Shown: positions 1 to 64,000 of the stretch, in pieces
Position numbering within the stretch: the first letter of the stretch is position 1
Layout: each line of letters opens with the position of its first letter
From: Capsaspora owczarzaki ATCC 30864
Lineage: Eukaryota; Opisthokonta; Filasterea
Direction: 5' to 3'
Assembly (NCBI RefSeq): GCF_000151315.2
Contig: NW_011887302.1
Coordinates: 925,108-989,107 of the forward strand
Length of the DNA: 64,000 bases
The notes under the pieces: model-generated
What the model was told of the DNA's origin: nothing
The model's database searches: none
What the model saw: only the letters and a program-made list of their open reading frames with translations
Program-made: the position numbers and the translations under genes

Positions 1-36
1 ATCCAGAAGAGTGCTCATTGATTGAGCGATAAACAG

Positions 37-1082
37 TCTGTACCAGAATCAGATTGGCAACGCTGGAGCGACGGCGATTGCTGAAGCACTCAAAGTGAAC
101 AAGACGCTGACTACGCTCTCGTAAGGCATCTCACTTTGACTGATGATGGTGAGTGAAAGATTTAATCAGAGCCATTCTAACTGATGAGGGATGGACAGTC
201 TGAGTGGGAATCAGATTGGCAATGTGGGAGCGCAGGTTATGGCTGAGGTACTCAAAGTGAACACGCTGACTGAGCTCAAGTAAGTCATCTCACTTTGACT
301 GATGCATGGAAGCTGAAGCTGGGTTTTCACTGTACTCACTGATGGAGGGGATGGACAGTCTGCGCCAGAATCAGATTGGCAACGCTGGAGCGACGGCGAT
401 TGCTGAAGCACTCAAAGTGAACACAAGACTGACTGGGCTCGAGTAAGGCATCTCACTCTTGTTGGTGCATGTGAGTTGGTGATTCAGAAGAGTACTCATT
501 GATTGAGGGGCTGAACAGTCTGTGGGAGAATCAGATTGGCGATGATGGAGCGCTGGCGATTGCTGAAGCATTCAAAGTGAACACGACGCTGACTACGCTC
601 AGGTAAGGCATCTCACTTTGACTGATGCATTTGAGTGGGTGATCCAGAAGAGTGCTCATTGATTGCGGGGATGAACAGTTTGCACCAGAATCAGATTGGC
701 GATGCTGGAGCGCAGGCGATCGCTGAGGCACTCAAAGTGAACAAGACGCTGAAGGAGCTCTTGTAAGGCATTTCATTTTGAGTGACGTGTGCGAGTGGGT
801 GATTCATAAGAGCGGCTCACTGATAGAGGAGATGTGGACAGCTTGTGGAGGAATCAGATTGGCGATGCTGGAGCACAAGCGATTGCTGAGGCACTCAAAG
901 TGAACAAGACATTGAAAACGCTTTTGTAAATATTGATCGCTACAAGATGCTCTGACAGCCGTTAAACTCATGCTCCAATCTGACGATGTGATTGACAACA
1001 ACAACAGTTTGAACGAGAATTTCCTGACCAACACCGGAATCAATGCACTCAGGCAAACCGGCAATACCACTTGTAACTTTAA
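37..1082 (+). repeat. Tandem LRR exon-intron array (period about 160 bp)
   Basis: Seven LRR exons, six of them 81-84 nt, separated by introns of 76-82 bp (121-198, 280-358, 443-518, 603-678, 763-841, 926-1007). The introns are themselves similar: most open with GTAAGGCATCTCACT, several carry TTTGACTGATG and AAGAGTGCTCATTGATTG, and all but one end in GG-ATG(A/G)ACAG or close to it. Repetition covers coding and non-coding parts alike, which implies duplication or conversion of whole exon-intron units. Confidence 0.92.
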
Positions 1083-2369
1083 GTAAGACTGTTTGTTTAT
1101 TGGATTCTTGCATGAACAACAAGCCACTCACCTGCTTTTGGCGAACTTGGGTTTCCGAACAGAGACCTTGACCAGCAGCGTGTTCCGTCGTCTGCCGAAC
1201 TGGCGCAGATTGCAGCTCGTGCCGCTGCGAACGTGGCAGAGATTCAGCAACTGCGCGCCAAGTTGGCCACGGAAGATCAGGAGCTCGCAACCAACAAGCA
1301 GGAGCTCGCAACTAAAGATCAAGCACTCGCTGCCAGAGATCAGGAGCTCGCTGCCAAAGACCAGCAGCTTGCTATCAAAGACCAGGAGCTTGCTGCCAAA
1401 AATCAGGAACTTGCAACCAAGGATCGTGAACTGAAGTTAGCTCTTGATCGTATCGACGTACTGGAGCGCAACCAAGGCGCCGGTGGATCCGCCTCAAACT
1501 TTGACGGTCCCATCCCACAAGTGCCTCTCGCCACTCTCGCCTCCGCCACGAACAATTTCGCTGCGGATTCTCTGCTCGGCGAAGGAGCATTTGGTCGTGT
1601 GTACAGTGCCAGTTTGCCTGCTCCTCCCGTTGCCGTCGCCATCAAGAAGCTGTCCGCCGCATCGATCCAGCAGTATGCAGCGTTTCAGGCAGAGTTGAAA
1701 TCTCTATCTAAATTCCGTCACCCCAACATCATTGTCATGCTGTCCTATGCCGAAGCTCAGGGTGAATATTGCTTGGTTTACGAGTTCATGCCGAATGGTT
1801 CTGTACGCGATCGTCTCAGCTGCAAGAACGACACTCCTCCGCTGACTTGGTCCCAGCGCCATCGCATCGCGGCTGATGTCGCCCGTGGCATGCACTACGT
1901 CCAGACAGCCTTTCCTGACCATGTTCTGTTCCACCTCGACCTCAAGACGGACAATGTTCTGCTGGACGCACACTTCAATGCAAAAGTGTCTGATTTTGGT
2001 CTCGTCCGTGCTGCCGAGCATCTTGATGACAAGAGCTACCTTCGCACAAAGGTTCCTCAAGGCACCGTTCCTTACATGTGTCCCGAGTTCTTAGAAGGCC
2101 GCATGACCATCAAGACGGACGTTTATGCATTTGGCATGATTTTGCTCGAGCTTGTGACCGCCGCCAAGCCTGGCAACCGCCTGAAACTCGATGCACGAAA
2201 GGCTGTGAAAACCCAAAACGTCATTGGCATGCTGGACTCGGCGCTCAAACCAACCGACGCAGAGCGCCAAAGCGTCAGCAGCATTGTCACTCTTGCACTC
2301 GAGTGTCTTGATGAAGATGCCGATGAACGGCCATCCTTTGGACGCCTCATTGCTACATTGGATCTTTGA
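37..2369 (+). CDS. LRR-coiled-coil-protein kinase (TKL, RLK/Pelle/IRAK-like), 5' partial
   Basis: Exons 37-120, 199-279, 359-442, 519-602, 679-762, 842-925, 1008-1082 and 1124-2369; the gene starts before the window. Each of the first six exons encodes one 27-28-residue LRR (pattern L..NQIG.AGA.AIAEALKVN.TL..L) bounded by phase-2 introns; the seventh is a degenerate capping repeat. The last exon encodes a heptad-repeat coiled coil (KDQELAA-type units, about 1256-1430) and then a kinase domain: glycine loop GEGAFGRVY, VAIKKL lysine, catalytic loop HLDLKTDN, DFG, and CPE in place of APE. An ATNNF stretch just before the kinase and the overall pattern resemble plant RLK/Pelle and IRAK kinases. 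The HRD arginine is replaced by Leu (non-RD), but Asp, Lys, Asn and DFG are kept, so it is probably active. No transmembrane segment lies in the visible part. Function as sensor or signalling kinase is inference. Confidence 0.9.
1256..1430 (+). repeat. 21-bp minisatellite coding for heptads
   Basis: About eight imperfect 21-bp units (…GATCAGGAGCTCGC…) translate to seven-residue repeats of the type K/R-D-Q-E-L-A-A/T. The unit length equals one heptad, so copy-number change lengthens the coiled coil without breaking the frame. Confidence 0.85.
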
Positions 2370-2699
2370 TGACATGCTGTATTGCCCGTTTCAAGATCCA
2401 ACCAAGGCGAGTCTGTTTGCCTTTCGTTCAGGTGATGCATTCAAAGTTTGATGCGTCCTCCCAGTGTCTTGCTGTTGTTGTTGCTGTTGTTGTTGTTGAG
2501 TTGTTGTTGTTGTCGTACTAGTCGGTAGTCGCAGTTTTGTGCTTTGTGCGTTGCGCTCATTTTCGCGAATGCAAATCGTCCTAACAACCCAACAATTCTG
2601 CACGACAACGCACCACGACTGTAACATTGTGGCTCATCATAACTCGATTTCGATGTCATAATCCTGATGAGATCACTTCTCTTTTTTCCATATTCCCAA
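2370..2699. other. Spacer and 5' leader with GTT/GCT microsatellite
   Basis: Lies between the kinase stop and the NFX1 start. It holds an imperfect GTT/GCT trinucleotide run near 2466-2515. No other gene or RNA is recognisable. Confidence 0.6.
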
Positions 2700-5600
2700 A
2701 TGCTTGATCCAACTGCAGCGCCGTTTGAGCCTTCTTCTTCGTCTTCGTCGTCGGTCTCACTCGGTCGCCAGTCGCCCTCAGCCGCCAATCACAGTAGCAC
2801 TTCTGCTACCTCAACGAGCACAACTGGCTCATCGTCATCCAGCTCCAGCGCTCAGCAGCAGCAGCGCCGCGGTCCAAGGCAACCCAGGCAGCCGCGTGCG
2901 AGCCAAGCGATCGCCAGCAGTGACGCTGCCGCCCCGTCCGATGCCGACGGCACTGGCACGAATGCACGCTCTGCAGGCACTAATACGCAGGCAGCAGCAC
3001 GCCCGCAGCAGCAGCAGCGACCGCGCAAGACGACGACGACTGGCGCACCACAGCCGATGTCGTCATCAGGATTCGTGTCGCAACCAGACCAGAGCTCAGT
3101 CCCAGACGCGGCTGTCGGCAGTGACAATGCATCACAACAGGCATCATCACAAGCACCGGCGTCGAGTGCGGGTCGCGATCGCACCCGAGACCGAGACAGG
3201 CGGCGAGGATCACCCAAGCCCAATGCAAACGTCAATGCTCAAGCCAATGCGCCGTCAAGCACCACTACTGAGGATGGCTCAACATCCACTCCCGCCGATT
3301 CCGACATGGTGAATGCTGCTGCTGCCCCAACATCAAGACAGCAGCAGTCTCGTAATACCAACAGTCGCCAACGCAATCCGCGTCGAGACATCTCCGAAGT
3401 ATCTGCCGAGCACCAACCACCGGTTACATCATCCGAATCGATCGCCGCTCCAACCCCGCAACGGGTCAAGGAACGTGGACAATCGCGCAAGACACTGGCA
3501 TCACAGTCACCTGGCGCACAGGGCGACGCTCCAGCCTCAAGTAGTGGTCGGAACAGACGATCCAACACGAGCAGTCCCGCCGCGCAACAACCACACTCAA
3601 CCAATAGCAACACCAACAACAACAACCTGCCTTCGACGGAAGACTCGACGACGGCGACGACGACGACCGAGTCACAAACTGCACCACGAATCAACACGCC
3701 TCGGAGTGCAGCTGGACGCCGCATCCCAAAAAACGTCACCGAACTGACCGCCGACCTCATTTCCCAGCTCCGCGACAACTCGTACGAATGCATGGTTTGC
3801 TGCGACCGCATCACACGCAAACAGCCCGTCTATAGCTGCAGCAACTGCTACGCAGTCTTTCACATTGCATGCCTCAAAAAGTGGGCATCGTCCGCTGCAT
3901 CCACGTCCTCCTCGGGTGGCTCCAACGCCAACGCAGCCGGCTGGCGTTGCCCGGGCTGCCAGCACGTCTCTGAGCGCGACCAATTGACCTACACTTGCTT
4001 TTGCGCAAAAGTGCGAAATCCCGACTGGAATCCGCACCACACGCCTCACAGCTGTGGCGAAGTCTGCAGCAAGTCGCGCCGCGGGACTTCCTGTCCGCAT
4101 CCTTGCCCTCTATTGTGCCATCCGGGTCCCTGCAGCCCGTGCACCGTCATGCTCACCAAAAAGTGCCACTGCGGCAAGTCGTCGCTCCGTGTGCGTTGCG
4201 GCGACCCCACCGCGTCGCTCGCCTGCGAACAAACGTGCGACCGCTTCCAGTCCTGCGGCCGTCACACTTGCCAACAGCGCTGCCATGATGGGCCTTGCCC
4301 TCCGTGCGACCACTCAGAGACGCAGCGTTGCTACTGCGGCGCCCACACGCGGATTGTTGCGTGCGGCACTGGCGAGCCTGACTTTGCGCAGCGCCTTCGC
4401 ACGCCCTCCGAAGGGGCCCCGAGCGAGGCGAATGTGATTGACGGTCCGGCGTTCTATTCGTGTGCCAGTGTTTGCGGAAGCCTGCTTGACTGCAAGCAGC
4501 ACGAGTGCCGGCGAACGTGCCACGCTGGGCCTTGTGCCGACTGCCCTTTGACTCCTGCACGCGTCACCACCTGCCCCTGCACCAAAACCCCGATCGACGT
4601 GCTACAGCAGAAGCAGTCGGGCGGCGCCACCGCCCGCCGCTCTTGCCTCGACCCTGTTCCCGTCTGCGGCAAAACGTGTGGCAAGCAGTTGCCGTGCGCG
4701 CGCTTTGACACGACAGGCAAGGGCAGCCACCGGTGTACCCTGCCGTGCCACGAAGGCCCTTGCTCCCCTTGCCCATCCTCTGTCCGGATGGTGTGTCGGT
4801 GCAAAATGTCTGATCGGACGGTTCCCTGCGCCGAGCTGGCTGCGTTCGGTCGTGAACAGCGCCACATTGCTCTTGCCTCTGGCGAGATCACTGCAGAACA
4901 GGCTGAGAGCATGGACGCAGAGGACGCGGATCACGAGCGCCTGGGCGAAACGCTCACGCAGCTCGCCTTCCGTTGCGACCGTGTCTGTCGTGCGCTGCGC
5001 CATTGCAAGCGCCACAACTGCGGCATTCGCTGCTGCACCACCGGCGAGCGCAAGAACGCGCCCGATGCCAGCGGCGTGCACATTTGCAAGCTGGTGTGTG
5101 GCAAAAAGCTGCAGTGCGGCTTGCACAAGTGTGAAGAAGTCTGCCATCCCGGCCACTGTGCCCCTTGCATGCAGTCCACCTTTGACGAGGTTGCCTGTGA
5201 GTGCGGCAAAACTGTTCTCTTCCCGCCAATCCGCTGCGGCACATCGTTGCCGCCGTGCCCGTACCCGTGCACCCGCGAACACGGCTGCTCGCATCCCGTG
5301 CTCCACACCTGCCATCGCGACGTCAAGTGTCCGCCCTGTGTGACGCTGACGCCCAAAATGTGCATGGGTGGCCACGAGCTTCGCAAGAGCGTCCCGTGCC
5401 ACATCCAGGATGTGTCTTGCGGCCGAGCCTGCGAACGCACGCTGTCGTGCGGCCAGCACACGTGCCAACTGACCTGCCACAAGGACGCCTGTCAACAGTT
5501 TGACACCCCGCTGCAGCCCGACGAGCTCCGCGCATGCACCCGGCCCTGCGGGCGCCCTCGGCTCATGTGCGAGCACGCTTGCGCCACGCCCTGTCACCCG

Positions 5601-6731
5601 GGCCAGCCGTGCCCAGAAACCCCCTGCCGCGAGCTTGTCCGCATTACGTGCAAGTGCAACACGCGCCAGCAGATGGTCCCTTGCGGGCTTGGCGCTGGTG
5701 TGCCTGGCTCGATGGAGGCAACGCGCGGCATGTCCTTGGTCGACTTTGCGCTGGCCCAGCGGTCGCTCAAGCAGCCCGACCAACAGGCCATCCCGCTTCG
5801 CGTTCGCTCGCACGAGCAAGTGCTCGAGTGCGACGGCGAGTGTGCTTTGGTGGAGCGCAATCGTCGCCTGGCCGAAGCGCTCGGCATTGAGCATGCCAAC
5901 CTCACCTCCGTGCCCATCTTGCCCGGTACCAACAGTAGTAGCCACGAGCTGGGCGCAGCGTTGTCGGGCGAGGCCGCCAACACCAACGGTCTGACCATGG
6001 ACGCGGCGTCCTACTACCAAGCTGGCAGCGCCGCACCGCAACAGACGCGCCCTGCCGGTGTCAGCGGCGGTGCTGTGAGCTACTCTGCCTTCCTGTTTGA
6101 TGCGGCGAAAAAGACTCCTGCGTTCATCACTTCGTTGGAGGAAACATTGCACCAGTTCATCATGCGCGACACGGCCACTCGGTCGCGCTCGCTGCAAGTG
6201 CTCAACGCCCACTTCCGCCGCGTGGTGCACGAGCTTTGCGAGCACTACCGTGTCAAGACGTTCTCGCTGGACGAGGAACCAAACCGAAATCCAGTTCTCA
6301 CAAAGACGCCTCTCTCGCACGTCCCCGCCATTTTGCTCTCGGAAGCCGCGCGGGCGTACAACCCCGACACAATGGGACCAATCACTGGCGATGTGTGGAT
6401 TCGCTTTGGAGGTGGTGCGGGAGCCGGAGCAGCTCCGCAAATTTCGCTTCGAACGGACAGCTTTGGCTCGTTCGCTGTGCGCGCACCCATGGCCACATTC
6501 CCAGTCCAACAACAGCAGCAACAACAAAGCCCCCCTGTGACTAGCACTGGATCGTCGGACGTTTGGAACAGCGGTGGTGGTTGGGACGACAGCCCTGCAG
6601 CGTCAACGCCTGTTGCCGCAACTTCCGCATCGAGCTCAGAGGCCCCAGCGTCCCCCGCTGTCACTGCTGCTCCTGCCGAATCCACTGACTCTGCTGCTGC
6701 CCCTGAAGACTGGATGGCCCGAACGGAATAA
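2700..6731 (+). CDS. NFX1: NFX1-type zinc finger protein (NF-X1 / FAP1 / shuttle craft family)
   Basis: Single-exon gene, about 1,343 residues. The start at 2700 is preferred over an in-frame ATG at 2667 because it puts the PAM2-like motif LDPTAAPFEP (the PABC-binding type also found at the NFX1 N-terminus) at the very beginning. A Ser/Gln/Thr-rich disordered stretch of about 350 residues follows. Next come a RING/PHD-like Cys4-His-Cys3 module (around 3790-3970, CMVCCDRI…FHIACLKKW…CPGC), about nine NF-X1 fingers of the form C-x3-C…H-x-C-x3-C-H-x-GPC-x2-C (about 4050-5640), and an R3H domain (about 6110-6330). A polyQ/Ser/Ala tail ends the protein. Family members act as nuclear transcription or RNA regulators and ubiquitin ligases; the order PAM2-RING-NFX1 fingers-R3H is complete here. 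It faces the NOX gene tail to tail. Confidence 0.93.
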   Translation: MLDPTAAPFEPSSSSSSSVSLGRQSPSAANHSSTSATSTSTTGSSSSSSSAQQQQRRGPRQPRQPRASQAIASSDAAAPSDADGTGTNARSAGTNTQAAARPQQQQRPRKTTTTGAPQPMSSSGFVSQPDQSSVPDAAVGSDNASQQASSQAPASSAGRDRTRDRDRRRGSPKPNANVNAQANAPSSTTTEDGSTSTPADSDMVNAAAAPTSRQQQSRNTNSRQRNPRRDISEVSAEHQPPVTSSESIAAPTPQRVKERGQSRKTLASQSPGAQGDAPASSSGRNRRSNTSSPAAQQPHSTNSNTNNNNLPSTEDSTTATTTTESQTAPRINTPRSAAGRRIPKNVTELTADLISQLRDNSYECMVCCDRITRKQPVYSCSNCYAVFHIACLKKWASSAASTSSSGGSNANAAGWRCPGCQHVSERDQLTYTCFCAKVRNPDWNPHHTPHSCGEVCSKSRRGTSCPHPCPLLCHPGPCSPCTVMLTKKCHCGKSSLRVRCGDPTASLACEQTCDRFQSCGRHTCQQRCHDGPCPPCDHSETQRCYCGAHTRIVACGTGEPDFAQRLRTPSEGAPSEANVIDGPAFYSCASVCGSLLDCKQHECRRTCHAGPCADCPLTPARVTTCPCTKTPIDVLQQKQSGGATARRSCLDPVPVCGKTCGKQLPCARFDTTGKGSHRCTLPCHEGPCSPCPSSVRMVCRCKMSDRTVPCAELAAFGREQRHIALASGEITAEQAESMDAEDADHERLGETLTQLAFRCDRVCRALRHCKRHNCGIRCCTTGERKNAPDASGVHICKLVCGKKLQCGLHKCEEVCHPGHCAPCMQSTFDEVACECGKTVLFPPIRCGTSLPPCPYPCTREHGCSHPVLHTCHRDVKCPPCVTLTPKMCMGGHELRKSVPCHIQDVSCGRACERTLSCGQHTCQLTCHKDACQQFDTPLQPDELRACTRPCGRPRLMCEHACATPCHPGQPCPETPCRELVRITCKCNTRQQMVPCGLGAGVPGSMEATRGMSLVDFALAQRSLKQPDQQAIPLRVRSHEQVLECDGECALVERNRRLAEALGIEHANLTSVPILPGTNSSSHELGAALSGEAANTNGLTMDAASYYQAGSAAPQQTRPAGVSGGAVSYSAFLFDAAKKTPAFITSLEETLHQFIMRDTATRSRSLQVLNAHFRRVVHELCEHYRVKTFSLDEEPNRNPVLTKTPLSHVPAILLSEAARAYNPDTMGPITGDVWIRFGGGAGAGAAPQISLRTDSFGSFAVRAPMATFPVQQQQQQQSPPVTSTGSSDVWNSGGGWDDSPAASTPVAATSASSSEAPASPAVTAAPAESTDSAAAPEDWMARTE

Positions 6732-7185
6732 GTTGACTGTTGTTTTCCCTGTCCAAGTGGTTTTGGCTTTTTCTTCTTTTGTTTGTTTGAATCAAATCAA
6801 TCAGTGAAAACTTCAAACATCCTCGCAAGTCGAGTCAAAGGGAAGGGGGTTGTATTGAGGAAAGACAGCTTGGTTCTAGAACACGTTATTTGTTTTTTGG
6901 TCGCGGAGAGCGAGCGCCCGCGCCACGCCATCCGGAGTGTCACTGTGCATCTTGGCAGCTGTTCCGCCTCATGGGGAGACGAAAAAGAGAAGACACACAC
7001 AAGACAAGAAAAAAATAACGGAAATCAAAGGCCAGTTCCACCACACACGCTTCAAAGAAGAAAAAAAAAAGGTCAAAAACACAACAAGTGAAAAGGGACA
7101 AAAATACAACGACGCGCACGCGGAAAGAGATAAGAGACCGCATGGGGGAAAAGGAAACAATCACATCAAGCACATCATCATCAAG

Positions 7186-7224
<39 letters not shown>

Positions 7225-7261
7225 TTACCAAACATAACAACAAACAAAAAGCCAAACTTGC
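6732..7261. other. Convergent 3' spacer with AAC repeat
   Basis: Region between the stops of NFX1 (+) and NOX (-), presumably both 3' UTRs. An AAC trinucleotide run lies at 7186-7223 and several A-rich runs precede it. No gene seen. Confidence 0.6.
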
Positions 7262-9725
7262 TTAAAAGTTCTCCTTGTTAAAGTTGAAAATGGTACCACC
7301 CGGTCGAGGATTGGTAAACTGTTTAGAAAGCCGCCCGAGCTCCTTGGCAACAACTTTGGGTCCGCAGTAAAAGACGCCAATGTTGGTCGAAGGATGGTCT
7401 TGGACGAGCTGTTCGTAAATGCGTCCCCATTGTGGTCGGCCAAAGTTGGTCTTGGCGCGCAGACCCGTGATGGCGTCGGCCTCCTCCTCGTCGTTGAGCA
7501 TGACGTTGCGCACTTCGTTCGAGTTGAGCTCGCCCGTCAAGTAAATGCGGGCGTCGAGGAAATCGTACAGGTTTTGTTGCTCCATCTGCTGCTCGAGCGC
7601 CTCGAGCAGATCGGCAAACCACTCAAAGGCCTCCTTCTCGCGGCAGACCCAGATAAAGTACACCTTGCGCAGCTTGAGCTGGATGGAAGGGTTGAGCAGG
7701 CGGTACCAGATGGACTTGAGGATGGAGGCGAAGGGTGTCACGCCAATGCCCGTGCCGACGCACACGGCAACCTCGTACTTGAAGACATCCTCCGAGGCGG
7801 TGCCAAAGGGCCCGTCAAAGGCGACGCGCGGGAGCGTGGCGGAGGCCTGGATTTCACCAGCGTCGCCCTTGTTGCTCCAGTTGCAGCCGAGCGCTTCGGC
7901 AAACTTGGTCGTCCAGTCACCGGCAACGCGGATGTGCACAGACGCGAAATCTTCCTCGGGGGCAGAGGTCAGAGTGAAGGGATGCCACTCAAACCACGAG
8001 ACGGCAGGGCAGTGGACGAAAATGTACTGGCCGGGCTTGGAGTGGAAACCGCGGCGCACAAGCTGGATCTCGACGACCTTGGAAGGGTGCTGCACGACCT
8101 TTTGAACAATCGTGTTTTGGGTGTACCGGTAGAATCGCAGGCCGCGCTCAATCAGGTAGACGCCGAACGGCCCGACGACAAACTTCCAAAAGTTGGGGGG
8201 CTGCGACTCGTACACGTCGTTGGCGGGATCGGTGGGGTCGATGACGACGCGCTTCTTGACCAGGCCGCCGAGACCGTGGATGCAGAGCAGGACGAAAAAG
8301 ACAACAAACAGGTGGTGCGTGTACCAGAAAATCTCAAAGTACGAGCGGCGAATGATGGACATGGACGACGTGAACATGAGGAACATGACGAGGACGACAA
8401 TGTGGCCAGTCGAACCGGCAATAGTGGCAAAGGCATAGTCTTCCGCAGACGTGCCAGGCTGACCGCCGCACTGCAACGAGCCGGTCTTCTCGAGGTTGAG
8501 AAAGTTGAAAAAGTGCGCGCCAGTGTGCACCACCGCTGCGAGGCAGATCGTCCAGGCAATGAGCTTGTGCATGGTAATGTTGTGGTCGAGCAGGCGGATG
8601 AACGACAGGCGAATCGAGCCGCGGACGAGCGACAGGAGGTTTCGGCAGACGGGCAGCAAGATGAGCGCGCAGTTCAAGTTCAGGATCATTGCTGCGCCAC
8701 GAGCGACCGAGAGGCCAGCCTGTGGTGTTTCAAAGTCAAAAGAGGTTGACGAGGTTGGAGAGGGAATGGGAGGTGAGTCGAGAGAGCATTGGAACAGAAC
8801 GACCAACAAAACTTTGACTTACACCCATAATGTCGTGCGGACACTTGTAGTCTTCATTGGTCTGATAGCTACTGTACGTACTAAAGAACTGTGTTTTGCA
8901 AAACAAGAATCAAGGACAAAAAGAACAGGTTGAGCGAACAAAACACAAGGTGCATTTTTCCGTATCGAAGCGGGGTTTTTATCGAGTCTTGCTTATACGG
9001 ACGAGTTGACTAACTGGCATTTTGGCGGCATGTTTTTGTTGACTCGATTGTTTCTGTTTGCGGGTTTTCTATTTTTTTTTTTTTTTTTTTTTTTCAATGC
9101 TTCTCTTTCTTTCCCATTGGAACCGCAGCTGTTCTTTCCCCCCTTCCCGCGCGGGGTGGCCCGCCTCCGAAGCCACACGTCGCCCCGCACACACAAGCAC
9201 ACTACTCGAACACAATGCAGTCCTCGTGTTTCATGCCGAAGGGGGGTCACATCCACACGCACTCAAAGCCAAAACCGAATCAAAATAAAAAATGTAACGG
9301 TTGTTGTTGCCGTTCCACCACAACGAAACGCCCAGCTCAAGCTCAAGCTCAAGCTCAAGGTCAGCAAGAGAGAATGTCATCCCATCGCATGAAAAGCAAG
9401 CTGCGACGATTCCATTGGAACGGCGTCAGAAAAAAAAACCATCAAAAACTCAATGCAAACTCACACAAAGAATAGAAAAATAAAAAATAAAAAAATAAAA
9501 AAATAAAAAAATTGAAAGCCCGCTTTTTACTGTGGAACACGCTCTTCACTCACTCTCCGTCTCTGCGTCTCACTGTCTCACTGTGGTGGGTAGATGGGTT
9601 GCTGTGCGATGCATTACCAGGCCAATGTTGGCGCAGAGCCAGGTGACAAAGAACAAGAGCGCGGGGCCTTCGTTCCAGAGGAACTTGGTCCACTCTGCTT
9701 TGCCCTCAGGCAGACCAAACACCAT
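7262..9725 (-). CDS. NOX: NOX2-type NADPH oxidase (gp91phox-like)
   Basis: Three coding exons on the minus strand: 9725-9618 (36 codons, start MVFGLPEGKAEW), 8888-8823 (22 codons) and 8719-7262; both joins are phase 0 with GTAATG and GTAAGT donors. The product is about 543 residues, near the 570 of human NOX2. Exon 1 gives the first transmembrane helix (WNEGPALLFFVTWLCANIGL). The ferric-reductase core holds the paired haem histidines (HKLIAW…HTGAH and WYTHHLF…IHG). FAD motif HPFTLTSAPEEDF, NADPH motifs GIGVTPFASILKS and YFIWVCR, then CGP, and the NOX terminus FNKENF are all present. The extracellular loops are short and there is no EF-hand N-terminus, so it is NOX2-class rather than NOX5/DUOX. 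Expected role: transmembrane superoxide production. Intron 1 (729 bp) contains a 23-nt T run on the plus strand. Confidence 0.95.
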
Positions 9726-10301
9726 TCTCACAACAGAAGAAGAAAAAAAAAAGGAGAACTGAGAAACACTGAAAATAATAAGCTGAGAAAAACATGTATG
9801 ATTGAGTTTGTTGAATTGCTGCAAAGTCGAGAGGATTGAAATAAAAATCACAATGCAAACGAGACCCGTCCTTCTCTCTTCTCTCTGGATCGTCTACAAA
9901 CTCGGAAGAATAGGAGGCAAACATGCACAATAGCAACCAGATCGAAAACCAAAGTAAAGTCGGAGATGCATGGGTTTGAATGGGAGCAAACCACGAAACA
10001 GCCGTTCGATTCCGCTCTCTCGCAAATTCTACAAAGTCACCACCAGAGACACTGGAACACTGACGATTGTCTTAAAATCTCAGAAAACACTGAATCATCG
10101 ACCATTCAAAAGCACGGTGGGAGGCGGGGGGGGGGGAAAGACTACACTCCAAAGCTGCGTTCATTCTGAGCTTTTTGTGATCGCATCGCTACTCCAACAA
10201 AGCACACTCAAAGCAAAGCATCTTCACTTGTTTCAGTAATTCTTCTTCACCTCCACACAAAAGAATCCCAGTCTGCTTTTCGTGTTGATTCCGGGAAGAG
10301 G
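9726..10301. promoter_or_regulatory. Divergent promoter region, NOX / codanin-1
   Basis: Upstream DNA shared by two head-to-head genes. It is AT-rich with an A run near 9743-9753 and a G run near 10128-10135. I see no convincing TATA box. The assignment rests only on the head-to-head layout. Confidence 0.4.
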
Positions 10302-13300
10302 ATGGCTTGCAGGGCGCAGGCGGTCGTTCAGGCGCTGCTGACCCCGTCCATCACTGCCTCAACTGCAGACAGTCCGGCGGCACCCTGGGACTGCCCGTCC
10401 TTCCCATTGATCCCAGTTGCTGTCCAGTATCTCTCGAGCACGTCGGCAGAAGCAGCGGCTGCACGCAAAGCGCTGTGCCAGGTGAGTGTCCAACATTGGT
10501 GTTTTTTTGGCGCCAATTCGCGCCAAAAGATGTTGGAAACGACCACCGCGCTCACTGCTCCCCCATCTGTATTGCCTTGTGCCCAGGCATGCAAGGTGGC
10601 AGATCTGCCAGAACGCCACGAAATTGCCGACTGCGTGCTCGACCTCGCAGATGCCCTCTGGCGGCCGCTGGTTGCTCTGCATAAGCCAGACGTGAAGCTT
10701 GCACAGCGATCATCATCGACTAGCTCCGCACAGGGACCCGCTACTCCAGCACAGCAGACAATACCATCACGAGATGCATTGACTGCAGTGTCAAGACCGA
10801 GTGCACCGGGCTCGACTGCTCACCAAGGTTTGGATTTGTTGCCTTCGCTCCTCATTCACGCGGATCGACTCACGTTCGCTGTGCGTTAACTTTTGTGGTG
10901 TGTGAATGCAGGAAAATCTGCGCTAGAGTTTGGATCCATTCCCTTGTCGGTAGGCTCACAGTTCTCAATACCACAGCCGTTGCAGCAGAGCGGGGGCTTG
11001 CTCCCACTCCCGTCAGCGTCGCCCGTGCGAAGTTCACCGTCCCGATCCAACACGGCCTCTTTGCAACCCGCCCCAGTTGCAGCAACACAGGCCATCAATC
11101 TTTCCAGCGTCACCGAGTTTCCACGCTTGTCAGCCGCTCCAAGCGCCAAACCCGCAGGTTCGGGAAACAAGGTAAGATGCTTTGATCCCCTGGGGCCTTT
11201 CTCTCAGAGCGCAAGAAAATAAATCGTGCTCGTCTCACGTGCTTGTCAATCCCTTGCTCATGTTCTTTGCTCCATCACCCCAGCAACCTCGCAAAATCAC
11301 CCCAACGTTGGTCAAACCTGCTTCGTTGGGAGGCGGCGGAGCGTCGGCCATCCCGACCCCTGCCTTTTCAGCCGCTGCCTCCGAGCAGTCTACCGCTGTG
11401 GACGATGTGATGATGGGACTGGCAAGACCGCGTCGTGCCTCTGGCTCTGCAGCTTCCGTCTCCATTACTCCCGCGTCCGCCGTCTCAACAAACGCGCCTC
11501 GCCCTCCCACTTTGAGCGCTGCTGCTGCGACGCCAGCAGCACCAATGCGAATTCGCCGCATTGCTTTTGGACGCGTCCCTTTCCGAGAGTCCATCGCAGC
11601 GCTCGCCCGACTAGTCGCCTGCGTCGTCTCGGCCCGACTGGGCACCGCGAGCCAACCGACCGCTGTGGCGCTTCCACTCTTCATCCATCTGTTGACTCTA
11701 CCCGTCTTTGTGTCAGAGCCCCTCCATACCCCTCGAGACGCAACCCAGTTCCTCTTTGATACCAACAATTTCCTGGCGACCGAGCAGCAGGCCGTACTCT
11801 TCGCCCTTGCTTGCCTCCACCACCTGGCTCGCTTCCTCCCGCAGCTGGTGGACGCTCAGTTTCTGGTGGAGCTTGCCGCCAACCCGTATCTGGATGATTT
11901 TGGCTCCAAACCATTGCTCGCCATCGATCAAGCCATCCGACCCCCGCCATCGCTCGTAGTCAGTCGAGACATGTCCCAACAACCTAACAACAACCAACTG
12001 CGCCATGCCTCGTCCTCCAGCATGCAGCTGCTCATCAAGCTGGGTCTGGCTCCTTCTGTGGAGAGTGAGCGCCTGGTTCGTTCGACGCATCGGCAGCTCT
12101 TTTTCAACCGCGAAAAGCTCGCCGACAAGGTGTTTCTTTTGCGAATCAAGTGGCAGGAGGCACTCGTTGCGCTGCGCCAACACTCGACAGAGACCCCTGG
12201 CGCAGTCCAAGTGTCGCCATTGCCCGACAGCAAATTTTGCGAACTGGTCTGGGAGATTATGATGCAGCTCGATCCGTTAAACTATCGGTGGCTTGCGCTC
12301 AAGCTAGTCGTCGATTTTCTGGACGCCCTGCCTTCGAATCCGCTGGTTTTCGCCAATGGCTCGGATCCGACAGCAGCCCGTCCGACAACCCCGCTGGGAT
12401 CTGCTCCTTCCACGCCTGGCATCGGTGCCAGTCCCGCCGCACCGTTGCTGCGACACGGCTCGTCGCAATCCCTGACGCACGACGAGGCGTTGGCGGCAGC
12501 AGGAGCGCACGCGGCAGACCCCACTCGCAAGGCGCAGCGCTTCGAAAACTTGGAGCGGCGCTTTCAATCCGACCGAACCTACGCTCGGCCTTCTCTCCGA
12601 CCCAAAGTCTCATCAACTGATATTGTAGCCGCCTGCTCTCCGGGCAAGCTGGGCGCACCGGCGCCTTCGTTTTTGCACTTTTACGCCACGTTTCTTGTCT
12701 TTGCGGACAGCTTCACCCTTGTTGCACTTGCGCGCGAACTTCTCTGTCCGTGCGTCAATGCCTTGTTGCAGCAATCCTCCCAGGCTCCCTCCACGCTTGA
12801 ATTGGAGAGCGCTGTTGGCTGTGCGCAGCTCCTGGGATTTTTAGATGGTTTTTCGGCTCGGTTGCCGACTGTGCCCGGCCAAAGCTTGTCGCCCGCACCG
12901 TCTACTGCCCCCTTGGGCTCGCTCGATGTGGCTCTCTTGCTGATTGCGTCGCAGAATTCGTCCGAGCATGTGATCGTCGCGAGCGAGTACCTGTGTGCAT
13001 TCCACGGACTCGGGTTGAAAGACGAAGACTCTAGCCGTGCAGCGCCTCCGCCCATCCCAGTTTTAGTGTTGCAGCAGCTGCACGAGCACTGTGCTCGGAT
13101 GCAACACGCGTCTCAGCCCACGGGACCTCTCGAGCGAATGTCAGTCGCGTACGCCGAGCAGATTCTCTTCTTGGCGCGATTTACAGCAGACCAACCGTCC
13201 GACCCTGCTGGATTGCCAGTCGCAGTTGCGCCCAAGTCCGGCAGCCCGCATCTTTCCTTGTCTGGCACAAGCCCCACGTCCTCTCTGGAGCTAGCGTTGC

Positions 13301-15312
13301 AGTCGTTTCGTCGCGAAATGGACGCCATCGCGTGGGGTGCCGATGGCGACTCGCCGTCGCCTGCCAAAACACGCTCGGCAGCGACCGTTGCACAACAACA
13401 TGGAACCCATCTACCCAGCTCTAGTCACACTGGTGGCTCGACGACGTCCTCTGCAAAGCGCACCGGCACGCGCCGCATCACACCGATCGTCGAGGCCACA
13501 GCGGTGAGTTTCCGTCCTGGAGCACCAACGCCGCTGGACGTCGCTGCGTCTGCTACGCCACCTGTACTGGAAGACGTCATTACTGCCGCAGTGCCCGATT
13601 CGGGCGCGTCATCTGGTACCGCGTCGCCTCGATTTGGTAGCACGTCCAACCTTTCTTCAAGTCGGGTGCGGACACTATCCAGCTCGGGTTCGTCGTCAGT
13701 TGCTCCACCGGCCATCGCTCCACAAGCCGCGCTCTCGACCGGCTGGCGACATGCCCCTTGGTTTGAAAAACTCAACGAGGAGCTCGAGCCGCTGTTGGCG
13801 TTTCTGCAAGTCCACGTCAGCCGGAATGCATCCTCCAGCAGCTTGCTCGCCGCCAAATCTGCCATCTTTGAACGTGAGCGCGCGCTCCTTGAATCGTGGC
13901 TGCACGATACCATGCCGCATCAGCCTTCTGGTGTTGTTTTGCGGCCCAACGCTGCTGCTGCTGCTGCGACGAACGAGGCGCAAGACGCCCCGGATCTCGA
14001 TGAGTTGCTGGTCGATTCGGCCAACAACGCCAACGACCAACAGGTGGCACAGTTCCGCCAGGCATCGCAAGAGCGGGTGCGCGTGAGTCTGCTAGAGGCA
14101 CGGCGTGACATTCTGCAGCGTGCCTCGCAGTCCGCGCGGGAATACATTGGTGAAGCGATCACGACAAGCGTGTCGCAACTCTGGCCCGTCACTGTGAACC
14201 GTGGTGTGCTGCCGATCGCCTGCGCTCATACCATCGCCAAAGCACATGCCACAGTCGTTGCGGAGATGACTGCAAACCTCGATGCGACGCTGGTCCGCGA
14301 GCTCGAGAGCGAGTACGAGCGACTCAAGCGAAGTGTGCGTTTGCAACGTGAGGCGCCTTCGGACCAGTCACCCCGCAGCATGATCCAATCCCGCGTTGGC
14401 TTGGAGGAGCTCTCGCGTTGCCTGCAGTCCCAGATTGCCTCACTGTCAAGCAGCACCGCCCAAACCTCCTCGACACTGTGCTGGCCGTGGAGTCAAGTCG
14501 CGGGAATTTGCCGCGCTGTTGTCCACCTGTTGGCTGAACGCGATGCAAAGCATGCGCTGGTACTCCGAGATCGCTGTGGCCTCGACCCGAGAGCGCAAGC
14601 CCTAGTTGGAGAGCTCATGCAGAATGTTGTTGGCTCGCTGCAACTTTGGTGTGAACACTTCCAACTCGAGTTTGCGGGGCGTCACCAGCGTAAGCGTGGC
14701 TCGAGTCCCAGTAATGCGGGGATAAGCGGCAGCAGCGGTCCGAGTGGCGGATTGGTCGTGCGTCGACTTTTTGCAGATTCTTCAAAGCCGGCGAAGGCTA
14801 GTCCCAGTCCGAGCACGGCGGCCTGGATGGGCGTTGTAGAGCTCGTGTCTGAGGACGCTTCGGACCAGAGTTTTGCTGCGACCGCGCTGGCTCGGCTGTT
14901 GGAAGCCCTCGGAATACTCGCGCTGCTCCTCGGGCAGCCGTTGACACCAACACTGCTGAGGCCAGTGATTCAAAGCATTGTCGGCGCTGCAGCTCGTGGT
15001 GCCATGAAGCCAATGCGCTGCTTGATTCATTTGGCGCTTCTGGTACTGTGTATTGACTCGCACGACGCTCGGATTTGGTCGGCGCCGCAGCTGGAGGCAG
15101 AGCTGCTCGCACTGCCGTGGTCTGCTCCCCGCGAACTAGCAGAGGTGGCTGCGATTGTGCTCTCGGCGTATCATTACAGCGGCTTGAAAACGCTGCTGCA
15201 ATCGTCCGGCCGATACCATGCGCACCAGTGGTGTCATTTGGCCAACTCGGCGTTTGCCAAGTCGCCCTCGTCAAACCCTGAATTGGCCGCCCTAATGGCA
15301 ACGCTGTTCTGA
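10302..15312 (+). CDS. CDAN1: Codanin-1 homologue
   Basis: Four exons: 10302-10481, 10587-10827, 10912-11171 and 11284-15312, with phases that agree (0, 1, 0); about 1,569 residues. The first intron is 105 nt, in frame and without stops, so its retention would be tolerated. Similarity to animal codanin-1 is seen by eye at several places: an N-terminal helix-rich segment (AVVQALLTPSI… aligned with the LESLLREE… start), the short LSSVTEFPRL…RKITPTLV block matching LSNLEEFPPV…RRINPTPV, an FxSDR segment, the SFLHFYATFLVFADSF helix, the LLGFLDGFSARLP segment, and the C-terminal helices. Codanin-1 binds histone chaperone ASF1 and the nuclease CDIN1 in animals; the conserved EFP block is in the ASF1-binding part. 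Long Ser/Ala/Pro linkers make it larger than the 1,227-residue human protein. Identification is by family pattern only. Confidence 0.8.
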
Positions 15313-15396
15313 CGGCATACACACCTTACTCATTTGTTCATTTTATAACTTGGCACCACGCCTTTGTACAAATTTTGAATCAATACTCTTTTGTAT

Positions 15397-16766
15397 TTAC
15401 TGCGACTTTTTCCAGCGACCAAGCCACTCAATATTTTCGCGTCCTTTATGAGCCTTGGTGACTGGACGAAGATGAATGCAGCGGAAGCCTAAGGGTGTCA
15501 GCAGATTGATGGTTCTATCAAACCCCGACACAGTGACAATGAGTAGGTGCAGCTGATTGAGCATCGCAACCGAATGATGCGGCGGAAAACGTACTGCTCG
15601 GGCGACATTGCGTAGGGTGGGCCGCCCTCGTGACCGTCAACGGGGAAAATGACAGTCACCAGCTCGCCACTGTCGTCCAACAATTTGTGCATTTGTGACG
15701 CCCACGCCGAGTGCAAGTTGGCCGGGAGGGCTCCGAGGAAGCTTGTCAAAAAACATTCCACAAAAGCGCAGTGAGCTTTGAGCGATGGCAAGCGCATTTT
15801 CTCAATTGCAAACGAATGAGTATGCTTACGTGTAGTCGTAAATCACGTTGAACGACTTTGCTGGGGCGTACGTGAAAAAGTCAGCAGACAGAAACTGAGC
15901 ACTTTCCTTTGGAATGTTGCGTTCTTCGCGGGTCTGCTCGGCAAGATGACAGATGCATGTACAGCAGAATGAGCATTCGAGCAGTCACACAAGATTGTCA
16001 GCGGCTCCGTTTGGGAATGACAGGCATTCGTGCAACAGAAACCAAAAGCGCTTGCCTTTTCGCACTGTGCAATCACGGTTGGCGAGATATCAAGTCCAAT
16101 GACAGTACGCTTGCCTGGCTCAGCGAGAGCAAACACATCGTTGCCCTGTTGATATTTGTGGGTTTTCGGGATGTAAGACCAACCATTGAGACACAATGGA
16201 AAAGAGTCAGTAAGAGATTGAAATCAGTCAAACGGTGTTCACACAACACACACACCACCTCAGCTCGCACTGACCGCGCAGTGCAATGAAGCGCACTCCT
16301 ACAAACTCACATGACCGCATCCTGGGACGAGCGCTCGGCCGCCTGGCAGCTGGTTTTGCTCGATGAGCTCCAGGAGCGCTGGGGCGGACGTAGCTTGGAC
16401 CCAAGGCGTGACCTTCTGCTTCCAGACCTGGTCCCAAGCGACGCCTGCTACTTGAAGACGTTTTCAAGTATGTCAAAGTTAAGCAGTGCAACGCAAAGTG
16501 AGAAGTTGTTCCGACGGCGTTCGAATCCAATCTTGTTCAAATCTTCCATCTGAACCAATTCTTCGCAAAATCACTCATGCACACTGGATCGCAATTGTCG
16601 CACCATTCGGCTCGCTGTTGACAATGCGGCGGAGCTCTTGCACGCCCTGAAGACGCTTTCCTGACGTTTGAGGCTCGGATGTACCAGTCGTTGAGCTCAA
16701 CACGCGCCCGTTGTGAGCAAAGGAGGCAAAGCCTCGTCCGATGGTTCGAACTCCGACCTTCAACAT
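15397..16766 (-). CDS. TPMT/HOL-family S-adenosylmethionine thiol (halide) methyltransferase
   Basis: Six exons on the minus strand: 16766-16583, 16444-16311, 16145-16056, 15936-15830, 15741-15571, 15514-15397; the summed length is 804 nt (267 residues) and all phases agree. WDQVWKQKVTPW begins the fold; the SAM-binding loop is LVPGCGHGNDVFALA, followed by VIGLDISP; then FNVIYDYTFLGALP, FPVDGHEGGPPYAMS and the ending LRPVTKAHKGRENIEWLG, all typical of thiopurine/thiol/halide methyltransferases. The first about 35 residues (MLKVGVRTIGRGFASFAHNG) are basic and hydroxylated like a mitochondrial presequence. Intron 3 seems to be a GC-AG intron (GAAAAG|GCAAGC at 16055). The exon 1 donor (GTGCAT at 16582) is weak, so that join is the least certain. 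Substrate cannot be told from sequence. Its 3' end lies 84 bp from the codanin-1 stop. Confidence 0.84.
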
Positions 16767-17109
16767 GATTTGATGGGAGAAATGGAAGACTGGGGGCTTC
16801 GGGCATCTCAGACAATGTCAGAGTAAAAGCACGAGTATTCCGCGAGCACACGAGGCCCGTGCATGTGTTTGCTGGAACGGTAGCGAAAAATACAATGCGC
16901 GATTTCGACACCAAGGATCTGAATCACTCAAACACGCAAGGAACTAGTTTACTCGCGTAACAAGACAACTGGAATGATAATGACATGCATAGACTTTGAT
17001 TAATCGTGATAACCATCAGCCTGGGAGGCCACAGTGTTTTGTGGCAGTTTGGGAAAAACGGCCAAACTCTGAATTCTGAATTCTGATAGGAAATGATGGC
17101 TCGTTGGAG
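16767..17109. other. Spacer between methyltransferase start and velvet gene stop
   Basis: About 340 bp with no recognisable gene. It must hold the methyltransferase promoter and the 3' UTR of the velvet gene. TAATCGTGAT and similar AT-rich words occur near 17000. Confidence 0.5.
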
Positions 17110-17665
17110 CTATTGTCGGTACGGAGGTGTATGGTACTGGTGGGGAGCGGTATGATGAAGATGCATTTGTTGATGTGGATGATGAAGCTGGGGAGGGAAT
17201 GACGCTTGCATCGGAGCCCCAAGCTGATTTGAGGGCTGTGGCATGGCGGGCATGCTTCCTGCTTGCATCCCGACCTGAAAGTTCACTTGAGGATGCAGCT
17301 GATGAGTAGTCGAATACTGGCCAGCCGAAGAGTACGGCACCTGCATCAGTACAGATGCCTGTGGGTGTTGCAGCAGAGGTTGAAGTGGTTGTTGCACCAA
17401 AATCGAGGCGCCTGTTGGGAGCGAGGATGGTTGCATCAGAGATGTCTGCGAGAGCTGCAACAACGATGTCGGGGGCACTTGGTGCTGGAGTGGAAGCTGA
17501 GGCTGGTACTCGTATGGCTTCAGCTGATACGGCTGAAGGTACTGCTGTTGGATTTGCTGGTGGACCAGATACGGTTGTTGCTGCTGTTGCGGCTGTTGCT
17601 GTTGCTGATATGGCTGCTGTTGCTGCTGTTGCAAATGTTGGTGCTGTTGGTGCTGCTGCTGCTGT

Positions 17666-17697
<32 letters not shown>

Positions 17698-20109
17698 TTG
17701 CTGCTGCTGCTGCTGCTGCTGTTGCTGTTGCTGTTGCACGGACTGAAGATGAGCCGCTGATACAACGTCTTGCTGTGCGCCTAAATGCTGCAATACTGGC
17801 GTGGACTGCTGGCCCATTGGGGTGGGGGCAGTGCCGCGGTCTGGAGACGTATACGACACAAAGCTAAGCAGCTGCGACGACATGGAAGTGGGCGTCGAGC
17901 TGGGTGTTTCAATCGAACCTTTGCGTCCTTCACTTTCGGCCGTCGACTCTGCGCGGTGTCGTTTTGCAACGCGGTCCTGCCCGCTTGGAGAGCTTGTGAC
18001 CATCGTTCTTGTTGGCTGATCGATCCCCGGTGAAGAGGATGGATGAAGACGAAAACCGAGTCCAGGAGAAGCAGAGGGACTCGGCTCAGAGCCTTTGATC
18101 TGTTCACAGGGGGAGAGCTGAGCAAACGAGCGTTTCGAAGGCATGCATGCAGACGCTCCGGCTGCATCGAATGCTGCACGTTGAGGCAGTTGATCTCTAA
18201 ATTGCACGGCAATCGCGACGGACGCGGAATGTGCATCCTTGGCGAGCGTTGGCGCAGACGGTGCTTTCGTGGACGTTTGGTACTCCTGTATCCAGGGGCT
18301 GTAGAATGTCCCCGGGATCCAATACGGACGCGCTAGGTTGGCACTGGTTTCCCCATGGAAATCGCCCGAGCGTAGCTGCAACTTGACCCCTTGGAAGGAA
18401 ACTTTGACAGCCAGCGGAGACGACACGGCCAACCCACCTTGATTCTGGAACTCGCGCGCACCCACAGCAACGAAAGGCGCCGAGGTTGTCTCTGTCAGTA
18501 GCTCGAGCGAGCCACTCGTGCAGAGGAATAGCTGGAATAACAAGACGTAGGAGCCCTTCTCCCGGATCAGCAAGTCTGGAAAGACAAACAAATTGGCGGA
18601 AGGTTCATTGCCGTCTTGATCTGGCAAGTCTCGAAGATGGTGAAGCGAGGCCACAGACGATCCTGAGAGAGCGCAAAACCATCATCAACGTCAGCAAAGG
18701 TACAACAGTGTGCCACCAAGCACGCAAAGTGAGAAATGGTCGATCTCTGACCGGTCAAGTTCGCATGGTCGGGTTTGGTTCGCATCATGTTACGTTCGAC
18801 CTTCATGTCCGGGGACCACAGGGTTGCCAAAAGTATCAGTCGAGAGTGCATCGCAGTCCTATAGAGCGGGGGGGGGAGAGTGGCGATTAAAGTGAGTCGT
18901 GAGTGAGATGCGAGCGCACGACAGCAAAAAAAAAAAAAAAAACACTTGGCTTGGAACCTACATGGACACTTGCGGGTGCCCGTTGCGCTTGTAGCAAAAC
19001 AATTGAACGATGGGAGTCGGGTCGACGGTTCGTCGGTTGCCTAGAATAACAACAGCGGCAGCGGCAGCGACAGGTACAACCTGAGTGCAAAGTTCGGGCG
19101 CAAATGTGGGTTGTGCTTCTTGGACGTACCTCTGGCTCCATCGTGAGAAACGCCACCCATGCAAGCATGCTTGGGCTGCTGACGAATGTGCAAAGCGAAC
19201 GTCATTCTACGCGGCATGGCATCGGGAAATCAGCCAACAAGGAAAACGCAAAAAAAAAAAAAAAAAAAAACGACCATACCCGTTCGACGCAGATTTCCTC
19301 GCTGGCGGGACAATACTCTGCACATCAGAAGGGTACGGGGAGACAAAGCAAACCCAGAAGAACAAGAGATGAGTGAGAGTGCGAGATCGGCATTCACAAT
19401 CGACTGTCTGGAGTGCGGAACCGACCGGAAGGACGGCAGGCGGCAAACATTGAAAACCGGATCCAGGCGACGCTCCTCCAGCAGGGGACGATGGGCTGGG
19501 CTCTGCACTGCCGTTCGACACGGATCGTTGCAGAGACAACCCGCGGGCCTTGCTGTTGCTGCTGCTGCCATCAGCGTCGCTGACGACGATACGCAACCTG
19601 GGTGGCTGGTTTGAATTCTTGGTGTTTGAGTTGGCGTCTTCGCTCGCTTCGTCTTGCTCGGCGTCCTCGGCGTCCTCGTCTCGCTGCTCATCGCTGACAG
19701 CTTCAACATCGTCAACGTTGTCATCATCGTCTTCGTTGTCGTCGTTGTCGGCGTCGGCTGTGTCCTCGCCTCCATGCTGCTTGTCTGCGCGTGTGAGTTT
19801 CGCTGAAGGTGACTCATTGCCCGGAGTGCTGGCCGGCACAGCCATTCGCGACGCCGCCGCCCGAGTGACAGCGGCATCATCAGGAGTAGCATCGTTCCTA
19901 GCAGCAGTCGCGACGGTGGCTGTCGTGGCTGTTGCCGTCGCTGAGTCCGAGTGTGCATGCCAACGCAACCAGCCCGCGCCCGTTGTGCTGCTTTCCAGTT
20001 GCGCTTGCGTTGAATCGGCAGCTGCGGACATTGCTTCCACCAAGGCAGTCATTGCGCATGACTTGTGTTGAATTTCTGTGGGGCTGCGGGTCGCTGGTGG
20101 CTGTTGCAT
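17110..20109 (-). CDS. Velvet-domain transcriptional regulator with polyQ tail
   Basis: Five exons on the minus strand: 20109-19280, 19206-19130, 19040-18962, 18858-18752, 18662-17110; exon lengths and phases (2, 1, 2, 1) close exactly, giving 881 residues if translation starts at 20109 (an in-frame Met lies slightly downstream). Exon 1 encodes an acidic, Ser/Thr/Ala-rich N-terminus. Exons 2-5 build a velvet domain: FALHIRQQPKHACMGG, NRRTVDPTPIVQLFCY, LILLATLWSPDM, SSVASLHHLRDLPDQDG, NLFVFPDLLIREKGSYVLLF, ending ARPYWIPGTFYSPW. The fungal hallmarks R-x-QQP-x-HA, RR-x-(I/V)DPxPIVQL and FVFPDL-x-(I/V)R-x-G-x-Y are all there. The C-terminus is Gln-rich with about 32 consecutive Gln. Fungal velvet proteins are DNA-binding regulators with an NF-kB-like fold. 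A TATA-like stretch is read on this strand near 20303-20294. Confidence 0.86.
17575..17740 (-). repeat. CAG/CAA trinucleotide tract (polyQ)
   Basis: Seen on the plus strand as CTG/TTG repeats inside the last exon of the velvet gene. It encodes about 32 uninterrupted Gln followed by His/Gln and Pro/Gln-rich repeats. CAG and CAA codons are mixed. Confidence 0.9.
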
Positions 20110-21497
20110 CACGAGTGTGGGCTGCGGCAACGACACACCTTGTTGGGGGAGATACAAAGTCGAAGCGAAATCGCGTTTCGACTTTCTTGTTTTGTTGTTG
20201 TTTGCGTCGTGATCTTTGGATCTCTCTGTTTCTGCGGCCGTCGATTCTGCCTGTGCAACAGTCGACTGCGCACGACCACACACACACAAAGGGTATAAAT
20301 ATAGCTGCGTTTGTATGGGTTGAAGAACGGGTTGTAAAAAACGTTTCCTTTTTTGAGTGAGCCAAAAACGCGAAAATTTTCGTTTGTTTTTTGTGCTTGT
20401 TTTGTTTTCGCTTGTTTTTCGGTTTTTTTTTTGGTTTTTTTTTTTTTTTTTGTTTTTTTTCCTGCCCTCCTTGCTTCTGGTCCTGCGGTTCTTGAACTGG
20501 TCGAGGTTGGTTGGCGGTTGTACTTCGCCGCCTTGGACACGAGCTGTCGCAGAATGCAGTTGCTTTCTGTTTTGCGGGTTTTTGTCGTGACAAACAGGGA
20601 CCGAAAACAAAGAAACAAAAACAAGACCAAAAAAAAAACAGCAAACCAAAACAAGGCGAAAAAAGAGACTGGACTGGTATTTCGTCTCTCGCATTCAAAC
20701 TGACAACAGAAAGAGCAACTCGGAGACGTGTGCTTTGTTGTGCATGCATGCGAGGTTGATGATGCAGCGGGAAAAGCGAATCGCGGTGGAACAGCCAGAG
20801 CTGTGCAATCGACGACAAAACTTGCAAAGTGCGTGTATGAAATGGACGAAGGTATTTCTTGGGTGTGACCACCAACGAAAGATCAAAGGGGGGGAAATCA
20901 AACACTGCAGGCAGGCAGGATAAAGAGGGGTAATGACCATACATGTACCGATTCAAGGAGGAAGAGAGGAGGAACGACGGAAGAAAGTGGAGCATCAACC
21001 AAAGCCGCGGTGTGCGCAACCCACACGGGTGCGAGAACACCAACATTCGCCGCGACACTCTATTGGGCAGTCTCTACGCTAGTAATTACTCATGAATTTT
21101 ACAACATACACGTCCCTTCATCAAGCTCGTCCACTCCCGCGCCCTGCAGGACATTGTGCCGCGAGCCCCGCCTGCTGACTCTCCCACGTCGAAGATGTGG
21201 GGAAAGTGCATTGTCAGGTCAGAAGAGAAGACCACCATTTCACTTCTACCTCCGAAACCCGGTGAGCATGAGCAAACCGAGTCACCAAGCGGCGCCCGTA
21301 TGACCAGGACGCTGACACCAAACTTGCAACCGCAAGAATAAGTTAAACACGTTGCCCTTGTCACTTACTCCTTGCCCCTGATCATGATCCTTCTCTTTGT
21401 GGTTTTTGAGCCTTAGAAGCTTTTCCACCCTCCAATAAACGTAATACAAAAAAAAAAACATACACGTCGCAACTGGGCAACGTGTGCCTCCCAAGAC
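20110..21497. other. Low-complexity upstream region, no confident gene
   Basis: DNA upstream of the velvet gene. GGTATAAATATAGC at about 20291-20304 could serve as a TATA element for the minus-strand gene. A T-rich block lies at 20410-20462 and A-rich blocks near 20600-20680. An open minus-strand stretch near 21086-21330 is not recognisable as any family. Confidence 0.45.
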
Positions 21498-21801
21498 TCA
21501 ACAATGCCTTGACGTGGCGGTGGGAGTGACCAGCATGGACAAATCGATGGAAGACTTGGTAGCATTGAAGTCCTGAAGCATGGGGTGCGTGTGGTTGTTT
21601 TGACGCGGACTTGTTAGTGCTTTCCATTTTCGCCAGATTTGAATCACGGATACAAAAAAAAAAGCGCTGTGATCGGACCGTTTTTGATTGGCGGTCGCTC
21701 TTGATGCGAGCGCGTTGGCTCGGAGTGGCGGTGCTGCCCAAAGGCGAGTACGCTGCTGCGTGGGCAACTGGCAAGTATGTTGCTGCGTGGGCAACTGGCA
21801 T
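21498..21801 (-). CDS. Possible small two-exon gene, unknown product
   Basis: Tentative. Exon 21801-21679 begins MPVAHAATYLPVAHAAAYSP and ends …SDRQSKT at a GTCCGA donor; an acceptor TGCTTCAG at 21573 leads in phase 0 to 21572-21498, which ends …LVTPTATSRHC. The product would be about 65 residues (77 if an upstream in-frame ATG at 21837 is used). The N-terminus holds a near-perfect duplicated unit (PVAHAA-x-Y). I do not recognise the protein, the donor is not a strong one, and both strands are open here, so this may be spurious. Confidence 0.25.
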
Positions 21802-21837
21802 TGCTGCTGGTGGATTGAGCGGATGGGGCCATCGCAC

Positions 21838-23987
21838 TGATTTGGCAGAAAGCGTGGTTTGTTTACTGTACTATCCGAATGCCGCACCCAAACCGCACAA
21901 GGGGGTGATTGCGCACTTTCTGCGCGATATTAAGGATTAGGTACTAGTGTACATCTACAAAGTCTTTTCGGACTTGCGTCTTTTCGATCGTGCCTGCAAT
22001 GCTTTGTTGGATTTGTGTTGATATTTTATTGTTGTTGATGGGCTGGTGTTGTTTTGCGCACATTGGATTCCAGCCTCTCCAGCAGCAACCGCCCGCTATA
22101 TCGTCAAGCGTGCAGATCACTACCGTTTTCAATGGTTGCCTGGGCGATCGTGAACTCGCCTCGAAAAATCGCATAGATCTACCACATTGCTCCCGCCACT
22201 CTCCATCTGTTGAATTACCGAGCCGTCTTGTGCCTTCCTCGTCGCTTTCTCACGTACACGCCGAGGGCAATAATCTCCTGCAGAGAATCACAAGAAGAAC
22301 TGCGGAGCAAGCGAAGGAGAAGAAACAGGGACTCGACGTGCCGTCCAACCAAAAAACCCACCTTCCCACACACACACACACACACACAGCTTCAAGCTCA
22401 TGCTCCACTGTCTGCGCATTCACACGTTCTCGTCGAGACACATGTGCACCGTCTGTCGTAGTGCTACGATGCAACTATGGCGAGCTCGCAGGGAAGAATG
22501 CTGTCAGAGAGTTCGGATACGCGACATTTGCATCGCCACGCCAACTTCAGCTTACATTTCTGTGATATGCTCGGAAACACACCGAGCGCTTGCTTGGTGG
22601 ACGAGCTGCAGATGAATTGGAGCTGGTCGCGGTCGTCTCCAATCTCAAGCACGACATCCTGCATGGAGCTGATGAGAAAATCATTCCCAGCAATTTGGCC
22701 AACTTTTTCACAGAGACTGCTATTCCACGTCAGCAAGTTGTTCAACCTGAAGCTCCAGATAGCCAATGTTATGCTTGATGCTTGCTTCAACTTTGTCCAT
22801 CAAGCGGGATACGTGAGCCATTGGTGGCATCAAAACTGAGCGCGGAAACTGCATGTTCGAGGTGCTCCAACGCCTCTGAAACGGCCCAGCGCGTCTCGGC
22901 TGTGCTTTTGAACAGTACCTGCCGCTTTATCCATGGCATTTCATCCCATGAATGGGCTGGTGGTCTGCTCATTCGGCGCGCGGCGAAATTGCGCCATCCA
23001 TGGAGGTTTTGTGTGAATTTTTCCGTTGTCGTGCGATTTTTCATGGACGGTGAAACTGGCAAAGATGCATTGTTTTCCACCCGTTTTCTCCCAACATTGC
23101 TTGTTCGTCTTTTCCAAGTGAACAACACAATATCCATGCTATTGCTTTGCATGCATGCGGACGAAGCAGAGGAGAGTACGGAAGAGATGTATGATTTCGC
23201 GATCAGATTGGGAAATTCCCGCGGTTTTTTTTTTTTTTTTTTTTGCTTTTGCTGGTTGTGAGATAAAATCGAGCTCGAACGGTGGTTTGAACTGTTCAGT
23301 CTTTCTTCTTGACGATTAAATCTTTCGTGAAAACTCGAGAAGTGGTAAGCAGCCAGAGACATTGATCTCTCAAGCGCCAGAGTAACGAGCAGCTCCCATT
23401 TCGCGCTCCCTTCTCTACTGTCGGCTTTTGCTCCCCTCCCCCCTCCACCTTCCCGCTGTTTTCCAATATCTCCATTGTGTTGCTGATCATGAAATCCCTT
23501 CTCAAAAAGCGGACCATTTGAGGAGCGAATCAAATTCACGGATGATTCTCATCAAAAAGCAAAAAGCGGCGATTTTCATAATCCAGTCATTTTTTTCGTT
23601 CCTATTCTTATTCTTGATCCATTTTCTTAGAAATCAGAGAGAGAGAACTAAGATCTGAGTTTTCCTCTTCTTCTTTCTTTTCTTTCTTCCCTCCAATGTC
23701 ACCGTTGACGAGTGAACCATTGCTGCAGTGTGCACCGCCATCGCCATCCACAGCAGCAGGAGCAGCAGGAGCATTGTCGTCGACTTCATCCAAAACTCCC
23801 GTCTTCCGCTGCTGCTCCGCCGTCGCCGCCCTTGTCGACCACCACCACCACCACAACCACCACCACAACAACATCATCAACACTATCGTCAACATCGACG
23901 GGAGCGTTGGCTTCGTCGCCGTTCGCGCTGTTCGCTGCTCCAAGCTCGTTGCCGTCATCATCTTCCGCTCCCATCTCCGCGGCCGCC
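21838..23987. other. Spacer without confident gene
   Basis: Holds an AC dinucleotide run (22366-22389), a T run near 23225-23244 and short open frames on both strands. On the minus strand near 22900-22740 a short frame with coiled-coil character (…SRLMDKVEASIKHNIG…, ending LADVE) could be part of a small gene, but its exons could not be joined. The part near 23700-23987 is the 5' leader of the riboflavin gene and is rich in CCA/ACC repeats. Confidence 0.4.
22366..22389. repeat. AC dinucleotide microsatellite
   Basis: Twelve uninterrupted AC units in non-coding DNA. Confidence 0.9.
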
Positions 23988-26274
23988 ATGCGTCTCGTCA
24001 CTGTGTCCTCACCCTCGTCACCCTCCTCACCCTCCTCCTCCTCACCATCGTCATCATCGTCATCATCACCATCCACTGACCTTGTACACCCATCCTCACA
24101 TCCACATCGCACTCCTAGTCCTCCACAGCCATTCTCCGGCTCAATACAAGCAACAGCAGCAGCAGCAGTCACGTCCTCATCTCCGCTCGCACCTGGCAAC
24201 CCCACCAGCGCACACACCTCCACCACTAGCTCGTCTTCGGATACTACTACTCTCAATACTACTTTTACTCCTACGACGGATACCGCGACGACTGCAAGCA
24301 GCATGCCTCCCGCACTCGCCATCCCAGCGACAACTGCATTGCCGACGGCCACAGCGCCCGACCATGTGAAGGAGCACTCCGCGCACCAAGCACACGATAA
24401 CCATGACCATGACCACCACTTGGTAGACTCGCTGCTCGCGTCCGCCAATGTCACCAAGCACAATTCGACTCCCAGCACCGCCAGCACGAATTCGTCCAGT
24501 CTACCCGAAAAGCTCGTTCGCGAGGTGCAGACACGCATCCCGACCGACTTTGGCTCGTTCCAGCTGGCACTGTACTCGAGCAACAAGGTGAGGGGGCCAA
24601 ATCACATGAAATTGTCGCATTGCAAAAGTGTCGCTTTCGTTTTTGAAACAAAATGTTCACTCAATTCTAAACCTCGCAGGACAACAAGGAGCATTGTGCC
24701 ATGATCTACGGCGACGTTTCAACAAGCCTGACAAACGCAAACGGCGAGCTCGAGCCCGTCCCTGTTCGTGTTCACTCTGAGTGCTTCACTGGCGAAGTCA
24801 TGGGCTCTCGTCGCTGCGATTGCGCCGAACAGCTTCGCAAAGGTCTGCAGTATATCGCCAACCAGGGTCGTGGTGTTGTTGTCTTCTTGCGTCAGGAGGG
24901 CCGTGGCATTGGCCTGCGCAACAAGCTCCGGTAAATAGATGGGGTTTTTTTGCGCCAAAATGTCGTCGTTTTGGTTCCCTGCTATTGTTACTCACTCCTG
25001 ACCATTGTGCATTCCCCCCCCTTTTCAGCGCATACAATCTCCAAGATCAGGGCTACGACACCGTGGACGCCAACCTGCTGCTTGGCCGTGGCGCAGACGA
25101 GCGCGACTTTACTGTCGCCGCGCTCATTCTGCAGGACTTGGGGATTAGCCACGTGCGCCTGCTGACCAACAACCCGGTCAAGATCGAAGCGCTTGTGTCG
25201 CACGGCATCACAGTCCACCAGCGCGTGGGGATGGCGCCAGAGTTTGTGTCGGGCGACAACCGCGATTACTTTGTCACGAAAAATCGTCGTCTCCGCCACC
25301 TCATTGACATTGTCGACCACAAGGGCGCGTCGACGTCTTCAGACACAACCACCAACACGGCAATGGCGACGCCAGAGGAGCAGGCCTCGCCCGTGAATGG
25401 TGGCTCGCCCGAGCGCCCGCTCTCGCCGCTGCAGGTCTCTGCAAGCTCCCCTGCCGTGGTAACAACAACAACGACGACGACAGCTGATGCCTCGACGGTC
25501 AGTGGCGGCAACCTTCACAATAGCACGAGCGAAAGCCATGGCACAAAGCATACCCAGGACTTTCTGGCTGGTGCCAAGCTCCAACGCATGCTGCGCGATC
25601 AAGCCGAACGACCATACGTGGTGCTGTCGTACGCCCAGAGTCTGGATGGGTGCATTGCTGCCGAAAAGGGCAAGCCTTTGGCGATCAGCGGAGAAGCATC
25701 ACTGGTGATGACACACCGCTTGCGAGCTGAGCACGCTGGCATTTTGGTCGGCATCAACACTGTTTTGGCGGACAACCCGAGCTTGACCGTTCGCCTCGTG
25801 TCTGGCAACAACCCGCAACCCATCGTGCTGGACACGCATCTGCGATTCCCTCTGACGGCAAAGCTGCTGACGGCAACCCCGCTCAAGCCATGGATTATCA
25901 CGTCGTTGACTGCCGACGCTTCGCGCGAGCAACGTCTCGTCGAGCTCGGTGCACGTGTGATTCGTGTTCCAATCGATCCGGCGACCAACTCTGTCTCCTT
26001 GGTCGAAGCGCTGCATGCTCTCTACCGCATTGGTCTGCCATCTGTGATGGTGGAAGGCGGTGCCTCTGTGATTCGCTCCTTTTTAAACCACCCTTCGCAT
26101 CTCATCGACCGACTGGTCGTGACCATTGCGCCCGTCATCCTGGCTGGCACGCACTCTACCCTCGACGGCAAGCCGCAACAGCCCGTTGCGCTGCCTCAGC
26201 TGCGAAACGTCAAATACGAGCAATTTGGTCGAGATGTTGTGTTGTCTGCCGAGCCATACTGGGCAAGCTCGTGA
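23988..26274 (+). CDS. Fusion of GTP cyclohydrolase II and RIB7/RibD-type pyrimidine reductase (riboflavin synthesis)
   Basis: Exons 23988-24587, 24680-24930 and 25029-26274 (phases 0 and 2), 698 residues. The start at 23988 has a GCCGCC context and is the first in-frame ATG after a long Ser/Thr-rich non-ATG frame. Residues 1-185 are low complexity. Residues about 190-400 are GTP cyclohydrolase II: the zinc ligands lie in [17 protein letters not shown] (C235, C246, C248, the C-x10-C-x-C spacing of RibA), then [20 protein letters not shown] and [12 protein letters not shown]. After a Ser/Thr linker, residues about 465-698 are the 2,5-diamino-6-ribosylaminopyrimidinone 5'-phosphate reductase domain ([42 protein letters not shown]). 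GTP cyclohydrolase II does the first step and, in the fungal order, this reductase the second, so one protein would couple consecutive steps. Animals lack this pathway. Confidence 0.95.
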
Positions 26275-26662
26275 GTCGGTTTTTTTTTTTCTTTCTCCTT
26301 TTCTTTGTCCTTGTCTTTCCCCCCCCCCTTTCTCTCTCAACTAATCACAACCCAACGATGGACATGAAAGCCACGCTACCGTCGCTGCTCTAAAGGGACA
26401 GTGCTCCCGAAACTGCTGATGGATAGCCAATCTTTTGTTGCCCTCGTCTTTTTCCTCCTTTTTTTGTTTCCCCCCCCCCTCGATACCTGGTAACCTTTTG
26501 TGTGTATGCTCCCTATTGTTAAGAATTATTCAACTATCCCCCTCCAATTTTCGACCAAATGGCTCACATCAGCAAAAAAATCTACTAGATCTACAGTAGT
26601 CACAGAATGGATTTGGATACAACCAGCCAAGCCACATACAACATGCACCAGCAGGGTTCCGC
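26275..26662. other. Convergent 3' spacer
   Basis: Between the stops of the riboflavin gene (+) and the paxillin gene (-). Contains T and C runs (26280-26290, 26322-26330, 26469-26478). No gene seen. Confidence 0.55.
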
Positions 26663-28704
26663 TCAACCAAACAGCTTGACGTGGCATTGGTGGCAGTAGG
26701 GCTTGCCGTTCTCATCCTTGAAGGTGCCCTTCTGGAGTTGCTTCATGCAGAACGAGCAGACAAAGTGCTCGGGGTGATACTTTTTGTTGAGCGCAGTGAC
26801 GCAGCGGCCAGTGATGGGCTTTTGGCAGGACGAGCAGAGCGAGCCGCTTTGGGCGTGGTAGTGGGTCTCGCAGAAGGGCTTGCCTTCGTGCTCAAAGAAG
26901 CTGCCGCCGTTAAAGCCCTTCTTGCACTCTGCGCAGACAAAGCAGTTGGGGTGCCACTGGTAGCCGAGGGCAGAAATACAGTCAGCCATGATGGCCTTGT
27001 CGCAGCCGCCGCACTTGGGGGCAAACATGTTAAAGTAGTCCTCCTCGCAGTAGGCCTTGCCGTCGCGCTCCATGAAACCGCCACCCTCAAAGTTCTTGCC
27101 GCACTGTGAGCAGAAGAAGTGGTCGGGGTGCCACGTCTTGCCGAGCGCGTGGATGCAGCGATCGAGCACGGGGCCGTTGCAGTAGGCGCATCGCTGGGAG
27201 AAGAGCTCGTGGAAATCCTTCTCGCAGTAAGGGTTGCTCTCGTGCTCGAAAAAGTTTGTGGTGCCGAGCGGCTTGCGGCACTGGAAGCACACAAAGTGCT
27301 CGACGTGCCACGTACGGCCGAGCGCAGTGACGACCTGGCCAACAATCCCCTTGCCGCACGCAGCGCAATCACCCTTGCGGGCAGTGTCGACACCCATCGA
27401 GGTCATCTCGCTCTGGAGCGAGTTGAGAATAGAGTCGAGCTTGCCAGAGCCGCCAGCAGCAGGAGCGCCGCCGGCAGCGGGCATCATCGACGCGGGTCGG
27501 CTGGCGCCCTCCACCTTAAAGTCCTGGAGCGAGGCCATGACCGAGTCGAGGTCGGCGACGCCAGACTTTGGGCGGGTGGCGTCCGCAGCAGACGGGGTCG
27601 AGCGCACCACAGAGTTGCGCAGCGTGCCGGTCGACTGCAAGTCCGCAAGCAGCTCGTCGACCGAGGCGCGTTGCGGGGCGGGCGCGGAGGTGGATTCAAT
27701 CTTCTTGATCTGGGGCTTGAAGCTCTGCAGGTCCGCGAGCAGGTCGTCCACCGACGAGCGCGAGTCCTTCTGTTGCAAGCCAGCAATCGCCGGGTTGACT
27801 GCAGCAGCTGGCTCGGCAGCGGCGGCAGCAGGAGCAGGAGCAGCAGCACCATCGACGGGCTTTCCACCCTGCAGGTCCTTCAGAAGCGCGTCTGCAGCAA
27901 ACAAGCAAACAAACAAACAAAAACAAGTGAAAATCCAGACGTGAAAAGTTAGTCAAAAGTTTTTTTGTTTTCCAAATAATGTGAGACTTAGTTTTGCAGT
28001 TGTTTTCAACGATAATCCAAAAAAGCGAAAAACCAAAAAAAAAAAAAAAAAAAATCGAAAAAAAATCAATGAAAAATTCTTGTTTTTGGAAGGTTTTTTT
28101 TTCTTTTTTTTTTTTTTTTTTTGTTTCGAGACGAAGTGGAAAAGTTGAAAGCGAGCAAAAGTCAAGGCGAACGAACTGCGCCTGCACGCCGTGTGTGGGT
28201 GTGCGTATGGCACAAGCAAGCCAACTGAGGGGGGGTCATAGCCGCAGATGGAGCGACAGTCAAAACCGAACAATGTTCAAACGAACAATCAACAACCACA
28301 ACGGAAAAAAAAAAAAAAAAAAAAAAAGACAAATCCAAAACAACCACGAACTGGGAAACGTGTGTCAAAGAGGGAGGGGTTGCGCACAGATGGGGGCCAA
28401 GCACAAGACGCAAAGCATGATAAAGGGGCGTCGCTGTGTGCAGAGTGGGACAGGCAGTGCCCACCAACCAAGCGCGCGCAGATCTCCCACAAAGTCGAAA
28501 AATCGTTATTTTTTCTATTTTTTTTTATTTTTTTATTTTTTGGCTTTCGGAAGGACGCCAAGCTTGATGCAGGAAAGACGAGTTCGAGCCATTCAACATC
28601 CCTCAGACCCAACGTCACGCCATCGCATTGACCAAGCAAGCAGCCGCGCGGAAAACGACTCGCCAGCCAAAGAGGGGGATAATAACTTGGCAACATTGCG
28701 CTGG

Positions 28705-28745
<41 letters not shown>

Positions 28746-28769
28746 GCCTTCCTTACCAAGTTCGTCCAT
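26663..28769 (-). CDS. PXN: Paxillin/Hic-5-type focal adhesion adaptor
   Basis: Two coding exons on the minus strand: 28769-28757 (13 nt, ATG plus three codons and one base) and 27891-26663, joined in phase 1 across an 865-bp intron; 413 residues. The tiny first exon restores the paxillin start: [14 protein letters not shown]. Further LD motifs are [42 protein letters not shown] and [14 protein letters not shown], so five in total as in animal paxillin. Four LIM domains follow (about residues 185-413), each with C-x2-C…H-x2-C-x2-C-x2-C…C-x2-(C/H) and ending [11 protein letters not shown] motifs bind FAK, vinculin and parvin; LIM domains target focal adhesions. Without joining the 13-nt exon the protein appears to lack its Met and LD1. 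The intron carries long A/T runs including 39 T at 28706-28744. Confidence 0.96.
28706..28744. repeat. 39-nt T homopolymer in paxillin intron 1
   Basis: Uninterrupted T run on the plus strand, i.e. poly-A in the paxillin transcript, only about 12 nt downstream of the exon 1 donor on the minus strand. Other runs lie at 28037-28054, 28104-28122 and 28304-28327. Confidence 0.9.
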
Positions 28770-29867
28770 TTCACAAAATTTTGAAGACTGGAACTCAATG
28801 TTGAATCCAAAAAACACCGACGACGATGGCGCGTACAAGAAGTGAAAATATCACTGGTGGGAGTTGGAGTCTAGATGGAAGCAGACCAAAAAAAAAAGGT
28901 GGAATTGAATTTTGGCTCGTCAACGACAAAAAGAAAAAAAATCTCGGCCAAATTTCAAAGTGTCATTTTGCAAGCCCTGTCGTGGCGTTGTGACCAGCGG
29001 TTTCAGCACTCTGAGGGCATCAAAATGTCGCAAATATCAAATTTTAATAGTTGGAGCTTTGTGACCCCGGGAATACTCGTGTACAACCATGAATTGATGC
29101 TCCAAATGTTAGCCAGCCACTTTTGCGGAGATTGGCGCGGATCTGGGTACATCATCCCTATCAACAAGAAAGCAAATGCAAGTGGTTGTGATTTTGTGTC
29201 GTTGCTAGTCGCTTATCTGCCCTTCAACGCAAGTTGCTGGTTTACTATAGCCACAAGACTTTAAACCTGGATGTTTGCTTTTAGCCGATGGTGCTGCATC
29301 GACCTGCTTAATTAATAAGCTTATTTCACCGCCCCTTCACATTGTTCTACATTGTATCAAGTGCGCACTTGAATATTTTCAAGCTAAATGGCGAACAGAG
29401 TCGGCCACGACGACGACGACGAGGCAGGATCAAGAAGTCGCGCTGTTCCGAAACTTATTGGTTTCCTCCCCCCGTTGTATCTGAGAGAAGGTAGCTGAGA
29501 ATATAATCGCATCTCTCCGATCTGAGTGTTTTAGACGGCTACATGACGGGCTGGCGATGGCATGCAGCTTTTCCCAGAATTCATCAGTGCAACCCACATT
29601 TTCCAGATTGCAGAAATTTGGCGCTCCCAGCACGCTCAACACATGCACAATCACTGCAGGTACTAGGACATGTGATGCCGCAACATTGCAGAATGAACTG
29701 GCAGACGGAATGTCCACAAACAGTGGCTATTCCGAAGATATCAACGGCGGATCAGAGCGCAGAGAGGCAAAAACTGTGCAATACTTTTTGGCTGCAGGTG
29801 GCAAATCTATCGATACATTTTGACAAGACATGTGCAAGTTCAGGAGTTCAGTAAAATTACAAGCGCT
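28770..29867. other. Spacer, no confident gene
   Basis: AT-rich region between the paxillin start and the receptor-like gene stop. A plus-strand frame at 29557-29823 and a minus-strand frame at 29430-29717 overlap each other; neither resembles a known family and neither has clear splice partners. Confidence 0.4.
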
Positions 29868-32078
29868 TCAAACCTCGTTGTGGACCTCAACGTCCGTGTA
29901 CACAACGTCCGTGGTGGACCTCTCGCCAGCTTCAGCACGCCGCTGGACGTGCGGATTCTCGTAAGCGGGCTGCTCTGCAACCGGAGAACTGGAGCTTGAG
30001 CTCGAAGCTTCGTACGCGATCGAGTGCCTCGCTGCATTGCTGTTCGAGTTGCTGTAGAACGGGTGTCGCGGCACTGGCGGTGGACGAATGGCGTCGTACA
30101 AGTCTTCTCCGGGCTGCTGACCACTGCCAAGCCGATGGGTCTGAGCCAGAAATTCCGCCATTTTGACCGAAGCAAGAGGAGTGCCGCTGGGACCAGCCTT
30201 GTTGATATGCGTCGGAGGATTGTTTGCGTCTGCATACATGGCCGCTTCATTTCCATGATCAGAAAGCGGATTCGCCATCATGGCCATCGTGGACATGGGA
30301 AGGTCCACAGTTTCAGAGCGTGCACGCCGAGATGAAACAGCAGCTTCAGGCTTGCGGGCATTGAGGCGGCGGCGACGCACCACCACGACGACGAGCACAA
30401 GAATGAGGACAATCAAGAGCACACCAACAACAGTCGCCAGGGGAATAACGGCAGCCTTGTCGATCGAGCTAGCTGCCGCGACACTGCAAGTTGCGTTGGT
30501 GCCGCAGGCAGTGCAAACATCGGACACTCCCGAGTGCAGAGTCAAGTAGAAATCCGTCGCACAAGCGTAGCAGCGGGTGTTGCCAGCATTGTAGCAGGTC
30601 TGCTGCGAGGAGCAGTTTGCGACAACTGTGCACGCGGTGCAAACTCGGTTGGTCAGCGGAGTGCAGGCAACCGATTCAAACTGGCCCAGCTCGCATGTGG
30701 CGGCACACGGCGAGCAAACATCTGCACCGTCAACCGTCGTTCGATAATAGCCAGATGCGCACGCCGAGCACTGTGAATCTCCACTGGTCGTGCAAGTCAC
30801 TTGTCCAACACAGTTTGCAACAGACGTGCAGGTAGTGCAGACGCGATCAGCTGCAGCATCGCACGCTGCACTTTGGAACTGATCGACAGCACAGCTGCCC
30901 GAACAAGGAGCACAGCGATCGGGTGTGGATCCGGTTCCAGCAATCAAGTAAAAGTTGCTGGCACACGCAGTGCATCGAGAGGTACTGCTGGACGAACACG
31001 AAAGCGTGCCTCCACAGTTGGCGATCGCTGGGCATGCCGTGCACACTCGGTTGCTTGCCGTCGTGCAAGGGGTTGTTTCAAAGGTTCCCGTCGTGCAGGC
31101 CGCCGTACAGTCCTGGCACGTGTCGCTCGAGGCACCCGCCACTTTGTAAAAGTTCGCGGCGCAAGTCGAGCAGCGCGAGTCCGTGCTCGATGTGCATGTT
31201 GTGCTCGAGGCGGCGCAAGAGGTGACGGCAGTACAGGAAGTGCAAGCGCGGTTGCTCGTGGGAGTGCACGCCTGGGACTGGAAAGTACCAGCAGAGCATG
31301 CGGACGTGCAAGAAGTGCAGGCAGTTGCAGACGACGAATCATGGTCCCATGTTTCAGTGCCGCAAGTGGTGCACGTCGTGCCGGCTGCGGGCGCATAGTT
31401 TCCAGGAGGGCAAGTAATCGCCGCGGTGGCAGAGTTGGAATCGTGATCAAACGAGCCCGCAGGAACGTTAAAGTTGGTGCAGGGTCCAGCCTTGGCTCCG
31501 GTTGAAGTGTCCGTGCCCGCGCCGCAGGCAAGACAGGCTGTCTCAAGCAACGAATCGTGATCCGTCATGCCAGCAGGGCACTGGAAATTAAACACAAACT
31601 GACCAGTGGTCAGTCTGTCGGAGTTTGCATTGGTTCGATCGCCCGCGTACCGGCACAAGTGCAAGTAGTAGAGTGTGCCGGAAGTGGCAGGGAATGAGAT
31701 GGTTGATTGGCGGACGCAGCTGTCGTCGGCCAGCTGGTTGAGATTAGTGCCAAAATTATTGACGCAAGAGCCACTCGAAAGAAAAATGATTGTGTCGTCA
31801 GTAGTCAAGGAGCATGTGGTCGTGTAGATGGTTCCCGCGGTTGCTGGTGTGTACTGCCAGGTCAAACACTTGCCTCCACCACTGCCAGTGATGGCGGTGT
31901 TCTCCCACGGCGCGTTGTACTGGCCAATGGATCCGGTATATGAGCGTGCCGCACCACTAGACCCGGTGAACGCTGGTGCGCCAGAGCATGAAGCAGAAGC
32001 AGCTTGTGCGTGGGCCAAGTGAACGGCATAGAGCACAACCAGAAGGATTGCAGGTAGCAAAGTCATTGTTGTGGTCAT
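29868..32078 (-). CDS. Cys-rich single-pass receptor-like protein (TNFR/ephrin-receptor-like repeats)
   Basis: Single coding exon, about 736 residues, starting MTTTMTLLPAILLVVLYAVHLAHAQA, a clear signal peptide; a splice acceptor just upstream (TTTCAG at about 32087) suggests a spliced 5' UTR. The ectodomain starts with an approximately 130-residue N-terminal domain, then about eight repeats of 35-45 residues with spacing such as C-x2-C…C-x-AG-x-F…C…NR-x-C-x2-C, like TNFR or ephrin-receptor-like cysteine modules. One transmembrane helix (VIPLATVVGVLLIVLILVLV) is followed by RRRR stop-transfer and a tail of about 150 residues. The tail holds tyrosines in EDLYDAI, SIAYEAS, PAYENPH and VVYTDV contexts, plausible kinase/SH2 sites, and ends HNEV. 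No catalytic domain. Ligand and partners unknown; receptor role is inference. Confidence 0.75.
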   Translation of the reverse strand: MTTTMTLLPAILLVVLYAVHLAHAQAASASCSGAPAFTGSSGAARSYTGSIGQYNAPWENTAITGSGGGKCLTWQYTPATAGTIYTTTCSLTTDDTIIFLSSGSCVNNFGTNLNQLADDSCVRQSTISFPATSGTLYYLHLCRYAGDRTNANSDRLTTGQFVFNFQCPAGMTDHDSLLETACLACGAGTDTSTGAKAGPCTNFNVPAGSFDHDSNSATAAITCPPGNYAPAAGTTCTTCGTETWDHDSSSATACTSCTSACSAGTFQSQACTPTSNRACTSCTAVTSCAASSTTCTSSTDSRCSTCAANFYKVAGASSDTCQDCTAACTTGTFETTPCTTASNRVCTACPAIANCGGTLSCSSSSTSRCTACASNFYLIAGTGSTPDRCAPCSGSCAVDQFQSAACDAAADRVCTTCTSVANCVGQVTCTTSGDSQCSACASGYYRTTVDGADVCSPCAATCELGQFESVACTPLTNRVCTACTVVANCSSQQTCYNAGNTRCYACATDFYLTLHSGVSDVCTACGTNATCSVAAASSIDKAAVIPLATVVGVLLIVLILVLVVVVVRRRRLNARKPEAAVSSRRARSETVDLPMSTMAMMANPLSDHGNEAAMYADANNPPTHINKAGPSGTPLASVKMAEFLAQTHRLGSGQQPGEDLYDAIRPPPVPRHPFYSNSNSNAARHSIAYEASSSSSSSPVAEQPAYENPHVQRRAEAGERSTTDVVYTDVEVHNEV

Positions 32079-33915
32079 TACTCGAGCACCTGAAAGTGCA
32101 ATCCGACGAGGATCAAGAACAATGCCAACAAAAAAGGACAAAAGTGAGTTTCCTTGTTGGGGTTGACAATTTGTGACATTTGTGTTGAAAAGGTGGATGG
32201 AGGGTTGTTTTCCACACAGCTAAGGCGCACGCTCACATCATACGAGTAGTAGTCGATTGCTTTGTGAGAAAAGACACCATGGTCATACTTTTCAATGTGG
32301 TACGGACAACCGCACAAAATGGGGGGGGGGGAAATGGGGAACCGTGCGCATGTTTTGTTGCAAACAACTGATAACGAAATTATTGTATGATTGTAAATCA
32401 TTGGCAACGAATCAAACCCAACAAAAATCCTCCCCCACAAACTGACATTTGTAAACTGACATTTTTACCAATCTAATAACGTCGTGACATGAGCTCTGTG
32501 CTGCTGCCTGGTCACCAGGTTTCTCGCTCCTTTTCTTCCTCGCTCTCTTCCTCGGCAAACCCTCAGTTTTATCAGACTCCCACATCTCCAACACGAGGGG
32601 GAGGGGGGATGCAATGGAGCTGTGCGGCTCGATTTGTTTAATCCATTGCGGCAATCCCACAAAGCCCCGCACAAACCCGTCGAGCCCATTGTTTTGGTAT
32701 CGGCAACGACGCGCCGGCTTGTGTCGCTCTCGACGAAGGGCTGATTATAAACGCTCTCATCTGCGCTTCGTATTTGTGGAGACCCCGCCATCCGCACGAC
32801 ACCGAGTGTTGGCGCCATGAAGAAACAACACCGTCAGGGAAAACACCAACAAAACCGCAAAGCCACGCGACCACGATAACGATCAGTGCCGAATGGATGG
32901 ATGCATTGCCACTCTGCTCAACATGTTGAATGAATCCCATGGCATATACGCCGCTCATGTCATGGTTGGGGGAAGGGAGATGTAATGGAAAAGCGGACGC
33001 AGGAGATCTCACTTACGAAAAAAGAAAAACCGAACGTAAAAAAAAAAAAAAAGTGGACTGGCCAATTTCTGAACCAGGAAGATGTCATTCTGCTTTTGAA
33101 CGAAGCGAGAGCAGACGAGCTACGGCATGTGCAAGCAAGTGCTCTAAGCAGGCATCACTACCGTGCATTTCTTGTACGCCCTTATGCAATGGGTTGAAAG
33201 CGGCAGTGCTTGGAATCGAAAGTGGAAGTCGGCAGATGCCCAAACCTCAGTCTGCTCCGATTTCTGCTTCGACCTCAGACCACGAACTGAGTCATTACTG
33301 CAGCATGCATGAACATAAGTGTAAAGCAGCGCGTGTCGTACAACTTCTTCATACTGGCAGCAGCGGCGTTCGTTCTGGCAACTTCCGAAATCACGCTCGG
33401 GTGATGACTTTGAGGTTTATTTCCCAAGTAGAATCAGCACTTTCTCTTCTCTCGCATAGACCGGTTGTTTGATAGTTGGATTACACACTCCGTTTGAGTC
33501 GCCGATAGGACCTCTCTTTGCTGGGATTTGCTGGGGAGTTACCGTCAATTCATCGGTTCGAGAGCGCGAAAGGTGGATGACAACTGCGACCATTTGCGTG
33601 AACAACAACCATCCTGGAAATACAATGACAGAACCTGCGATGCCATGTTGTGAGACTCCGAATCCTGCGCGTTTGGGTGGGTTGACTGATCCAAATTCTC
33701 GAGTACGAAATCACATCTCAAATCATCCGTCACAACCAACCGGCTACCTTTGCCGACTGGGATGGACTCGACTCTGAGTCTTGAATATGTCATACAAGTG
33801 ATGTTCGACACCTCGAGATGTGCATCTTTCACAGTTCGTTGATGCTGAATCACTTTTGGCGGGAAATTCGCGCGCGCTCAGTCTTTCTCTTTTGCTGGCG
33901 GCTAGTTTCTTCGCA
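32079..33915. other. Spacer between receptor-like gene and RECQL4, no confident gene
   Basis: About 1.8 kb holding the upstream regions of two divergent genes. A G run lies at 32321-32330 and an A run at 33039-33052. Short open frames (for example 33545-33853 minus, 32930-33472 plus) give no recognisable protein. Confidence 0.4.
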
Positions 33916-36900
33916 ATGGAGGAGACTCGCTCGGACAGCAGCAGCAGCAGCGAGGCTGAACTGAGCATACTGAAGCGACAACTGAAGCAGTGGGAGCACG
34001 ACTTTCGCCAGAGCCACGGCGGGCAAAGCGCGACTCGACAGGACGCAGATGCCAATCCAGTGATCAGTCAGTAACGACGAGCGCCCCAACCAACCCCCAT
34101 GCATGATGATCTGTACAATGCATCACGATGACTGACTGTGCTTTGTTGTGTGCACTTGCCGTCCAACAGAGGAAGCTTATGCTCGGTACGCGCAGCTGAA
34201 GCAGGCCGCATCGTCCTCCTCCACATCGAGCCAGCATGCACAACGCGCGTCGAGCAAGCGTCCGCGGGAAGACGAGGCCAAGGTGACAGAGTCGTCCCTG
34301 CCAGCAATGTACAATGTGTGGCTGAAGCCTGGTAACAGCAGCCAGCCCAGCACCACTGCGGCCAATGATCCTGCTGCGAATCCGACCGACGAGACCGATC
34401 GCATCAATGACGACGCATTCATCCGCCGAAGCGACTTTGCCATGATGTCAAAACGATCACGTATGTCTGGCGATTCGACCAAGCAAGCGACCGCCGTGTC
34501 ATCCGAGGAGTATTTGCATCCTGCAGTGATTTTGCGACGCGCCAAATCTGCGACACAACGCGATCGTCCCGAATTGCCGATGCCAGCTGCACCTTCCATA
34601 CCACTCAATCGCGCATTGCAGTGGCCAAAGTCAGCTACAGCATCCAGAGTTGCGGGAGGCGTTGCGCCAAGCACGCCACCACGACCAGCTTGCCCCGAGC
34701 CCAAAGAATCTCTCACCAACGATCTGCCAGCGCGACCTGAAGGCCACGATCTCCAAGAACAAGCACTGGATGATACGTCCGTTAGCGAGCTCGAGCGCAG
34801 GGTGGATGACAATCTGATGGACGAGGACAACGAGTACGCGAACCAACTTGACGACGACGACCAAAGTGACGACGACGATGATGACGACAGTGACCAGTTT
34901 GACGACGAGGTCGGCACCGAAGATGATGACCGATACTATGACAGCGAAGATTACTACGACTATGACGACGACACTGTGGCCTGCGATGATCAGCTGGAAG
35001 ACGAGACCGACTCGGCCGAGCCGCTTGCCATCCGACCAGGGTTTGGCTTCATTCGATCAGTACAGCGACGACATGGCGCGATGAGTGGCTTTTCGTTGAC
35101 TTTGGCGGCAGCCATGGACGTGGCAGAGTACGACGTCGGAGTTGATGGTGCTCGCGACGCTGCGTTGGAGCAAGCCTCGCGCGAGAAGCGCAAAGCCGAA
35201 TTAGCCGCAGTTGTGCAGGCGATGGAGGACCAGCGTCGTCGCGCCGAAGCAGCCGAGCAGTCCATGGCTCCGAGGCAAGGTTTTGGCGGAAACGACAACG
35301 GCAACTATGTTCGGCTCAACCTCCGGAATCGCCACTTTCGCCGCGGCGCGCTCAACAAACCACGCAAGGGCGGAAAGTTTGGGCGATCGTCCGGGCGATA
35401 CAATGCGCGAATGGCGAAAGGCGACGGCACGACGACCGTCCGTGCGCAAACTACTCTGGGCGATGGCAAGGACCGCGCGCCGTTTCACGAGCTCGACGTG
35501 GATGCCTTTGCTGTTTCTGCGTCATCTCGCATACCAGAAAGCAACAGTGAAGAGCGTTCCGACGCCGTCAATCCTGCAGGTGCAGACGAGGAGGCTCAGG
35601 TTCAGCTCGCAGGACTAACAGCGAAAGATTTCCTTTCCGACGATGAAATGCAGCTCGACAATGATGACGACACAAGTGCTGCTCAATCTACGAGTCACTC
35701 ATCTGCTGTTCGTGCGAGCCACAACCACGAAAAACTCCCTCCATTCATGCACCAGCTGGAGCAACTCGCCCGCAATCCCGCCTTTGAGCCAGAACTCTAT
35801 TTACGAGACCTGTTTGGATTTGACTCGTTTCGGCCTGGCCAGCGCGATACTGTTCTCCGTTTGCTGCAGCGGCAATCCACTCTGGTTGTGCTTTCGACTG
35901 GCGCCGGCAAGTCGCTTTGTTATCAGCTGCCAGCCTATCTGTTTGCCTACCCTCAGCGCACGGATCAGGCCTCTGCGATCTCCGAAAGGCGTCCGCTACC
36001 TGCACGGCGCCAGCGCGCCAGCGTGCAGGCGTGATTGACAGCGATAGCGAGAGTGAGAATGAGAGCGAGGCCCCTCATCCCGATCTCGACGCTCCAACCA
36101 AAGCGGTCGGCTGCCAGAGCATCGCGTGGTAGTGGCGCCCGAGGAGCATCTACGTCCAAGCACAAACAAGTCAAACAAGTGGCAGCCATCACCCTCGTTG
36201 TTTCACCCCTCGTATCCCTCATGGACGATCAGCTCCTTCGCTTGCCATCCAAGCTCGCTGGAGCCTGCTTCCACTCGGGCTTGAGTGGCCCTCAGAAGCA
36301 GCGTGTTATGCACGAGGTTCTCGCTGGCGAGGTTGCGGTGCTTTTTGTTGCGCCGGAAACGCTCGTCTCCGAGTCATTCTTGCGCCTGGCATTGTCGGCC
36401 TCCTTCCCACCGATTGCGTTTGCCTGTGTTGACGAAGCCCACTGTGTCTCGCAGTGGTCGCACAACTTTCGACCAGCCTACCTTCGGCTCAGCAGCGTCC
36501 TGCGGAATCGTCTTGGCGTTCCTGCCATTCTCGCCCTCACCGCCACTGCGACCACAAAGTGTATCCAATCGATACGCGAGCACTTGGGCATATCCCCAGA
36601 GGGCTTGGTTCATGGCTCGCCTGTGCCGCGCAATCTCGCGTTGGGTGTGACTCAGGAGCGCGATCGCGACCGCGCGCTCGTCCTCCTCCTGAAAGAGCGC
36701 GAGCCGTTTTGCCATTATGACTCGGTCATTGTCTATTGCACGCGCCAGGTCGACACTGATCGTGTGGCCTTGTCACTGCGCGTCCAAGGGGTGGATGCTG
36801 CGAGTTATCACGCTGGCATGCCTCCCCGGTCGCGCGCAGCCGTTCAGCGCAAGTTTATGAGCGGGCAGCTGCGAGTCATCGTTGCGACGATTGCCTTTGG

Positions 36901-38296
36901 CATGGGACTCGACAAGTCGGATGTACGCGGCGTCGTCCATTACAACATGCCCGGGTCGTTTGAGAATTACGTCCAGGAGATTGGTCGTGCGGGGCGGGAT
37001 GGCCTGCCCGCATCCTGCCATGCGTTTGTCACTCGCGACGACTACCTCCATTTACGCCGCCATGCATATGCTGATACCTCCGAGTTTATCACGATCAAAA
37101 AGCTGCTGGCGATGGTTTTTGGAACGTTGGGCGCCGCCACTACCGCGTCTCAGGACAACGCTGAGAGCGAGGGGCAACCCAAACATCCACGCATCCGTGC
37201 CGTTTGTACCGAAAAGGTCGAGCAAGAACTGGATATTCGGGCCGAAGTGGTGGAAACCATTTTATTGCAAATTGCGGGCAAAGGACTGATTGAGCTCCTG
37301 CCCCAGTTCCAAGCCACCGCCGTGCTGCATCTGCAGCGAGCGCCTGCGACGTACTGTGGTCCATCCGCGTCGCTGCTTCGACGCGCGATCCTTGATGCAG
37401 CGGCAGCCTCGGCCAAGCAAACCTCGGACGTGGCCACTGGCGGGCGTTTCACCGTCGACCTACCCGCCATTGCAACCACCACCGGGTTGAGCGTGGGAGT
37501 GGTGCGCCGCGAGCTCTCGGACTTGCCTCAAACTCGCGGCGACCGAGTTGATTTCACCGACTGGTCATTCCTGATTGTCGTGCGCTCGTTGCCGTCACGG
37601 CTCGAGTTTGATGGCTTGATTGATGCCATCATGGCCCACATGACTGCCATGGAGACGCTGCAGCTCCGCAAGGTGCAGTCCATCTTTCGAATGCTCACAG
37701 ACCTGACCAACACGACTGCTGGAACGGTGCGCGATCTTTACCCGGTCGCAGCTCGACTGTTGCAGTCGCACACCCAGAACGAGCAAGCGTACCGGGATTT
37801 TCTGCAAACGCAACAGAGCTTGTTGCATTCCCACGCGCCATCAGCCGTTCTTGAGGTGGATCAAGTCGAAGCGGAGCTGCCAGCGGCACCCTCCATTCCA
37901 AATCTAAGCGCGCGGATTCGGGAGCAGATTGACCAGTATTTTGCCGCCGACGCCGACGAGAACCAGGCTCAAAGCTCCAAAGCTGGTCAAGGAGACGACA
38001 CCAGCGAAATTCCGTCTGAAGACGATGTGGAAACGCGTGCGTCGTCTGACGATTTGGAGCCCCCACTTGGTGGGGACGCCATCCAGGATGCGCGACACAA
38101 CATTCGTTTGCTCATCTCCAACCATTCCCTGCGAAGCGCCCGTCTCATTGCCAAGGTGTTACAGGGCATTCAAACACCCTGTCTGCCCGCCAAAGACTGG
38201 TACGCTCATCCACTGTGGGCAAAGCACCTGGCCGCGCCGTTCTGGCAGCTGCGGCAACTGGCTCTCGAAGAGCTCATTTCGGCTGCTCGACATTGA
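33916..38296 (+). CDS. RECQL4: RECQL4-type DNA helicase with Sld2-like N-terminus
   Basis: Exon 1 33916-34066, exon 2 34170-35990, then probably a 24-100-nt exon from 36029, and a last exon to 38296. The N-terminus [12 protein letters not shown]…[15 protein letters not shown] (joined in phase 1) matches the Sld2/DRC1 segment of RECQL4, used for replication initiation. A long acidic disordered stretch follows. The helicase core begins [14 protein letters not shown] with Walker [12 protein letters not shown], then [17 protein letters not shown] box [45 protein letters not shown] and [12 protein letters not shown]. The [12 protein letters not shown] wording is typical of RECQL4 rather than BLM/WRN. 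Between 35990 and about 36180 the frame is broken by a TGA at 36032; a 38-nt intron (35991-36028) and a second short intron (e.g. GTCGGC…CCAAG or GTGAGA…CCAGAG) would restore it while keeping an acidic [10 protein letters not shown] segment. C-terminal part is family-specific. Confidence 0.92.
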
Positions 38297-38459
38297 TTCA
38301 TCCTGCTTTTCGAACGTTGGTTTTGGGCGTGCTGTTTGTCACACATCTCGTTCCGCGTTTTTCTAACATTGTTATTCAATTGCAAAACAAAAAAATCTCA
38401 TCTTCAACCCAAAATTAAAAATCGAATTTTTGTCACAATCATCCGTTGTCGGCCAAATG

Positions 38460-39989
38460 TCATCGCGGTTGCTGTTGAAATAATTTAAACCATTCTAGCA
38501 TATCTGTCGGAGGAGGCTGAGGTATTGCTGGCGGCTGCTGCTGTTGCTGCTGTTGCTGCTGCTGCTGAGCAAGTTCGGTCAATTTCCGCATGGCATCTGC
38601 CTGCGAAGGCGGAAGGACAAACTGCTGTTGAGCGGCAAACATGGCTGCTGCAGCCGCCACTGTTGATGCTCCTCCGGATGATGGCTGTAATTGCGGGTGC
38701 AGAAGAGGTTGGAGCGGCATCTGAAGCGGCTGCTCTGGCTGCTTCCACTGGAGTCGTGCAGCAGCAACGCGCTGTTGCAAGACACCCACCTCGTGCTGTA
38801 ATTGCAACAGTTCGTCGTGCATGGAGAGGCAACGCGCGGATAGCGACCGAGTTGTTTCCTCCATGTCGATGAGCTTTTGCTTGCGTTTCACGTTGGTACG
38901 AAAGGTGGTGCTCGCAGCGCGTGCTCGGTTCTGTTGGGTCGCGTCGCTTGCTTGCTGTTCCAGGAGGGAGGCGGATTGCAGCAAAGCGTGCGGTCCACCG
39001 TCGTCGTCATTTTCGCCGCCGCTAAGGTTGTCTGCCGTCCCACTTGCCGGGTGCATCGGGTCGGCCATGTGAATGCTACTCGATGCCGTCGCCGCCACTA
39101 TGGATGAAGTCTCGTTGAATGCTGGCGGCGGTTGAGCAACGAGCGTGCCAGTTGTTCGCATCGCCCCGAGAATCTGGTCGAATGGCTTGTTTTCAAAGTG
39201 ATCCACTTGGGGCGCCAAAGACGAAGCATCCATGGCCATTGCTACGTTTGTGTCAACACCATGCCTTTGTAGTTGCATCTCCTGCAGCCCTGTCTGAGCA
39301 TGGTTGGAGGTACTATTCGCATTCGCACTAGACTGAGAATTGGCGTCGTGCTGCTGGGCTTGGTCCAACAGCGCCTGCTGCTGCGCGCTCAGCGCCTCTC
39401 GGACTGTTGCAGGGACCTGTCCTGCTGCTGCCTTCATAGACACGGCGACGACGGTGGCCGATCGCGGCGGAACCGGCACGCGCGGGACGTTGCTCCACGG
39501 CGGGAGAATCGGCTTTGCTGGCGGCGCGTCTGCATCCTCTCCGACTCCAGCAGTACTTGCAGCAGCAGTAGTAGTAGAAGTAGGAGGAGGAGGACTGGAC
39601 GTCGCAGCAGCAGCAGCTGGAGCGGTGGCACCTGCTGACGAAGCGCGCGGCTGCGGCTTGGCGTCGCTTGCTGTTGGACTGGTCGCTTCCTCAATGATCA
39701 TACTTCCAGATGCGTTAGAAAACCGCCTGACTGATGGCGATGCAGACAGCAGCGCCGTGATGAGGCTGAGCTCGAGCTCGCGCTGCTCTGCCATTCCCGT
39801 CCCAGCAGCTCCAGCAGTTCCAGCAGTCCCAGTTGTCGCAGCAGTCCCTGCAGACTCTGACACTGCCATGGCTGATGATGATGACGATGACGATGCATGG
39901 GATGCCAGAGTGGCGGTGCTGGCATCCGTCGGAGTGGTTGACGTGGTTGAGGCCAGCTGAGCCACCGCGCTCGCCAATGGAGAGCTCAT
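38460..39989 (-). CDS. Q-rich nuclear protein, possible bZIP-like factor
   Basis: Single-exon frame of 509 residues. Most of it is low complexity (Ala/Ser/Thr, Gln, Pro). One ordered segment in the C-terminal third (about residues 359-415) reads RARAASTTFRTNVKRKQK followed by LIDMEETTRSL…MHDELLQLQHEVGVLQQRV. The AAS-x2-FR…KRKQK basic patch and the following heptads resemble fungal/ATF4-like bZIP domains, but the invariant Asn is not in its normal place and two extra residues lie before the zipper. It could therefore be a diverged bZIP or simply a basic coiled coil. The C-terminus is Gln/Pro-rich, as in activation domains. It is tail to tail with RECQL4 (163 bp) and head to head with FOXRED1. 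Confidence 0.5.
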   Translation of the reverse strand: MSSPLASAVAQLASTTSTTPTDASTATLASHASSSSSSSAMAVSESAGTAATTGTAGTAGAAGTGMAEQRELELSLITALLSASPSVRRFSNASGSMIIEEATSPTASDAKPQPRASSAGATAPAAAAATSSPPPPTSTTTAAASTAGVGEDADAPPAKPILPPWSNVPRVPVPPRSATVVAVSMKAAAGQVPATVREALSAQQQALLDQAQQHDANSQSSANANSTSNHAQTGLQEMQLQRHGVDTNVAMAMDASSLAPQVDHFENKPFDQILGAMRTTGTLVAQPPPAFNETSSIVAATASSSIHMADPMHPASGTADNLSGGENDDDGGPHALLQSASLLEQQASDATQQNRARAASTTFRTNVKRKQKLIDMEETTRSLSARCLSMHDELLQLQHEVGVLQQRVAAARLQWKQPEQPLQMPLQPLLHPQLQPSSGGASTVAAAAAMFAAQQQFVLPPSQADAMRKLTELAQQQQQQQQQQQPPAIPQPPPTDMLEWFKLFQQQPR

Positions 39990-40469
39990 ACGATGACGAC
40001 GGCGGGGGTAAAGGAAAAAGAACTGAGACTGAGACTGAGAAGAGAAGCGCTGAGAGTGAATATGAAAATATGAAAGTATGAAAGTATGAAAGTATGAGGA
40101 GAATTAAAGAATGGAGGCGATGCAACTGAGATCAAAGGGGGAGGAAAGGAAGGGACGAGAGAAAGAGCGAGAGAGAGAGAGTGAGGGTGAGATTGGCGAG
40201 CTCAGAGAGAGGCAGAGACAAAACAAAGAGCTCAAGTGGCGCTCCACATTGAGACGATACATGCATCTGAGCAACAAAAGGGGGGGGGGATAAGGGGATG
40301 AGTGGCGGATGGTCGAGAAAACACAGGGTCTCAGAGATCAGAGTAAGGAAGCGGTAACTCGCACTGTCTCAGACTCTCTCAGACTTTGCTGTGTGTTGAA
40401 GGATGTCTGAACAAAGTCCATGATTCATCGTGACTCAGAATCAGAGTCTCAGTCAGCCAGCCTGCACTG
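39990..40469. promoter_or_regulatory. Divergent promoter region, bZIP-like / FOXRED1
   Basis: 480 bp between two head-to-head starts. It holds a 9-bp tandem repeat (TATGAAAGT type, about 40060-40098), CTGAGA hexamers at about 40024-40041 and again many TCTCAGA words near 40330-40450, and a GA-rich stretch 40140-40230. Promoter role is inferred from position. Confidence 0.45.
40060..40098. repeat. 9-bp tandem repeat
   Basis: About four copies of TATGAAA(A/G)(T) in the divergent promoter region. Confidence 0.8.
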
Positions 40470-42524
40470 TTGCTCAGTCCTTTTCCAATGATGCTGATGC
40501 TGACGCGTGGAGTGCAATCCATGCACCCACTTGCCGCCGCTGCTGCTCCTTCTGCGACGACGAGTGGGTTATTAACTCCCATTGCCATGATCGCCACTCG
40601 CGCTGCTCCAGCTGTCGCCGCTGCCCAGTCCAAGCGAACTGCGAGCAGAGTCAGCAGCGGACGTATGAAAGCAATCTCCGACAATCCTTCCAGCCTGACT
40701 GGAGGTCTGTTGCGACGCCACTTTAGCTCCACTGCGATCGCTCAGGCATCATCAACGTCATCATCGTCATCAGCATCGGCTCAGGGCGCGGTGCCCAGCG
40801 TGTGCGATGTGCTCATCCTCGGCGGCGGAGTTGTCGGATCGTCGACCGCGTACTTTACGTCGTCCAGGTTCCAACCGCGTGCGCCGGGCCAGCCGCCAGC
40901 TGCAATTGCGCAGAGCTCATCCGCAAGCAATCCGCGCGTCGTTGTGATTGAGCCAGACAGCTCGTACGCGTCGGGAGCCACGGCGAGGTCGGCCGGATCG
41001 ATTCGGCTCCAATTCTCAACGCCAGAGAACGTTCTCATCTCGCAGTTTGGAGCCCACTTTCTCAAGAACTTGAACAGGTACGGCCGCAGCAGAGAGCGAA
41101 TATCTCGAAGTGGATGAATACGTTGCATTTGGTTGAGTCACGCTTGGTGCTTCGAGTGTCACAACTCCGCCCGAGACCAGGACTCAGTCTTCTCCCGCTA
41201 ACTCCGCCGTATCCATGACGGCTTTGAATCTGGTGTTGTTGACGAATTGCAAACAGCTATCTGAAAGTGGATGATGACATTGACTTCAAGTTGCATGAAA
41301 AGGTATCTGAATTGAAATTCCGGATTGCAAATCGTTGCACCCCCACACAGCAAGCAACTGACTCCATCTCTGTGTCTTGGGATCTTTGTTACTTGGAACT
41401 TTCTCTCAACTCTCGACGTTAGGGATATCTCTTCCTGGCCACCAAGGCATCGGCAGGCGTCCTGGCCAGCAACTCGGCCATCCAGAACAGCCTCGGCGCC
41501 AAGACTCTGCTGCTGACTCCGGAGGCCATCCGGGAGCGTTTCCCTTACATCCACACGGAAGATCTCGACTCTGGCGCTCTGGGACTGGAGAACGAAGGCT
41601 GGTTTGACCCCTATTTGCTCATGACCCTGTTCCGTCGCAAGGCCATTCAACAAGGCGTTCAATACGTGACTGGATATGCCATCGATTTCAAGAAGGACTC
41701 GACCGGCAGGCGCGTGGAGCGTGTGGTCGTCCGACTCGCAGACGGGTCTGTCACAGAGATTGGCGTTCGCTCGAATGTGGTCAACGCGTCGGGCATTGTT
41801 GGTGCAAGTCTCACCGCCAAGCTGGATCCATCGTTCGATCTTCCCGTTCGGCCGCGCAAGCGCTTTGTCTACGTGCTTTCGCTGAAGGAGCGGCTACCAG
41901 ACAACTGCCCATTGGTAAAGGGGATGCGCGAGGCTTTTTTTTTTTGATTTTTTGTTTTTGGATTGGCGTGAATCGCAAACTAACCTGTCTTTCTCTTGGA
42001 TAGGTGATTGACCCTTCAGGTGCATACTTTCGACCGGAAGGACAGCAGTACATTTGTGGTATGTCGCCTCCTGAGAACGAAGACCCGGACTGCACCGATC
42101 TGGAAGTGGACTACAGCATGTTTGAAAACACGGTTTGGCCCATCCTGGCATCGCGCGTACCTGCATTCGAGTATGCCAAGTGTGTGAATGCCTGGGCTGG
42201 CCACTACGACTACAACACGTTCGACCAGAACGTAATTCTCGGTCCCCATCCCAATGTCTCCAACTTTTTGCTTTGCAACGGCTTTTCCGGCCACGGTTTG
42301 CAACAATCTCCGCAATCGGGCGGGCGCTCAGCGAGCTCATTGTTGACACAAAGTTCTGTAAGGCTTTGAGCGGAGTGTGGAGAGCGGAAGGCGTGGATTT
42401 GTGCTTGTCAAGAGGTTGACTGTTTTTGGCGTGTGTTTGAACAACAGCTACGCTCGACTTGGCTCGACTGTCTGCTGATCGACTCTTCAACAACATGCCT
42501 GTTCTCGAAGTGAACGTTGTTTAG
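40470..42524 (+). CDS. FOXRED1: FOXRED1-like FAD-dependent oxidoreductase, one-base frame break
   Basis: Exons 40470-41077, 41257-41302, 41423-41914, 42004-42357 and 42448-42524. An N-terminal Ala/Ser/Arg-rich stretch (about 100 residues) looks like a mitochondrial presequence. Then come the FAD dinucleotide motif [74 protein letters not shown], and the hallmark [17 protein letters not shown] plus [11 protein letters not shown]. All joins agree in phase except that exon 4 is one base short: after GLQQSP the family pattern ([15 protein letters not shown]) continues in the next frame, from about 42311. With one base more, exon 4 would join exon 5 ([14 protein letters not shown], stop at 42524) in phase. 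This suggests a sequencing deletion or a very recent mutation. FOXRED1 is a complex I assembly factor of the DAO family. Confidence 0.92.
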
Positions 42525-42777
42525 CATCGTTCGGCCACTTCAAGTCCATTGTTATGCATCAAGGTTTTTTTTTTTTTTTTTTGTGAAAGCGGTTGTTTGT
42601 TGTTTGTTTGTTTTTGTTTGACGATGCGAGAACTGGTGCAATGCGTTGGCAAATACTTGGCGATGACAACAGAACAAACTTTTATTTTTGATTCCCGTCC
42701 ACACAGCAGCACAAATTTGAACGGTTCTGAAAAACCCCACGGACGGCGCACAGTGAGGTTTCCGCGAAAGTATGTCG

Positions 42778-44474
42778 TTAGACATATCCTACATAAACCG
42801 CCTCAAATAGAGCATCTCCACAATCGTTGAGTAGAAATCGAACTTGCCAACCCTCGCGCATTTGCCGGAGGATGGGAGTAGTCGCCGGCTCGATCGTCGC
42901 AAGAGTGAGGTTCGAGTTGACGAAAGTCGGGTGCACAGCACATTCGTATCGAACAGCACCTTGTTCATCTTGGACAGTCAAATCGAAAGCACAGTCGTCG
43001 ATGTCGTCAAGCTCGCTGCTCCAGTCACGAAGCACTTGAATTGCTTTCACACGGATTGAATCTCTTTGAGGCACAGTGACTTTCAGGATATCGACATCAG
43101 AATCCCCTCGCTTGGTGCGCAGCACGCCTTGCCAGTAATGCGCTTCGTCCATGATCAGGCCGGCAATCTCGGTTGGTAGTGCAGGTAAACATGCGGGCTG
43201 ATTCTCCAGCTCCAAGCCGCTGGTCAGCATGCGGAACACTTTTTGGATGTCTTTAGCAGTTGCCAGTCGTGGAAGTAAGGAGAATGCAAGAGGATTGACC
43301 TGATCGTAGTAGCGGCTGAGCAAGGAACATGCACAGTATAAGTATGGCCACTCCATTGGAACAGGGACATTGCCTGAGCATCACGGGTATGATTAGCAAG
43401 GACAGCTTACTCAATTTCAATTCTACAGGTGACTTTGCTTGTCTCATCGAGCGCTTGAAAACCAAGATTGCCAATGCAATTAGAACGTAGACTGTCGCGT
43501 AATGCATGAGCGGGAATGAACTTTGCAGACTGGCACAATGTCCGAGACCAGCAGAGCGCATAGAAGCTTACGAGAGCTGATTCAGCTTCGAGTTCACTTT
43601 GAGTGCTTCAGCCACTCCTTGCGCTCCAACATCGCCGATCTGATTCTCGTGGAGACTATGCATTCCCTTCTTCAGTGAGCACTCTGCACGCCCCTCGATG
43701 GAATCACCACTCTCATGCACCAGTCAAAGGGAGATGCTGTACCTAAGCTCAGTCAATGTCGAGTTCACTTTGAGTACCTCTGCAATTGCCTGCGCTCCAG
43801 CATCGCCAATCCGATTCCCAGCCAAACTGTCCATTCCCCTCCGTCAGTGAGCACTCTTCGTCCTCTGGATAGCTCACTCACATACACCAGTCAAAGTAAA
43901 ATGACTTACTGGAGCCCAGTTAGCGTCTCGTTCGCTTTGAGTGATTTAGCGATTGCTTGAACTCCAGAATCGCCAATCTGATTGTTACTCAGACTGTCCA
44001 CGTCCCCCTCCATCGGTGAGCACTCCGACTACCCTCTGCTGGATTGCTCACTCACATACACCAGTCAAAGTAAAATGACTTACTGGAGCCCAGTTAGCGT
44101 CTCGTTCGCTTTGAGTGATTTAGCGATTGCTTGAACTCCAGAATCGCCAATCTGATTGTTACTCAGACTGTCCACGTCCCCCCTCCATCGGTGAGCACGC
44201 CGACTAACCTCTGTTGAAATCACCCATTCGCATGCATCGGTTAAAGTGAAGTGGCTTACTCGAGCCAAGTCAGCCTCGTGTTCGCCTTGAGTGCCTTCGC
44301 AATGGCCTGCGCACCAGCGTCGCCAATCTGCGCGTCACTCAGACTGTCCATCATCCATTTTGTCAGGGTATTCGTGGCCACATTGTTCCGACACACTCGG
44401 GATTTTTCTTACTCGAGGATTCCATCCGCATCCCTCGCTTGGCCATACAGACTGCGCCGTCTCCTGTTCCTCAT
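42778..44474 (-). CDS. LRR - transmembrane - C-terminal domain protein, exon-per-LRR
   Basis: Eight exons on the minus strand: 44474-44413, 44343-44260, 44167-44084, 43993-43910, 43826-43743, 43655-43572, 43520-43411, 43373-42778; total 1,188 nt, 395 residues, every join agreeing in phase. Exon 1 begins MRNRRRRSLYGQARDADGILE. Exons 2-6 are each 84 nt and encode one LRR (L..NQIGDAGAQAIAEALKVN…L), phase 2 as in the gene at the window start. Exon 7 has a single hydrophobic helix (HYATVYVLIALAILVF) followed by KRSMRQAK. Exon 8 carries about 195 residues with LPALPTEIAGLIMDEAHYW, reminiscent of F-box-like N-termini in some fungal proteins, and ends EAVYVGYV; I do not recognise this domain firmly. 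No signal peptide is evident, so topology is unclear. The intron 43374-43410 is only 37 nt and 43521-43571 is 51 nt. Confidence 0.75.
43572..44343 (-). repeat. Second tandem LRR exon-intron array
   Basis: Five 84-nt LRR exons with introns of 87, 83, 90 and 92 bp. Read on the minus strand the introns open with GTAAG(T/C)CA and carry ACTTTGACTG and AAGAGTGCTCA and end in GGACAG, the same words and order as in the plus-strand array at 37-1082. Confidence 0.9.
43872..44194. repeat. 174-bp tandem duplication with about 136 bp of perfect identity
   Basis: 43872-44007 is repeated without change at 44046-44181, spanning one whole LRR exon (43910-43993 and 44084-44167) and parts of both flanking introns. 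After a one-base C-run difference the similarity goes on for about another 15 bp. Confidence 0.93.
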
Positions 44475-44816
44475 CCAACTGCAACATTGCAACCACGTCG
44501 CGCTCAGTCAGTTTGCTCGCATCGCTTCTCGTTCTCCATCATCATTCTCTTCGTCAAAGCACAAGCACAAGGTATCATCTCTCAATCACAGAGCGCAGAG
44601 CCCCAGCAATGGGTAGCAGAGTACCCCAAAACGCACTTGGCTTTGAACGCAAGAAGACTGATCGCCCTCAACCGAAAGTGGACAGCAAATGGCAAAGACG
44701 AGGATGACAAGTTCGGATGATGAGTATTCTTGTTTCATTTCCCATCCATTTCCTTGCTTCTCAGATATCGTTGATCCACTCTCTCTTTCTTCTTCTTGTT
44801 CTCCATTCCTTCAAAA
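44475..44816. promoter_or_regulatory. Divergent promoter region, LRR-TM gene / ALDH8A1
   Basis: 342 bp between two head-to-head starts; TCTTT/CTTCTT pyrimidine-rich just before the ALDH8A1 ATG. No specific element identified. Confidence 0.4.
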
Positions 44817-46871
44817 ATGGCTGAACCGAGCATTGTCCACATTCAGAACTTTATCGACGGCCAGTTTGTCGACTCGAGCGCATCGCCGCGCATCGACAGC
44901 TTCAATCCAGCGACTGGGCGTGTGCATCTGACCATGCCGAACAGCACTGAAGCGGACGTCAACGCGGCCGTCGCTGCTGCTTCCGCGGGTGAGGGACACA
45001 GAGTCACGGCCTCGAACAACCGGCATTGCATTGGGGAAGAAGTGGGGTGTGCAATCCCCAAGCACACTGTTTGCTGAAATAGCAAAGGCATTCGAACTTG
45101 AGTGTCGAGTGACCGTGAGAGTCGGGGTGGAGGAAGCGAGGTTGAGTGTGCCGGGGTTGGATACTGCTTTCATGACCGTCCGCAGTCGGATTGGAAGGAG
45201 ATACGACCTGATCCTCCTTGGACTACTTTTATTCTCTGTTTACTCATTCGCATCGTGGAGATGGAGATGCGGTGCTGTTGGAGGTGCTCGTGCGGGAGAT
45301 GAGTCTGACCAGTCAAGCTCCAACTTTGAAAGTCTCAGAACTGTCAAAAAACTGTGAATTGACTCGAACTACCATTGCTCTTAGTATTTCGTAAACTCAT
45401 CTGAGGTTGCTGTTTTGTCTCATTATTATTATTTTTTTTATTGTTTCGCGGGCAACTCCAGGTGGGCAGCTACACCGAGACAAACCCGGTCAAACATCCT
45501 CTACGCGATCGCCAACGCCATCGAGGCCAGGCTGGACGAGTTTGCCGAGGCAGAGTCGCGCGATCAAGGCAAGCCGGTGTGGCTGGCAAAGTCCGTCGAC
45601 ATTCCGCGCGCCGTGCACAACTTTCGATTCTTTGCGGGCGTCGCGTTGCATCAGGTCGACCATTCGACCGTGAATGACACGCTGGGCGCCGTCAACTACA
45701 CGACCCGATCGCCGGTTGGTGTGGCGGGTTTGATTTCGCCGTGGAACTTGCCACTGTACCTGCTGACCTGGAAGATTGCCCCGGCGCTGGTGTACGGCAA
45801 CACGGTTGTCGCCAAGCCCAGCGAGATTACGTCGTTCACGGCCTACCTCCTGGCGAAAGTGCTGAACGACTGCGGCGTGCCGCCAGGCGTGTGCAACATT
45901 GTCTTTGGCTACGGTTACACGGCGGGTGCAGCTCTCGTTGCCCATCCCGACGTGCCAATGATTTCCTTCACTGGCGGCACGGTCACGGCTCGGGCCATCA
46001 TTCAGGCCTCGGCGCCTCACTACAAGAAGCTGTCGCTCGAACTTGGTGGGAAAAACCCCGGCATTGTGTTTGACGACGCCGACATGTCCAAGTGCGTTGC
46101 GGGCATTGTTCGCTCGTCCTTTACCAACCAGGGCGAAATCTGCCTTTGCACGAGCCGCATCTACGTCCAAGAGTCCATCTTTGAGACTTTCCTGCAGCGC
46201 CTCGTGGAGGAAACTCGCAAAACCATCACTATCGGCAATCCGTCGCACCCCGGCACCACGATGGGACCGCTGGTGAGCCGTGAGCACTACAACAAGGTCA
46301 TTTCGTATGTTGGGTTTGCAAAGGAGGACGGCGCACGCATCCTCTGCGGCGAGACGGTCGATCCCGCCATTCGCGACTCGCTGCCCGCAGAACTGCAGGA
46401 TGGCTACTTTATGCGCCCAACCATTGTCGCCAACCTGCCGGAATCGTCGCGCTGCATCCAAGAGGAAATTTTCGGCCCCGTCATTGTCGTCAACTCGTTC
46501 AAGGACGAGGCCGATGTCATTGAGCGATCCAACGGTGTCAAGTACGGTCTGGCGGCTTCCATCTGGACTGAGAATGTTGGCCGCATGCACCGAGTTGCGC
46601 ATGCCATTGATGTAAGAGTCTGTTATGTTGGTTTTTGATGGTTGTTGGCATTGCACAGCTCTGTCTGCTATTTTGGCAACATACTCGACACTCACGCCTG
46701 CTTTTTGTTTCACCCCGTACACAGGCTGGCACAGTGTGGGGCAACTGCTGGATGGTGCGTGACCTGAACATGCCGTTTGGCGGCATGAAGCAATCGGGCA
46801 TCGGGCGAGAAGGCGGACAAGATTCGATCGAATTCTTTACCGAAGCCAAGACCATCTGTGTCAAAATGTGA
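44817..46871 (+). CDS. ALDH8A1: Aldehyde dehydrogenase 8A1 (2-aminomuconate semialdehyde dehydrogenase)
   Basis: Exon 1 44817-44988 (MAEPSIVHIQNFIDGQFVD…), exon 2 from about 45462-45470 to 46611, exon 3 46725-46871. The core shows SPWNLPLYLLTWKIAPAL, NTVVAKPSE, FTGG, LELGGKNPG with the catalytic Glu, QGEICLCTSRIYV with the catalytic Cys, EEIFGPV, and the family-specific end NCWMVRDLNMPFGG and GIGREGG. The NCW(M/L)(V/I)R(D/E)LN wording is characteristic of ALDH8A1, which oxidises 2-aminomuconic semialdehyde in the kynurenine pathway. The exon 1-2 join is not settled: exon 1 ends in phase 1, the acceptor giving the expected Trp (RWAATPRQTR) needs phase 2, and an alternative acceptor 8 bp further on (GGGCAG|CT) fits phase 1. 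A small missed exon in the 480-bp intron is possible. Confidence 0.94.
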
Positions 46872-47002
46872 TTTGAAAGAACTTGTCGTGTTGTTGCAAA
46901 TTATTGGGTGAAATTTCGAACGAGAGCTGTCTTTTTTTTTTTTTCTTCTTCTTTGGTTATTGATCAACAATTTTTCATGGGCGCACAACCCCTCTCCCCC
47001 GC

Positions 47003-47663
47003 TTATTGAGCATCCATGGGAGCAGCAGCAGTCGGCGCATCGTCGCTAGGAGCAGCTGTGGCCGCCGGTTTTTCATCCACTTGAGGAGCAAGGTGAGCTC
47101 GTGCATTGCGCAATCGGCCTTGCATTTTGGCATAGGCGCGCGCGTCGCGTTCCGAAACGGACGGTCGCACACGCTTGAACGCCTCGTCAAAGTGTCGGCG
47201 AGCAATCGCCACACGCTCCACATGCGTGGCAGCTGGAGCACTATCATCGCTTGGTGGCAGCGCAAGGGCGGTTGCCGAGTTGGCAGCAATGGCCGCGTCG
47301 GTCAAGCTGATGGCGTTCTCCACGTTGGTCATCGTCTCACGAAGTGCAGCCACAGCAGCCTCCCGGGCAAGCGCTGCCAAATCGGCACCGCTAAAGCCTT
47401 CACACCGAGCATCCAAGCCCAGCTGGGAAACGTCCACGTCCGGATGCATTGGCATCGAGCGCAGCGCGGTGCGCAGAATCTCACCGCGAGAATCAGCGGT
47501 GGGCAGCGGGACGTACATGAGCTTGTCGAGGCGACCTGGGCGCAACATGGCCGCATCAATCATGTCGGGACGGTTGGTGGCCGCAATCACAAACACCTTT
47601 CGGCGATCGTCGAGGCCATCCATCTCGGTCAAGAGCTGGTTGACCACACGCTCGCTGGCCCCA

Positions 47664-47695
<32 letters not shown>

Positions 47696-50438
47696 ACTCA
47701 TACCATCAACACCACCACCACGGCGTGGGCACACCGAGTCCAGTTCGTCGAAAAACACAACGCAAGGCGCGGACGAGCGTGCGCGTTGGAAGACTTGCCG
47801 CACTGCACGCTCGCTCTCGCCCACGTACTTGTTGAGCAGCTCAGGACCCTTGATCGAGATGAATGAGGCGCCGCTCTCGTGAGCAATGGCCTTGGCCAGC
47901 AGCGTTTTGCCGCAACCGGGAGGACCGTACAACAGCACTCCTGCCGGGGATTTGAGACCGTATGCCGCAAAGAGGTGCGGTTGCCGGATTGGCTTTAGAA
48001 TGGTCATTTCCAGTTCTTCACGAACGTCCTTCAACGAGCCAACATCCGACCAGGCAACGTCGGGGATGGTGGCAAAGCCTTCACGCTTGGAGGACGGCTG
48101 GACCTTGGTCAGAGCCTCCACGAAATCGGGGAAGCTGATGCTAAGATGGGCGAGCTGCTCTGGTGTCAAGGGGGTGCGTTGTTCGCGGAGACGGTCGCTG
48201 ATGCGCGAGCGGGCGCGCGCGAGTTCCAACTTTCCATGCGTCTCGTGATCCCCAACCGATGCCGCTAATGAAATCAAATGAGGCGCGTTGGCAGAAGCCG
48301 CGGAGTTTGTAGTCATGGGCGTTGCCGGTGTGGCAGATGAAGCAGAGTCAGGGGCAGAGACGCTGTTTTCGGACGGCACTTCGACCACCATCGATTTTTC
48401 AGCTACAGGGGCGTCGCTAGAATCACCGTGCAGGACTGAAAAGATCCGATTCACTGCAATGACGGCGGCTTCCTTGGCCAGCGCAGCCAGATCGGCACCG
48501 ACGTAGCCTGGGGTGCGACGTGCGAGTTCGGTAAAATCAAGATCGCCAGACACCTTCAACTTGGCGCACAGCACTTGCAAGATCCGAAGTCGCGCGGCGT
48601 CGTCAGGGATACCGATGGCAATCTCGCGATCAAAGCGACCTGCTCTTCGCAACGCAGGATCCAGCGAGTCGGGCCGGTTGCTGGCGCCAATCACAATGAC
48701 CGGGCGATTGCCAGTTTTCTCCATGCAGACGTCGTCCATGCAGGTCAGCAGCTGAGCAACGATGCGCCGCTCCATTTCACGTTGAGCGGTCTCGCGTTTT
48801 GGTGTGATGGCATCAATTTCGTCAATAAATACAATGCACGGTGCCTGTGCGGCAGCCTCTGCAAACAGATCGCGAATCTTGGCCTCAGACTCGCCAGACA
48901 TGCCCGAAACAATCTCGGGCGCAGAGACTTTGAGGAATGGGAGCTCTAGCTCGCCAGCGATGGCATTCGCGAGGAGTGTCTTGCCACAGCCGGGCGGTCC
49001 GTGCAAGAGAATGCCGCGCGGTGGTTCAACGCCGAGGTGCACGTAAATTTCAGGGTGTGTGAGAGGGTATTCGATGAGTTCACGCACATCTTGCAAGCAG
49101 CTCTCCAGGCCACCGAGGTCGGCATAGGTGACGCTGGGAGTGTCGACCATGCTCGAGCCGCGATCGCTGCTGGGTGCCATGCCTCGGCCAGCTCCGCCTG
49201 CTGGAGATGCAGAGTTGGCGCTACCACGGGCGCGGTTTCCAGCTGCGGTCATGGCGGCAACGCGCTGCGCAGGCAGCCGGCCACCACCACCACCAGCAGC
49301 AGGTGAAGACTGTTGCGGTTGCGAGCCCATGCGAATGCGCTTGTTTGCTTGCTGGGCGCCAGAAGGTGATGCCGTGTTTGCGTCGTCGGCCGGTCGTTTC
49401 ATGGGAGCGACACGGGGCCCAGAGGCGAGATCGACCAACGACGACGAGACGGACGAAACGCGCGTGATGGCTGGAGACGGAGCTGCCGAGGTGGATGCCG
49501 AACTGGTGGTCTTGACGTATGTTTTCAGCAATGCGGCATTCATCGAGTTTGAGTCCTTGACAACAACCATGTCAGTGGCGGAGGCAGCAGCAGCATTGAA
49601 CTCTTCTGTGGCGAGGTCTTCCTCGTCTTGTTCACTATCCGACGAGTGCGGTACTTCGCCACCACCATCACCATCGTTCGCATTGTCTCGCGCGCCTGGT
49701 TGTGCTCGTCGATTATTGCTTGCAGTGGCAGTGTCAGTGACGGACTCGTCCCAGTCCATGGCAATCTTGTCGTCTTCATCGTTGGCGTTGCTGGTGGCCA
49801 TCTCTGCTGCGACGCCGTCCTCGCCGCCGCCGCCGCCGCCGCTCTCTTCCCCGCTATACTCGTCGCTGTTCTCTGATGTATCCGAGTCGTCCGAATCGTC
49901 GTCCCCGTCTTCCTCGCCGTCGCGAGCAGCTGCGCGCTGTCGTCGCACGTGCGCCTCTTCGATCGCGTCGATGCCCGACCGCCCGAGCTTGGACGCACTG
50001 CCAGATGCACCAGCAGTGCTTGCATTAGCACCAGCACCACCAGAAGCAGCAGCAGCGGCGGCGGCGGGACTGGCGGCGGCACTGCGCGAGGTCGGGACCA
50101 TGTGGCGCAGGAGATCAGCGACGGCGAGTCGCATTGCGCCCTTGTTGCGGCGCGTGTATTCGCGGTACTTGCGGCAGAGAGTGTCCTGTGCACAATGTGG
50201 AGGTGAGGCGGAGTGAGTTGGGTTGGGGTGGGATTGCGTGAGAGGACACGATCGAAGAAGAGGATTGTGTTTGTATGGAGTTTGCATTGCAGTTGGTTTT
50301 TACCATGGCGAGATCGACTGTGACGACGCCGCCGTTGCCTGCATTGTGCACAGTGTTGACGAGCTCTTGGAGCCGGCCGACCAGCTGGCGATCCGTGTGG
50401 CGGATGACCTTGGCCCCGGATGGACTGCCGCGGCCCAT
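47003..50438 (-). CDS. NVL: NVL/Rix7-type double AAA ATPase
   Basis: Exons 50438-50304 and 50185-47003 on the minus strand, joined in phase 0; about 1,105 residues. The N-terminus (TDRQLVGRLQELVNTVH…TVDLAM|DTLCRKYREYTRRNK) corresponds to the NVL winged-helix-like nucleolar domain. A long acidic and Ser/Ala-rich linker follows. D1 has HGPPGCGKTLLANAIAGE, FIDEIDAITPKRE and ASNRPDSLDPALRRAGRFDRE; D2 has YGPPGCGKTLLAKAIAHESG, GPELLNKYVGESERAVRQVF, FFDELDSVCPRR and NRPDMIDAAMLRPGRLDK. Both Walker A and B sites are intact. PSSKREGFATIPDVAW before D2 and the KREGF-V-P wording distinguish NVL from CDC48/p97. Expected role: release of assembly factors from pre-60S ribosomes. A Gly run lies near the D2 arginine fingers. 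Confidence 0.95.
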
Positions 50439-50777
50439 GAGTTACAATATTGCAAAAGAAAAATAGACTGAGATGAGATCTGAGAATCGTCTTGAGTCTC
50501 AGAAATTACAGCAAAAAAGAAACAACCACGAAAAAGCACATCAGATCGAATGTAATGGATGGATGCACAAAAACACTGCTGCAAACTGTAATGGTTCTGT
50601 TCTTCAACTGCACAGACAGAAAAAAGAAACCGCTTCTTTGTTCGCAGTGTGTCCTTAAGCAAGTAGCATGTCATCTGCTGGGGCAGTCCGAGGCAGTGGC
50701 TGGACTCGAGCTCTGGCAAGAAGAAATGGCGCAAAGTCAGACCAAATTCCATCCATCTGGGCAAAAAAGGTGAGCGC
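50439..50777. other. Spacer between MAU2 stop and NVL start
   Basis: About 340 bp that must hold the NVL promoter and MAU2 3' end. No gene seen. Confidence 0.5.
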
Positions 50778-53545
50778 TTACAATGACTGTGCAGTCTGAT
50801 TCCGCAAATCGGAGGTCTTGTACACCCACTGAAACCCAGCACGAGTCAGAAAACACGGCAATGAAATACAAACATAACGCTGATTTTACCTTTGCTCGCT
50901 CCATCGCGGGCTGCCGAGCGGCTTCGCTTCTGCGCTTCTCGATATCAGCAGTCAACATGCTGGCTGACGCAGTGTGCTTGAGTTCCGTCGCCAGGTCGTT
51001 ACGCCGAAGTGCACTCTCTACAAGCGCGTACATTCCAAAAAGAAAAGGAAGCTGGCAAAATCTGACAGGGTTGCAAATGTTCTGGGTCTCTCGTATGATT
51101 GCTACCTCTTTGAGCTTCTAGACACTCTTGTACAAGCAAGACGTTGCCGGCTAGTGTTGCGGCAGAGTTGACCGATGCCAATGTTCGGGACAGCTCGTCT
51201 CCTGGTTCCTGCATTTGGACGTCCACTTTGCCCAACAAAACTCGCACAGCAATGACGAGATGAGGCGGCGAGCCGGATTCATCAGCCAGAACAAGGCACT
51301 GGGTCAAGAGCTCTCTGTGCCATAGAAAAGCGCGGGTCAACTTTTCCCTTGTTTGAAGTTTCACACACAAACACCGCGCCACAAAAAAGAACTTACCGAG
51401 CTTCGTGGATTCGGGATTCTGAAAACGCAACGGCAGCCTTGACATAACATTGGACGGCTGCAAACACGTCTGGTTGTCGAGCGGTAGAATCAACTTCCAG
51501 CAAACTTTGCGGCAGCAGATAGGAATCCGCGTCAAGCTCGTCGAGCAGTGCCCGCAGCTCGGGATCGACAGCAGCTGCATGACCGCGAGAGAGCAGGAGA
51601 GCCACAATGTTTGCCTTGACAATCACGCCGAGTTCATAGCGACTCGACTGAGCCAGAGCCGCGCGGAGCTGCCCCTGCGCAGCGGTTGTGCGCCGGAGAA
51701 GCAGAGAATACAAGCCGAGAAGCGTGGCGAGAACGTCGCCAGTACATCGCAAGAGGCGCGGGCTGGACTCGCAAAGGGTTGTGATTTCGGAAATGTTGTT
51801 GCCAAGCTCGGCAGCGTTGAGGGTGGTGATTTGAACCGACACCAGCAGTTCCAAGTACAGGAATTCTAGTAGTTGCGCAGAGAGCGATCGGCGCGAACGA
51901 AGCGACGCGTGGGTGGCAGCGCTCTCGCTGAAGCCGAACGAGGAGACCTGCTTTGCAAGGCGGTCGACTTCAGCGTGATCCGAGCCTTGGACAGCACATG
52001 CTAATTGGATGATCGCAACAAGTGCTTGCAGTTGACTATCGGGCAAAAATCGAAACTGCAGCATCTGCCCGTGCTGCGTTGATTCCAGAGGCTTGTTTCT
52101 CAAGAGTTCTGACGAAAACGGCATCATACGAGTGGAAGCATGTGCAGAAGAGTCTGCGTCTTGCTGCTGCACTGCATAAGCAAGAGTTGATAATTCTGGC
52201 AGAAAGGCGGTCGCATTCTAACAACGACAACGACGAAAAAAAAAATGAGCGCAGAGATCGGAAATGCTGTCTGCATCTGTCACACCACGTACACGGTAGG
52301 AGCCCGATCGAAGATGCATGAGCACGGTTAAAGCTACCGCATAGAGCGGAAGGGAGGGATTTAGCTCGGCCAAAGAGCGCGAAGACTGCAAAAGTTGCTC
52401 GGACTGCGCGAGCAGGGCGGCCTCGGATTGGCAAAAGTCTCTGCAAGACCGATGAGTCGCGGCCAGGCGGAGTTGAAACTGGGCAAGGGCGAATAGAACC
52501 TGCAACCGCAAGAACTGAGTGTCACACAAGCTGTCACGCTTAGCAAAACGCTCACGCATCAACCAGAACTCACCTCTGCCTGCACCAATTCGTGCTGACG
52601 AGCGCGCTCCAGTCCCGTCTCAAGAAACTGCACTGCTTCGTCCACGGCGCCTTGCTCTGCTGCCAGCTCGGCTGATGCAAAAAGGAGGCAAAAGTTCCAG
52701 TCCAAAAACCTGCGCAAAAATCGCCGACAGGGAAAAATGTTTAGAAACAGGGGCGCTCTTCTCAATGCGTCCCAAAGGAGCATGGCGGTTACCCAAGAGA
52801 CGCATCTAGCGCTGGTCGTAGGATATTGCGAGCCAATCGACCCGACGGGTCTGCCTGGCAGTACAGATCGGCCAGAACCAGCGTTGCGCGGAAACGAACT
52901 TCATCGACGCCCGACATCGACTGCGATGAGCAGTATTGGGACGAAATCAAGGACCGGGGTTGGTTAGTATGCTCGATGATGCAACTTTCCATTGAGTGAG
53001 TTTGCTTTCCACAGCCTTTGTGTGTGTGTGTGTGTGTGTACCGTGGATGTCAAAAGGACTCGCTCCAGGTGCATTCGCGCAGTTTCGAGCGTTTCATCAT
53101 CGCCGTGCTGAGCGAGCAGACTTCCCAGCTCCAATCTGCGAAATTAAAGATCAAGTTATCATTATATCGATGCATTCATTTTCTGAGCAACTCGGGGACC
53201 TGTGTCACCCATTGAGCTGTGCGTTACCGGATCCGAACTTCCAGCCGCGGGCTCGGGTGCGCATCAACAGCCGCGGTCAGACACTTGATCGCAGCAGCAA
53301 TGTTTCCAACCTGGGTGACGGCGTCGGGGCGGTCGATTCAGGGGCAGTGATGGGATTCAATGCAGATGAGTTTTGGCGCCAAAAAAAACAGTTGGCAGCT
53401 TCTCAGAGATTGTTCAGAAGCTGCTTGGATGCAACGATATCATTACAAAAACACTGATACAATTGAGAGTGTAAATACATACGGAGCGCGATTGCTCGGC
53501 GAGAGCGACGAGTGCTTGGCAAGCATTGTCAACGCTCAATGCCAT
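50778..53545 (-). CDS. MAU2: Cohesin-loader subunit MAU2/SCC4
   Basis: Ten exons on the minus strand: 53545-53483, 53310-53228, 53135-53042, 52920-52793, 52709-52574, 52499-52293, 52217-51397, 51314-51106, 51017-50890, 50828-50778. Lengths sum to 1,920 nt and all phases agree; 639 residues versus 613 in human MAU2. Superhelical TPR-type repeats run the whole length. Match by eye to MAU2: CQALVALAEQSRS…IKCLTAAVDA, ATLVLADLYCQ, VLFALAQFQLRLAATH, RFLPDSQLQALVAIIQL (cf. HWLPKEHMCVLVYLV), CESSPRLLR…LATLLGLYSLLL (cf. CQQSPRLF…LHTLLGLYCV) and the C-terminal helix RRNDLATELKHTASASM. MAU2 wraps the N-terminus of NIPBL/SCC2 to load cohesin. The exon 3/4 intron has a 20-nt GT run on the plus strand. Confidence 0.88.
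53020..53039. repeat. GT dinucleotide run in MAU2 intron
   Basis: Ten TG units at the 5' end of the intron, just after the donor on the minus strand. Confidence 0.85.
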
Positions 53546-53670
53546 TATGGCTGGAAATGACAATGAATGAAAGAATTAAAAACTAAGACTGGTTAAGACG
53601 ATGCAAAAAAGGTGCTCAACATTCAGTGATTTATTAAAGCCAAAAACTGGAACAATGCCGGCCGTGTATG

Positions 53671-55446
53671 TCATTGGCGCGCGAGCTGCTCGGCTTTGAA
53701 TTTGGACATTTTCTTTTCGCCCTGTTTGAGCCATAGCCCCAGAACAACAAAAGAGTGAGAGATTCTGCGATAGAGAAAACAGCAAGTATAGTCCAAACAA
53801 GCCCAAACCAGAGAAATCGTACCGTTGCCGTTTGTGGAGCAGGCGCTCGAGGCGATCGCTCGACAATTCCCCCGACAAGCGGAGCTGCGGCAGTGGGTCG
53901 CTCCACCAGCCGAGTAGAAACAGCTCCCGAGGATAGGCTTTGTGGCTGCGGAATACTGCGTTCAGTGATGGTTGCAGGGGTATTCAGATCTGCTCGTGGC
54001 GTGACCGTTTTGAGCGGGAAAAGCACTGGTTCGGAATCGGCGGCTTCGTCAAAGCTCTCGGGCTGCGAGGGCGGCACTGCAACGCCATTCTCAATCTCCA
54101 TGATCAACGGTCGTCGTGCAGATGCAGAGCTGGCGGGGGTCAAGCGAATGTTTTCGGGTGTAATCTCGACCGACTGTGGAAAAAGGGGAATATCAAGAAT
54201 CACAGGGTGAGATGTGGTCGTCTGGCTCGCCCAAGAAGCCACAATAACGCAAAAGCAACCAAGTCATCCCGAGCATCAATCCCAAACAAAGAAACAACCG
54301 ACCTCGATGTCAGGATTGAAATGAACAGACTTTGCGGGGGAGGCAGAAGCGGCTGACGATCCAGCTGCAGAGGCAGACGTGGATGCTGTGGCTGACGCAG
54401 GTCCTGTCGTGGAAGACGATGATGATGATGATGATGATGAAGCCGACGCTGATGCCGCTGGCGAAGCAACGACAGGCGCCGACGATTCCTTCTTCTTCAT
54501 GGCAGATTGCAGCGGCTGCTTGCCCTTGGAAGCGGATGCAGACGAAGCAGACGGCGCAGGCACATCCTTCGTGTTGACCATCGAGTTGATTTCATCGTTC
54601 GACACAAGATAGCCAGAGCCTTGGCGGGCGCGGGCAGCGTTGCGAGCAGCCTCGTCATCTTGGTCGTCTGCGTCAGTGTCTGGCACTGGCTCGACAATGT
54701 GCATGATCTCGCCGGACTCTGCGTCGTCCATCTCAGCCAGGTAGTCGTGCGTCAATTCAGTGCGTGTCTGCATGCTCTTGAGCTGGCGTTCGAGCGCAGC
54801 CAGTCGCTGGTCGACAAACTGCTCGCGGCGCAGGACAATCTCGGCTGCCTGCTTGGCCGACCGCTCGACAAACCAGTTATCGCCCAGCAAGACCATGATC
54901 TCGTTTGTATGCACCAATCGACCCGGCATGAATGCGAGCGACCCGAGTGGGATCTGATGGGAGACAGCAGCACATGTAGTATGAGATACAACCCTCTCCA
55001 GTCCCACTCCCAGCTCTCCTTCTGCGCAGAACGAGAGCATGTGCTGTAAAGTCGGTGCTTTACCATGGCTGGGTGCGAAGTCTTGTCTGTGAGCGACGTG
55101 AGCGTCTGTCGGAGTGCGCGGTAGTCTGCTTGGAAGTGCTCAAACTGGCGTTGCTCGTGTCGCAGTGCCTCAGTGGCCTTGAGAACAAGCAAATGGCAGA
55201 CATTAAGGATGGCGGATGATTTTCCGACAAACAAGGCAGGGGTGAGGGTGAGGGGGTGGAGAAGTGAAGGCGAGAAGTTGGTTTTTCTGAGATTCTAGGC
55301 GAAAGGCGGGCTTTTGATCGTCACTCTCGCACGCGCACACATTTACCACACATCCACACATCTACACACACACGACGAAATTGCAACAACGCATGCAATA
55401 CCTGCATGAATGATTGCTGTGCATAAGCGAGCTGTTCGCGTTGCAT
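53671..55446 (-). CDS. URI1: URI1/RMP, unconventional prefoldin (RPB5 interactor)
   Basis: Five exons on the minus strand: 55446-55402 (MQREQLAYAQQSFMQ), 55177-55064, 54953-54303, 54173-53823, 53721-53671; 1,212 nt, 403 residues, all joins phase 0. The prefoldin-alpha-like part reads YRALRQTLTSLTDKTSHPAM|IPLGSLAFMPGRLVHTNE and then VLLGDNWFVERSAKQAAEIV, the diagnostic URI signature (FMPGKLVHTNE…LLGDNWFAKCSAKQA). A coiled helix, an acidic segment (DTDADDQDDE), a Ser-rich stretch and SVHFNPDIE follow. The last exon ends GEKKMSKFKAEQLARQ, like the conserved URI/Bud27 C-terminus; it is reached only through the AAACAG acceptor at 53722, an upstream acceptor gives an unrelated tail. URI assists RNA polymerase assembly with the R2TP complex. 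The stop is 125 bp from the MAU2 start on the same strand. Confidence 0.92.
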
Positions 55447-55848
55447 TTTTATGTTTTTCAATGGAAAGAGACTGAACTTTCTTTCGATGTTCCATTCAAT
55501 TCTCGTGCCTCATTTTACCTCTGATGTTAGCAGTGAGTAGTAGTAGCTGTACATGTTCGTCGCACTCCATCTAATTCGCTTTCAGTCCCTTTGGCAACGT
55601 TCTTTTGAGCTTTCTTTCGGTGTTCCATTCAATTCTCGTTTTCCCCTCCCCTCCCTCCTCCCGCCCCTCCGCTCGCCCTCCGTCCTCACTCTGCTCCAAA
55701 ATCGTACTTCAACTTCAAATCCCAACTCATCTTCATTGACTCATTTTCCCTCAATTTTTCAATCGCAACCAAAAAACAAAAAAAACTCATTCATTTTTTT
55801 ATTCGCTTTTTTTTTTTCTTTCTGATTTTTTTTTTTTTCCGTATTATT

Positions 55849-55893
<45 letters not shown>

Positions 55894-55898
55894 CATCA
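55447..55898. promoter_or_regulatory. Divergent promoter region, URI1 / MRCK-like kinase, ending in a 43-nt T run
   Basis: Between head-to-head starts. Pyrimidine-rich on the plus strand, with several T runs and an uninterrupted 43-nt T run at 55851-55893, five bases before the ATG at 55899. Confidence 0.5.
55851..55893 (+). repeat. 43-nt T homopolymer
   Basis: Longest homopolymer in the window, immediately upstream of the kinase ATG. Confidence 0.92.
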
Positions 55899-58800
55899 AT
55901 GGCTGCCGCAGCTGTTGACGGGCGTCTGAAATCGCTGCTGACGCTCGTCACCCCGCGCGACGACTGCCTCTCGACGGCGTCATCACTTACCAGCAATGAC
56001 AGTAGCAACAATAGCAGCAGCAACAGCGGCAGCAGCAGCAGCAGTAGCGGCGGCATCAGTCCGCACGAGCGCTACAGCGATGCCAGCATTCAAGAAGCAG
56101 CCCCGCAGTCGCAGGCGTCGCTGCGCTCGAGCGTGTCTCGCTCGACGCCCTGTTCGACACCTTTCCTCGTGCTCTATCGCGAATGCTCAGCCACAACACT
56201 CGCAACGAGCCCTACGGCGCCGAGTTCCTCGCTGCGTGTATGTCGACCATTCAACCCTACCACTCAACCCTCAACCCTAACCCTAACCCTCTCATTCAAA
56301 CCGCGCCGCGGCCAATGCAAACTCCAGCCAAAAGTCACAATGCGCCGAACTCAAACCTCAATGAAGACAGACGCAAAGAAGACATTATTTTTTTATTTTT
56401 TTTGAAAAAGGCCTTTTTTTTTTGAAGCTGCATTCTATCCACGACGACTGCAGTTCAGCGCACGCTGCTCAGCCATCGAAACACGCGCACGCATTGGGCA
56501 CTTTGAATGCTCTGCCCTGGGCTGAGCGTCGTCGTCGCGTGCTTGCGCTTTTGGCTGCAAAACTCAAAAAAAAAAAAAAGAAATTTGAATTTCGGCCGTT
56601 TTTTTTTTTTTTTTTTTTTTTTGATTGTCGGCGGTTTGAGCCTGAGTGACTGACTGGCCAGCCAGCACCGACCTCGCTGTGTCGCAGCTTTCGTTCGTGG
56701 GGGAAGTGTCTTTTGTAGGGTGGTTGGCTTGCTCGACGACCCTCCTTCTCGTCGTCCAAGCGTTTGACCAGCCATTTAGCGATTTTTGGGTTTGAAAGCA
56801 GGTGTTGCACTTTTTTTTTTTTTTTTTTTTTTTTTGTGGTTCTGTGGAATCGCGCGCTTCGTTGGCACGCGCCGAGGGTGAATGCCAAGTGGAAGACCCG
56901 TCTCCTTCGACATTCTCCGTCGCAGCAGCAGCTGAAGACGCCGCAGAGACGAACGACGGAGACGGAGGCGTTATCTTTGAACTTGCCGCTGCTGCTTTTA
57001 TTCGTATCTCTCTCTTTCCGTCTCGCTCGCTCGCTTGGTCGGTCGGTCGGTCTTTGCACATCGCGTCAACGAGGTGTCAAGGTCAACATTGGTCGATCCG
57101 GTGCTACGTGGAAGTGTCTGATGCTCCGTCCCGCGAACGACCTCTCTCTGTCCTTTATTTTAGGTTTTTTTCTTTTTTTTTTTCTGCAACAACTGTCCAT
57201 CACACTTGGGGTGTGACTCTCTGCCCTTCGACGTTCAAACTCCCCCGAACCACCACTTGCGGGGGCTGGTGCTCAGTCACACCCAGCGGGGTTCCCAAGT
57301 TGGGGAGCGGTGCGATTGAAAGGGAGCAACTGTTGTGTTGATTCAAAAAGGAGGGTTGCTTTATATGGGAACCAAACCGATTTCGTGATTTTGCCTTATT
57401 TGCAGATATTAGCGCCATGTACACAACGGCGAATCGGCAATCAGTCGTTTGAATTGGGGTTGACATTGAGACAGGAGGAGGAGGAGGAGGAGATGGAGAT
57501 GGCTTTGGCTTGTGACGACAAGACCGACTCCGTCTGATGACTCACGTCTCACTTACGTCTGACTCTCTCTCTCTCTCACAGACGAAAAGTTTGTCCAACG
57601 GACATCCGATCTCAGACTCTCCAAGAACGACTTTGAAACGGTCAAGGTCATTGGCAGAGGGTTCTTTGGCGAGGTAACTACAGGCTTTTGTTGGAATCGC
57701 TCTTTCAACCGTCACACTGTGATGGCACAAAACAAAACCGAAAAAAAGGGTCCCTGACACGATCGACCTCTCACTTGTTTTTTGATTGTTAGGTCCGCCT
57801 CGTCAAACGCAAGGGCTCCGAGGAGGTCTACGCCATGAAAATCTTAAACAAGAACGACATGATTCATCGACAGGAGGTAAAAGCGGCGTTGCTAACCACA
57901 CACAAATCAAACCACTTCCACACCTACCAACACGGAACTCACCCACACTCCATACAAAACCTTCACAGACCGCAAAGTTCAAGCAAGAGCGCGATGTCAT
58001 GATCGCCGCCTCGTCCAAGGGGACGAACGGACACCACCCGTGGCTGACATCGTTGTACTGCGCCTTCCAGGATGAAGAGCGCCTGTTTCTTGTGATGGAC
58101 TATCACCCTGGCGGTGACTTGCTGTCGCTGCTGAGCAAGTACGACGGCTGCCTCCCCGAGGACGTGGCGCGCTTTTACATGGCGGAGATTGTGCTGGCGG
58201 TCGAGTCGTTGCACGAGCTCAACTTTGTCCATCGCGACTTGAAGCCCGACAACATTCTCATCGACGCCCAGGGCCACATTAAGATTGCCGATTTCGGCTC
58301 GTGCGCACGGCTAAACAGCAAACGCCTCGTCGAGTCGAACGTTGCGGTCGGCACGCCAGATTACATTTCTCCCGAGGTGCTCCAGTCGGTGGAGGCCGAC
58401 ATGAGCTCTGGCCCCGCAAACGCGCGCGCCAAAGAAAAGATCTCTGGCAAGTATGGCTGCGAGTGTGACTGGTGGTCTGTGGGTGTGATCATGTTCGAAG
58501 TCCTTGTCGGCGACACACCGTTCTACGCCGAATCGTTGGCCGAAACGTACGGCAAAATCATGGGACACAAGCGATCGTTGACGTTCGACTCGGAGGCCGC
58601 TTCTGGCGTGTCTGAGACGGCTCGCGATCTCATTCGCAAGCTCGTTTGCGACCGCTCGACGCGTCTGGGTCGCGACGGCGCCGCCGACATCAAGGCGCAC
58701 CCGTTCTTTGCCGGCGTTGACTGGGAGCACTTCCAGCACGTGTCACCTCCTCCGTTTGTGCCCACGCTCGCCTCCAGCACGGACACGTCCAACTTTGAGA

Positions 58801-61800
58801 TTGACGATGACGACACTGGCTCTGGCCACAGCGACGAAGCCGCCTCGCCCCCGCTGCCCAAAAATGTGCTCTTTGCCTCCATCCCATTCGTTGGATTCAC
58901 CTGCATGCCAGCACTGTCCGCTTCCGCGTCCGCCGAGGTGGCAGCGTCGATTTTCGGTGCGACCGCCAATCTCGCCTCGTCCCTGTCACCACCCACGCCT
59001 GTGCGCGGCCGTGCCAACAGCGTGACCAACGGCGTCGATGGCACTGGCAGCCCTGTCAAGGACGTTTCCGAGGCTGTTGCCAACAAAATCCGTGAAGTCT
59101 CGCAGCAGAACGCTGCCCTCCGCGCCGAGCTCGACAAGATCAAGAACGACCGGTCCTTTGCAACGTTTGAGCTGGAGACCCTGCGCAAGACACTCGAGCG
59201 AACCAAGCAAGAGGCGGAAGAGAATGAGGCGCGGCTGGAAGAGGCCGCTGCCGTCGCTTCCTCCCAGCGCGATTCCTTGCGCCGACAGGTGGAAAACTTG
59301 CAGCTCGAGCTTGAAGAGAAGGCAGACAGCGAGCGCTCCTTGGCCGACGCCGAGACGCGGTTGCACTCTGAGACCAAGCAACGCGCCGAGCTGCAGCAGC
59401 AGGTTGAAGAGCTGCAGCTCGAGTCTGAGCGGTTGCGTCTCGAGGCCACTTCGCGCGCAGCCGCCGAGGCTGCCTTGCGGGCAGAGAAGGAGGCCTTTGA
59501 TTCCAAGCTGCTCGACCTGTCCGAGCGCGCGAATGAGCTGCAAAGCCAACTCGATGCGTCCCAGGCCGACCTGAAGGCTTCGAACGCCTTGGTGGCTGAG
59601 CGCACTGCCGCAGTCGAGCACGCCAAGGCCAGCGCCGTCGAGGCAGAGGATGCGCGCAAGAAGGCCGAGCAGCTCGCCCTGCATCGCCAGGAAGCCCTGG
59701 CGGCGGCGGAAGCGCAAGCTCTCACATCCACCTCCGAGCTGGACAAGGCCAAGCAGCGCCAGACGTCTGCCGACGAGGAGCTTGCGCGCTTGCAGACCGA
59801 GCGCGACGACCTTCGTAAAAAGCTTGCCGAGTCCACGCAGTCCCTCACCGATCAGCTGGCAGCCGCACAACAGGAGGCTCGCGACGTGCAAGCCGAACTC
59901 GAGCAAGTCGAGCAGGAACTCGACGCGGAGCGCAAAAAGGAAAAGCAAAAGGACCGCGCGCGCCGTGGCCTGTCCACCATCTCCTCGGCTGACGCGCTGG
60001 TCGCCCAGCTGTCTGCCTGCCGCACTCAGCTGCAGGACGCCCGGGATGAGCACGACTTGACCATCCAGCAACTAGAGGCCGAGCAGCAGACCGTCCGCAA
60101 GCTGCGCGCAGAGTTGGAAGAGCTGCGGCTTGAAAACCAGCGGCTCGTCTCGCAGACGGAGCTCTTGCAGCAGCAGCTCACAGACACCAAGAGCTCTCGC
60201 GAGACGGCCACCTCGCAAATCACCGAGAGCGAAACGCGACTCCGAGCTCTGGAAAAGCAGGCGTCCGACGCGCAGGAGGAGCTCTCGCGCGTTTCCGCCG
60301 AGCGCGACCGTTTGGCCGAGCGTGCCGAGGCCCAGAGCCAGGCCGCCAAGGAGAGCCGCAACAGCCAGCGCTCGGCGCAAGACCAAGCGAGCGCCCTCCG
60401 CGTCGAGCTGTCGCAGGCCGAGGAGGAGCGCAAGCGCGCGCTGAGCGAGCTCGAAGCCGAGCGTAAGGCGCACAAGGAGCTGCGCGATCTCAAGGCGCAG
60501 CTGTCGCTCGAAGTGGAGCGCGTCTCCACCGACGCCCGCAAGGCGCAGTCCAAGCTCGACGCCGAAATTGCGCGCGCTGCTCGCAGCCCCAACCCGGCCG
60601 ACCTTGTGTCCAAGATTGACAGCTTGACGCGCGAGATTGCCACTGCCGCCAAGGAGCAGACCAAGGCGCAGAGTGATCTCGAGCACCTCAAGGCGCGCTT
60701 GTCCGAGGACAAGGAAGCGTTCGAACGCGAAAAGGCCGACCTCACCCAGCAGCTTGTCGCCAAGCAGCGCCAGGTCAACCAGACCGAGGCGCGCCAAGAC
60801 CGCCAAAACAAGGAAGACATGCGCCGCCTGCAGCAGCAAATCACCGAAATGAAGTCGCAGCTCGAGAAGGAGATTGTCATTCGCCACCAGCTCGAAGCGT
60901 CGCAAGCCAAGGTCCAGCGCGAGTTGGACGACACAACGTACAAGCTCAAGGAGACGCAGGCCAAGTGGTCGGACCTGCTTTCCATCCAGCGTCAGCAGAT
61001 GGAGGACAACATGTTCTCGGGCTCGCGCACCTCGCGTGGGTCGTCCATCGATGCCTCCATTTCGCCGTCCGGATCGAACGTTTCCCAGCACCAAGCGGCC
61101 GCAGCGGCTGCCGCAGCTCGTCTCCACAATGGCGATTCGTCCTCCGATCGCTCTGGATCTTCGGTTGGCTCTGGATCTTCGGTTGGCGCGTACCGCACAA
61201 AGCGCACGGGCTCCCTCGATGCTACGAATACCGGCTCTTCAAGCCATCCGCCCACCATCACTGCCTCAGCAGCTGCGGCTGCTGGTGGTGGTGGTTTGAG
61301 CGACACGACGACGACTGCCTCGGGTGCGTCCAGCCCGGCGCCCAAGTCGTCCTCGCTCGATGTACCTTCGAGCTCGTCTGGCCGTTCGTCCTCGCGCAAC
61401 CACAGCAACGCGCACACGTTTATGCTCACGGACGACACTCGCTATGTGCGCAATGCTCCCTCTGGCATGTCGCAGGGCACTTGCGCGCAATGCCAGCAGC
61501 CCGTGCTTGGCGGCGGCATTGTGGCGCTTGACAAAATCCACCATCCAAAATGCTTCCAGTGCGCCAAGTGCTCCAAGGTGCTCAACTCTGGCTTCTACGA
61601 CAAGGACGGCAAGGCCTACTGCGAGAACGACTACCGCCTGCTCTTCTGCCCTCGATGCGCTTCGTGCAAGCAGTTTATCTCGGAAACGGCGATCGTCGCA
61701 ATGGACAAGCGCTACCATCCAAAGTGCTTTGTCTGCACCCATTGCCGCAAACCCCTGCGCGACTTCCACATGCACGGCACCGACTTTTACTGCCAGGAGC

Positions 61801-62849
61801 ATTACCGCTCCATCTGCACCACGTGCAACAAGGTTATTGCTGCAGACAAGCATGTTGAATTCTTGGGACGCCGGTACCACGAGCATTGCTTAAAGTGCGT
61901 CTCGTGCAGCATGGGCTTCTTTGGCGGGGCCACTGTGCACATTCTCGAAAACAAGCCGTACTGCGAGCGAGACTACCAACGCAAGCTCGCATCGCCCGCG
62001 CCCAGCCGCCGTGCCTCGGTCTACGCCCCCGACGAGGCTATCATGCACTCGCCGAACGATCACACGCACCACCATTCGCTCGGGTCTGGCACGCAGCGAC
62101 CCACGGGCGGGTCTCAATCGCTGCGTCGCAATCAAACCGTGAACGATGCGGATCGGCGAAGCCAGCTCTTTTCCATTTCCGAGCCCGGCCAATCTCCCAA
62201 CGTCGTTAGCAGCCCAGGCTCGGGCGCTAGCGTGCGTCGCACGAGTACCCTGACCGACGCTGACCGGGCGCGTCCAAATAGCGTGATGATGGGCTCGTCG
62301 TCGCCTGCACCTTCTTCCTCGGGCAGTGGCGGGTTGGTTTCTGGCGGATCGCCAGGCTCGGTGCGCAGCCAGCGTCCCTTCACAATGTACAATGGCTCGC
62401 CCACCCCCAACGGTAGCGGCACTCCTGGCTCTGGCAGCGCCAGCGTCAGCAGCCGGTCCGAGCGCTTTGGCGGTCTCGGCAGCCGGTCTGCATCTGGAGG
62501 CTCGTCGTCCTCACCTGGGTTCAACTCACCGTCCTCCACTACTGCCTCGGGCTCTCCAGGCGTGTCCGTCTGCGGTGGCTGTGGGCTCGAAGTGGGCGGC
62601 AACTGCATTTTGGCGTTTGACAAAAAGTGGCATCCATCCTGCTTCAAGTGCAGCACGTGCGCGCGGTCGATTGACGATTCCGAGTTTGTTTCGATTGGTG
62701 ACCGCAACTACCACCAGACGTGCTTCCGCTGCAAAGGCTGCACCAAGTCGCTTGCAGGGCTTGCCTTCCGCATGCGCAACAACGAGCCCATGTGCACAAA
62801 CTGCTCCAGCTCAACTGCCTCCACGCCACCAGTGTCGTCTTCTCATTAG
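55899..62849 (+). CDS. MRCK/ROCK-like AGC kinase with coiled coil and LIM domains
   Basis: Exon 1 55899-56237, exon 2 57582-57673, exon 3 57793-57876, exon 4 57969-62849. The pre-kinase helix (VSLDALFDTFPRALSRML…GAEFLAAYEKF) matches the DMPK/MRCK N-terminal cap. The kinase has GRGFFGEV, YAMKILNK, HRDLKPDNILID, DFGSC, VAVGTPDYISPEVL, CDWWSVGVIMFE and the C-tail motif PFVGFT. About 600 residues of coiled coil follow (59060-61010). Then come three LIM domains (about 61477-61980: CAQC…HHPKCFQCAKC; CASC…YHPKCFVCTHC; CTTC…YHEHCLKCVSC), a Ser/Gly/Pro linker and a fourth, divergent LIM-like module (62572-62805). C1, PH, CNH and CRIB modules of animal MRCK/citron are absent. Exon 1 is unresolved: ATG 55899 opens one frame (MAAAAVDGRLKSLL) while the conserved helix lies in another, so a small intron, another start or an indel lies before about 56105. 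Expected role: Rho/Cdc42-type actomyosin control at adhesions (inference). Confidence 0.92.
56265..56292. repeat. Telomere-like CCCTAA repeats inside an intron
   Basis: CAACCCTCAACCCTAACCCT continues into a further CCTAACCCT-type unit, i.e. about 2.5 perfect plus two degenerate TTAGGG-type units on the other strand, in the first intron of the MRCK-like gene. Confidence 0.75.
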
Positions 62850-63237
62850 TCAACAAACTCTAGGGTGTTTCAGGGTGTTTAATTAAAAAAATCCCAGAGT
62901 TTGGAGCCTCATCTATTCTTTGTTCTGCCTGCTCTCTTTCTCTGTGTGCGTGTCTTTTTTGGTTTTTTGTTTTGTTTCTTTGCCGTTATTATGCGCCACC
63001 TTTGCTTGTGATTAATTTGGCGTTTTTCTTTTGTTTGCTTTTGATACTATGTGTTGTTTTTTGATACTGGGGTGGCTTGTAATATTTTTTCTTCTCTCTT
63101 TATGCACATTACACTAGCTTCACATCAACAACTTTTTTTCACTACACCCTTCTCAGTATCTAGGCTCGGATTGTCAGTAAATGCAAATGAGAAAACGGAA
63201 AATAAAAAAGAGAGAGATCTGTGCATTGGCGTGCATT
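62850..63237. other. Convergent 3' spacer
   Basis: Between the stops of the MRCK-like gene (+) and ACADS (-); T-rich, no gene seen. Confidence 0.55.
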
Positions 63238-64000
63238 TTAGGCGTACGACTTGATCACCTTGCCAGCAATGACGAGTCGCTGGACTTCGCTGGTGCCTTC
63301 GTAAATCTCGGTGATGCGAGCATCGCGGTAGTGGCGCTCTGCAGGCATGTCCGAGACGTAGCCCATGCCGCCGAGGATTTGGATGGCCTGGTGAGCGTTG
63401 AAGGTGGCAGTCTCCGAAGCAGCGAGCTTGGCCATGGCGGCAAACTCGGTAAAGTCGAGGTGGCTGTCGGCCTTCTGTGCGGCAGCCCAGGTGAGCAGAC
63501 GAGCGCTGTGCAGCTTGAGGTTCATGTCGGCAATCTTGAACTGGATGGCTTGCAGGTCGCAGATTGGCTTGCCAAACGCCTTGCGATCGCGGGCGTACTT
63601 GACTGCGCAGTCAAGCGACGCCTGGGCAATGCCGAGGCCCTGGCCAGCAATGCCGATGCGGCCGCCATCGAGCGTCATCATGGCAATCTTGAAGCCCTCG
63701 CCCTCCTTGCCGAGGAGCATGTTCTTGGGAATTCGGCAGTCCTCCATGATGAGCTGGGCGGTCGAGGAGCCGCGGATGCCAAGCTTGTCTTCCTTTCGGC
63801 CGAGGGAGAAGCCTGGATTGCCACAAGGGGGAGTGGGAAGGGAGGGACAAAAAAAAAAAAGAAAAAAAAAAAGGAAAGTTAGTTCATGTCGTCTTCGACG
63901 GAACAACGACGGTCGACGGTCGAGCAAGCATACCCGGAGCGTTGGTCGGAACAATGAAAGCACTGATGCCGCGGTGCTTGAGGCTGCGGTCGGTGGTGGC
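63238..64000 (-). CDS. ACADS: Short-chain acyl-CoA dehydrogenase, 5' part beyond window
   Basis: Minus strand; exon 63812-63238 and the end of an upstream exon (64000-63934) joined in phase 1 across 63813-63933. The visible part is the C-terminal half: [120 protein letters not shown] and RLVIAG. The Glu of IYEGTSE is the catalytic base position of short- and medium-chain acyl-CoA dehydrogenases, and the wording is closest to ACADS. Mitochondrial fatty acid beta-oxidation, FAD- and ETF-dependent. The presequence and N-terminal domain are outside the window. Confidence 0.93.

Follow-up and report, generated by a model that had tools for sequence, protein, structure and literature searches.

Leucine-rich repeat exons and introns of Capsaspora owczarzaki appear to form one genome-wide pool with a highly diverse concave face

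Genes encoding one leucine-rich repeat (LRR) per exon are already known from a ciliate and from brown algae. In the ciliate Tetrahymena, LRR genes are reported to be made of tandem 90-bp exons separated by phase-2 introns, and exon plus intron together form the repeat unit (PMC6564038). The closest relatives of an LRR exon often lie in a different gene and not in its own, and unequal crossing-over/ectopic recombination was proposed for these arrays. The same text gives over 1,000 LRR genes for all but two of ten Tetrahymena species, links these genes to a LINE-like element and to pericentromeric and subtelomeric regions, reports introns of about 257 nt for the youngest T. thermophila group, and considers that the 90-bp design may have evolved once only, in Tetrahymena (PMC6564038). 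In brown-algal ROCO genes (PMC11378527), each LRR occupies a 72-nt phase-2 exon, exons are shuffled and positively selected sites lie on the concave face. LRR-ROC-COR is the sole ROCO architecture in these algae and occurs along with LRR-only sequences (PMC11378527).

Two vertebrate families are also comparable. Human NLRs (PMC6642158) have frame-preserving LRR exons and ribonuclease-inhibitor (RNI)-type repeats of about 28 residues, as found here; they are few genes, and their modularity is discussed with regard to alternative splicing. Unlike in NLRs, NACHT was not found in three C-terminal stretches scanned here. Zebrafish NLR-B30.2 genes (PMC4852459) form a large receptor family with gene conversion and positive selection, as the genes described below seem to do; there, the diversified part is B30.2 and not the LRR.

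We analysed a stretch of 64,000 nt (the window) from the genome of the filasterean Capsaspora owczarzaki, together with related arrays elsewhere in this genome. Its LRR genes share with those of Tetrahymena one exact LRR exon length, phase-2 introns, repetition of whole units and mixing of units between genes. In contrast to the 90-nt exons and introns of about 257 nt reported there, exons are here 84 nt long and RNI-type, with introns of 83 nt (median), and no contig-end bias parallels the pericentromeric/subtelomeric association. With brown-algal ROCOs they have in common the LRR per phase-2 exon, shuffling, selection at concave sites and Roc among the partner domains. Unlike the 72-nt exons of LRR-ROC-COR genes, exons of 84 nt are shared here by a pool that feeds a kinase, Roc and a tail of unknown type. 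The arrays closely parallel this known design, with a unit length, LRR subtype and variety of tails of their own. The ciliate, brown algae and this genome have exons of different length, different intron sequences and different LRR subtypes, which suggests that the design arose repeatedly. Among the papers listed in literature searches, with most subscription journals lying outside their reach, none describes such arrays for Capsaspora or for any other filasterean. As a close relative of animals, Capsaspora would lend itself to studying how LRR recognition repertoires become diverse where there is no animal immune system.

The window contains two LRR arrays, A1 and A2, with the following features:

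37..925, plus strand: A1 LRR array (exon parse, repeat and HMM matches)
37-120, 199-279 (81 nt), 359-442, 519-602, 679-762, 842-925, plus strand: A1 LRR exons (exon parse)
121-198, 280-358, 443-518, 603-678, 763-841, plus strand: A1 introns (exon parse)
1008..1082, plus strand: degenerate LRR cap exon of A1, 75 nt, LNENFLTNTGINALRQTGNTTCNF, followed by GTAAG at 1083
1116..2369, plus strand: open frame holding the C-terminal part of A1 (open-frame list and Pfam)
44413..44474, minus strand: first exon of A2, MRNRRRRSLYGQARDADGIL; it looks like the N-terminal exon located upstream of A1
43572..44343, minus strand: A2 LRR array, five 84-nt exons, phase 2/2, AG/GT borders
44343-44260, 44167-44084, 43993-43910, 43826-43743, 43655-43572, minus strand: A2 LRR exons (exon parse)
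44259-44168, 44083-43994, 43909-43827, 43742-43656, minus strand: A2 introns (exon parse)
43872..44182, minus strand: recent tandem duplication of a unit within A2, period 174, identical run of 137 nt
43411..43491, minus strand: LRR cap exon of A2, 81 nt, LRSNCIGNLGFQALDETSKVTCRIEI in the frame of the array (exon parse)
42778..43380, minus strand: C-terminal tail of A2, type 'T'; related tails follow other arrays

A first-pass annotation of this DNA had proposed that the two arrays have related introns, and it placed them correctly: both consist of phase-2, mostly 84-nt LRR exons with introns of 76-92 nt (76-79 nt in A1, 83-92 nt in A2). Their opposite orientation is likewise as proposed, with A1 on the plus strand (37-1082) and A2 on the minus strand (44474-43411). 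A1 comprises six LRR exons and the cap exon; five of the six measure 84 nt and the other 81 nt. More of this array lies 5' of the window, where the DNA match extends to C11:924660. The A2 gene begins with ATG at 44474 and its last canonical LRR exon ends at 43572. Its internal duplication is seen as a segment (44182-44046) identical to a copy 174 nt further along.

LRRs of A1 match Pfam LRR_6 in six stretches (E 3e-35), that is, 28-residue repeats of RNI/NLR type, and their PDB matches in sequence search include ribonuclease inhibitors and NLRPs. In the C-terminal part of A1, coiled-coil-like repeats recognised by eye are followed by a protein kinase domain (PF07714, E 1.8e-45, about nt 1566-2360 in the Pfam scan). 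For the A2 tail, no Pfam match exceeded the cut-off, sequence search against PDB gave nothing convincing (best E 0.72) and the predicted structure was poor (mean pLDDT 51.1). The transmembrane tail previously ascribed to A2 had to be rejected, the segment YVLIALAILVF being an out-of-frame reading of the 81-nt LRR cap exon (43491-43411). By eye, the short N-terminal exon MNQRQRKLYDQVKDASGELK upstream of A1 is similar to that of A2, so the two genes seem to share 5' architecture and to differ in their C-termini. The view that the rest of the two genes is unrelated does not wholly hold, given these look-alike N-terminal exons. The pattern LxxNCIG...QALDE of the A2 cap exon recurs in locus L041 (LENNCIGQVGIQALDEARKV), after another array with A2-type tail.

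The first LRR exon of the A1 gene, located upstream of the window (L009:1034-1115), seemingly lacks the usual end and 5' splice site and reads on into GTCATCTCAC. The gene may splice differently or be damaged; not every gene of the family need therefore be functional.

Similarity of introns was assessed using an intron-start pattern, GTAAGNCATNTNACTTTGACTG (22 bases, up to 3 mismatches allowed). It has eight matches in the window, four per array, with 0.02 expected and eight or more in none of 100 shuffles. The intron words quoted in the first-pass annotation occur in both arrays, but as exact words in only part of the nine introns. This concerns ACTTTGACTG (three of five A1 and two of four A2 introns), AAGAGTGCTCA (one of five and one of four; within two mismatches, two of five and three of four) and the GGACAG intron end (three of five and three of four). 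Genome-wide, the 10-base word ACTTTGACTG is present 282 times, compared with 93 times for its reversed word, and LRR exons were found at only one of eight places fetched with it (L001); by itself, it is a weak marker. Longer motifs are specific. Patterns of 29 bases (up to 3 mismatches, each with a reversed control) matched at 220 places for the intron 5' half, 169 for the intron 3' half and 611 for the exon core, with 0 for each control. All 20 further places opened, chosen from the three pattern lists, proved to be LRR arrays; other LRR genes commonly carry the intron motif, as anticipated.

One explanation is that introns are conserved by function, as splicing code, regulatory RNA or recombination signal, and that the cassette moves through them. 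The motif is indeed long and ordered and, among the 20 places opened, confined to such arrays. Splice sites and the branch-point-like GCTCAC are the most conserved parts of introns, the GCTCAC segment being nearly invariant. However, most of the intron shows no excess constraint, since Pi between 59 arrays amounts to 0.318 in introns and 0.309 at four-fold sites, and Rfam yielded no match in the window at gathering thresholds. We therefore consider functional conservation very improbable and do not favour it as the main cause of the similarity. Because introns diverge like four-fold sites, they look like passengers, their similarity reflecting shared ancestry and homogenisation.

The whole genome (27.46 Mb, 29 contigs) was searched for related arrays. 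DNA searches returned at least 81 matches with the A1 query (40 of 217 candidates scored) and at least 101 with A2 (40 of 199), which were grouped into 60 arrays. From these, 58 were read, along with L001 (found via the 10-base word) and 20 arrays from the pattern lists. The resulting 79 arrays contain 617 exon matches, 572 of which measure exactly 84 nt between AG and GT (or GC), and 476 introns; no stop was found in any of the 572 exact exons. Intron length ranges from 59 to 104 nt (median 83 nt, 387 introns of 59 arrays). According to an exon/phase model read from DNA parse and translation, the unit consists of a short intron and an 84-nt exon, which encodes one 28-residue RNI/NLR-type LRR and has phase 2 at either end. 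Extrapolation from pattern counts gives 102-137 arrays, and A1 and A2 are members of one predicted superfamily of about a hundred genes.

Classified by 3' flank, 27 of the 79 arrays have a kinase tail, 39 an A2-type tail and 13 are unassigned, in several cases because the flank is missing. Among these 13, L019 carries a Roc GTPase after the LRR array (PF08477, E 9.7e-20; L019:2500-3906, in array orientation). It is a putative ROCO-like member built from units of the same superfamily; no COR match was obtained in the scanned L019 stretch. The parts of A1 and A2 scanned against Pfam do not mark them as ROCOs, and the same database gave no NACHT in the A1 kinase part, the A2 tail, the L025 tail or the L019 stretch. 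A subtelomeric nursery of the arrays was considered and rejected, as proximity to a contig end (within 100 kb) was seen for 9 of the 60 arrays, compared with 8.2 expected.

To estimate relationship between units, trees of 476 units were constructed from exon backbones and from introns separately, and monophyly was scored for the 73 arrays with four or more units. Not a single array is monophyletic on either tree (0/73 on each), in line with the first-pass annotation. Array labels change 405 times on the exon tree and 393 times on the intron tree (minimum 78, shuffled mean 433), and array identity accounts for 4.2% and 4.5% of the divergence among units, respectively. Tail family explains about 1%, a small share yet above every permutation. 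Only 37 of 387 units (59 arrays) have their nearest unit within their own array. Further, linkage disequilibrium (LD) decays from an r2 of 0.0114 between sites 6-15 nt apart to 0.0037-0.0044 at distances above 80 nt, against a null of 0.0033, and is near null within one unit. It correlates with log distance at -0.247 (sd under permutation 0.015). Within introns LD exceeds the null (0.0056-0.0133), possibly owing to two intron length classes, and alignment or multi-base mutation may be responsible for LD between very close sites. The pattern shows exon and intron copies as what appears to be one genome-wide pool, with no array-specific lineages.

Could plain family history, that is, an ancestral diverse array duplicated about a hundred times with no later exchange between loci, produce the same picture? 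It would account for the similar N-terminal exon and for recent duplicates with shared flanks, such as L034/L059 (99.2% identity over 2,236 nt). It also agrees with the colinear nearest neighbours observed for 62 of 318 adjacent units (chance 0.56). Nearest units share the same index from the 5' end more often than expected (0.368 vs 0.117) because of recent duplicates; the value drops to 0.203 after removal of pairs closer than 10%. These blocks of descent (colinear neighbours, shared index) indicate that whole-gene duplication contributes too. On the contrary, same-index units are 0.233-0.269 apart, compared with 0.252 for all units, and are no closer than random once recent duplicates are removed, which argues against mere duplication of diverse ancestral arrays. 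Moreover, arrays are less diverged than their kinases at four-fold sites in 74 of 78 pairs, the array figure being the best of several registers, which lowers it; contrary to our first expectation, we read this as homogenisation. In 42 of 69 kinase-gene pairs (p<0.001), the closest introns resemble each other too much to have descended clonally at the four-fold divergence of the kinases, given equal mutation in introns and kinase four-fold sites. Near-identical blocks in diverged arrays (L015/L016) and mosaic units (L052/L060) also speak against family history as the sole explanation, and we regard it as improbable.

Exchange between loci, as claimed in the first-pass annotation, is supported by such near-identical shared blocks and by one 5' end that occurs with two different C-termini. 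The latter is the case of L015 (A2-type tail) and L020 (kinase), which have similar 5' flanks (486 nt at 81%, reciprocal best) together with a 200-nt block at 97%. In total, 46 pairs of arrays have stretches of at least 120 nt in common at 97% identity or more, and in 12 pairs the shared stretch lies only inside the arrays. L015 and L016 have 137 nt at 100% inside otherwise diverged arrays. The first six compared units of L012 and L014 are 0-2% apart and their kinases differ by 0.239 at four-fold sites. Mosaic units of L052/L060 combine exon 0.99/intron 0.83 beside exon 0.81/intron 0.99. Since shared blocks range from less than one unit to about 2 kb, what is exchanged is no fixed cassette.

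Between families with different tails, the closest pair of kinase-tailed and A2-type units is 5.3% apart and the closest intron, among the pairs listed, 1.3%; no very recent transfer between the two families was caught. Nearest neighbours of kinase-tailed units are kinase-tailed in 105 of 122 cases. Together with the 1% share explained by tail family, this indicates that exchange is rarer between tail families than within them. Both the search for absence of the motif from other LRR genes and that for array monophyly were carried out; neither refuted the earlier interpretation, which is supported.

We examined where in the exon the diversity resides. Pi at codon positions 1+2 (59 arrays) is 0.659 in concave codons vs 0.177 in the others, the variable xLxLxxN codons being presumably, from LRR consensus, those of the concave beta-strand. 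For independent near pairs that were selected by one intron and scored on the other, the ratio of concave to intron divergence is 2.46 (95% 2.01-3.01, 70 pairs); a second set of near pairs gives 2.57 (2.06-3.22, 66 pairs). At codon level, concave codons of the 70-pair set have an N:S of 129:3, and the remaining codons one of 193:92. Since concave codons lie far above the neutral yardstick, this pattern points to diversifying selection on the binding face. Introns act here as a built-in neutral clock, so that binding-face selection and recombination rates are directly measurable.

Alternatively, concave diversity might result from relaxed constraint or local hypermutation at exon ends. Variable codons are in fact located at exon ends, and per-site pN/pS in concave codons is only 1.05, because third positions are diverse there too. 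Changes in near-identical exons are also often multi-base in concave codons (19 of 34 changed codons, compared with 1 of 42 elsewhere; Fisher p 7.3e-8). Relaxed constraint cannot, however, surpass the neutral rate, which concave codons exceed 2.46- to 2.57-fold relative to introns, and the Leu codons between the variable ones are much less diverse. Local hypermutation is compatible with both of these points. Taken together, we find relaxed constraint or hypermutation unlikely and prefer diversifying selection. As for the multi-base changes themselves, repeated selection, short templated conversion and local hypermutation are all possible. Short conversion donors for single replaced concave codons were considered and not retained, as for 8 of the 16 single-codon pairs the 15-nt context of neither version was met again in other exons examined.

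We consider it quite probable that these arrays result from ectopic recombination and gene conversion between units that leave the frame intact, together with diversifying selection acting on the binding face. With the same phase at all unit borders, gain, loss or swap of a unit would be frame-neutral (at the level of DNA). The 70-80% identity of unit backbones and introns would provide substrate for ectopic homologous recombination (unequal crossing-over, gene conversion), which would reshuffle units within and between loci and could bring similar 5' ends together with a kinase, a Roc GTPase or the unknown tail. The expected outcome is homogenised backbones, reassorted units and occasional new array-tail pairings, and diversifying selection at the binding face would act on the reassorted units. 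Proteins of the superfamily may be intracellular receptors recognising ligands or microbes. The first-pass annotation had seen here a modular system for diversifying recognition domains: pooling of modules is supported, and recognition is read from LRR type and diversity pattern only.

Lamprey variable lymphocyte receptors likewise show concave-face LRR diversity generated from modular repeats, through somatic assembly by template copying. They resemble the present arrays in both concave-face diversity and modularity; their assembly is somatic, and here one assembled genome was read. It is conceivable, if rather doubtful, that this unicellular relative of animals keeps a shared, continually recombining library of intronated LRRs that feeds several signalling outputs. 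Binding-face codons would then be replaced whole, perhaps through templated conversion over very short tracts or through some directed process, and the library would act as a germline (or even within-clone) diversity generator resembling an immune-receptor library.

Several minor observations were made in the course of the analysis. Integrin-beta matches are present at four loci of the genome; a Rel-homology domain had no match in the genome, nor in the controls. Four near-identical kinase-tailed arrays (L075, L076, L077, L078) lie about 1-20 kb from the starts of contigs C5, C18, C14 and C9, which suggests spread between contig ends. L083 and L084, two oppositely oriented arrays on C8 with about 20 kb between them, contain blocks more than 99% identical at different offsets, and some of these blocks are also found in L052 on C9. 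In the window, A2 lies between two genes (40490-42370 and 44818-46870) that resemble, by eye, a FAD-dependent oxidoreductase and an aldehyde dehydrogenase. A long open frame at 2643-6731 contains many Cys-rich repeats, which we take to resemble NFX1-type zinc fingers.
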